A stretch of 34,569 nucleotides of DNA, taken from positions 1-34,569 of IMG/VR virus record IMGVR_UViG_3300042934_000872, one strand, 5' to 3'. The DNA is from a virus. Positions within the stretch are counted from its first letter, which is position 1. Every line of letters begins with the position of its first letter. The position numbers were made by a program, and so were the translations under genes. Below, piece by piece: positions 1 through 34,569 of the stretch. Below the pieces are notes generated by a model, which saw only the letters and a list, made by a program, of their open reading frames with translations, was not told the origin of the DNA and made no database searches.

Positions 1-2
1 AT

Positions 3-749
3 TTGTTGTATATATTAGAGAATACAAATTCAATCAAAGGTAAAGGTTTAGAAGGTGAATTTGTTTATGGATGGGAGGGTAAGGATTTAATATTAATTCC
101 TGTGAATTCTCCAGATTACAAAGAACTTTCTGAATTTAATGAGAAAATTCATTCCAAAAACTTTATTCTAGCCAAAGATTTGATTTTAGGTGCTATATAT
201 AAGTTCAAAAGTAATAGAGATTTAATCTATATGGGAAGATTTCAAGAATCAAATGATGAAAATAAAGAAGTCAATTCTTATTTCTTTTACAATGAAAATC
301 GTTATTCAGGTTTTGAGATATTTAAATCTGTTAGTGGTATGATTATTGAATGTGTAAACGATCAATGTGTTGGTAATTATGCAGAATTAATGGATAAATT
401 AACAAAATCCAGTTATTATTCCGAGCGTGACCAAAAGCAAGACAAATACATCCCTTATACATTAGAACAATTCAAAGAACATTTGCATAATTGTTATTAT
501 CGTGAGCATTTTTATAATGTTGATGGTACCAAGTACTTTATTACTAAATATAGGGATTATTACTACTATTATAACAATAACTGTCCAGTTAAGTATGATA
601 TTTATAATAAAAACCAATGTGATGAAAAATTAGATAGCGAGATATCTATTGAAAGAGTATTTGAAAAATATAAACCATATTATTTAACAACATATAAACC
701 TAATGGAGAAATAATTAAGGAGTGGAGAAAATATGAACAATCCAAATGA
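3..749 (+). CDS. Unknown phage protein, probably 5'-truncated by the window edge
   Basis: The reading frame is open to the left edge. The first possible codon is a TTG at base 3 with no visible ribosome binding site, so the true start probably lies outside the window. The visible 248 residues are rich in Tyr, Asp and Glu. There is no recognisable motif, signal peptide or membrane segment. Residues near 60-80 (ending in IYMGRF) read like a small beta-rich segment, and residues near 180-195 contain a run of five tyrosines. The 3' end overlaps the next gene by 17 bases, which suggests co-transcription and translational coupling. I do not recognise the family. The CDS itself is well supported by length and by the coupled neighbour. 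Confidence 0.7.
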   Translation: MLYILENTNSIKGKGLEGEFVYGWEGKDLILIPVNSPDYKELSEFNEKIHSKNFILAKDLILGAIYKFKSNRDLIYMGRFQESNDENKEVNSYFFYNENRYSGFEIFKSVSGMIIECVNDQCVGNYAELMDKLTKSSYYSERDQKQDKYIPYTLEQFKEHLHNCYYREHFYNVDGTKYFITKYRDYYYYYNNNCPVKYDIYNKNQCDEKLDSEISIERVFEKYKPYYLTTYKPNGEIIKEWRKYEQSK

Positions 750-1143
750 TGAAAAAATCTTGCAACTAAGAGATCAAATTAAAGTAAAGAAAGAAAAGCT
801 TAAAAATAAAAAGAAGTTTATTCCTGTTACAAATTGTTCAATTGAGGTAGATGGAGTAAGAAACAATCTCCAAGTGTTAACAAAAGAACTATTAATTTCA
901 TTGGCAGTTAAATTAAATGCTTATAAAATGTCTGCTGAAGATTTGGGGTTAGCAGATGAATATACTATATCTGGTTATAAACTTGAAGATTGGATAACAG
1001 ATATTAAGTTAAAACTTGAGGTTATAGCTCAGAGGGAAGAAGAATCTAAACTTCAGGCATTAGAGACCAAATTACATGTTTTACTTTCTAATGATAAGAA
1101 GGTTGAACTTGAAATTAGTGAGATTGAATCAATGTTGAAATAG
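733..1143 (+). CDS. Small coiled-coil protein, unknown function
   Basis: This encodes 136 residues. The start is an ATG preceded by AAGGAGTGGAG, a strong ribosome binding site inside the end of the upstream gene. Residues 5-30 and 95-135 are highly charged with heptad-like Leu/Ile spacing, for example EKILQLRDQIKVKKEKLKNK. This suggests two helical coiled-coil ends around a more globular middle. There are no cysteines in metal-binding spacing and no catalytic motif I can name. It is the second gene of a rightward group of three at the left edge of the window. It could be a structural or scaffold-like small protein, but nothing in the sequence settles this. Confidence 0.75.
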   Translation: MNNPNDEKILQLRDQIKVKKEKLKNKKKFIPVTNCSIEVDGVRNNLQVLTKELLISLAVKLNAYKMSAEDLGLADEYTISGYKLEDWITDIKLKLEVIAQREEESKLQALETKLHVLLSNDKKVELEISEIESMLK

Positions 1144-1167
1144 TCGTATACATATGGGAGGGCAGTA

Positions 1168-1455
1168 ATGTCAAACTTTGAAACCATAGAAGAAAGAGTT
1201 CAGCATTTGCTGGAAACTTATCCTTCAACCAGAGAATCAGATCATGCTTTATATATCAAATATTTCAAACAGTATATACATAATGAGTTTAATGAAATTA
1301 ACTTTATTCAAGCCGCACAAAGTTTTGAAGGGTTATCAAGAGCGAGGCGTAGAGTGCAAGAGAAATATCCTGAATTAACCGATGAAGCAACTGTTATAAA
1401 ACGTACTGAATTAGAACAACAATATAAAGATTATTATTCAGGTAATTTTAATTAA
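1168..1455 (+). CDS. Small protein of unknown function
   Basis: This encodes 95 residues. Its ATG lies 8 bases after GGGAGGG, a good ribosome binding site. The protein is predicted to be mostly helical and acidic at the N terminus, with a basic patch in the middle (LSRARRRVQEKYP at about residues 56-68). I do not recognise a family. It is the last gene of the left-edge group. Its stop codon lies inside the first copy of the recurrent AT-rich promoter-like element, so a new transcription unit begins directly behind it. Confidence 0.7.
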   Translation: MSNFETIEERVQHLLETYPSTRESDHALYIKYFKQYIHNEFNEINFIQAAQSFEGLSRARRRVQEKYPELTDEATVIKRTELEQQYKDYYSGNFN

Positions 1456-1470
1456 AATATTATAATATAA
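1450..1470 (+). promoter_or_regulatory. Recurrent 21-nt promoter-like element, copy 1
   Basis: This copy reads AATTAAAATAT followed by TATAATATAA, one mismatch from the family consensus AACTRMAATAW plus TATAATATAA. It overlaps the stop codon of the upstream gene and ends 3 bases before a canonical TTGACA box. Confidence 0.7.
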
Positions 1471-1473
1471 TTA

Positions 1474-1502
1474 TTGACAAGTTTTGATTGCTTATGTATA
1501 AT
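1474..1502 (+). promoter_or_regulatory. Sigma-A-type promoter, perfect consensus
   Basis: TTGACA at 1474-1479 and TATAAT at 1497-1502 are separated by exactly 17 bases, a perfect vegetative promoter. It points right toward the YonK-like gene at 1603 and the replication operon. Transcription would start near 1509, leaving a leader of about 95 bases. Confidence 0.9.
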
Positions 1503-1534
1503 AAAATCGAGGATTATGTCCTTTAAAGATTTTA

Positions 1535-1555
1535 AACTGAAACATTATAATATAA
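1535..1555 (+). promoter_or_regulatory. Recurrent 21-nt promoter-like element, copy 2
   Basis: This copy reads AACTGAAACAT followed by TATAATATAA. It lies downstream of the sigma-A-type promoter and 48 bases before the YonK-like start codon, so the 1603 gene has three promoter-like signals in tandem. The leader between this element and the RBS contains a short GGTT-CGC-AACC hairpin. Confidence 0.7.
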
Positions 1556-1602
1556 AAACAAAGTTAGCGGTTCGCAACCAATAGCGAGAAAGAGGTAAAT
1601 AA

Positions 1603-1827
1603 ATGGCAAATGGAATTTTTACAATTGAAACTACAGGTAAAGAAATTAAGGGAAAAGAAGTAAAGGTTGTAGCAGAAGGAGTAGCTGATGAGGAACTTGG
1701 CGAAGTTGTAAAGTTTTCAGATTTGTTTAAGGCATTTGAAGGACAGTATGTTAATTTTTCAATTAAGGTTACTGCAAAGTTAGAAGATAAGTTTGAAGCA
1801 CCTGAAGATGAGGAGAATAAGGGATAA
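1603..1827 (+). CDS. YonK-like small phage protein
   Basis: This encodes 74 residues. The start ATG follows GAAAGAGGTAAATAA, a good ribosome binding site. The N-terminal half is beta-like with alternating Thr/Glu/Lys/Val. It is followed by a helix with an acidic and aromatic patch (FSDLFKAFEGQYVNFSIKV at about residues 38-56) and an acidic tail. The pattern 'DLF-x-x-FEGQYVNFSIKV' resembles the YonK family of SPbeta, short proteins that lie in the SPbeta late or replication cluster and whose role is not established. The identification is from memory of the fold pattern and is tentative. The gene heads a transcription unit with three stacked promoter-like elements, so strong expression is expected. 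Confidence 0.6.
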   Translation: MANGIFTIETTGKEIKGKEVKVVAEGVADEELGEVVKFSDLFKAFEGQYVNFSIKVTAKLEDKFEAPEDEENKG

Positions 1828-1828
1828 T

Positions 1829-2119
1829 ATGTTAAAAAAGAAAAATCAAATTGTGGTTCTTACAGAAGAACAAAAAGTTCAGAATGTTATTAATCATTAT
1901 AGTTCAGAATTGGCGTCATTACAGAATGAATCTGACAATATACTGGATGTATTTAAAAATACTGTAAAAAGACTTGAAAATATTAATTCTAAGATTGATA
2001 GTAAAGTATCGAGTATTGAGATGCAGATGGAGAAGATGGCAGAAATAAAAGCTGCGTTAGTGGATTCAAAAGCAGCTAATGAAAAAGTTAAAGCTAGGTT
2101 TGTAGATTTCTTAGCATAA
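1829..2119 (+). CDS. Small coiled-coil protein
   Basis: This encodes 96 residues starting at the ATG at 1829. An in-frame ATG exists at 1793, but it sits inside the YonK-like gene. The 1829 start has GGAG and AAGGG just upstream and lies one base after the upstream stop, which is the normal coupled arrangement. The protein is almost entirely helical. Residues about 20-75 show heptad spacing of Leu/Ile/Val/Met (for example IDSKVSSIEMQMEKMAEI), so a long coiled coil is likely. There are no catalytic or metal motifs. Its function is unknown. It is co-transcribed with the YonK-like gene and the HD hydrolase downstream. Confidence 0.7.
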   Translation: MLKKKNQIVVLTEEQKVQNVINHYSSELASLQNESDNILDVFKNTVKRLENINSKIDSKVSSIEMQMEKMAEIKAALVDSKAANEKVKARFVDFLA

Positions 2120-2143
2120 TACATAAGAAAGGAAAGTAAAATA

Positions 2144-2179
2144 ATGCAAGCATTTAGAAAGGAGGTTTACATTGGATAG
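2144..2179 (+). CDS. Possible 11-codon leader peptide coupled to the HD gene
   Basis: An ATG at 2144 with the upstream sequence AAAGGAAAG encodes MQAFRKEVYIG and stops at 2177-2179. Its codons carry the AGGAGG ribosome binding site of the next gene, and its stop overlaps the next gene's second and third codons. Ribosomes finishing here would land on the TTG start of the HD protein. It may be only a by-product of a strong Shine-Dalgarno region, so confidence is low. Confidence 0.3.
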   Translation: MQAFRKEVYIG

Positions 2180-2759
2180 ACTAAAAATTTTTGAAACAGA
2201 ATTAGGATACATAAGGAATGGGAAGATTAGAGAGTTTGTAGAAAAAGCATTAAACAAATTGCCAGATTATTTCTTTACAATGGCCGCAAGTACATCAGGT
2301 AGATTTCATCCTAAATTCAGTTTAGGAGAAGGTGGTTTGGTAAGACACACACAGGCAGCTGTGAGAATTGCCGTTGATCTAACTAGTTTAGAAATGATGA
2401 AATATACAGATATAGAAAAGGATATAATTATAGCTGCCCTTATACTACACGATGGTATGAAGTGTGGTGAGAATGGTACTGGAACGGTTTTGTTGCATCC
2501 AACTATTATGGCAGCTTTTATTGATGAAAATTCTGAACTAAGCACAATGTTAGAATCTGAAATTCTTGATAAAATTAAGGGATGTATTTCAAGCCATATG
2601 GGTGAATGGGCATATGATTATAAAGATAAGTTTAAGAAAAATCAATTACTTCCTAAACCAAAGAATAAACTTGAAAGTATAGTTCATCTGTCAGATTATT
2701 TATCTTCAAGAAAATATTTATCAGAATTTGATTTTGATTTAGCTGTTCCAAGACGTTAA
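2172..2759 (+). CDS. HD-domain phosphohydrolase, YhaM-like HD fold
   Basis: This encodes 195 residues, with a TTG start 6 bases after AAAGGAGGT. The HD-superfamily metal site is visible. H59 lies in LVRHT, H93-D94 in LILHDGMK, H109 and H142 (SSHMGEW) are further histidines, and D175 lies in HLSDYLSSRK. The order and the C-terminal 'LPKPKNKLESIVHLSDYL' resemble the HD domain of YhaM-type 3'-5' exoribonucleases. The OB-fold part of YhaM is absent, so the substrate is uncertain; it could be a nucleotide, an RNA end or a phosphoester. The gene precedes the SSB-like gene and belongs to the replication block. A shared role in nucleic-acid turnover during phage takeover is an inference. Confidence 0.75.
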   Translation: MDRLKIFETELGYIRNGKIREFVEKALNKLPDYFFTMAASTSGRFHPKFSLGEGGLVRHTQAAVRIAVDLTSLEMMKYTDIEKDIIIAALILHDGMKCGENGTGTVLLHPTIMAAFIDENSELSTMLESEILDKIKGCISSHMGEWAYDYKDKFKKNQLLPKPKNKLESIVHLSDYLSSRKYLSEFDFDLAVPRR

Positions 2760-2778
2760 CTACAATAATATAATAATA
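2758..2778 (+). promoter_or_regulatory. Recurrent 21-nt promoter-like element, copy 3
   Basis: This copy reads AACTACAATAA followed by TATAATAATA, diverging from the consensus only in the last bases. It overlaps the stop codon of the HD gene and lies 25 bases upstream of the SSB-like start codon. Confidence 0.65.
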
Positions 2779-2803
2779 TATAAGAAAGAGGTAATGAATT
2801 AAT

Positions 2804-4036
2804 ATGGCAAAAAAAGAAGAAAAGTTAGCTCTAAAAAAAGGTAAGGCTCAATTTATGCTTGTTGGAGAAGCAAAGGTTGGAGATTATACTTTCACAATTG
2901 ATAAGGAGTCTGATAAGTCAGATTGGATTTACAATCAAATGAATGTCGGTGTTGATTGTGGAAATGGTAATGTAATCTATGCTGATATGATGGGTGGATA
3001 TGGTTCTGAAAGAGACAATGTAGTTTATGTTCATGGTACAAAAGATAAAGACGGTAAGACAGTAGAAGATTTTGAAAATAAATTTACTATTGATTGGGAC
3101 GATAGGGATAATGAAGATATCTTAGCAACAGTTGGAGAATCATGTTATATCAAGGTGGGTCTTGAAAAAGATGCTAAAGATAAAACATTTACAAAAAAAT
3201 TTCTATCAGCTTATGATGCTATTGAATATATTCAGCAACATCTTGAAAGCGGAATGGTTATAAATGTAAAAGGTAATTTAAAGTATCAACCATACAACGA
3301 TAGTGTTAATGTTAAAAAGGAAATTACTTCAATATTCTTATCTAAAGCTAAACCCGAAGAATATAAGGCAGTATTTACTCAGACCATTCTTTGTGATGGA
3401 GATTCTGTGGGAAAGGTAGATAAGGAAAAGGCAGCATTCCCTATAACCGCATATGTAGTTGATTATGTTGGAAAATACGAAGGACAGGAAATAAAGAAGA
3501 GTCTTGCATTTTCAAAGACATTTGAGCTTGAAATTGATAAGGCAAAACCTGAAAATACTAAGAAACTTATTCAGAAAATGTTCACACCTGCTAAAAAAAA
3601 TACTCTAGTTGAAACAACCATAGAAGGGGAGTTTCTTGAAGGTGCTAGTGTTGTTAATATCACAATTGATGATTTGCCAGATGATATTAAAGAACTAATT
3701 GAACTCAATGTACTTACCGAGGAAGAAGCCTTAAATAAGTGTGCTATTGGTGGAAATAAAGAAAAGAGAATGATTATAAAGAAACCACATATTACTTTTG
3801 AAGGTGAAGGAGATACAAAAGTTCCTGTTCTTGCAATCAATAAAGATAAGTATAAAGAAGATGATCTGGTTTTTTTATCTCAATTTATCGACGAAAATGA
3901 TGAACCACCATTTGAAGAAGAAGAGAAAAAGGAAACTAAAACAAACAAATCATCAAATACATCTAAAAATTCAAAACCAGAAGAAACCGAAGAAGATACT
4001 AGTGAAGATGATTGGATGAAATTATTGGATGATTAA
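2804..4036 (+). CDS. Large SSB-like protein with acidic C-terminal tail
   Basis: This encodes 410 residues. The start ATG follows AAGAGGTAATGAATTAAT. Residues 1-170 and 185-300 look like two beta-rich, OB-fold-sized blocks. The second begins near YKAVFTQTILCDG. A Lys/Glu/Asn/Ser low-complexity linker begins near residue 375, and the protein ends in DDWMKLLDD. Bacterial SSBs end in an acidic tip of the DDDIPF type that recruits partner proteins. Here DENDEPPF at about residues 364-371 looks like such a tip but is internal, and a second acidic-hydrophobic tip closes the chain. The gene is followed by the Sak4-like ATPase and helicase, which fits a single-stranded DNA-binding protein. Overall similarity to known SSBs is not obvious by eye, so this is an inference from composition and context. 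Confidence 0.55.
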   Translation: MAKKEEKLALKKGKAQFMLVGEAKVGDYTFTIDKESDKSDWIYNQMNVGVDCGNGNVIYADMMGGYGSERDNVVYVHGTKDKDGKTVEDFENKFTIDWDDRDNEDILATVGESCYIKVGLEKDAKDKTFTKKFLSAYDAIEYIQQHLESGMVINVKGNLKYQPYNDSVNVKKEITSIFLSKAKPEEYKAVFTQTILCDGDSVGKVDKEKAAFPITAYVVDYVGKYEGQEIKKSLAFSKTFELEIDKAKPENTKKLIQKMFTPAKKNTLVETTIEGEFLEGASVVNITIDDLPDDIKELIELNVLTEEEALNKCAIGGNKEKRMIIKKPHITFEGEGDTKVPVLAINKDKYKEDDLVFLSQFIDENDEPPFEEEEKKETKTNKSSNTSKNSKPEETEEDTSEDDWMKLLDD

Positions 4037-4066
4037 TAGTAAGAAGGATCAATCCCCTTCTTACTA
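4037..4066 (+). terminator. Strong hairpin after the SSB-like gene, no U-tract
   Basis: TAGTAAGAAGG (4037-4047) pairs perfectly with CCTTCTTACTA (4056-4066) across an 8-base loop, directly after the stop codon. The 3' flank (TCCAAAATATTC) is not U-rich, so this may be an mRNA 3'-end processing or stabilising hairpin, or a leaky terminator, rather than a classical rho-independent terminator. Confidence 0.55.
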
Positions 4067-4087
4067 TCCAAAATATTCTGGTGATAT

Positions 4088-4780
4088 ATGGGGAGATTAA
4101 AAGATTTAACAGGAATGAAATTTGATAGACTTACTGTAATTGAAAGAGATGGTAGTAATGCGCATAAAAAAGCAACTTGGTTTTGTAAATGTAACTGCAA
4201 TGGTAATATTAAGTCTTACATTGGTTCACAATTATTAAATGAAAACACAAAATCATGTGGATGTTTACAAAAGGAAAAAGCATCTCAATCAAATAAAAAA
4301 TTTAATATATATGATTTATCAAGCAAATATGGTGTAGGTTGGACTACAAATACAAACAAAGAATTTTATTTTGATTTAGAAGATTATGATAAGATAAAAG
4401 ATTATTGTTGGTTTGAACAGAATGAATACATTGTTACTAAATGTAATAATATAACATTATTTCAACATCGTTTAATTATGGATGCACCAGATGATAAATC
4501 TATAGACCATATATATCATAAAACTTATGATAATAGAAAATCAGAATTAAGACTGTGTACAATTAGTCAAAATGGTTGCAACATGATAAAACCAAGTGAT
4601 AATACTTCGGGAATTAAAGGTGTAAGATGGCACAATAGAGATTGTATATGGGAAGCGTTTATTGTGGTAAATAGAAAATATATACATCTTGGTAGATTCA
4701 ATATATTTAAAGAAGCAGTAAAAGTGCGTAAAGAAGCAGAGGCATTATATCATGGAGAATTTAGATATAAAGTGAAATAA
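4088..4780 (+). CDS. HNH homing-type endonuclease with AP2 DNA-binding domain
   Basis: This encodes 230 residues. A Cys-rich N terminus (FCKCNCNG, then SCGCLQKEK) forms a zinc-ribbon-like module. The nuclease centre follows: H at FQHRL near residue 135, then SIDHIYHKTYDNRKSELRL, matching HNH endonucleases of phage introns and intergenic regions. The C-terminal NTSGIKGVRW...YIHLGRF segment is an AP2 domain. The usual 'NLR' is SELR here, a mild deviation. The ribosome binding site is weak (GGTGA), unlike its neighbours. It stands between the SSB-like gene and the Sak4-like gene with no functional link to either. It is most likely a free-standing homing endonuclease, and its stop codon runs into the next gene's promoter-like element. 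Confidence 0.88.
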   Translation: MGRLKDLTGMKFDRLTVIERDGSNAHKKATWFCKCNCNGNIKSYIGSQLLNENTKSCGCLQKEKASQSNKKFNIYDLSSKYGVGWTTNTNKEFYFDLEDYDKIKDYCWFEQNEYIVTKCNNITLFQHRLIMDAPDDKSIDHIYHKTYDNRKSELRLCTISQNGCNMIKPSDNTSGIKGVRWHNRDCIWEAFIVVNRKYIHLGRFNIFKEAVKVRKEAEALYHGEFRYKVK

Positions 4781-4790
4781 TATAATATGA
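4770..4790 (+). promoter_or_regulatory. Recurrent 21-nt promoter-like element, copy 4
   Basis: This copy reads AAGTGAAATAA followed by TATAATATGA. The last codons and stop of the HNH gene lie inside it, and the Sak4-like start codon is 17 bases downstream. Confidence 0.65.
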
Positions 4791-4807
4791 AAAGAGGTAA
4801 ATAATTA

Positions 4808-5785
4808 ATGGCATTTAGAAAAGCCGGTGAAAAGAAAATAGGTGGTAAATTTTTAGTATTTGGTGACACAGCTTCTGGTAAAAGTTTTTTTACACTTACA
4901 TTTCCTAAAGTAGCAAGTATAGATAGTGAAGCAGGTGTAGCTCATTATGAAGGTAGAGATATTGAAATTGCAGGTAAAAAATATAATAATCTTGTAATGG
5001 TGGATAATACAGCAGACCTTGATGAACTAGAAGATAATATTGATGCACTTTCTGATGGGGATTATGATGGGCAAATTGAAACATTATCTATAGACAGTGA
5101 AACTAAGTTCTATAATACAATGCAGGTTGGAGCGATGGAGGTAGAAGAACGTAGAGCAAGAAAAACTGGCGCTGATGTAGATGATCAAACAGTTAGTACT
5201 AGACAATGGGGTCGAATCAAACTAATAAATATGAAGCTTCAACAAGTTAAAATTGATTTGTCAGCAAAAGGGATAAATGTAATTTCTGTAGCTCAAGGAA
5301 CTGATGAAAGAGATAAAAAAGATAGTGATAAAATTATTGGTGAAAAACCAGATATGCACAAATCAGCTAAATTTGATTATGATACCATTCTAAGATTTTA
5401 TAAAGAAAAAGATAAGAAAACAAGTGAAATTAGATACTTGACAGAAGTCTTAAAAGATAGAACAGAGGTTACTAAAGAAGGGCAAATTTTAGAAAATTGC
5501 ACATTTGATATTTGGAAGAATTATTATGCAAAGAAAAATAATCTAGAATCTATGAAAACTACATATGCAAAAGATTTAAAATCATCTACTGAAAGCATGA
5601 TTGATGATGCGGATAAAGCTGAAGAATTAGTTAAGAAAATAAAAAATCTTCTTAAAACTACATCGGCAGATAATCAAAAAGCAATTGGTAAGAAAATGAG
5701 AGATTTAGAAATTAACATCAAAGACCTTTCCCTCAATCCTTCAGAAAAACTTACTGAAGTCCTGAAATTTGCCGAAGCACTGTAA
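4808..5785 (+). CDS. Sak4-like RecA-fold ATPase (AAA_24 type), recombination
   Basis: This encodes 325 residues, with an ATG start after AAGAGGTAAATAATTA. Walker A is GDTASGKS at about residues 19-26. A Walker-B-like hydrophobic strand ending in Asp (IETLSIDSE) is near residues 90-98. The spacing and the phrase 'KFLVFGDTASGKSFFTLTFPK...IDSEAGVAHYEG' match the phage AAA_24 / Sak4 group. These are single-RecA-core ATPases that work with an SSB in single-strand annealing or strand exchange. The C-terminal third (after about 235) is a Lys/Glu-rich helical extension. Its placement after an SSB-like gene and before the replicative helicase supports recombination-dependent replication. The family is well supported. 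The biochemical role is inferred from the family. Confidence 0.82.
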   Translation: MAFRKAGEKKIGGKFLVFGDTASGKSFFTLTFPKVASIDSEAGVAHYEGRDIEIAGKKYNNLVMVDNTADLDELEDNIDALSDGDYDGQIETLSIDSETKFYNTMQVGAMEVEERRARKTGADVDDQTVSTRQWGRIKLINMKLQQVKIDLSAKGINVISVAQGTDERDKKDSDKIIGEKPDMHKSAKFDYDTILRFYKEKDKKTSEIRYLTEVLKDRTEVTKEGQILENCTFDIWKNYYAKKNNLESMKTTYAKDLKSSTESMIDDADKAEELVKKIKNLLKTTSADNQKAIGKKMRDLEINIKDLSLNPSEKLTEVLKFAEAL

Positions 5786-5800
5786 TTCACATCTAAATAT

Positions 5801-5834
5801 TATAAGGGGTTAGTAGATATGCTAATCCCTTATA
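5801..5834 (+). terminator. Intergenic hairpin that swallows an unused ATG
   Basis: TATAAGGGGTTAG (5801-5813) pairs with CTAATCCCTTATA (5822-5834) with one G-U pair and an 8-base loop. An in-frame ATG at 5819 falls in the loop and its GGGG ribosome binding site in the stem, so that start would be hidden. There is no U-tract. It resembles the 4037-4066 hairpin in size and loop length. It could be a stabiliser, a leaky terminator or a translational switch. Confidence 0.55.
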
Positions 5835-5857
5835 ATTCTACAATAGGGAGTGATAAA

Positions 5858-6334
5858 TTGGAAGAAACAAAGAAACGTAAAATGACGAGAACCGAAAAAA
5901 ATGCTGACTGGCTAGATTTATGTGAATATGTTAAAAACATCATATTAGGATACGATGACACAATGGTAATGCCTAAACACTTAATATTTAGATTACAAGG
6001 TATGTTTAAAGGTCAATTCTTAGGAAATAACAATCTTGATATAAACGCATGGTACGATTACAAAACTATTTTATTAACATTTAAATTCTGCAAAGGTGAA
6101 ATATTACAAGGTTTTGAAAAAAATAAGTCATCGTTTACAGATGAAAATCATCGTATTAATTTTATGATGAAGATCATAGATGGTGAACTAAATAATGTGG
6201 TAATGAGATTGAAAAAAGCTAAAAAGTCAGAAGAAAAAACTGAAAATTTACAATTAGATAATCAAATCCATGAAACTGCCGAGTATATACCAAAAAGTAA
6301 GATTGTTAATAAAGAACTGGAGGAATTGTGGTAA
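5858..6334 (+). CDS. Unknown replication-operon protein
   Basis: This encodes 158 residues using the TTG at 5858, seven bases after GGGAG. The upstream in-frame ATG at 5819 lies in a hairpin loop, so I reject it. The N terminus is basic (EETKKRKMTRTEKNADW). The core is helical with several aromatic residues, and the C terminus is acidic and low in complexity, ending in NKELEELW. No motif is recognisable. It is wedged between the recombination ATPase and the replicative helicase and ends directly at the helicase gene, so a helicase loader or accessory role is conceivable. This is position-based inference only. Confidence 0.65.
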   Translation: MEETKKRKMTRTEKNADWLDLCEYVKNIILGYDDTMVMPKHLIFRLQGMFKGQFLGNNNLDINAWYDYKTILLTFKFCKGEILQGFEKNKSSFTDENHRINFMMKIIDGELNNVVMRLKKAKKSEEKTENLQLDNQIHETAEYIPKSKIVNKELEELW

Positions 6335-7876
6335 ATGGCAGCAACTAATACAAAAAAGAGAACTACAACTTCTGCAAAAAATAAAACAAAGAAAGAATTA
6401 ACACCTTACGAAACAGAACTTTTATTGGCTGCTACTAAAGTGAAGGAATTTAAATTATCGGCTGAAGCCAATATAGTGTCTATATTTTATAGAAATCCAG
6501 AATTATTATATGCTTATGATAATCTGAAACTTGAAGATTTCACAAATAATATTTGGAAAGTATTTTTTACAATTGCTCATGACATTATTATAAAAGAAAA
6601 AAAGCAATCTCTTGATGAAATTACTGTCGGTTTATATCTTGAAAAACATGACAAACTCAAAGCTAAGTATGAGGAATACGGTGGATATGACACTATTGAA
6701 AAAGCTAAAGAATATGTAAAAGAAGAAAATATGACAGGATACATAAATGAACTTCATAAGTGGAATGCGATATTACAACTACTTAAAATGAAGTTTCCTG
6801 TATATGATAAATTAAGTGAATTTGCGGATATGAACGCTGAAGAAATTTATGCTTCATATGAATCAAAACTTAATCATATTTTCGTAAATGTTGAAGGAGA
6901 AGTAAAGAGTTATAATATCGCTTACAATATAAAAGGCTTAATTGAAAAATTAGATGAAGGATTAGCGGTAGGTTTACCTTACTATAATTTGCCTATGATT
7001 ACAAAAGAGACAGGTGGTATGTTGTGTGGAAATATAACTTTAATAGGAGCATTGTCAAATGTAGGTAAATCTACATTTGCGAGAAACGGAATATTACAAA
7101 GTATAGTTGAAAAAAATGAAAAAATTGTAATCATGTTAAATGAAGATGGATTAGAAAAATGGCAGCGTGAATATCTTGTGTGGGTAGCAAATAATATTTA
7201 TAAATTTGACTTGCAAAAATATGTAGTGAGAGATGGCAAGTATTCACCAGAAGTAAAAGAAATTCTTTACAAAAGTGCAGAGTGGATTGAAAAACAAGAA
7301 GAAAATAAAACTATTACAATTATACCTTTTAAAAGATATAAGACATCTCTAGCAATAAAAATAATAAAAAAATATGCTAGTTTGGGTGTAACTCAATTTA
7401 TGATTGATACATTTAAGAATGATGCTGGAAAAGTATCAGATAATGCTTGGCTAGATATGATGCAGAATATGGTTGAATTGTATGATGTCGTAAAGCCTGA
7501 TAGTAAAAATCTACATTTGACCTGTACATTTCAATTAGAAAAAGGTAAAACTGCACGACAAAGATACTATTCTCAAGATAATATTGGAATGAGTAAAAAT
7601 ATGATTGACCCCGTATCGACATGTGTAATGCTAAGAAATTTATTTGAGGATGAAAACACAGGTGGGTTAAAAGAGTTAAAAGTATTTAGACTTGAAGGTA
7701 AAAACGGGCGTACTAAAATTCCTGTGCAATTAAATAGAGATAAAAAATATCAAATTGCATTTATTATCAAAAATAGAGAAGGGTCAGCAAATGAATATCA
7801 AATTGTGTTAGAACATGATCTGTCAAGAAACACCCTTAAAGAAATTGGTATAGTATCTGTTCCAGTTGATTTTTAA
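6335..7876 (+). CDS. DnaB-type replicative DNA helicase
   Basis: This encodes 513 residues. It begins immediately after the stop of the preceding gene, with GGAGGAATTGTGG upstream. A Lys/Thr-rich basic leader (residues 1-20) precedes a helical N-terminal domain (about 25-180). The RecA-like helicase core follows: Walker A GALSNVGKST at about 238-247 and a Walker B strand QFMIDTFKN near 353-361. A glutamine-containing motif (TCTFQLEKG) and a basic 'FRLEGKNGR' stretch fit DnaB motifs H3 and H4. It unwinds DNA ahead of the phage polymerase, usually as a hexamer. The separate primase gene is next. The core divergence suggests a phage-specific branch, but the assignment is firm. Confidence 0.85.
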   Translation: MAATNTKKRTTTSAKNKTKKELTPYETELLLAATKVKEFKLSAEANIVSIFYRNPELLYAYDNLKLEDFTNNIWKVFFTIAHDIIIKEKKQSLDEITVGLYLEKHDKLKAKYEEYGGYDTIEKAKEYVKEENMTGYINELHKWNAILQLLKMKFPVYDKLSEFADMNAEEIYASYESKLNHIFVNVEGEVKSYNIAYNIKGLIEKLDEGLAVGLPYYNLPMITKETGGMLCGNITLIGALSNVGKSTFARNGILQSIVEKNEKIVIMLNEDGLEKWQREYLVWVANNIYKFDLQKYVVRDGKYSPEVKEILYKSAEWIEKQEENKTITIIPFKRYKTSLAIKIIKKYASLGVTQFMIDTFKNDAGKVSDNAWLDMMQNMVELYDVVKPDSKNLHLTCTFQLEKGKTARQRYYSQDNIGMSKNMIDPVSTCVMLRNLFEDENTGGLKELKVFRLEGKNGRTKIPVQLNRDKKYQIAFIIKNREGSANEYQIVLEHDLSRNTLKEIGIVSVPVDF

Positions 7877-7894
7877 AGTAGGTGATTATAATAA

Positions 7895-8971
7895 ATGGAC
7901 ATTACTTCTTTAAAACAATACATAGTAGATAATGACAAAGTAGAATTAATAATCAACGATTTATGCTGTCATGGATTTAAAGAATATAATAAAGAGTATC
8001 GTTGCGGTTTACCTAATCATCGATCTACCTCAACAATTGCAATTAATAAAGAAACATTATCAGTAAAAATTTTTACACCAGATGATAAAACAATCAGAGG
8101 TGATATTGTAACTTTAGTAATGTATATCAAAGATGCCAAATTTATTGAAGCAAATAAATACATTCACAATTTGATGGGTTTAGAATATAAATTTAACTTT
8201 AAAGAAAAAGGCGAAGAAAAGCCAGACCCATTAGCAGTTTTTAAAAAAGTCAAAAGAAGAAAATATCAAGTAAATTTAGATGATATTGAAATTTATGATG
8301 AAGAAATTATAAAGGAATATATTCCATTACCACATATACTTTGGATTCGAGAAGGAATTCTACCATTTACATGTGAAAAATTTAATATTGGATACAGCGC
8401 GGATAAAAAGCGAATCATTATACCTGAACGTTATTGGTGTGGGGAAGAAACAGATTATCTTGGAATTATGGGGCGCACAACCATAGAGTCTTATGATATT
8501 CTTGATATTCCCAAATATTTTCCATTGAAATCTTTCTCTAAATCAATAAATCTATATGGGTTACAAGAGAATTATGACAGTATTCAAAAAGCTGGTTACT
8601 GTGTTGTTGCTGAAAGTCAGAAATCTGTATTAAAAAGACATAGTAGAAAAGATGAGACAGTTGTCTCTATTGGTTGTCATGATATTTCTGACGAACAAGT
8701 TAAAATTCTAATAGGCCTTAATATTGAAATCATAATTGCTTTTGATAAAGGAGTAACTTTACAACACATAAGATATACTTGTGAAAAATTCTATGGACTC
8801 AAAGCGGTTTCATACATATGGGATAAATATGATGTTATAGAAAACAAACAAGCGCCCATGGATTTACCAGATAAAACTTATAAATATATGCTTAAATATA
8901 AAGTTAAATATGATGAAAAGGAACATAAGGAATATTTGAAAGAAAGGGAAAAGAATGAGAAAAGATTATAA
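7895..8971 (+). CDS. DnaG-like primase with TOPRIM domain
   Basis: This encodes 358 residues, with an ATG after GTAGGTGATTATAATAA. The N-terminal 100 residues correspond to a CHC2-type zinc-binding region. Only Cys-Cys-His near 24-26 and C-x4-H (RCGLPNH near 37-43) are seen, and the usual downstream Cys pair is missing. The TOPRIM domain shows the catalytic Glu in VVAESQKSV (about 236) and the acidic strand IIIAFDKGV near 279-287, with a single Asp where many primases have DxD. It makes RNA primers at the fork. It lies directly after the helicase gene, as expected for a primosome pair. The C terminus is strongly charged and overlaps the next gene. Confidence 0.75.
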   Translation: MDITSLKQYIVDNDKVELIINDLCCHGFKEYNKEYRCGLPNHRSTSTIAINKETLSVKIFTPDDKTIRGDIVTLVMYIKDAKFIEANKYIHNLMGLEYKFNFKEKGEEKPDPLAVFKKVKRRKYQVNLDDIEIYDEEIIKEYIPLPHILWIREGILPFTCEKFNIGYSADKKRIIIPERYWCGEETDYLGIMGRTTIESYDILDIPKYFPLKSFSKSINLYGLQENYDSIQKAGYCVVAESQKSVLKRHSRKDETVVSIGCHDISDEQVKILIGLNIEIIIAFDKGVTLQHIRYTCEKFYGLKAVSYIWDKYDVIENKQAPMDLPDKTYKYMLKYKVKYDEKEHKEYLKEREKNEKRL

Positions 8972-10112
8972 AGAAATTCAAGAAATTGCAAAGAAGATGA
9001 ATTGTACAGATATATATTCATGGAGCAAATATAACACATATATAGGAGATAAATATATTTATTTTCTAAAATATATTTTAAAAATACCAGAAGATAGAAA
9101 TGATTCAATATATGCTCCCATGGGAACAGCTTCTCACGATAGCCTAGAAAGCTTTTACTTAGATAAATTTACTCAAGAGCAAATGTCTGAATACTTTGAA
9201 GAAAAGCTTTTTGAATTTACCGTAGGAGGATTAAAATATGATAGAAGTGATGACGAAAAGAATAAGAAAATTGGTGATAAATATGAAGCGTGCTTAAGAC
9301 ACTTTTTTATAAATCATCACAGAATTAAAGGTAAACCATTGTTAGAAATATTTATACCTATAAAAATTAAAAACATTCTTTTTCAGGGTTATATAGATTT
9401 TATACATAAAGAAGTTCGTGAAAACAAAGATTTTTATATAGTTACAGATTTTAAAACATCATCAATCTATAAAGGTGAAAAATATGAAAAAGAGAAAGGT
9501 CAGCTAATTTTATATGGGTTGGGTATTCATCAAAAATTAAATATTCCACTTAACCAAATTATTATAAGATGGGCATTTCTTAAATATGTAGAAGTCGAAT
9601 GTTTACAAGCTAATGGTAAATGGAAGTCAAGAATAATTGAAAGAAATGATATTGGTGGTAGTTTAGAATCAAGTGCAAAGATGTGGTTAAAAAAATCATC
9701 AATTAAACCATCTGAAGATGACATAGAGAAATATTTAGAAAGAATCAAACAAGAGAATGCACTAGATTGCCTACCTAATGATGTTAAAGATAAATTTGAA
9801 ATTAAAGACTGTTATGTTGAAGTTTCCTTGACTGACGAAAGTATTAAAGAATTAACTGATAATATTGTTAGTACTGTCAAAGAAATTAAGGAGAAAGAAG
9901 AAGAGTATGGCAAGACCAAGAATAGCAGACTGTGGTGGCAGGAAGTTACAGATAAAGAAAGTTATTTTATGAGCAATCTTAGTGGATATAGTTCAAAAAT
10001 CCATCTTCCATATAAAGAGTATTTAGAAAATAGAGATTTGTTTAGGAATAAAGAAGAGAACAAAACAGAAGATGATAATGATTTGTCATGGCTGAATGGA
10101 CTTCTTAATTAA
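8955..10112 (+). CDS. PD-(D/E)XK nuclease, Cas4/RecB-like exonuclease family
   Basis: This encodes 385 residues. Its start overlaps the primase gene by 17 bases, with GAAAGGGAAAAG as ribosome binding site. RecB-family motifs appear in order: motif I His in TASHDSLE (about 59), motif II Asp in GYIDFI (about 147), motif III DFKTS (about 165-169) with the essential Lys, and the Q-x3-Y signature in GQLILYG (about 182). This layout is typical of phage exonucleases of the Cas4/RecB nuclease (PDDEXK_1) group that resect DNA for recombination. No Cys4 iron-sulfur set is evident, unlike true Cas4. With the Sak4-like ATPase and the SSB-like protein, it completes a plausible recombination module. The C terminus is acidic. 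Confidence 0.82.
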   Translation: MRKDYKEIQEIAKKMNCTDIYSWSKYNTYIGDKYIYFLKYILKIPEDRNDSIYAPMGTASHDSLESFYLDKFTQEQMSEYFEEKLFEFTVGGLKYDRSDDEKNKKIGDKYEACLRHFFINHHRIKGKPLLEIFIPIKIKNILFQGYIDFIHKEVRENKDFYIVTDFKTSSIYKGEKYEKEKGQLILYGLGIHQKLNIPLNQIIIRWAFLKYVEVECLQANGKWKSRIIERNDIGGSLESSAKMWLKKSSIKPSEDDIEKYLERIKQENALDCLPNDVKDKFEIKDCYVEVSLTDESIKELTDNIVSTVKEIKEKEEEYGKTKNSRLWWQEVTDKESYFMSNLSGYSSKIHLPYKEYLENRDLFRNKEENKTEDDNDLSWLNGLLN

Positions 10113-10131
10113 CTAAAATAATATAATATAA
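10111..10131 (+). promoter_or_regulatory. Recurrent 21-nt promoter-like element, copy 5
   Basis: A perfect consensus copy, AACTAAAATAA followed by TATAATATAA. It overlaps the nuclease stop codon and lies 14 bases before the polymerase start codon. If TATAAT is a -10 box, the transcript would begin just before the AGGAG ribosome binding site. Confidence 0.75.
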
Positions 10132-10145
10132 AATAGGAGTATTAT

Positions 10146-13100
10146 ATGAACACTTATGTTGCACAACATGTACATGATGATACTAGCAATTGCAATGGAT
10201 ATGCAGATTCATGTTCGAGTTATAAAGAATATATTAAATTAGCAAAAAAACAAGGAATGAAAGCTATAGCTTTTTCTAATCATGGTGGAATTTACGATTG
10301 GATTAAAAAAAAGCAAGATTGTGATAAAGCTGGTATTAAGTATATTCATGGCATTGAGTTATATCTTTGCACAAAATTAGAAGCAGATGAAAGAGGATAC
10401 CATATTGGATTATATGCAAAAAATTTAGATGGTGTAAAAGAGTTGAATAAGATGATTTCTTTATCAACATCTAAAGGTAAAAAAGAAGATAAGACCGATA
10501 GACATTTTTACTACAATCCTAGAATTTCCATCCAGGAATTGATGAACACAAGTGAAAATATTATCATCACAACTGCTTGTCTTGCTTCAATATTATGGAA
10601 TAAAAGGAATGATAATGACGGCCTAGTATTATCTATATTGGAATGGATGTCAAAAAATAATGCTAGATGTTTTTTAGAAATACAATATCATTCTGTACAA
10701 CATCAAATTGAGTATAATCAATTACTCTACAAGTGGAGCAAACAATACAATATTCCTTTAATAGCAGGAACAGATACACATTCATCTTCAAAATATAAAG
10801 CCGAGTGTAGAAAGATTCTTCAAATATCTAAAGATAGTTTTTACGGAGAAGAAGACGAGTTTGATCTGGTATGGAAAACATACGATGAACTGGTTGAATG
10901 TTTTGAGAAACAGAATGCTTTACCTAAAGATATTTGGTTAGAAGCAATAAATAATACAAACAAGTTTGCTGATATGATTGAAGATTTTAAACTTGATAGA
11001 TCATTTAAATATCCAAACTTATATGGGGAAAATGCTTTAGTGATTTGGAAACAGACAATTGCAAAGAAACTTCAAAATAAATTTAAGAGAAAAATAATTG
11101 ATGTGAACAAAATTGAAGAATATAAAACAAAGATCAAAGAAGAATTTGATGCCATGAGAAAACAAGGAATGGAAAGCTTTATGATGTTCATGTCTGAGTT
11201 AGTAGATTACTGTAATGCAAATGAAATTCCATATGGATTTTGTAGGGGTTCTGTTGGTGGTAGTGAAGTAGCTTATATAACTGATATTACCGATGTAGAC
11301 CCTGTAAGATGGAATACGGTTTTCTCAAGATTTTGCAATGCAGATAGAATATCTTTAGCAGATATAGATATTGATTTTGCTCCTGAAGATAGAGAAAAAG
11401 TGTACAAATTTATTATTAATAGATTTACACCTGAAAAAACAGCATACATTGCTTCATTTACAACTCTAAAAGACAGAGGCACTATTGACGTGTTAGCTAA
11501 AGGTTTGAAATATGAAGATTTAGATGTGGTTATGGATGTAAAAAATCAGTTTGATAAGTTATTTGATGAATACTCAAAGATTATTAACGAAGAAGTTAAC
11601 TTAGAGGAATTAGATGAAGTAGAAGCAAAATCAATCGACTTTGATTATCATGATATTTATTGTAATAGAATCAGAAATGGGAAAGCATTAACGAGGGTTA
11701 ATAATTTAAAGAAAGAATTCCAAACTCTAAAAGACAACAATAAGAATTTATTCTACTATTTTGATGGTTTAAAAGGAACTATAATTGCCAAAGGAAATCA
11801 TCCAGCAGGTATTATTGGTTCACCAATAACTTTAGCAGATAATCTTGGAGTATTTTATAAAGATGGTGACGAATCACAACCTGTATCAGTTTGTGCTATG
11901 AAAGCTGTTGATTCTGTTAACTATGTTAAGTTTGATATCCTTGGTTTAAAAACAGTAGGAATAATAAAAGATGTATATAAATATATTAATTCTCACTATT
12001 TAAAAGCTCATGAGATAGATTGGAATGATAAAAAAGTTTGGAATAATATGATTAACTCAAATGTTGGTGTTTTTCAATTTGAAGGAGATTATGCGTTTTC
12101 ATTACTTAAAGATTTTGAACCAAAGTTTATTAACGATATGTCACTGGTAAATGCTTCGCTAAGACCGTCTGGAAAATCCTATAGAGATAGATTAATTAAG
12201 AAAGAATTTAATAAAAATCCTTCAAATCAAATAGATGAACTCTTAAAAGATAACTACGGTTATTTAGTTTATCAGGAGGATACAATTAAATTCTTAACTA
12301 ATATTTGTGGATTCAGTGGTTCTTTGGCTGATACAACAAGAAGAGCAATTGGTAAAAAGGACATTGAATTGCTTAATCAACAATTGCCAAAAATACTTGA
12401 GGGATATTGTGAGAAATCAGATAAACTGAGAGAAATAGCTGAAGAAGAAGCGAATCAATTTGTTCAAATTATTTCAGATTCTTCAGAATATCAGTTTGGA
12501 TATAATCATTCGACAGGTTATTCAATGAATGGTTATGCAGAAACTAGATTAAGAACTTATTATCCATTAGAATTTGTAACTGCATATTTGAATAGAGCTG
12601 AAAATACAGAAGATACAAATAATGGTGTGAAACTTGCGAATCAATTAGAAATTAGCATCAAACCTATATCTTTTGGTAAATCAGTTGCAGAATATACTTT
12701 TGATAAAGAAGAAAAAGCGATTTATCAGGGAATAGCAGCAATAAAATATCTAAATGATAAAGTCCCAACCGAGCTATTAGAGTTATCTAAACAAAAACAA
12801 TATAATACTTATATAGACCTATTGCAAGATATAAAAAAAACATCGATTAATTCAAGACAGTTAAAAATACTCACTGGACTAGATTTCTTTAGACAGTTTG
12901 GAAAGAATAAAAAATTGCTTAAAATTATTGATTTGTTTGAAGATTTAGCAACAAGAAAACAAATTAATTTTAAGGATATCGGCAAACTAAATATCAATGA
13001 AGAACTATTAAAAAAATATAGCGGTAAAACAACTGAAGCACTTTATAAAGAACTTGATATGATTGGTTATATCAATGAAGCATCAGCTTTAATTGAAGAC

Positions 13101-13442
13101 AAACCTTTGTCAATTAAGGAGCAAGTCAAGTTTGAAATGAATTATCTTGAATATGTAAAGTATACAAATGATAGTGCAGGTAAAGATTTTTTCATTATTA
13201 TTAAATATGAAACCTATAAAGATAAAACTAAACCATATGTAACATTGAGACAAATTAGAACCGGTCAAGAAATTAGAACAAAAATCAAAGACGGAAAAAT
13301 ATTTATTGAGAATCCATTTAAGCTGTATGATGTCTTAAAAATCATTGAATGGAAAACTCAAAAGAAAACAAAATGTGTCAATGGCGAATGGAGAAAGACA
13401 GATGAAGATGAACAAATACTATATAAGTATGAGGTATTTTAA
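10146..13442 (+). CDS. dnaE: DNA polymerase III alpha subunit (DnaE-type) with PHP domain
   Basis: This encodes 1098 residues, with an ATG after AATAGGAGTATTAT. The PHP domain (about 1-250) carries metal-type residues in HVHDD, FSNHGG, HGIELYL and AGTDTHSSSKY. The polymerase core has the palm motif CRGSVGG (about 364-370), the catalytic aspartates in ADIDIDFAP (about 405-413) and the third Asp in YVKFDILGLKTVG (about 596). A helix-hairpin-type region and a C-terminal OB-like segment follow. It is a little shorter than bacterial DnaE, and I see no embedded exonuclease, so proofreading would depend on the PHP domain or another protein. A phage-encoded replicase of this class is known from SPbeta and large clostridial phages. 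The stop overlaps the RecD2-like start (TAATG). Confidence 0.93.
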   Translation: MNTYVAQHVHDDTSNCNGYADSCSSYKEYIKLAKKQGMKAIAFSNHGGIYDWIKKKQDCDKAGIKYIHGIELYLCTKLEADERGYHIGLYAKNLDGVKELNKMISLSTSKGKKEDKTDRHFYYNPRISIQELMNTSENIIITTACLASILWNKRNDNDGLVLSILEWMSKNNARCFLEIQYHSVQHQIEYNQLLYKWSKQYNIPLIAGTDTHSSSKYKAECRKILQISKDSFYGEEDEFDLVWKTYDELVECFEKQNALPKDIWLEAINNTNKFADMIEDFKLDRSFKYPNLYGENALVIWKQTIAKKLQNKFKRKIIDVNKIEEYKTKIKEEFDAMRKQGMESFMMFMSELVDYCNANEIPYGFCRGSVGGSEVAYITDITDVDPVRWNTVFSRFCNADRISLADIDIDFAPEDREKVYKFIINRFTPEKTAYIASFTTLKDRGTIDVLAKGLKYEDLDVVMDVKNQFDKLFDEYSKIINEEVNLEELDEVEAKSIDFDYHDIYCNRIRNGKALTRVNNLKKEFQTLKDNNKNLFYYFDGLKGTIIAKGNHPAGIIGSPITLADNLGVFYKDGDESQPVSVCAMKAVDSVNYVKFDILGLKTVGIIKDVYKYINSHYLKAHEIDWNDKKVWNNMINSNVGVFQFEGDYAFSLLKDFEPKFINDMSLVNASLRPSGKSYRDRLIKKEFNKNPSNQIDELLKDNYGYLVYQEDTIKFLTNICGFSGSLADTTRRAIGKKDIELLNQQLPKILEGYCEKSDKLREIAEEEANQFVQIISDSSEYQFGYNHSTGYSMNGYAETRLRTYYPLEFVTAYLNRAENTEDTNNGVKLANQLEISIKPISFGKSVAEYTFDKEEKAIYQGIAAIKYLNDKVPTELLELSKQKQYNTYIDLLQDIKKTSINSRQLKILTGLDFFRQFGKNKKLLKIIDLFEDLATRKQINFKDIGKLNINEELLKKYSGKTTEALYKELDMIGYINEASALIEDKPLSIKEQVKFEMNYLEYVKYTNDSAGKDFFIIIKYETYKDKTKPYVTLRQIRTGQEIRTKIKDGKIFIENPFKLYDVLKIIEWKTQKKTKCVNGEWRKTDEDEQILYKYEVF

Positions 13443-15724
13443 TGACAGATACTAAACAAAAAACAATAGTAGAATTTAAGGGGTGTATGGTTAGAGTAAT
13501 CTACACCTCCGAAAACTACAAAATATATGCTTTTGATGTAGATTTTAATTCATATCCAAATATCAAAAGGAATCAATACTACAATGTTACAGTATCAGGC
13601 AATCTACATGATTTAGAAGAAGCTATTGAATATACTATTCAAGCTGAAGAGAAACAGGGTAAATATGGAGTTGAATATAAAGTTACAAACATCAAAAGAG
13701 ATATACCTAAGACTGAACATTCTGTTAGATTGTTTCTACAGAATGTATTAGAGAGTAGAGAGCAAGTAGATCAGTTAATGCAGCATTACCCTGATATTAT
13801 TGATAGAGTTATAAATAATCGGCTTAATGATATTGATCTTAAAAAGTTATACAATATTGGCGAGTATCGTTTTGGAGTAATTAAAAGAAGAATAATCGAA
13901 AACTTTGCTTTAGCCGAACTCATCAATGACTTTAAAGGTTTTCTTGATTTCAAAATATTAAAAGCTCTACTTGATAAATATACTTCAATTGAAAATATTA
14001 AAGAAAAACTAATGGATAATCCGTATAAATGTCTGTGTGGAATATCTCGAATAGCTTTTAAAACAGCAGATAAAATCCTTCTTTCATTTAATGAAGAATG
14101 TATGAAAATAAGAGCTAAAGGAGATAAACCGCCAATAGATTTTACATATGATTTACTTACTTCGAAACAAAGACAAAAGGCAGCAATTATGTTTCTTCTT
14201 GAGGAAAATGAAGGTAATGGAAATACGAGAATAGGAATCAAAGAATTGAGAAAACAAGCAGAAGCATTGGCAAATAAGTGTATTGGGCATTTTGTTGATA
14301 TTATCAAAAATGACGAACATATATATTTTGATAAAACATCAATGACTGCGGCTCTTCAAGAAACTTATGAAACCGAAAAATATATTGCTAATAGAATGAT
14401 TGAAGGATTAAAGATCGAGAATAAGTGGGCAATCAAAGAAAATGATTATAGTAAATTTGATGATATTCAATTAACTAATGAACAAGTAAAAACTATTCCT
14501 ATGGTTTGTGAGAATAATATTTCTATTCTCAAAGGCGGGGCAGGAATGGGAAAGAGTCAATCTACAAAAGCAGTAATTAATATGTTAAAGGATAATGAGA
14601 AGTCTTTTATTATCATTGCACCAACAGGAAGAGCTTCAAAAGTTATTTCGGAATTTACTAATGAATATGCTTCAACAATTCATAGAGGATTGGCATATAT
14701 GCCTCCAGAATGGGGGTTTAATGAAAAGAATAAGTTACCTTATGATATCGTAATTGTAGATGAAACTTCAATGGTAGATATATTTCTCATGAGAAAACTG
14801 ATTGAAGCGATTGATTTCACGAAAACTAAATTATTTTTAGTTGGGGATGCAGATCAGATTCCATCTGTGGGAGCAGGTAATGTATTTTTTGATTTGATTA
14901 ATTCTGGACTTATTCCAATGAATACACTTACTGTTGTATTTAGGTATGGTAAAGGTGGAATTCTCACTGTGGCAACTAAAACGAGAAATAGTGAGAAATG
15001 GTTAAAAGATTCTAAAGAACCTCAAATATTTGGTGAAGATAAAGGCTATATGTTTATACCCTCACCACAAGAAAAGATAATCAGCAATGTAGTTGCTTTA
15101 TACAAAAAATTATTATCATCTGGATACTCGAAAGAAGATATTTTAATATTATCAGCTTATAATAAAGGTGAATATGGAACAATTAATTTGAACAAAAAAC
15201 TACAGCCTATTGCAAATCCAAATGTTGAATTAGATGGTAAGTTTATGGATTTAGGTGAAACTAAATTTTACGAAGATGATTTAGTTATTCAGACAGTAAA
15301 TAATTATAAAGCCACATCATATAACGAAAATTATACTTGGGATGATGAAGGTAGGCAGGTGTTTATTCCCAACGGAGAAATAGGAAAGATAGTTGAGATT
15401 AAATTTAATAATGTTATAGATAAGTTTTCTACAGACACAGTTATATATTCAAGAGATGATATGCAAAATGTAAAACTTGCATACAGCATAAGCATTCATA
15501 AATCACAAGGCGGTCAGGCTAAAATAGTAATCTTACTTACACCTAAAGCACATACATTTATGTTGAATAGTAATTTAATATATGTTGGTCAAACCAGAGC
15601 TAAAGAGAAAGTATTTCATTTTGGAGATATTGATACAATAAATCGTTCTATTAAGAAAAAAGCAGATTTTAATAGAGAAACTTATTTAAAAGACTTACTT
15701 AAAACTTTAACTGAAATATTATAA
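13442..15724 (+). CDS. RecD2-like superfamily 1 DNA helicase
   Basis: This encodes 760 residues and begins in a TAATG overlap with the polymerase. A beta-rich OB-type N-terminal segment (about 1-90) and helix-hairpin-helix-like middle precede the SF1B core. Walker A is LKGGAGMGKS (about 363-372), Walker B is IVIVDETSMVD, motif III is VGDADQIPSVGAG, motif V is SISIHKSQGG and motif VI is YVGQTRAKEKV. These are the standard RecD2/TraA motifs, with 5'-3' polarity in the family. It probably aids replication restart or recombination alongside the polymerase. Its last codons lie in the repeated AT-rich element, so the operon ends at a new promoter cluster. Confidence 0.9.
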   Translation: MTDTKQKTIVEFKGCMVRVIYTSENYKIYAFDVDFNSYPNIKRNQYYNVTVSGNLHDLEEAIEYTIQAEEKQGKYGVEYKVTNIKRDIPKTEHSVRLFLQNVLESREQVDQLMQHYPDIIDRVINNRLNDIDLKKLYNIGEYRFGVIKRRIIENFALAELINDFKGFLDFKILKALLDKYTSIENIKEKLMDNPYKCLCGISRIAFKTADKILLSFNEECMKIRAKGDKPPIDFTYDLLTSKQRQKAAIMFLLEENEGNGNTRIGIKELRKQAEALANKCIGHFVDIIKNDEHIYFDKTSMTAALQETYETEKYIANRMIEGLKIENKWAIKENDYSKFDDIQLTNEQVKTIPMVCENNISILKGGAGMGKSQSTKAVINMLKDNEKSFIIIAPTGRASKVISEFTNEYASTIHRGLAYMPPEWGFNEKNKLPYDIVIVDETSMVDIFLMRKLIEAIDFTKTKLFLVGDADQIPSVGAGNVFFDLINSGLIPMNTLTVVFRYGKGGILTVATKTRNSEKWLKDSKEPQIFGEDKGYMFIPSPQEKIISNVVALYKKLLSSGYSKEDILILSAYNKGEYGTINLNKKLQPIANPNVELDGKFMDLGETKFYEDDLVIQTVNNYKATSYNENYTWDDEGRQVFIPNGEIGKIVEIKFNNVIDKFSTDTVIYSRDDMQNVKLAYSISIHKSQGGQAKIVILLTPKAHTFMLNSNLIYVGQTRAKEKVFHFGDIDTINRSIKKKADFNRETYLKDLLKTLTEIL

Positions 15725-15729
15725 TATAA
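15709..15729 (+). promoter_or_regulatory. Recurrent 21-nt promoter-like element, copy 6
   Basis: AACTGAAATAT followed by TATAATATAA, a perfect consensus copy overlapping the RecD2-like stop codon. It shares 24 identical bases with the 1455-1478 region, running on into the TTGAC of an adjoining promoter. Confidence 0.75.
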
Positions 15730-15732
15730 TTA

Positions 15733-15761
15733 TTGACTTTATCTTTCGGTGAGAGTATAAT
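15733..15761 (+). promoter_or_regulatory. Sigma-A-type promoter
   Basis: TTGACT at 15733-15738 and TATAAT at 15756-15761 have a 17-base spacer. It points right, into the 3' end of the leftward gene at 15871-16230 and toward the genes from 16342. I see no credible rightward ORF before 16342, so the transcript would have a long leader that is antisense to the leftward gene. Confidence 0.85.
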
Positions 15762-15788
15762 CAAATTGTGACAGAGAGATAAAGTTAA
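15733..15788. repeat. Inverted repeat bracketing the promoter (possible operator pair)
   Basis: TTGACTTTATCT (15733-15744) and AGATAAAGTTAA (15777-15788) are inverted copies with one G-T mismatch. The left arm covers the -35 box and the right arm lies past the start of transcription. The centres are 44 bases apart, about four helical turns, which would suit a looping or dimeric repressor. Confidence 0.5.
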
Positions 15789-15852
15789 TTGTTAGACTCA
15801 AATTAGTTGTATTGGGGGAGTATTATTGTATAATCGAAATTGCGTGTGATAA

Positions 15853-15883
15853 TAAAAATAAAAAGGTTGGTTATTCACCAACC
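15853..15883 (-). terminator. Rho-independent terminator of the leftward gene
   Basis: On the minus strand GGTTGGT (15883-15877), loop GAATA and ACCAACC (15871-15865) are followed by CTTTTTATTTTTATT. The stop codon of the leftward gene lies in the hairpin. On the plus strand the hairpin has no U-tract. Confidence 0.85.
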
Positions 15884-16230
15884 CGAATTTCATAATAGCT
15901 CTTAGGAATTATAGCTTTATTGTCGATCTTTAAAACTTTTGCATTATTATACGAGGTGAGATTCTCGGTTAGATATTTTAGATATAATAAATCAATATCA
16001 TCATTAGTACATTCTACAAGAGTGTTGCGGCTTGTAATTGAAGCAAGGGAAACTAACTTTTGAAGCCTTTCATTTTCTTTTCTAAGGTCTATTATTTCAG
16101 ATTTTAGATTTTCAACTTCAACAGTTTCGATAGACACAACACTTAATTTAGGTTCAGATTTTGGTTTTTTATTATATTTCCTCTTAGGACTTTCAATGGT
16201 TGGTTGTTCAGCTACGCTTACTTTTTTCAT
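15871..16230 (-). CDS. Lone leftward gene: basic, coiled-coil protein, candidate regulator
   Basis: This encodes 119 residues. The start ATG follows GGAGG on the minus strand. Residues 15-30 are basic and Pro-rich (PKRKYNKKPKSEPK, AT-hook-like in composition only). Residues 38-62 form a leucine-zipper-like helix (VENLKSEIIDLRKENERLQKLV). The C-terminal half is mixed alpha/beta with no known motif. No helix-turn-helix is evident. It is the only leftward gene within 25 kb of rightward genes and has its own terminator. It faces a strong promoter whose transcript would be antisense to it. This suggests a regulatory role, but the sequence does not prove DNA binding. Confidence 0.7.
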   Translation of the reverse strand: MKKVSVAEQPTIESPKRKYNKKPKSEPKLSVVSIETVEVENLKSEIIDLRKENERLQKLVSLASITSRNTLVECTNDDIDLLYLKYLTENLTSYNNAKVLKIDNKAIIPKSYYEIRVGE

Positions 16231-16244
16231 GATAATAACCTCCG

Positions 16245-16258
16245 TATTATTAATAATA
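16245..16258. promoter_or_regulatory. 14-bp perfect palindrome upstream of the leftward gene
   Basis: TATTATTAATAATA is self-complementary and lies just outside the ribosome binding site of the leftward gene. It could be an operator or part of a leftward promoter. In such AT-rich DNA it could also be chance. Confidence 0.25.
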
Positions 16259-16341
16259 TAGATTATTCCTAATATATGGAAAATTATTCATGTTTATATA
16301 AATAATTAATTAAAATCTGAATTTTATGGGCAGGTAGGTAT

Positions 16342-16623
16342 ATGAAACATTGTAACAGATGTGGACTTTGCTGTGAATTGGAATTATGTAGCAAAGGGAG
16401 AAGAAAAGATAAAAAGATTAAAGGTAATTGCCAATTTTTAATAAGAAACGATGATGGAACTACTTCATGTAAATTAATACTTGAAGGTAAAATGCCTTCG
16501 GGTGTTATTAATCTTAATGGAGGTTGTATAATTCAAGAAGATTATCCCAAAATGTATGAGTTCCAAATTGAGTATAGAAACAATTCGAATAAAAACGGGA
16601 TTTCATTCCCTGAAAGGAAGTAA
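16342..16623 (+). CDS. Cys-cluster protein (YkgJ-like CxxCxxCC)
   Basis: This encodes 93 residues. The ATG follows GGGCAGGTAGGTAT, a moderate ribosome binding site. C4, C7, C10 and C11 form HCNRCGLCC at the N terminus, with further cysteines at 16, 29, 43 and 62. This matches the pattern of short zinc or iron-sulfur-binding proteins of the YkgJ/CxxCxxCC group, whose roles are mostly unknown. The ligand cannot be told from the sequence. It is first in the accessory rightward group, probably expressed from the 15733 promoter, and is followed after 2 bases by the next gene. Confidence 0.6.
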   Translation: MKHCNRCGLCCELELCSKGRRKDKKIKGNCQFLIRNDDGTTSCKLILEGKMPSGVINLNGGCIIQEDYPKMYEFQIEYRNNSNKNGISFPERK

Positions 16624-16625
16624 AT

Positions 16626-17042
16626 ATGATGATTCTTGAATGTTCGTCTAAAGGTGATAAGAGATTTTCTGCATTATATGCAAATATTACGGTGTTCGGA
16701 AGGAACACAAACATAGAAAGGCATTATCAAGGTTGTAAGAGATTTAATGACATGAATATCTCAAAAGCTAAAGGTAAAAAACCTGATTATATTGAGATAA
16801 ATGGAAAAAGCTTAGATGTACGATATTTAACTCCTTGGTACAAATTACTATGGGTTAAATATTTAGACAGAAATCCTGACCTTGTTGATTATGCTTCAGG
16901 TTTTGATGAGTTTCATGATATATTCAAAGGGAAAAATACAATTAATTGTCAAGCAGATGTTATAAGACAATATATAAAACAGGGAAGAGAATCCATTATT
17001 CAAGAATGTAAAGATTTAATTGACATACTAAAAAGTATTTAA
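16626..17042 (+). CDS. Conserved-looking phage protein with ECSSKGDKRFSA motif
   Basis: This encodes 138 residues, with an ATG at 16626 (or 16629) after GAAAGGAAG. The N terminus MMILECSSKGDKRFSALYA has a compact polar motif (SSKGDKRFS) that looks like a conserved active or binding site. The middle contains IERHYQGCKRF and DVRYLTPWYKLLWVKYLDRNPDLV, suggesting a globular alpha/beta domain. I recall similar openings in other phage proteins of unknown function but cannot name the family. It sits two genes before a DUF488 protein, and the pair may act on a shared nucleotide or nucleic-acid substrate. That is speculation from context. Confidence 0.65.
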   Translation: MMILECSSKGDKRFSALYANITVFGRNTNIERHYQGCKRFNDMNISKAKGKKPDYIEINGKSLDVRYLTPWYKLLWVKYLDRNPDLVDYASGFDEFHDIFKGKNTINCQADVIRQYIKQGRESIIQECKDLIDILKSI

Positions 17043-17061
17043 AACTTCTATTTCAAGTAAA

Positions 17062-17082
17062 AACTAAAATACTATAATATTA
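17062..17082 (+). promoter_or_regulatory. Recurrent 21-nt promoter-like element, copy 7
   Basis: AACTAAAATAC followed by TATAATATTA, with two deviations from the consensus. It is located 25 bases before the next start codon. Confidence 0.65.
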
Positions 17083-17107
17083 AACTGTAAATTGAGGAGA
17101 AGAAAAT

Positions 17108-17380
17108 ATGAATACACCAAAACTACTGAAATTAGATAATGTTGATATAAACACTTTATTGAAAATAGAAAAAATGATCAAAGATGCTATGGAGAGTGAT
17201 CATTTTCAGGATTACCCTATAGAAGAGCTTGATATAGTTTCATTAGACATATTAGCTGAATATGCAAATAAAAATAATATATTAGTAGCTTTGAAATCTG
17301 AACATAGCAATTATCATCAGGGTACAATAGTAGAATTATTGAATAAAAACTATTTGGATAAATTTTTAAAGCTAATTTAA
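17108..17380 (+). CDS. Small acidic protein of unknown function
   Basis: This encodes 90 residues, with an ATG after ATTGAGGAGAAGAAAAT. It is a helical, acidic protein with no cysteines and no recognisable motif. It is the first gene behind copy 7 of the recurrent promoter-like element, so it heads a small unit containing the DUF488 gene. Nothing more can be said of function. Confidence 0.65.
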   Translation: MNTPKLLKLDNVDINTLLKIEKMIKDAMESDHFQDYPIEELDIVSLDILAEYANKNNILVALKSEHSNYHQGTIVELLNKNYLDKFLKLI

Positions 17381-17407
17381 AAGAATCAAAATTGAAAGGA
17401 TAACATT

Positions 17408-17788
17408 ATGATATATACTACATATTTTGCAAACCTAAAAAAGCTGCCAGACAGTATTGTTCCTATATCAATATGTGGTAAAGCTCCAGATTGGTATAAA
17501 GGACTACAATATAAAAAGTTAGCACCTAAGTATGGTTTCTTTATGGAATGGAAAAAGAATCATGATAACAATTATTACATAAAACATTTTAACGAAGAAG
17601 TATTGAACACCTTAAATTCCAGAGAAGTAATTTTAGATTTATTGAGCATGACTGGTAATATTAAAGGATTAAATTATTTACCGCATATAGCTTTGGTATG
17701 CTATGAAAAACCAACTGACTTCTGTCATAGACATTTGGTTGCGGAATGGCTTAGAAATGACGGATATGATGTAAAAGAGTGGCGATAA
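17408..17788 (+). CDS. DUF488-family protein
   Basis: This encodes 126 residues, with an ATG after TTGAAAGGATAACATT. The C-terminal half carries the DUF488 signature ALVCYEKPTDFCHRHLVAEWL, with C98, C106, H107, R108 and H109 as likely functional residues. The N-terminal YTTYFANLKKLP replaces the common 'TIGHS' opening of the family. DUF488 proteins are widespread in bacteria and phages, and their reaction is not established to my knowledge. The Cys-His-Arg-His cluster suggests catalysis or metal or phosphate binding. The family call is good. The role is unknown. Confidence 0.82.
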   Translation: MIYTTYFANLKKLPDSIVPISICGKAPDWYKGLQYKKLAPKYGFFMEWKKNHDNNYYIKHFNEEVLNTLNSREVILDLLSMTGNIKGLNYLPHIALVCYEKPTDFCHRHLVAEWLRNDGYDVKEWR

Positions 17789-17812
17789 AATATTTGTTTT
17801 AAAGGTAATATT

Positions 17813-18139
17813 ATGGAAAATAATAAAAATGTTATACAAGTTTTAAATGAAATAAAGAATATAAATAATATGATAGATATTAGAGAAATATTACTCAAGA
17901 ATTTCTTGTATAGGATTAACGTTAGACAAATAGGTTGTTGCTGTGTAAAACTTTATGATTGCACTAATGACTTATCAGAAATAAAAGAGTTCTATAATAA
18001 CATTGATAAGTCAAAATATGAGATATATTTCTATATTAATTTTAACAATGAGTGGCTAGAATTTCCAAATAAAAGGGATGAAAAAATGATTAATTTTATT
18101 GATGATATTTTAGACGGGAAGGGATTATGTTACATATAA
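17813..18139 (+). CDS. Unknown small protein
   Basis: This encodes 108 residues. The ATG follows TTTTAAAGGTAATATT. The N-terminal helix is Asn/Ile-rich, and a CCC triplet (GCCCVKLYDC at about residues 41-50) stands out. The C terminus is acidic. No family is recognised. It overlaps the next small ORF by 13 bases and so appears to be coupled to it. Confidence 0.6.
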   Translation: MENNKNVIQVLNEIKNINNMIDIREILLKNFLYRINVRQIGCCCVKLYDCTNDLSEIKEFYNNIDKSKYEIYFYINFNNEWLEFPNKRDEKMINFIDDILDGKGLCYI

Positions 18140-18285
18140 TTTTAAAAGAAACAGGTGAAAAGAAACCAGTAAATAATTATGTAAGAATTGATTTAACTGA
18201 TGATGAAATAAAAATAATAATAAGTGGCAAAGCTATTCAAACACAAATTCCTTGGTTATCCATAGGAAGAAAAATCAGCACATAA
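18127..18285 (+). CDS. Small ORF overlapping its upstream neighbour
   Basis: This 52-residue frame starts at the ATG at 18127 after GGGAAGGGATT, a strong ribosome binding site inside the upstream gene. It starts with MLHIILKETGEKK and ends with IGRKIST. The middle (NYVRIDLTDDEIKIIISG) has a beta-strand and helix pattern. No family is recognised. The overlap and RBS support a real coupled gene, though length alone is weak evidence. Confidence 0.55.
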   Translation: MLHIILKETGEKKPVNNYVRIDLTDDEIKIIISGKAIQTQIPWLSIGRKIST

Positions 18286-18319
18286 AAGAGTAGTTTTAAT
18301 TGAACAGAAAAGGATAAGC

Positions 18320-18511
18320 ATGTACATAGTTAAAAGTAAATTGGAAAATTATTATGTTAAAATCAATAGTAATGGGTTGTTTTGGGTTAATAAAATTAAT
18401 GCAACACGATTTAGGTTTAAAATCATTACATTTTTAATACTAAAAATCAATAAAACTATTAGACGATATAATAAATCAAGGGATTATAAATGGATAATAG
18501 AAAAAATATAA
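18320..18511 (+). CDS. Small basic protein, unknown
   Basis: This encodes 63 residues, with an ATG after AGAAAAGGATAAGC. It is strongly basic (many Lys/Arg/Asn), with one hydrophobic stretch near residues 33-43 (FKIITFLILKI) that is short for a membrane segment. There is no motif. It could be a small nucleic-acid or membrane-surface binder. Confidence that it is expressed is moderate. Confidence 0.5.
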   Translation: MYIVKSKLENYYVKINSNGLFWVNKINATRFRFKIITFLILKINKTIRRYNKSRDYKWIIEKI

Positions 18512-18561
18512 GTATAGATCAGCACTTAAAAATCTAATTTTAAAGGAATTAAAAATATTTA

Positions 18562-18582
18562 AACTACAATATTATAATATAA
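18562..18582 (+). promoter_or_regulatory. Recurrent 21-nt promoter-like element, copy 8
   Basis: AACTACAATAT followed by TATAATATAA, a perfect consensus copy 46 bases before the HicA-like start. The leader downstream contains a small AAGTG-TTG-CACTT hairpin. Confidence 0.75.
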
Positions 18583-18628
18583 AAAAAGTGTTGCACTTGA
18601 ATCATTTTAAAGGAAGGAGGAGTATTTA

Positions 18629-18835
18629 ATGAGAATGAAAGGATTTACACCAAAAGAATTTGCAGATTTACTTATTGCAAATGGATGGAAATATAGTCAT
18701 CATTCAAGTAATCATTATAACTACTGCAAAGATGGATGCACTAAAATTATGACTGTTAATTTTCATTTCAAGAAAGAAATGTCGCGCCCACTATGTAAGC
18801 GGCTGCTTAAAGAAGCTGGAATAAATATTATTTAA
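18629..18835 (+). CDS. Orphan HicA-like mRNA interferase fold
   Basis: This encodes 68 residues, with an ATG after AAGGAAGGAGGAGTATTTA, the strongest ribosome binding site in this region. The pattern 'GFTPKEFADLLIANGWKY...SSNHYNY...SRPLCKRLLKEAGI' matches the HicA (YcfA) double-stranded-RNA-binding-like fold, with H29 at the catalytic position. HicA toxins cleave mRNA and are normally neutralised by HicB encoded next to them. No HicB-like gene is visible on either side, so it is an orphan. It may be a host-takeover RNase, a decoy or a tamed RNA-binding protein. The Cys33 and Cys37 insertion in the hairpin is unusual. Confidence 0.72.
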   Translation: MRMKGFTPKEFADLLIANGWKYSHHSSNHYNYCKDGCTKIMTVNFHFKKEMSRPLCKRLLKEAGINII

Positions 18836-18848
18836 GGATGCTATTTTT

Positions 18849-19046
18849 ATGAGTCATTATTTACAACAAAAGAAATATAATTCTGAAGAAATTCAAGAGC
18901 AATATTTCGATATTCAAACAGAAACACTTTGGATAATTACAAAATCATATGGTAATTGGACTCTTTACAATTATACAAAAAATAAAATGATTAAATCTGC
19001 TAATGAAGTACCTATTTTACATAAGAAAATACCGAATTATTTCTGA
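18849..19046 (+). CDS. Small protein of unknown function
   Basis: This encodes 65 residues. The ATG lies 13 bases after the HicA-like stop, preceded by AAGGATGC. It is polar and aromatic-rich (Tyr/Trp), with a probable small beta-sheet (TLWIITKSYGNWTLYNY). It does not resemble HicB, whose N-terminal fold and ribbon-helix-helix are absent. Because of its position right after a toxin-like gene, it is the only neighbour that could act as a non-canonical antitoxin. This is speculation. Confidence 0.55.
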   Translation: MSHYLQQKKYNSEEIQEQYFDIQTETLWIITKSYGNWTLYNYTKNKMIKSANEVPILHKKIPNYF

Positions 19047-19060
19047 AAGGTGGTGAAGCA

Positions 19061-19357
19061 GTGGAGATAGTCGAAGTAAGAGAAATTTTAGAATCGCTAA
19101 AAGAATCATCTGATGCAGAAAATGCTATTGAAGTAATTAAAGGATTAATATCTTCTGTTAGAGCATGTAATATATCGCAAGTAATAAATTCTCTAAATAA
19201 TTCTTTAGCAGATTTTGCATTAGAAAATCAAAGATGCCCTGATTGCAATATGGAATTAATGGTTAATGAGTGGCAGGAACAAAGACCATATGGAGACACA
19301 TATGCCTTAGAAACCATGAATGGATTAAAGTGTCCTGATTGTTTCAAAACATATTAG
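19061..19357 (+). CDS. Small zinc-ribbon protein
   Basis: This encodes 98 residues. The GTG start follows AAAGGTGGTGAAGCA, a good ribosome binding site. The N-terminal 55 residues are helical. The C-terminal part has two C-x2-C knuckles (RCPDCNMEL and KCPDCFKTY) about 30 residues apart, forming a zinc ribbon. No enzymatic motif is seen. Such proteins commonly bind nucleic acid or a partner protein, and which applies here is unknown. Confidence 0.65.
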   Translation: MEIVEVREILESLKESSDAENAIEVIKGLISSVRACNISQVINSLNNSLADFALENQRCPDCNMELMVNEWQEQRPYGDTYALETMNGLKCPDCFKTY

Positions 19358-19414
19358 TTAAAGTAAAAAAACATAGAGAAGGGAGTAGAGTAGTAAAATA
19401 GCCGACATAGAAAA

Positions 19415-19687
19415 ATGCCCACAATTCAACAACAACTGTACAAACGAAAGAAGGTGACAGAGACGTGCAACTATGAAAAATACATTAACGAGCAAATTGA
19501 TAAAGAATTGTCTGTCCGAAGAGCTTATAAACAGGAAATAAAATTACAGTTTCAAATGCTAATTGACAATTATTTCTATGATGCTGTTAATCAATTTATT
19601 GATGAAGGAAATGAATATACTTCAGATCATAGTAGGTTTGCTCAATATTTAATGATTGGTTTGAAAAAGAGAATAGATAATACATAA
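19415..19687 (+). CDS. Unknown small helical protein, start uncertain
   Basis: This encodes 90 residues from the ATG at 19415, which has no good ribosome binding site. An in-frame GTG at 19454 with weak AAAG upstream would give 77 residues. The region from CNYEKYINEQIDKEL onward is helical and charged and looks like genuine coding sequence. No motif is recognised. It is followed after 17 bases by the glutaredoxin-like gene. The frame is probably real, but the N terminus is not settled. Confidence 0.5.
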   Translation: MPTIQQQLYKRKKVTETCNYEKYINEQIDKELSVRRAYKQEIKLQFQMLIDNYFYDAVNQFIDEGNEYTSDHSRFAQYLMIGLKKRIDNT

Positions 19688-19704
19688 GGAAGAAGGAATA
19701 ATTA

Positions 19705-19929
19705 TTGATAACTATACTGTACAGTACAAATTGTCCGCAATGTAAAGTTTTAAAATCAAAATTAGATGAAAGTAATATTGAATATGAAGTATGCTCTGAT
19801 ACTAATTTAATGTTATCCAAGGGTCTAAAATCAGTACCAATGTTAGAAGTCAGTGGAAGAATTATGAATCTTAGTGAATCAGTAAAATGGATAAATTCAA
19901 TAAACACCACACTCCAAGAAGGGAATTAA
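19705..19929 (+). CDS. Glutaredoxin/NrdH-like redox protein
   Basis: This encodes 74 residues. The TTG start follows AAGGAAGAAGGAATAAT. The fold begins with a strand and the redox motif C10-P-Q-C13 (ILYSTNCPQCKVLK), followed by a helix. A later 'KSVPMLEV' with cis-Pro (SVP) completes a thioredoxin-fold signature. It would reduce disulfides and is placed directly before the ribonucleotide reductase gene, 3 bases apart. NrdH proteins serve aerobic reductases, while NrdD usually takes electrons from formate or, in some classes, from thioredoxin. This pairing suggests a thioredoxin-dependent NrdD. Confidence 0.85.
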   Translation: MITILYSTNCPQCKVLKSKLDESNIEYEVCSDTNLMLSKGLKSVPMLEVSGRIMNLSESVKWINSINTTLQEGN

Positions 19930-19932
19930 TAC

Positions 19933-21753
19933 ATGCTAAACAACTATCAAAAGTATCTTAATTTTATTGAAAAATATAAAAAGGCAATAAATGCATCATC
20001 TGGAAGTGAAGTTGACTCAAATGCAAATGTTGAACATAAGAATGTAACTACACTTACAGGCGAATTATATAAAAAAGAAGCTATTGGAACAAATAGACTT
20101 ATGATGGTTAATAAAATTACTGAATTATTTGGTGAGGATTTAGCCATTGAATACATAAGACAACTAGAAACACATGAATTGTACCGTCACGATGAAACAA
20201 ATCCGTTGTTACCATATTGTGTAAGCATTACAATGTATCCATTTTTATTTAATGGTTTAGAATCTATTGGAGGGATATCGGCAGCACCCAAAAATCTTCA
20301 TTCATTTGCAGGTGCTTTCATTAATCTAGTATTTGCCGTAGCTTCACAATTTGCTGGAGCGGTATCAACACCTGAATTTCTAACATATTTGGACTATTTT
20401 ATTAGGAAAGAATATGGAGATGAATATTTTCTTGATGTTGATAAAATTGTCACAGTTTCAAGTAATCCAAAAACTATGAAAGATGAAATAGAATCTATTT
20501 TTCAACAAGTAGTATACTCATTAAATCAACCTGCGGCAGCAAGAAATTTTCAAAGTGTTTTTTGGAATATAGCTTATTTTGATAGACCTTATTTTGAAGG
20601 TATATTTGATAACTTTGTTTTTCCAGATGGTACAACACCAATTTGGAATAGTATAAATTGGTTGCAAAAGGCTTTCATGAACTGGCTAAATGACGAAAGA
20701 TTAAAGAAGGTAATTACATTCCCTGTTGAAACAGTTAATTTGCTCGACGATGGTATTGATTATGTTGATAAAGAATGGAAAAATCATGTTGCGATAATGT
20801 ATGAAAGAGGACATTCCTTCTTTACATATAGAAGTAATAGTGTCGATTCATTAAGCTCATGCTGTCGCTTAAAAAATGAAATATCAGACAATACATTTTC
20901 ATTTACATTAGGTGCAGGAGGCGTATCTACTGGTAGTAAAGGTGTAATTACAATAAATATTAATAGACTTGTACAAAACTGCAAAAAGAATAATTGGAAT
21001 ATTTCAGATGCCATTCGTAATCAAGTACAAAAGATTCATAAATACTTATATGCTTACAATGAAATTGTGAAGAGCAATTATGAATCAAAGTTATTGCCTG
21101 TATATGATGCTGGCTACATATCATTAGAAAAACAGTATTTAACTATTGGTATTAACGGATTTGTTGAAGGAGCTGAATTTTTAGAGATAAATATTTCACC
21201 CAATGAAGAATACTTTGTTTATGGTGAAAACGTTTTGAAACCTATATACGAAGAAAATAAAAAGGCAAAAACAAATGAAGTAATGTTTAATACTGAATTC
21301 GTTCCTGCTGAGAATCTTGGAGTAAAGAATGCAAATTGGGATAAAAAAGATGGGTATTTTGTTCCTAGAAATTGCTACAATAGCTACTTTTATATTGTTG
21401 AAGATGCGAACACAAATCTTCTAGATAAATTTATTCTTCATGGTGAAAGATTAACTAAATATCTGGACGGTGGTTCGGCATTACATGGAAATTTAGATGA
21501 ACATTTATCAAAAGAACAATACTTGAAAATATTGGAAGATGCAATTAAAACAGGTTGTTCATATTTCACATTTAATATCCCTAATACAATTTGTAATAAG
21601 TGCGGTTTTATAAGCAAACATCATCTATCAAGTTGTGAAAAATGTGGAAGTAATGATGTTGATTATATCACACGTATTATAGGATATTTAAAAAGATTAT
21701 CAAGATTTTCTGAAGATAGACAATCTGAAGCAAAGAAGAGATTTTATGAATAA
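19933..21753 (+). CDS. nrdD: Anaerobic ribonucleoside-triphosphate reductase
   Basis: This encodes 606 residues, with an ATG after AAGAAGGGAATTAATAC. It has the length of the T4 enzyme and lacks the N-terminal ATP-cone of bacterial NrdD. The active-site cysteine is likely C310 or C311 in SLSSCCRLKNE. A C-terminal zinc ribbon (CNKCGF...SCEKCGS) precedes the glycyl-radical loop with Gly584 in RIIGYL. It converts NTPs to dNTPs anaerobically after activation by NrdG, encoded next with an 8-base overlap. The lack of the ATP-cone implies loss of dATP feedback, which would let the phage keep dNTP synthesis on. Its presence indicates an anaerobic host. Confidence 0.95.
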   Translation: MLNNYQKYLNFIEKYKKAINASSGSEVDSNANVEHKNVTTLTGELYKKEAIGTNRLMMVNKITELFGEDLAIEYIRQLETHELYRHDETNPLLPYCVSITMYPFLFNGLESIGGISAAPKNLHSFAGAFINLVFAVASQFAGAVSTPEFLTYLDYFIRKEYGDEYFLDVDKIVTVSSNPKTMKDEIESIFQQVVYSLNQPAAARNFQSVFWNIAYFDRPYFEGIFDNFVFPDGTTPIWNSINWLQKAFMNWLNDERLKKVITFPVETVNLLDDGIDYVDKEWKNHVAIMYERGHSFFTYRSNSVDSLSSCCRLKNEISDNTFSFTLGAGGVSTGSKGVITININRLVQNCKKNNWNISDAIRNQVQKIHKYLYAYNEIVKSNYESKLLPVYDAGYISLEKQYLTIGINGFVEGAEFLEINISPNEEYFVYGENVLKPIYEENKKAKTNEVMFNTEFVPAENLGVKNANWDKKDGYFVPRNCYNSYFYIVEDANTNLLDKFILHGERLTKYLDGGSALHGNLDEHLSKEQYLKILEDAIKTGCSYFTFNIPNTICNKCGFISKHHLSSCEKCGSNDVDYITRIIGYLKRLSRFSEDRQSEAKKRFYE

Positions 21754-22219
21754 TCAAAAACTAAAATATACAAATTATGATATTGTATTTCAAGAAGTTC
21801 CAGACGAAATATCACTAGCAATTAATATAAGTGGCTGCCCTCATAAGTGTGAGGGTTGTCACAGTGCTTACCTATGGAATTACGAAGGGAATTATATTTC
21901 AGAGGATATTGATAAGATACTTAAAGAATACAAAAGCCTTATTACTTGTGTGTGTATGCTCGGTGGCGATCAAAATGTCGAAGAGTTAAATCAAATATTA
22001 TCAGATATTAAGAATAAATACTTTTTGAGAACATGTTTGTATAGTGGATTAGATTCAATCGATACTCTAAAAGAAACAATTCCATATCTTGATTATTTAA
22101 AGCTAGGAAGTTATCAGCATAAATTAGGTGGATTGCAATCTAAAAATACAAATCAAATATTCTATAAGATAATTAACAAAGAACTAATAGATATAACAAA
22201 TAAATTCAAGCTGAAATAG
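21746..22219 (+). CDS. nrdG: Anaerobic ribonucleotide reductase activase (radical SAM)
   Basis: This encodes 157 residues, overlapping the nrdD end by 8 bases. The radical-SAM cluster motif C31-x3-C35-x2-C38 (GCPHKCEGCHS) is intact. A 'MLGGDQNVEEL' segment is the SAM-contacting GGE-like loop, here with Asp instead of Glu. It generates the 5'-deoxyadenosyl radical that forms the glycyl radical in NrdD. The size is normal for NrdG. Translational coupling to nrdD is clear from the overlap. Confidence 0.93.
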   Translation: MNNQKLKYTNYDIVFQEVPDEISLAINISGCPHKCEGCHSAYLWNYEGNYISEDIDKILKEYKSLITCVCMLGGDQNVEELNQILSDIKNKYFLRTCLYSGLDSIDTLKETIPYLDYLKLGSYQHKLGGLQSKNTNQIFYKIINKELIDITNKFKLK

Positions 22220-22242
22220 TTTGATACATTAGTGAGGAACTT

Positions 22243-22422
22243 ATGAGAATTAAACTAAATACTGATAGTAAAAAGGTTGAAGAAATTAGAAAAGCAGTTG
22301 AAGAAAATAAAGGTTATTGCCCTTGTAAAATTGAGAGAGTTATAAACAACTACTGCCCCTGTCGTGATTTCAGATATAAATTAGAATGCTGTTGTGATCT
22401 TTATATTAAAGTGGAGGATTAA
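22243..22422 (+). CDS. Mini ferredoxin-thioredoxin reductase-like Cys protein
   Basis: This 59-residue protein starts at the ATG at 22243 after GTGAGGAACTT. Seven cysteines lie in the pattern YC26-P-C28, YC38-P-C40 and EC49-C50-C51-DLY. This CPC-CPC-CxC layout, followed by an LY strand, is the signature of the catalytic beta chain of ferredoxin-thioredoxin reductase. There, four cysteines bind a 4Fe-4S cluster and a pair forms the redox disulfide. The gap between the two CPC motifs is 9 residues, shorter than the 16 of the plant enzyme, and the protein is about half its size. Located between nrdG and dUTPase, it may feed electrons to the glutaredoxin-like protein and NrdD. The role is inferred. 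Confidence 0.75.
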   Translation: MRIKLNTDSKKVEEIRKAVEENKGYCPCKIERVINNYCPCRDFRYKLECCCDLYIKVED

Positions 22423-22425
22423 TAA

Positions 22426-22935
22426 ATGAATCAAATAATTTATTTTTCAAAAGTAAAACCTGATGCAGTTATACCAAGCAAAAGAAAAGAAGATGCCGGA
22501 TATGATATTTATGCATGTTTTGAAGAAGATTATATAATAATTTATCCGCATGAAACAAAATCAATACCTACAGGAATTGCAAGTGCATGTTCAGATGATT
22601 ATTATTTTCAATTATTTGAACGTGGGAGCACAGGTATTAAAGGAATAGGACAAAGAAGTGGTGTGATAGATTCGGGCTATCGAAAAGAATGGTTTGTGCC
22701 AATTACAAATCACAATGACTCATACTTAGTTATTAGAAAAGAAAATGTATCTAATATGGATATATGGGGTCAAATAATGCCAAATAATGTAATTGACTAT
22801 CCCTATGAAAAAGCAATATGTCAAGCAGTCTTACTTCTTGTACCAAAGGTTGATGTTGAAGAAGTTGAATATGAAACATTAAAATCCTTTGCTTCTGAAC
22901 GTGGTATGGGATGTCTTGGAAGTACAAATAAATAG
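22426..22935 (+). CDS. dut: dUTPase
   Basis: This encodes 169 residues, with an ATG after GTGGAGGATTAATA, three bases after the upstream stop. Trimeric dUTPase motifs are present: I AGYDIYA (24-30), II ERGSTG (65-70), III GVIDSGYRKEWFVPI (79-93), IV near residues 130-140 (KAICQAVLL) and V RGMGCLGST (159-167). The normal RGxGGFGSTG has Cys-Leu where Gly-Phe is usual, a change at the aromatic residue that stacks on uracil. It hydrolyses dUTP to dUMP and PPi, lowering uracil incorporation and supplying dUMP to ThyX. Confidence 0.92.
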   Translation: MNQIIYFSKVKPDAVIPSKRKEDAGYDIYACFEEDYIIIYPHETKSIPTGIASACSDDYYFQLFERGSTGIKGIGQRSGVIDSGYRKEWFVPITNHNDSYLVIRKENVSNMDIWGQIMPNNVIDYPYEKAICQAVLLLVPKVDVEEVEYETLKSFASERGMGCLGSTNK

Positions 22936-22981
22936 CAATTAAAAGAGATATTTTATGTGCTAAATCAAAAGGATGGTGAAA

Positions 22982-23200
22982 ATGAAAGCATTAAAATTAA
23001 GCATATTATGTTTCTTCTCAATATCAATAATAACATTTATAGCAGGAACATACGGTTATATACATTGGCGAATTATTGGTGATCAGAAAACAAATCCATA
23101 TATGTATTTTATGTTTGGACTTATTGGATTGGTATGGACTGTGGTATCCGTAGTAAGCTATGTTGATTGTAAGAAAAGAACTAATAATTTTAAATTATAA
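22982..23200 (+). CDS. Small two-helix membrane protein
   Basis: This encodes 72 residues from the ATG at 22982. The upstream ATG at 22973 falls within the ribosome binding site AAAGGATGGTGA and is less likely. Two hydrophobic segments (residues about 5-22 and 40-60) with a basic tail (CKKRTNNFKL) indicate two membrane spans. The family is unknown. Its position among nucleotide-metabolism genes gives no clue. Superinfection exclusion or membrane anchoring is possible but not shown. Confidence 0.65.
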   Translation: MKALKLSILCFFSISIITFIAGTYGYIHWRIIGDQKTNPYMYFMFGLIGLVWTVVSVVSYVDCKKRTNNFKL

Positions 23201-23231
23201 ACCATTTACCATTAAGAAAGGTTGTGTCTAT

Positions 23232-23405
23232 ATGAAATGCACATCGAATTGCAGATTTCTTTGTTCCATAAATCAAAAAGGCAAGCCATATTGCTCACGA
23301 AAAGGTGAAGATATTAAAGATATACCTAAAGAAATATTAGGAAGTTGTTTAAAGTTCGTAGATAGAAGTTACATTAGGCATGACATTCTTAATGGTAAAT
23401 ATTAA
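23232..23405 (+). CDS. Small Cys-rich protein
   Basis: This encodes 57 residues from the ATG at 23232, preceded by AAGAAAGGTTGTGTCTAT. A longer in-frame reading from 23160 would overlap the upstream gene and lacks a better start. Cysteines are at about residues 3, 7, 11, 21 and 39 (MKCTSNCRFLCSI...PYCSRKG...GSCLKF), an arrangement compatible with a metal site. The family is unknown. Confidence 0.6.
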   Translation: MKCTSNCRFLCSINQKGKPYCSRKGEDIKDIPKEILGSCLKFVDRSYIRHDILNGKY

Positions 23406-23413
23406 AATGCTTT

Positions 23414-23434
23414 ATCTACAATAATATAATATAA
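23414..23434 (+). promoter_or_regulatory. Recurrent 21-nt promoter-like element, copy 9
   Basis: ATCTACAATAA followed by TATAATATAA, one mismatch in the first box. The ThyX start codon is 19 bases downstream, with AAAGGATG as ribosome binding site between. Confidence 0.7.
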
Positions 23435-23453
23435 ATTATGAAAGGATGTTCAA

Positions 23454-24086
23454 ATGAAGATTATTAGAGCAGAATATGAAATTTTATCCTTAATCAACAA
23501 AGAAGAAATTTTAAAATCAATCGAGATTGCAGGAAGAACATGCTATAAAAGTGGAGATAAGATCACCGAAGATTCCGCTAGTAAATTTGTAAGGATGCTT
23601 ATAAATCGTGGTCATGAAGCTATGATAGAGCATCAATCTATCACAGTAAAGATTATTTGTGATAGAGGAGTATCCCATGAGATTGTTAGACATCGTATAG
23701 CTTCATATGCACAGGAGAGTACAAGGTATTGTAATTACAACAATGATAAATTCGGTAATGAGATTACTGTGATTGAACCTGTATTCTGGAAATCTGATGA
23801 TAAATTCAGAGAATATGAGTTGTGGAGAACTTCTTGTATAGTGGCAGAGGACACTTATAGGGAACTCCTTAAAATTGGTTGTACTCCACAAGAAGCAAGA
23901 TCTGTATTACCAAATTCATTAAAGACAGAAATAGTTGTGACTATGAATTTACGCGAATGGAGACATTTTTTAAAACTTAGAACTGCTAATGTAGCACATC
24001 CTCAAATGCGAGAAGTCGCTATACCACTATTAAATGAATTAAAAGCAAAGTTACCAGAAATTTTTGAAGATATTATAGTTGATTAA
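23454..24086 (+). CDS. thyX: Flavin-dependent thymidylate synthase
   Basis: This encodes 210 residues, with an ATG after GAAAGGATGTTCAA. The ThyX motif RHRxxSxxxxSxR is perfect: R79-H80-R81-IAS-YAQES-T-R91. Upstream, IEHQSITVKI is a conserved strand, and the C-terminal NLREWRHFLKLRTANVAHPQMRE holds the substrate-binding Arg and His residues. It methylates dUMP to dTMP using methylene-tetrahydrofolate, NADPH and FAD. Together with dUTPase and the dNMP kinase it forms a dUTP to dTTP route. The copy-9 promoter-like element is directly upstream. Confidence 0.96.
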   Translation: MKIIRAEYEILSLINKEEILKSIEIAGRTCYKSGDKITEDSASKFVRMLINRGHEAMIEHQSITVKIICDRGVSHEIVRHRIASYAQESTRYCNYNNDKFGNEITVIEPVFWKSDDKFREYELWRTSCIVAEDTYRELLKIGCTPQEARSVLPNSLKTEIVVTMNLREWRHFLKLRTANVAHPQMREVAIPLLNELKAKLPEIFEDIIVD

Positions 24087-24105
24087 ACGAAAGGATTACA
24101 ATACA

Positions 24106-24663
24106 ATGCTGAAAACAAAAGTCTATTTATTCTCTGGAAAAGCCAGATCAGGTAAAGATACGGCTTGTGAATATTTTAAGACGCTACTAGAAAAAGATAA
24201 TAAAAGCGTAGCACATACTTTATACGCAAAATACATAAAAGGATACGCCATAGACTTTTTCGGATGGAATGGTAGCGAAGAAACTAAACCAAGAGAATTT
24301 TTGCAAAGAATTGGCACTGATGTAATAAGAAAAAGACTTAATAAACCAAATTTCCATGCAGATAGAATCTGCGAAGATATTGAAATATTATCTGATTACT
24401 TTGATGCATTTTTGATATCAGATGTTAGATTCCCAAATGAAGTTTTAATACCAAAAGAAAAGTTCGGTAAAGATGCAGTTACTATAAGAATTATTCGTAC
24501 AAATTTTGAAAGTGATCTGACTCCAGAGCAACAGGCTCATGAAAGTGAAACTGCACTGGATGACTTTAAAGGTTTTGACTATGTAATTAAGGCCAGTAAC
24601 CTAGAGGAGTTGTATACACAACTTAATGAAATTTATATAAAAGAAGAAGGAAGTGAAATATGA
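24106..24663 (+). CDS. Deoxynucleoside monophosphate kinase
   Basis: This encodes 185 residues from the ATG at 24106 with ACGAAAGGATT upstream. An alternative TTG at 24079 lies inside thyX and is not preferred. The P-loop is G11-KARSGKD-T19. RIGTDVIRKR and ISDVRFPNEV match the substrate and LID regions of phage dNMP kinases. It phosphorylates dNMPs such as dTMP to dNDPs using ATP. The stop overlaps the next start as ATGA. It acts right after ThyX in dTTP synthesis. Confidence 0.88.
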   Translation: MLKTKVYLFSGKARSGKDTACEYFKTLLEKDNKSVAHTLYAKYIKGYAIDFFGWNGSEETKPREFLQRIGTDVIRKRLNKPNFHADRICEDIEILSDYFDAFLISDVRFPNEVLIPKEKFGKDAVTIRIIRTNFESDLTPEQQAHESETALDDFKGFDYVIKASNLEELYTQLNEIYIKEEGSEI

Positions 24664-25226
24664 TTAAGCAAAACCTATTTGTAGATTTTGATAACACACT
24701 TGTAAATTCAACTCAAAGAATTGCTGAACAATATAATCAAAAGTTTGTAAACCATCCTGATTTTAGACCTGCAAAGTGGTGGGAATGCACAGATTATGAA
24801 ATGAAATCAATTTGTCCATTAATGACTCATGAGGATAAAATGGAATTCTTCAATAGCTATTCTTTCTTCGACGGTTTGGAATTAATTAACGAAAATACAT
24901 ATGATGTTATGAGAAGATTAAATGAAAAATATCAATTGCACACTCTATCAATTGGTCAACCTAGAAATTTGGGATTGAAGGCTTTGTATCTTGAATTTAA
25001 ATTACCATTCATTAACAATTATATTCTTCTTAAAAATAGTAGATGTCAAATGAACAAATCTATAGTTGATGCGAGAGGTGGTATTATAATTGATGATATG
25101 CCTGAAAATCTTTCAACATCTTCAGCGGAACTAAAATTACTCTTCGGCGATGAATATGAATGGACTAAATCCGATACATATAATAGATATGTCAATTGGA
25201 CAGATATTGAAAGGAAATTACTATGA
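24660..25226 (+). CDS. HAD-family 5'(3')-deoxyribonucleotidase
   Basis: This encodes 188 residues, starting in an ATGA overlap with the kinase gene. The HAD nucleophile motif is D9-F-D11-NTLVNS, a classical DxD. A second conserved strand with acidic residues, GGIIIDDMPENL near residues 140-151, matches the metal-binding motif IV of the NT5C deoxyribonucleotidase group. It removes phosphate from dNMPs. Opposing kinase and nucleotidase activities from coupled genes suggest control of specific pools or discarding of one nucleotide. The substrate is not visible from sequence. It couples by ATGA to the next ORF. Confidence 0.8.
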   Translation: MIKQNLFVDFDNTLVNSTQRIAEQYNQKFVNHPDFRPAKWWECTDYEMKSICPLMTHEDKMEFFNSYSFFDGLELINENTYDVMRRLNEKYQLHTLSIGQPRNLGLKALYLEFKLPFINNYILLKNSRCQMNKSIVDARGGIIIDDMPENLSTSSAELKLLFGDEYEWTKSDTYNRYVNWTDIERKLL

Positions 25227-25300
25227 TAAATAAATTAGCTAAAATAATCCTTGATCACTTATATAAACATAAAGTAAAAGAGAGGAAACTCAGAAGATGA
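25223..25300 (+). CDS. 25-residue ORF linked by ATGA overlaps on both sides
   Basis: This short frame begins at the ATG at 25223 in an ATGA overlap with the nucleotidase stop and ends in another ATGA overlap with the 25297 gene. Its own ribosome binding site is GAAAGGAAATT. The peptide MINKLAKIILDHLYKHKVKE (then RKLRR) is strongly basic and amphipathic. It may be a coupling peptide or a functional small protein. The two exact overlaps are the main argument for its reality. Confidence 0.55.
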   Translation: MINKLAKIILDHLYKHKVKERKLRR

Positions 25301-25515
25301 CTTTTTGGTTAATAGTATCTTTCATAGGTGGAGCAGTGTTTGGATTTGAATTAGTGAATATTGCATTTAAGTCTAGATTTAAAGAATTAAAAAGTGAAAA
25401 TGAAAAATTAAAATTGAAACTTAGTGCATCTGAAGAAGCTATTAGGGTTTTAAGAGAGAATCAGAAATATACAACATATGATAGTAATGGACAACTAAAA
25501 GAATATAATACATAA
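25297..25515 (+). CDS. Small membrane-anchored coiled-coil protein
   Basis: This encodes 72 residues, with an ATG after AAAGAGAGGAAACTCAGAAG and overlapping the upstream stop (ATGA). An N-terminal transmembrane segment (about residues 3-22, FWLIVSFIGGAVFGFELVNI) is followed by a charged coiled coil (KELKSENEKLKLKLSASEEAIRVL). A single-span anchor plus coiled coil is similar in architecture to phage spanin-like or membrane-scaffold proteins. However, Gram-positive hosts lack an outer membrane, so a spanin role is unlikely. The function is unknown. Confidence 0.65.
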   Translation: MTFWLIVSFIGGAVFGFELVNIAFKSRFKELKSENEKLKLKLSASEEAIRVLRENQKYTTYDSNGQLKEYNT

Positions 25516-25517
25516 GG

Positions 25518-25537
25518 AATAAAATTGGAATTTTATT
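25518..25537. repeat. Palindrome after the coiled-coil gene
   Basis: AATAAAATT-GG-AATTTTATT is a perfect inverted repeat with a 2-base centre. It has no U-tract downstream. It may be an operator or a weak terminator, or a chance AT-rich palindrome. Confidence 0.3.
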
Positions 25538-25601
25538 GGGTGGAATAAATTTAATAAACAAATAATACATATTTTATAGGAGTAAGAATAATAGAGGTTA
25601 T

Positions 25602-25757
25602 ATGAAAAAAAATGTATTGGGGTATTTCTTTTGCATTGGATTGCTTGAAAAACTATTTAAAGACGGTGTAATAACTGAAGAAATAGTAAAAAGAGGTACT
25701 AATTATTATAAAGATTTTTACAAAGTCAATGAAAGGGATATTACTCAAATAGAGTAA
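25602..25757 (+). CDS. 51-residue ORF upstream of the recombinase
   Basis: This short gene starts at the ATG at 25602 after AATAGAGGTTAT. It begins MKKNVLGYFFCIGLLEKLFK and continues DGVITEEIVKRGTNYYKDFYKV. The 'LLEKLFKDGVITEEI' segment resembles the short C-terminal helical SHOCT-type modules often seen next to serine recombinases in Firmicutes mobile elements. Its stop codon lies within the terminator hairpin that follows. It is plausibly linked to recombination directionality or excision control, by position only. Confidence 0.6.
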   Translation: MKKNVLGYFFCIGLLEKLFKDGVITEEIVKRGTNYYKDFYKVNERDITQIE

Positions 25758-25770
25758 TATTTTCTTTTTT
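25738..25770 (+). terminator. Rho-independent terminator
   Basis: ATATTACTC (25738-25746), loop AAATA, GAGTAATAT (25752-25760), then TTTTCTTTTTT. It closes the nucleotide-metabolism transcription and includes the stop of the 51-residue ORF. It isolates the recombinase gene, which has its own promoter just downstream. Confidence 0.88.
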
Positions 25771-25772
25771 AT

Positions 25773-25801
25773 TTGCAAATAAATATATGGTATTATATAA
25801 T
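25773..25801 (+). promoter_or_regulatory. Sigma-A-type promoter for the serine recombinase
   Basis: TTGCAA (25773-25778) and TATAAT (25796-25801) with a 17-base spacer lie between the terminator and the recombinase start. The gene can therefore be expressed apart from the lytic operon. Confidence 0.75.
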
Positions 25802-25840
25802 ACTATTGCACAAATGATATAAATAAATGCGAGGTATCAT

Positions 25841-27583
25841 ATGAATAAAGTGATTGAAAAACAACCAATTCTTATAACCGCCAAGATAAACACTGATAGT
25901 GCAAAAAGTACTAAAATGAAAAAATTAAAAGTTTGCGCTTATTGCAGGGTTAGTACAGATAAAGATGAACAATTGAATAGTTATGAGAATCAAGTTGATC
26001 ATTATGAAAATTATATTAAAGATAATAAAGATTGGGAATATGTTGGAATATTTGCTGATGAAGCCGTTAGCGGTACCAGTTTAAAAAACCGAACAGAATT
26101 TAAGCGAATGATACAAGAGTGTTTAAATGGTAAAATTGATATGATTTTAGTTAAATCTATTGCAAGGTTTGGAAGAAATACCGCTGATATACTTCAATAT
26201 GTGAGACTTTTACGTGATAATAATGTGGCTATATATTTTGAAACTGAAAGAATTAATACATTAAATAGTGATGGAGAAGTATTATTATCAATATTTAGCT
26301 CTTTAGCTCAAGATGAAAGTAGACAAACTTCTGAGCGTGTGAACTGGGGTAATGACAAATCATTTAAAAAGGGTAAAGTATATGGAAACGGCAATTTACT
26401 TGGTTATGATATTAGTGATGGAAAATTAATTATAAACGAACAACAGGCAGAGGTAGTAAGGTTTATTTTCAATAATTATATTGATGGTGATGGTACTGTA
26501 CAAATCTGTAGAAAACTTGAAAAATTAAATATTAAAACTGTCAGTGGAAAAAATAAATGGTCTCCTTCAACACTATTAGGAATTTTAAAAAATGAAAAGT
26601 ATTGTGGGCATTTGTTACAGCAAAAATATTATACTACAGACTACTTATCTCATAAATCATTAAAGAATAAGGGTGAAAAAAGGCAATATCTATTTGAAAA
26701 AAATCATGACCCAATAATATCTCAAGAAATATTTAATAAAGTTCAAGAAGAAATTGAAAGAAGAAGAACCTTACAATTAGCCGAAACAGGAAGAAGAACT
26801 AAGCATAGTAACAAATATCCGTTTAGTGGAATGCTTGAATGTGGAAAATGCAAAGAATCATTTAGAAGAACAGTTTGGCACAATGGTAAAAAATATGAAA
26901 GAGTTGTTTGGGAGTGTATGGGGTATGTCAGAAATAAAAAAGATTTCTGTGATGCTTCAGCAGTTATTGATAGTGCTTTAAAAGAGGCTTTTGTACTAGT
27001 ATATAATGATATTCAAGTTAATAAGGAAGAATTTCTTGAAGATTTTAAAAATGGTCTTGATTTTTACATTAATTCTACTGACTTTTCGAAAGAAATAAAC
27101 ATTGTAAATGATAAAATTAACGATATTGAATTAGAGTTAAGCAATGTTATTAAATTGAAATCTATAAGTAAATTAAATAACAGTAACATTTATGATATGA
27201 ATATATCACAGCTTGAAAATGTGTTAAACGACTTATACAACGAAAAAGAACAAATTGAGAAGACTTCAGATATATTTAATGATAGTCAAAAAACTATTGA
27301 AAAAATTAAAGTTGCACTTAATGAATATAAACAGCTAGATTATTTCAATGAGAAAATTTTTAAAGACATAGTGTCAAAAATAATTATTATAGATTTTAAT
27401 CATTATCAATTTATTCTCAAATCTGGACAAAAAATTGAGAAGAAGCTGGCATTTAAATCTAACGCAAGCTATGTCCTTCTCGATACATTTAAATGCGAAA
27501 TTGACTTGAAATTATCTAAATGTTCTAACTTGAAAAACAAGGTAAATAACCAGTTTACGATAGATATCTATTTCGAAATATAA
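25841..27583 (+). CDS. Large serine recombinase, putative phage integrase
   Basis: This encodes 580 residues, with an ATG after GCGAGGTATCAT. The resolvase-type catalytic domain starts near residue 30 with YCRVSTDKDEQ, where S38 is the nucleophile. Further catalytic-core segments are FADEAVSGTSL and VKSIARFGRN. The recombinase domain (about 180-300) is followed by a zinc ribbon (LECGKCKESF...WECMG...FCDA, about 331-375) and a long coiled coil (about 400-500). This is the layout of large serine integrases that catalyse attP x attB integration. It stands between the early and lysis regions with its own promoter. Either this is a circular or unintegrated genome state, or the enzyme serves another element. 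Confidence 0.95.
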   Translation: MNKVIEKQPILITAKINTDSAKSTKMKKLKVCAYCRVSTDKDEQLNSYENQVDHYENYIKDNKDWEYVGIFADEAVSGTSLKNRTEFKRMIQECLNGKIDMILVKSIARFGRNTADILQYVRLLRDNNVAIYFETERINTLNSDGEVLLSIFSSLAQDESRQTSERVNWGNDKSFKKGKVYGNGNLLGYDISDGKLIINEQQAEVVRFIFNNYIDGDGTVQICRKLEKLNIKTVSGKNKWSPSTLLGILKNEKYCGHLLQQKYYTTDYLSHKSLKNKGEKRQYLFEKNHDPIISQEIFNKVQEEIERRRTLQLAETGRRTKHSNKYPFSGMLECGKCKESFRRTVWHNGKKYERVVWECMGYVRNKKDFCDASAVIDSALKEAFVLVYNDIQVNKEEFLEDFKNGLDFYINSTDFSKEINIVNDKINDIELELSNVIKLKSISKLNNSNIYDMNISQLENVLNDLYNEKEQIEKTSDIFNDSQKTIEKIKVALNEYKQLDYFNEKIFKDIVSKIIIIDFNHYQFILKSGQKIEKKLAFKSNASYVLLDTFKCEIDLKLSKCSNLKNKVNNQFTIDIYFEI

Positions 27584-27589
27584 ACCGTA

Positions 27590-27628
27590 AAAAAAGGGGA
27601 ATAGACCGTTTTCACGAATCTATTCCCT
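27590..27628 (-). terminator. Rho-independent terminator of the leftward lysis genes
   Basis: On the minus strand GGGAATAGA and TCTATTCCC pair across a 13-base loop and are followed by CTTTTTTACGG. The convergent recombinase gene ends just beyond. The + strand flank has no U-tract, so termination works chiefly for the leftward genes. Confidence 0.8.
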
Positions 27629-27636
27629 ATACTGTA

Positions 27637-28374
27637 TTAAACCTTATTTACAATATCTTTAACGCTATTAAGCTTATTTTCAATTATCTTAAATTCATTT
27701 TCAGTACTTTCAGCAATTCCTTTAAATTCAATAATTATTTTAACCAACTCATCAGTTCCGACATTCCCTGTTTGTTCCAATCCATATTTTTTTTGTAGTG
27801 ATTTTACAGATGCAAGAGTTTTATTACCGAAATTGCCATCAACATTTCCACAATCATATCCTAAATCATTAAGATAATTTTGTATAGTTTTTACTTTGTC
27901 ATTTTTATCACCAAATTGAATATACATATCATCAACTCCCAATACCATATCTCTGATCTCTTGTTTCTGCTTTAATGTAATGCCGTTATGTATAATTAAT
28001 TGAACATGCCAAGGTTCATGCTCCATAGGTTTTATTAACCCATATGATTTTAATTCAGTGTTAGATAGTTGCGTAAACCATTCATCTGGTATATCCATAG
28101 CAATACAATAATTATGATTTGACTTACCATATGCCGAAGCCCAACAAATCCTATTATCACCAGTGCCAGTATATACTGCACCATCTTCTGTCTGATAAGC
28201 ACCTTTATGACTTGCCAAAACATCTTTATTTATTATTTTTTGTTTTTCTATACTTCTATAACCTGATGAACATAAGCAATCTTTCCCTTTAGCTACACAT
28301 AAAATATTTATTGCTTGAATAAGTTTGGGGAAAACATATACTTCGTCAGAATACTTAAATTTAACACTAGGCAT
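27637..28374 (-). CDS. Endolysin: M15 (VanY-like) peptidase with peptidoglycan-binding domain
   Basis: This encodes 245 residues, with an ATG after AAGAAGTGATTAAAT on the minus strand. The M15 peptidase domain occupies residues about 1-135. SGYRS (37-41) is the conserved opening, zinc ligands are H87 (KSNHNYCIAMD), D94 and H123 (EPWHVQ), and E120 is the catalytic acid/base. A peptidoglycan-binding type 1 domain follows (about 152-215, with GDKNDKVKTIQNYLNDLGYD and DGNFGNKTLASV). It cleaves stem-peptide bonds in the host wall at the end of infection. It is last in the leftward lysis order. No signal peptide is seen, so it needs a holin. Confidence 0.92.
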   Translation of the reverse strand: MPSVKFKYSDEVYVFPKLIQAINILCVAKGKDCLCSSGYRSIEKQKIINKDVLASHKGAYQTEDGAVYTGTGDNRICWASAYGKSNHNYCIAMDIPDEWFTQLSNTELKSYGLIKPMEHEPWHVQLIIHNGITLKQKQEIRDMVLGVDDMYIQFGDKNDKVKTIQNYLNDLGYDCGNVDGNFGNKTLASVKSLQKKYGLEQTGNVGTDELVKIIIEFKGIAESTENEFKIIENKLNSVKDIVNKV

Positions 28375-28390
28375 ATTTAATCACTTCTTT

Positions 28391-29212
28391 CTAATTCCAA
28401 TACACAATGTTATTTAACGTTCTTGATGTTGAATAGATTTTAGCACCAGATATAATCAAATTGCTTGAACCTCCTGCATCTAAACAAATAGAGCCATCAC
28501 ATTTATATTTTTTAGCAACCTGAATAGCTATGTTATAATTTCCATTAAAAAATGCTATAAGTACTTTGCCTGTAGTAGAATTATAAGCCATAATATTTCT
28601 TATACACTTTCTACCAACCTCATCTTTATCCCAACCTTCAATGATCATGTTTTCACCATCAAAAGTTTCAAAACCTTGAATACAAAACCATATCTGATTT
28701 TTCTTTTTATACTCCATTAGTTCTATATCTTTCATTCTTTTTACAATTGTTGTACCATCTTTGAGAACTAAAAAAGTACCTCTGAACTTATTTGAATTAC
28801 TGTAGTTCAATTCTTTTCCTTCACTATATAACCATCCAATTACATGATTCTTTTTATCCCCGTTTGCAAAATACCAAAAGAATGCACCATTCATAAAACT
28901 CTTGTGTTTTTGAAGTAGGGAAGTGGAAGTAGATGAAACTAAACTGCACTTTAAATCCTTCGGATTAAGCCAAATAATTTTTTCATTATAATTTTTTGTA
29001 ATATTTTTAACTGCATTAATCAAAGCCTGATAAGTAACGTTCCCAACAATTCCATCAATTGGCTTGATGAGAGCATCCTCTTGAAACAGTTTAACAATTT
29101 TTTCTGTTCCACTTCCAAAAATTCCATCACATGATATATTAAAGCCACATGACTTTAATAATTTCTGCATAGTTAGAACTAAATTACCTTTAGAACCTTT
29201 TTTCAATAACAT
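28391..29212 (-). CDS. Peptidoglycan-binding protein with phosphodiester glycosidase (NAGPA) domain
   Basis: This encodes 273 residues from the ATG at 29212, which has GTGGTGAT upstream. An in-frame GTG at 29227 overlaps that ribosome binding site. Residues 1-70 are a peptidoglycan-binding type 1 domain (LKKGSKGNLVLTMQKLLKSC, then DGIFGSGTEKIV). The rest matches the NAGPA phosphodiester glycosidase fold: N108-G109-A-F-F near the start and the signature LDAGGSSNL at 244-252. The family cleaves sugar-phosphodiester bonds. In a phage lysis block an obvious substrate would be phosphodiester-linked wall glycopolymers such as teichoic acids. That substrate is an inference. It lies between the endonuclease and the M15 lysin. 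Confidence 0.82.
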   Translation of the reverse strand: MLLKKGSKGNLVLTMQKLLKSCGFNISCDGIFGSGTEKIVKLFQEDALIKPIDGIVGNVTYQALINAVKNITKNYNEKIIWLNPKDLKCSLVSSTSTSLLQKHKSFMNGAFFWYFANGDKKNHVIGWLYSEGKELNYSNSNKFRGTFLVLKDGTTIVKRMKDIELMEYKKKNQIWFCIQGFETFDGENMIIEGWDKDEVGRKCIRNIMAYNSTTGKVLIAFFNGNYNIAIQVAKKYKCDGSICLDAGGSSNLIISGAKIYSTSRTLNNIVYWN

Positions 29213-29270
29213 TAATTTAATCACCACTTTCTTTTAAATAAGAAAAAGGAAGATAAGTTTTAAAATAAAA

Positions 29271-30473
29271 CTAAATTCTCTTCTTTTTTAAATTCAATCC
29301 GTTGTTTAAAATATTTTCTATATTATCAAAATCCCAATACCAAATTTCTAACAAGTTTATATTTTTATTTATTGCATATTGCTTCTTACGTCTATCATGT
29401 TCAAGTTGTTTCTCAAAATCTTTTTTTGAATTATGAAAACCTTTAATAATTTTTTCATGTTGCTCACCTTGATATTCGATCAATAAGTTATGATCTGGTA
29501 GATAAAAATCATAAGAGAGAAGACCTCCTCCTAAACCAATTAGTCCATCAAAAGTTTTTTGAGGCTCATTAAGAATATGATGGATAGTTAAAATTTCAGA
29601 AATTCTTTTTTCTCCTTTTGAAAATGCACATGAAGGACATCTAAAATCATATGTATTTGAAGCATGAACATTCCGTTGATAATCTTCATGTATTCCTTCT
29701 GAACATTTCCACCATGGAACTTCTATGAGACTACCGATGGAAACCTCAAATGGAGTTTTTTCATTTTTATCAGACCATAATTCTATAGCCTTTGGTATAT
29801 TTGCACCAAGTGAATCAAGTTCATGTACTTTTTTACTGCAACAATATCCACATCTAGTACCTTGAATGAATGAACAACATGCAACACTATATATATGATA
29901 CTCAAATTTTTGGCACTGAAAAATCGGTTTCAAAGTTGAACTTCTTGGTACATCAAATGGATTTAGAACATTACTATTATGCCAATATTTTTCGAGAGCA
30001 TCGTTTCCCAAATTATCAAATATCCATTGACCAATTGAATTGCATTTATTACATTTTGCTGAAGTATTTTGGTTCTTTATAATACAAGCAATACTTTTAA
30101 GCTCTGGCTCATGAACCCCTTTAGGACAATTAAACCAATAGTCTCCCTTAGTTTTATATACCTCACTCGGTAAACAATTATTTAATTCGTTATTCCATCT
30201 ATCCAATAAATCATTTCTATTATTTTCAATACACCATTCTTCAAATGTTTCTTTTTTATATTTCTCTTTATATATAATTTGATTAGGTTCATCTTTAACT
30301 AAATTTTCTTTTATGCAACATGTGCTACAATAATATTTGTTATCATAAAAAATGTTTTTAATATAGTCTTCATATTGTTTTGTCTCTAGTTTGCCACATA
30401 TAGCACAATTCACCACTACTGAATTTCTTTTTGTAAATGAAAATTCATACGTTTTTAATTTATTTTTTGACAC
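29271..30473 (-). CDS. Zinc-finger PD-(D/E)XK (EDxHD-like) endonuclease, probably selfish
   Basis: This encodes 400 residues from the GTG at 30473, which follows GGAGGGTTTAAT. A longer reading up to 30575 would cross a terminator and is rejected. An N-terminal Cys pair module (CAICG...YCSTCC) is followed by three tandem treble-clef-like repeats of about 60-70 residues, each with a Trp/Asn-rich opening and Cys-x2-Cys. The C-terminal nuclease shows SYDFYLPDHNLLIEYQGEQHE and LEHDRRKKQYAINKNINLLEI, typical of Vsr-like/EDxHD homing nucleases such as I-Bth0305I. It separates the membrane protein from the two lysins and has no visible promoter of its own. It looks like an intergenic homing endonuclease. 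Confidence 0.85.
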   Translation of the reverse strand: MSKNKLKTYEFSFTKRNSVVVNCAICGKLETKQYEDYIKNIFYDNKYYCSTCCIKENLVKDEPNQIIYKEKYKKETFEEWCIENNRNDLLDRWNNELNNCLPSEVYKTKGDYWFNCPKGVHEPELKSIACIIKNQNTSAKCNKCNSIGQWIFDNLGNDALEKYWHNSNVLNPFDVPRSSTLKPIFQCQKFEYHIYSVACCSFIQGTRCGYCCSKKVHELDSLGANIPKAIELWSDKNEKTPFEVSIGSLIEVPWWKCSEGIHEDYQRNVHASNTYDFRCPSCAFSKGEKRISEILTIHHILNEPQKTFDGLIGLGGGLLSYDFYLPDHNLLIEYQGEQHEKIIKGFHNSKKDFEKQLEHDRRKKQYAINKNINLLEIWYWDFDNIENILNNGLNLKKKRI

Positions 30474-30505
30474 ATTAAACCCTCCGTTAAAAGTTTTATA
30501 AATGG

Positions 30506-30538
30506 AAAAAGACCCTGTGTTAACGGCACAGAGTCTTT
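30506..30538 (-). terminator. Hairpin terminator upstream of the endonuclease gene
   Basis: On the minus strand AAAGACTCTGTG and CACAGGGTCTTT pair with one G-U over a 7-base loop and run into TTTTT. It would end transcription from the tail and membrane-protein genes before the endonuclease and lysins, unless read-through or anti-termination occurs. Confidence 0.75.
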
Positions 30539-30641
30539 GTTTTAAATCCATTAAGTTTGCAACCTTAATAGACAACCATATTAATTTTATTCAGCAATAT
30601 ATTTCTTTAAAATACCCCTTAAAATAGTTGTTTTATATCCT

Positions 30642-31067
30642 TTAAAATAATTTATATCTTGGTTTATCCTCATGAAACAAAAGCCATCTTAAAACATCAT
30701 CGAGAACAATAGCAATTACTGAAAGTAAGAGCCAAGCTAACGAAAAATATAAAGATATCTGCCCAAAAATATTAAAGGGAAGATTACTATAATCCCAAAT
30801 ATGCAATCCTAACCACACATTAAGAATTAAACCACTTATAAATTCTAGAAGTGTTATAATAATTGTAGCTATTAAACTTTGTAACCATAATGGGGTTTCC
30901 CATGAGTAAAGCTCATTGATTAATCCGCAAGCAACAAAACATAATCCACCTAAAATCGCCATTTGCCATGTAGATAAATTTCTGTAAAATATCTCAATAA
31001 AATAATAAATAAAGCCACCGATACAAAAAAGTATCAGCAGCTTAAAAATAGATTTAATACATCTCAT
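30642..31067 (-). CDS. Four-helix membrane protein, CmpB/ABC type IV-like, candidate holin
   Basis: This encodes 141 residues, with an ATG after ATAGGTGATATT on the minus strand. Four hydrophobic segments are visible: about residues 6-25, 34-50, 62-88 and 103-123. The stretch NVWLGLHIWDYSNLPFNIFGQISLYFS has the W-DYS-x-FN-x-x-GQI pattern of the PF06541 'putative ABC-transporter type IV' membrane family. That family often sits in clostridial prophage lysis blocks. No ATPase gene is nearby, so a transporter is unlikely. Its position between tail genes and lysins makes a holin the best guess. The C terminus is charged (HEDKPRYKLF). Confidence 0.7.
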   Translation of the reverse strand: MRCIKSIFKLLILFCIGGFIYYFIEIFYRNLSTWQMAILGGLCFVACGLINELYSWETPLWLQSLIATIIITLLEFISGLILNVWLGLHIWDYSNLPFNIFGQISLYFSLAWLLLSVIAIVLDDVLRWLLFHEDKPRYKLF

Positions 31068-31075
31068 AATATCAC

Positions 31076-31714
31076 CTATCCAATTATCGCAATTAAACCA
31101 TCTAAATTATTTTTTATGTCTTCATCAAAGTCCATGCCCCAAACAACAGCATCCACTTCTTCCTTTGTTGTACATCTTTGAGTTTGAGGTCTTAACCCTG
31201 AATTAAAAGTTAATTCTGTTATTTTTATAAAATATGTAGCTTCTTTAAAGAATGCAATAAATTTTTCAGCACTCCATAATGTACATTCTTCTCCATCACA
31301 ATGCCATGAAACTGTTGTTTTACCAGCTGCAACTTCAGAATAAGTAGCCATTAATTTAACTTGATCTCCAACCTCAAGAGAATAATGTTTAATTTCATCA
31401 TTATATTTAAAATCAATTCCATTAATTGTTCTCTTATAACATTCATCACTAAAATCTTTAATCCTATTTTCAATTAATACTGACAAAGCCATTTCTTCGG
31501 AAGGTTTAATCCCTCCGCTGTTCTTATAGTACTCGTGGTATGCAATGAATACCTGTTCTTCGGATATCGAGCAGTCCTCTTCCGGAATAAAAAAAGGCAT
31601 GGGATTATTAGGGGTGATAATACTAAACCCAAACCCTGTATATTCCATATCCTGTACTTTACCAAGATTTTCAGAATTGTTGTATATTACTTCATCATTT
31701 TGTACTCTTAACAT
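31076..31714 (-). CDS. Tail-associated protein, DUF4376-like
   Basis: This encodes 212 residues from the ATG at 31714, with GAAGGTG upstream. An in-frame ATG at 31774 would lie inside the tail-fibre gene with no better RBS. The N terminus is a short beta-like domain (MLRVQNDEVIYN, then FGFSIITPNNPMPFFIPEED). The central part (NGIDFKYNDEIKHYSLEVGDQVKL, then AGKTTVSWHCDGEECTLWSAEKFIAFF) resembles the DUF4376 module found in phage tail-fibre assembly and adjacent proteins. It begins 7 bases after the fibre gene stop and is likely co-translated. It may be a fibre chaperone or baseplate decoration, by analogy only. Confidence 0.65.
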   Translation of the reverse strand: MLRVQNDEVIYNNSENLGKVQDMEYTGFGFSIITPNNPMPFFIPEEDCSISEEQVFIAYHEYYKNSGGIKPSEEMALSVLIENRIKDFSDECYKRTINGIDFKYNDEIKHYSLEVGDQVKLMATYSEVAAGKTTVSWHCDGEECTLWSAEKFIAFFKEATYFIKITELTFNSGLRPQTQRCTTKEEVDAVVWGMDFDEDIKNNLDGLIAIIG

Positions 31715-31721
31715 TATCTTT

Positions 31722-34568
31722 CTACACCTTCTTTCTGCAATCTGCATCCAGTTTAATTGTGACATATGCTCCACAATTTAATGCATTATCTGCCAATGTA
31801 CCAGCAAGTAACACAACGTTAATAACAACATAATCTTTAGTCACATATCTGACAATAGGACTACCATTCAATATATCAGCAGCTTTTACAGTTGTTGGAT
31901 TACCAATATTATCTGTAACCACCATTGACCAAGATTTTATATTAATATATGGAACTGTATTTTTAGTCACCTTAAACGGGATATTTATCGCTACATTTGT
32001 TTGACTTTGTTGAGTAAACCATGTTCTTGTACCTCTATATGGCATTTGAGTGCCATTAGCATCACCACCAGAAACAATACTCTCAAGGCTAGCTAAATCA
32101 TTTATATCATCTAATACGCTGCTCTTAGCTTGTTTCTGTTCAAGTTCCTTGCTATGTCCTTCCAACGTTGCTATTACACTCTGAGAGTAAGACAATGATA
32201 GGCTACCAAATGATTGAGCATGTATGGTTTTAAGGATTTGGTAGTCTACGGTGTAGGTTGCAGAGGTATCATATTTACCTTGGTCTATATATGCATCGGC
32301 TCTACCTATTGCGTAAATATCGTCTTGTCTTAATACCCATGCATCATATATGCTATTATGATACACACCTGTTATAATTTCTGCCTTATACTTAAGATTA
32401 CTTCCTGCTCTTAAAGTATTATTAACTCCGTAATTTGTACCATATAAAACAGCATTGGCGATTTCAGCCAGTACAATACCAGAATCAACCGTAATGTAGT
32501 TGTCACCCTTAACCATATCCCATATTTCACCATGAACATGGGTATTGATATCTGTTATCGGTTCTGGATTAGCCAGTTTGTAGTGTAATTGATATCCTTC
32601 ATACCCAGAGGATACATTAGTTTTACAATAATTCACAATCCTATAGTCACCACCAGTTGGATTGTCTCCACGTACCACCACACGTCCTACAGCAAAATCA
32701 AGTGCTGCTCCATAAGCAGTAGTAATTACATTTCCAACTATATTTGTTATTATTACACCACCTTGACCATATATAAATATAACCTCACCAATTTTAAATA
32801 TACTAGCATCAGCCACGGTAATACTTGTATTACCTGTTGTAACGGGAGCGGTCAAGGTAGTAGCAGTACCAGAAGGATAAACTGATGTATCAGTACCAAA
32901 AACTGATGTAGGTTTACTCAGATTTGCCCAGAGGTTATATCGACCAACGCCAACATCATATGATAAAGTTCTCCAACCATTCATATATGATTTTATTTCA
33001 TCTGAATTTGGTTGGACAGCATCTATCCACCCCGAACTTAAATTAGGTATACCTATTAAAAAATAGTTTAGTGAGGCTACGGCACGATATTGGTCACCAG
33101 CTATAACTGCTGAGTCCTCTCCAAAAGATTTAAGCACTTGCCCATCATATTTTATAAGATAAGAATTAGACGCTACACCTAATGAAAATTCCCTATTCAT
33201 TATAACTATCTCCTTACTACCACTGGGATTAGCATTAATTTGCCAATCATAATCCTTACCATATAATGTTCTATGTTTCCAGTTTAATAACCCCGACACT
33301 TTACCATTTTCTATATTTACTTGATCATCTTGAGTAAACTGACCTTCTATCACAAATCTCTGTAAATCACAGGATTTGTATGCAGTAGGAGCAGTTGTAC
33401 CTTCCACAAGCATAATAGAATCAAAATATGTTGTGCCTGCTGTTGTTCCCCCATGCAGAATTAGATGAATTTCTGTACTATCACCCGTATTAATTACACC
33501 CAAACCATCATGCAGTTGTGATCCTCCAGAATTTAAGGTTATAAAGAATCCATTACCACTCCAGTTGCCTGATAGGTAATAGTTTGTATTAGGTTTTACT
33601 TTTATAGTTTGCCCCCAATAAGTATAAGCAGAAGTCGTTACTAATTTGAATTTACCATTCTCGACTGATATTGTTCCAGTTCCATACATAAATTGCCAAT
33701 ACCCTATACCTTCTTCACAGTTACCATTTCTTACTAAATTGTAGCGCCTGTTTTCAAAGTATGGATTTTGGAGACAAGCGTAACTATCTACATATGGATA
33801 CTTTACCAATAACTCTGCATCGCTTAAAGCGTAATCAGTAGCAGATATTTCATTTAGCATAAATCCATCTATATAGATATATTGTCCTGCTGTTCCCACA
33901 AAATCTATAGCTATAGCATCTCCAGATGTCATCTGAGCTGGTGTAGCTTTTATGATTACTCGGGTAAACTTAGAAGTATCTGTAATTTCTGGACTAACAA
34001 TATTTAAAGTAGCTCCATCATTTGATTTTCTGAGTATAGCTCTAGTAGCATTACCAATTTTAATATAGACAGTTACCATATAGTATTTAGAAACATCTAT
34101 ATTTTTGGGAAACATATAAAATGTTCCAGAAGTAGCTGTTAAAGTTGCCTTTATACTGTATGTTCCATACATCTTATTTGTTGAATCAAGTGTTGGTGTA
34201 CACTGATATACGCTCCACTTACTTATATCTTCACAATTACCGTCTTTACCCAATAAGTTAACTACAGAAAACCCTTTAAACTTGAACTTAGGTGCTGTAG
34301 GCATTTCGGGTATTTGAATTTTACTATTCATACCAAATCCAATTGTGGGAGTTATAACTGAACCAGAAGATATTTTATCAGATATAGTATTGATTTCGTT
34401 AGTGGCATTATTAAATTGTGTCTGAATAGAAGATGTAACACCGCCAATATAATTTAACTCCGATACAGATACACTCAAGCCAGTTAAACTATCCGCAACA
34501 TCAGCAGAGTTAACCTTACCATCGTTATTATTGTCGTAAACTTGATATGTCATATTTCCTGAACCAGC
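31722..34568 (-). CDS. Tail-fibre / host-recognition structural protein, cut by the window edge
   Basis: About 948 residues are visible, and the frame stays open to the right edge. The ATG at 34553 has only a weak AGGA upstream, so the gene probably begins outside the window. Near the visible start, DNNNDGKVNSAD is a 12-residue EF-hand/dockerin-like calcium loop. Then come a helical linker, two carbohydrate-binding-like jelly-roll modules each opened by 'NGNCE' or 'DGNCED', and a Gly/Ser/Thr-rich beta region. A short coiled coil (near EGHSKELEQKQAK) precedes the C-terminal beta domain. The composition and modules fit a receptor-binding tail or baseplate fibre. It heads the visible leftward unit. 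Confidence 0.75.
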   Translation of the reverse strand, partial: AGSGNMTYQVYDNNNDGKVNSADVADSLTGLSVSVSELNYIGGVTSSIQTQFNNATNEINTISDKISSGSVITPTIGFGMNSKIQIPEMPTAPKFKFKGFSVVNLLGKDGNCEDISKWSVYQCTPTLDSTNKMYGTYSIKATLTATSGTFYMFPKNIDVSKYYMVTVYIKIGNATRAILRKSNDGATLNIVSPEITDTSKFTRVIIKATPAQMTSGDAIAIDFVGTAGQYIYIDGFMLNEISATDYALSDAELLVKYPYVDSYACLQNPYFENRRYNLVRNGNCEEGIGYWQFMYGTGTISVENGKFKLVTTSAYTYWGQTIKVKPNTNYYLSGNWSGNGFFITLNSGGSQLHDGLGVINTGDSTEIHLILHGGTTAGTTYFDSIMLVEGTTAPTAYKSCDLQRFVIEGQFTQDDQVNIENGKVSGLLNWKHRTLYGKDYDWQINANPSGSKEIVIMNREFSLGVASNSYLIKYDGQVLKSFGEDSAVIAGDQYRAVASLNYFLIGIPNLSSGWIDAVQPNSDEIKSYMNGWRTLSYDVGVGRYNLWANLSKPTSVFGTDTSVYPSGTATTLTAPVTTGNTSITVADASIFKIGEVIFIYGQGGVIITNIVGNVITTAYGAALDFAVGRVVVRGDNPTGGDYRIVNYCKTNVSSGYEGYQLHYKLANPEPITDINTHVHGEIWDMVKGDNYITVDSGIVLAEIANAVLYGTNYGVNNTLRAGSNLKYKAEIITGVYHNSIYDAWVLRQDDIYAIGRADAYIDQGKYDTSATYTVDYQILKTIHAQSFGSLSLSYSQSVIATLEGHSKELEQKQAKSSVLDDINDLASLESIVSGGDANGTQMPYRGTRTWFTQQSQTNVAINIPFKVTKNTVPYINIKSWSMVVTDNIGNPTTVKAADILNGSPIVRYVTKDYVVINVVLLAGTLADNALNCGAYVTIKLDADCRKKV

Positions 34569-34569
34569 A

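Follow-up and report, generated by a model that had tools for sequence, protein, structure and literature searches.

A PG_binding_1 protein with a compact NAGPA-fold domain in the lysis block of a probable clostridial phage

NAGPA domains in described proteins

Endolysins are classed as glycosidases, amidases or peptidases, and we know of none that uses the class of bond by which GlcNAc-1-phosphate is attached to MurNAc. In Gram-positive walls, LCP enzymes join the GlcNAc-1-phosphate of an anionic polymer to the MurNAc of peptidoglycan (PMC8807736), and NAGPA takes GlcNAc off GlcNAc-1-P-mannose (PMC12024695). The NAGPA domain has been counted as a catalytic part in four gut phage endolysins of the order CHAP-NAGPA-SH3_3 (PMC13284279) and has been regarded as a depolymerase in Curtobacterium prophages, the idea being that it removes receptor decorations (PMC9862828). 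It also occurs in large proteins of spore-forming Bacillota (PMC12419801). For GDPD/GlpQ-type phosphodiesterase domains of phage tails, an attack on teichoic-acid phosphodiesters has been proposed (PMC10194240). Canonical NAGPA domains are present in phage tail proteins as well, including SPbeta YomE (with a beta-helix spike part), SPO1 gp2.43 (encoded beside tail spikes) and a coliphage tail spike, and in a viral structure library NAGPA-fold proteins carry the names peptidase, autolysin, CHAP and PlyB-like endolysin. A literature search of limited reach, with most subscription papers outside it, found no experimental work on phage NAGPA.

The gene, its fold and its neighbours

The window, that is, the whole stretch of 34,569 nucleotides analysed here (IMGVR_UViG_3300042934_000872), is a viral fragment of 34.6 kb. 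Its DnaE shares 58% identity with the DnaE of Clostridioides phage LIBA6276, and the host is therefore very likely a member of the Clostridia, as judged by sequence. The gene under study and its parts are as follows, with domain and residue numbers counted from GTG 29227.

28391..29212, minus strand: gene for a PG_binding_1 plus compact NAGPA-fold protein of 273 aa (open reading frame, start and ribosome site, domains, hydropathy)
29021..29188, minus strand: PG_binding_1 domain, residues 14-69 (Pfam, 42.1 bits, cut-off 23)
28394..28987, minus strand: compact NAGPA-fold domain, residues 81-278 (AlphaFold2 model, VIA-align, profiles against PDB NAGPA structures)
28877..28891, minus strand: motif NGAFF (NGxFF in the family; N113), its N found in 31/36 canonical and 10/12 compact members
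28457..28483, minus strand: motif LDAGGSSNL (NLDGGGSS in the family), with D250, G252 and S254 kept, A in place of the first G and C in place of the N before L

The start at ATG 29212 preferred by the first-pass annotation is the better one, given the position of the ribosome site: it is preceded at 8 nt by a Shine-Dalgarno-like aaagtggtga, and the GTG at 29227 chosen by the ORF caller overlaps that very element. Hydropathy indicated neither a signal peptide nor a transmembrane stretch in the 273-aa protein, and domain searches gave just PG_binding and NAGPA in it, with no peptidoglycan-cutting domain.

That a wall-binding domain is fused here to a NAGPA-type domain, as that annotation had proposed, is borne out by the Pfam match of the first and by profile and model homology of the second. 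The AlphaFold2 model is poor over the PG_binding half (pLDDT <60), whose assignment rests on the Pfam match; this half is 56% identical to its counterpart in the amidase-PG_binding-NAGPA lysin of a related phage. A recent duplication of the PG_binding domain of the neighbouring M15 protein was rejected as its origin, the two being 35% identical over 46 residues.

The NAGPA half matches PF09992 at residues 123-274 with E 0.004 and 17.8 bits, below the cut-off of 25, and we therefore file the protein as a divergent subfamily with the NAGPA fold rather than as a plain NAGPA enzyme. Its compact relatives score above that cut-off (27-48 bits). When the window domain and its two nearest relatives were compared as a profile with canonical phage NAGPA, the probability was 97% (E 1.2e-10), and a profile made from eight relatives, the window domain among them, found 3ohg (E 5e-7) and NAGPA 6pki (E 3e-4) in the PDB. 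The AlphaFold2 model, built on a nine-sequence alignment (a single-sequence model reached just pLDDT 35), has a pLDDT mostly of 70-96 at residues 81-278, dropping around 120-130 and 190-200. Foldseek matched the modelled domain to the NAGPA fold (E 5e-10), and VIA-align superposed it on guinea-pig NAGPA 6pku over 196 residues at 2.4 A (Z 21.1). All eight VIA-align rows with Z of at least 15 (range 15-21) were structures of the NAGPA/DUF2233 fold, 5h3k and 6ozd being counted as such by inference from a profile match, and the next row was unrelated (Z 3.1). A chance occurrence of the NAGPA motifs is ruled out by the profile matches to the PDB, Foldseek and VIA-align. By the profiles and the predicted model, the NAGPA assignment is secure for fold and ancestry despite the sub-cut-off Pfam score.

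The genes around it form a block on the same strand:

27637..28374, minus strand: M15-type peptidase (VanY) plus PG_binding_1, a conventional endolysin (Pfam, PHROG endolysins), 16 nt downstream of the NAGPA-fold gene and with its own ribosome site
29271..30575, minus strand: HNH/homing-endonuclease-type gene with a DUF4379 zinc finger (PHROG 559, 9084; Pfam DUF4379), inside the block between the membrane-protein and PG_binding-NAGPA genes
30642..31067, minus strand: four-helix membrane protein, ABC_trans_CmpB-like, phrog_20274 of unassigned function (Pfam, PHROG, hydropathy)

The adjoining M15 endolysin of the first-pass annotation is real, with matches to VanY (25.8 bits, cut-off 25) and PG_binding_1 (57 bits) in Pfam and the zinc-ligand pattern SxHx6D...ExxH. 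Upstream of the PG_binding-NAGPA gene come the HNH-type endonuclease gene, the four-helix membrane protein and then tail-fibre genes; a homing-endonuclease or moron role for the PG_binding-NAGPA protein is without support. Pfam and PHROG scans assigned no gene of the window to a holin family, and the membrane protein at 30642..31067 is the sole putative holin candidate in the block. Further out, the tail fibre-like protein at 31722-34553 (minus strand) has an N-terminus, YDNNNDGKVNSADVADSL, that resembles a dockerin or EF-hand calcium loop. On the other side a large serine recombinase (25841-27583, plus strand) adjoins the lysis genes and is convergent with them, which suggests a temperate phage with its integration gene near lysis.

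A compact subfamily and its partners

Single-sequence searches of viral contigs, genome contigs, phages and plasmids found nothing closely related to the domain or to the entire protein, and the best matches of one such search were PG_binding matches. Scans of Clostridia genomes gave relatives at 25-32% identity in 11/391 genomes, and profile scans added more, the eight-member compact alignment being too diverse to serve as a profile for a collection scan. The nearest relatives of the window domain (L131, L129) are about 40% identical to it. Hardly any of 50,697 phage records contain the compact subtype, and in a PHROG scan of the compact domains those of the window, L124, L128 and L131 matched no family and that of L126 matched weakly; the subtype is therefore easily overlooked.

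The first-pass annotation had called for a survey of the domain pair, and this survey shows the compact NAGPA domain recurring in the lysis cassettes of phages, either in one chain with wall hydrolases or beside them. The partners include Amidase_3 directly (L087, L126, L147, L149, L150), Amidase_3 with PG_binding in between (L085), Amidase_3 with a copper-amine-oxidase-type domain (L090, L124), Amidase_2 (L148), an Rv2525c glycosidase-like domain (L129) and, on the C-terminal side, Amidase_3 followed by SLH (L151). Stand-alone domains are encoded by a gene that overlaps an M15_3 peptidase gene (L128) and by one beside or overlapping an Amidase_2-SH3 gene (L131). Many compact members have phage tail genes or genes for small membrane proteins (in one case a Holin_SPP1) as neighbours, and family-assigned holins are present in some of the related cassettes. 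The architecture of the window protein itself, PG_binding-NAGPA, returns in L146, in surroundings with no obvious phage genes, and compact domains also occur in secreted bacterial proteins that carry a dockerin or a domain of the copper-amine-oxidase type (L084, and L088 with its kin L086, L089), so that the compact subfamily is not exclusive to phages. The secreted clostridial protein at 1018-2007 of L084 joins a dockerin to the compact NAGPA domain, and its cousin in L083/L143 has an in-frame TAA. By their sequences, then, the compact members form an uncharacterised subfamily that recurs with wall hydrolases in clostridial phages and prophages.

The canonical domain is very common in Clostridia, with 174/245 genomes carrying it. 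No wall hydrolase or wall-binding domain was present in 27 of the best-scoring canonical NAGPA ORFs of clostridial genomes, a set that was not a random sample. A canonical domain does occur in a lysin of a 138-kb relative of the window phage (L070/L072), which has the order Amidase_2-PG_binding-NAGPA and a Phage_holin_4_1 gene next to it, and in L073 amidase-PG_binding and PG_binding-NAGPA are adjacent ORFs. Short subtilase-like ORFs lie on either side of the latter pair (L073 1678-2049 and 4355-5029), by eye possibly a broken gene. The DnaE relatives of the window phage (48 records, many of them fragments) were searched for the NAGPA domain and gave one match, which was canonical; the domain thus does not look like a core gene of the group.

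When 36 canonical and 12 compact members were compared, the window domain was found to retain N113, G137, R210, D250, G252, S254 and R269. Within the compact set R210 is present in 11/12 members and D250, G252, S254 and R269 in all 12, the lysin relatives L085 and L128 lack the N of NGxFF, and the window domain has A at the first G of DGGGS. Missing from the compact subfamily are the near-invariant DG(R/Q), the asparagine of NLDGG, an NxP close to the C-terminus and the proline preceding R. Since mammalian NAGPA has DGQ, the R of DGR is dispensable, but with several near-invariant residues missing catalysis is not assured.

A predicted accessory step in lysis

That a second lysis-module protein stands beside the M15 endolysin, as first annotated, gains support from the recurrence of its relatives with cell-wall hydrolases in lysis cassettes, and we regard the lysis-module reading as well supported. 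Since the window protein has no peptidoglycan cutter of its own and its M15 neighbour is one, it is better described as an accessory lysis protein than as a strict endolysin. Our main reading, at a probability of about 0.5, is that of an accessory lysis enzyme which, released by the holin and bound to peptidoglycan, would hydrolyse a sugar-1-phosphate bond of an anionic wall polymer. The protein would be expressed late together with the M15 endolysin, would leave the cytoplasm through the holin, having no signal peptide, and would be anchored on peptidoglycan by its PG_binding_1 domain. The compact NAGPA-fold domain would then hydrolyse its phosphodiester, most likely the one between GlcNAc-alpha-1-phosphate and the 6-hydroxyl of MurNAc in the teichoic-acid linkage unit, although a polymer built on sugar-1-phosphate repeats would serve equally well. 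Removal of the polymer could give the M15 peptidase access to the wall, or could keep released phages and lysins off the debris. The appeal of the linkage unit comes from analogy: GlcNAc-1-P-MurNAc is chemically like the NAGPA substrate GlcNAc-1-P-mannose, and a NAGPA domain anchored on peptidoglycan would be well placed to meet it. Cleavage of a phosphodiester-linked wall polymer by the domain is plausible. We give hydrolysis of a sugar phosphodiester roughly an even chance, and the precise linkage bond is a tentative target, with a chance of roughly one in four to five.

A serious rival, though a less likely one than the main reading, is that the compact fold is no longer catalytic and acts to bind the wall polymer; the window protein would then be a double-binding partner that helps the M15 endolysin to find the wall. 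Several near-invariant NAGPA residues are indeed lost, and in many fusions (L087, L126, L147, L149) the NAGPA domain lies C-terminal to the amidase, the usual place of a lysin binding domain. However, a separate wall-binding domain and the NAGPA domain coexist in L085, L146 and the window protein, and the compact set as a whole retains the N, the R, D-x-G-G-S and the C-terminal R, the pattern expected of a working cavity. Such a cavity might also act on another wall bond, glycosidic or in a polymer decoration, instead of a sugar phosphodiester. The differences from the canonical domain at several conserved motifs would agree with this, as would the very varied partner hydrolases, to which the domain may add a general function, but the fold makes up one tight family with known phosphodiester glycosidase members, and we consider a changed chemistry unlikely. 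To our knowledge no other activity has been described for the NAGPA fold family, and we know of no activity for any compact member. More generally, that the domain is joined to varied peptidoglycan cutters would agree with its bringing either a different activity or extra binding.

The same domain could instead be thought to belong to the virion, clearing the cell surface at entry rather than at exit, since canonical NAGPA domains sit in tail proteins such as those of SPbeta, SPO1 and the coliphage, and the window block comes after tail fibre genes. The window protein lacks any tail-attachment or beta-helix part, carries a peptidoglycan-binding domain and is encoded 16 nt from an endolysin gene, all of which makes a tail enzyme very improbable.

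If the accessory-enzyme reading is true, a recurrent, separately evolving domain acting on an anionic wall polymer would provide a second step in the lysis of Clostridia, and the phage may strip teichoic-acid-like polymers from the wall as the host bursts. Such an activity could explain lysins that are restricted to certain walls, and it would offer a tool to release intact teichoic acids or other secondary wall polymers. A wider proposal, which we think doubtful but worth stating, is that of a phage lysis-enzyme subfamily that detaches teichoic-acid-like polymers at the GlcNAc-1-phosphate-MurNAc bond and that would act as a plug-in across clostridial phages, encoded alongside amidases, peptidases and glycosidases or fused to them.

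Comparison with described systems

Among described systems, mammalian NAGPA (the 'uncovering enzyme') resembles the window domain in fold over nearly the whole domain (Z 19-21) and in NGxFF, the R of RTAIG and D-x-G-G-S, but it has DGQ, NLDGGGSA and an inhibitory propiece, all of which the shorter phage domain lacks. The bacterial DUF2233 protein BACOVA_00430 (3ohg) shares the fold (Z 17.6) and is the best profile match, yet it retains DGR and NLDGGGST and is not a lysin; a 2013 paper on DUF2233 reportedly found weak phosphodiester glycosidase activity for it and mentioned viral members. The prophage lysin L085/L164 (Amidase_3-PG_binding_1-NAGPA) has the compact subtype with PG_binding_1, as in the window, and adjoins tail and small holin-like genes, but it carries its amidase within one chain. 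SPbeta YomE and SPO1 gp2.43 are likewise phage NAGPA domain proteins, with the canonical domain and in tail or tail-spike contexts. GDPD/GlpQ-type domains (PMC10194240) are likewise phage wall enzymes proposed to act on teichoic-acid phosphodiesters, but they belong to the metal-dependent GDPD family, are virion-bound and cut a glycerol phosphodiester. The CHAP-NAGPA-SH3_3 endolysins of human gut phages (PMC13284279) also combine NAGPA as a catalytic part with a wall-binding domain, but have CHAP in one chain with SH3, whereas the window has M15 as a separate gene, PG_binding_1 and a divergent NAGPA subtype. To call the lytic activity unusual, as the first-pass annotation did, was fair, but the domain had already been listed in those endolysins, and NAGPA-fold phage proteins were already in databases. 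NAGPA-bearing endolysins are thus known, and it is the compact subtype with a separate M15 partner that is new.
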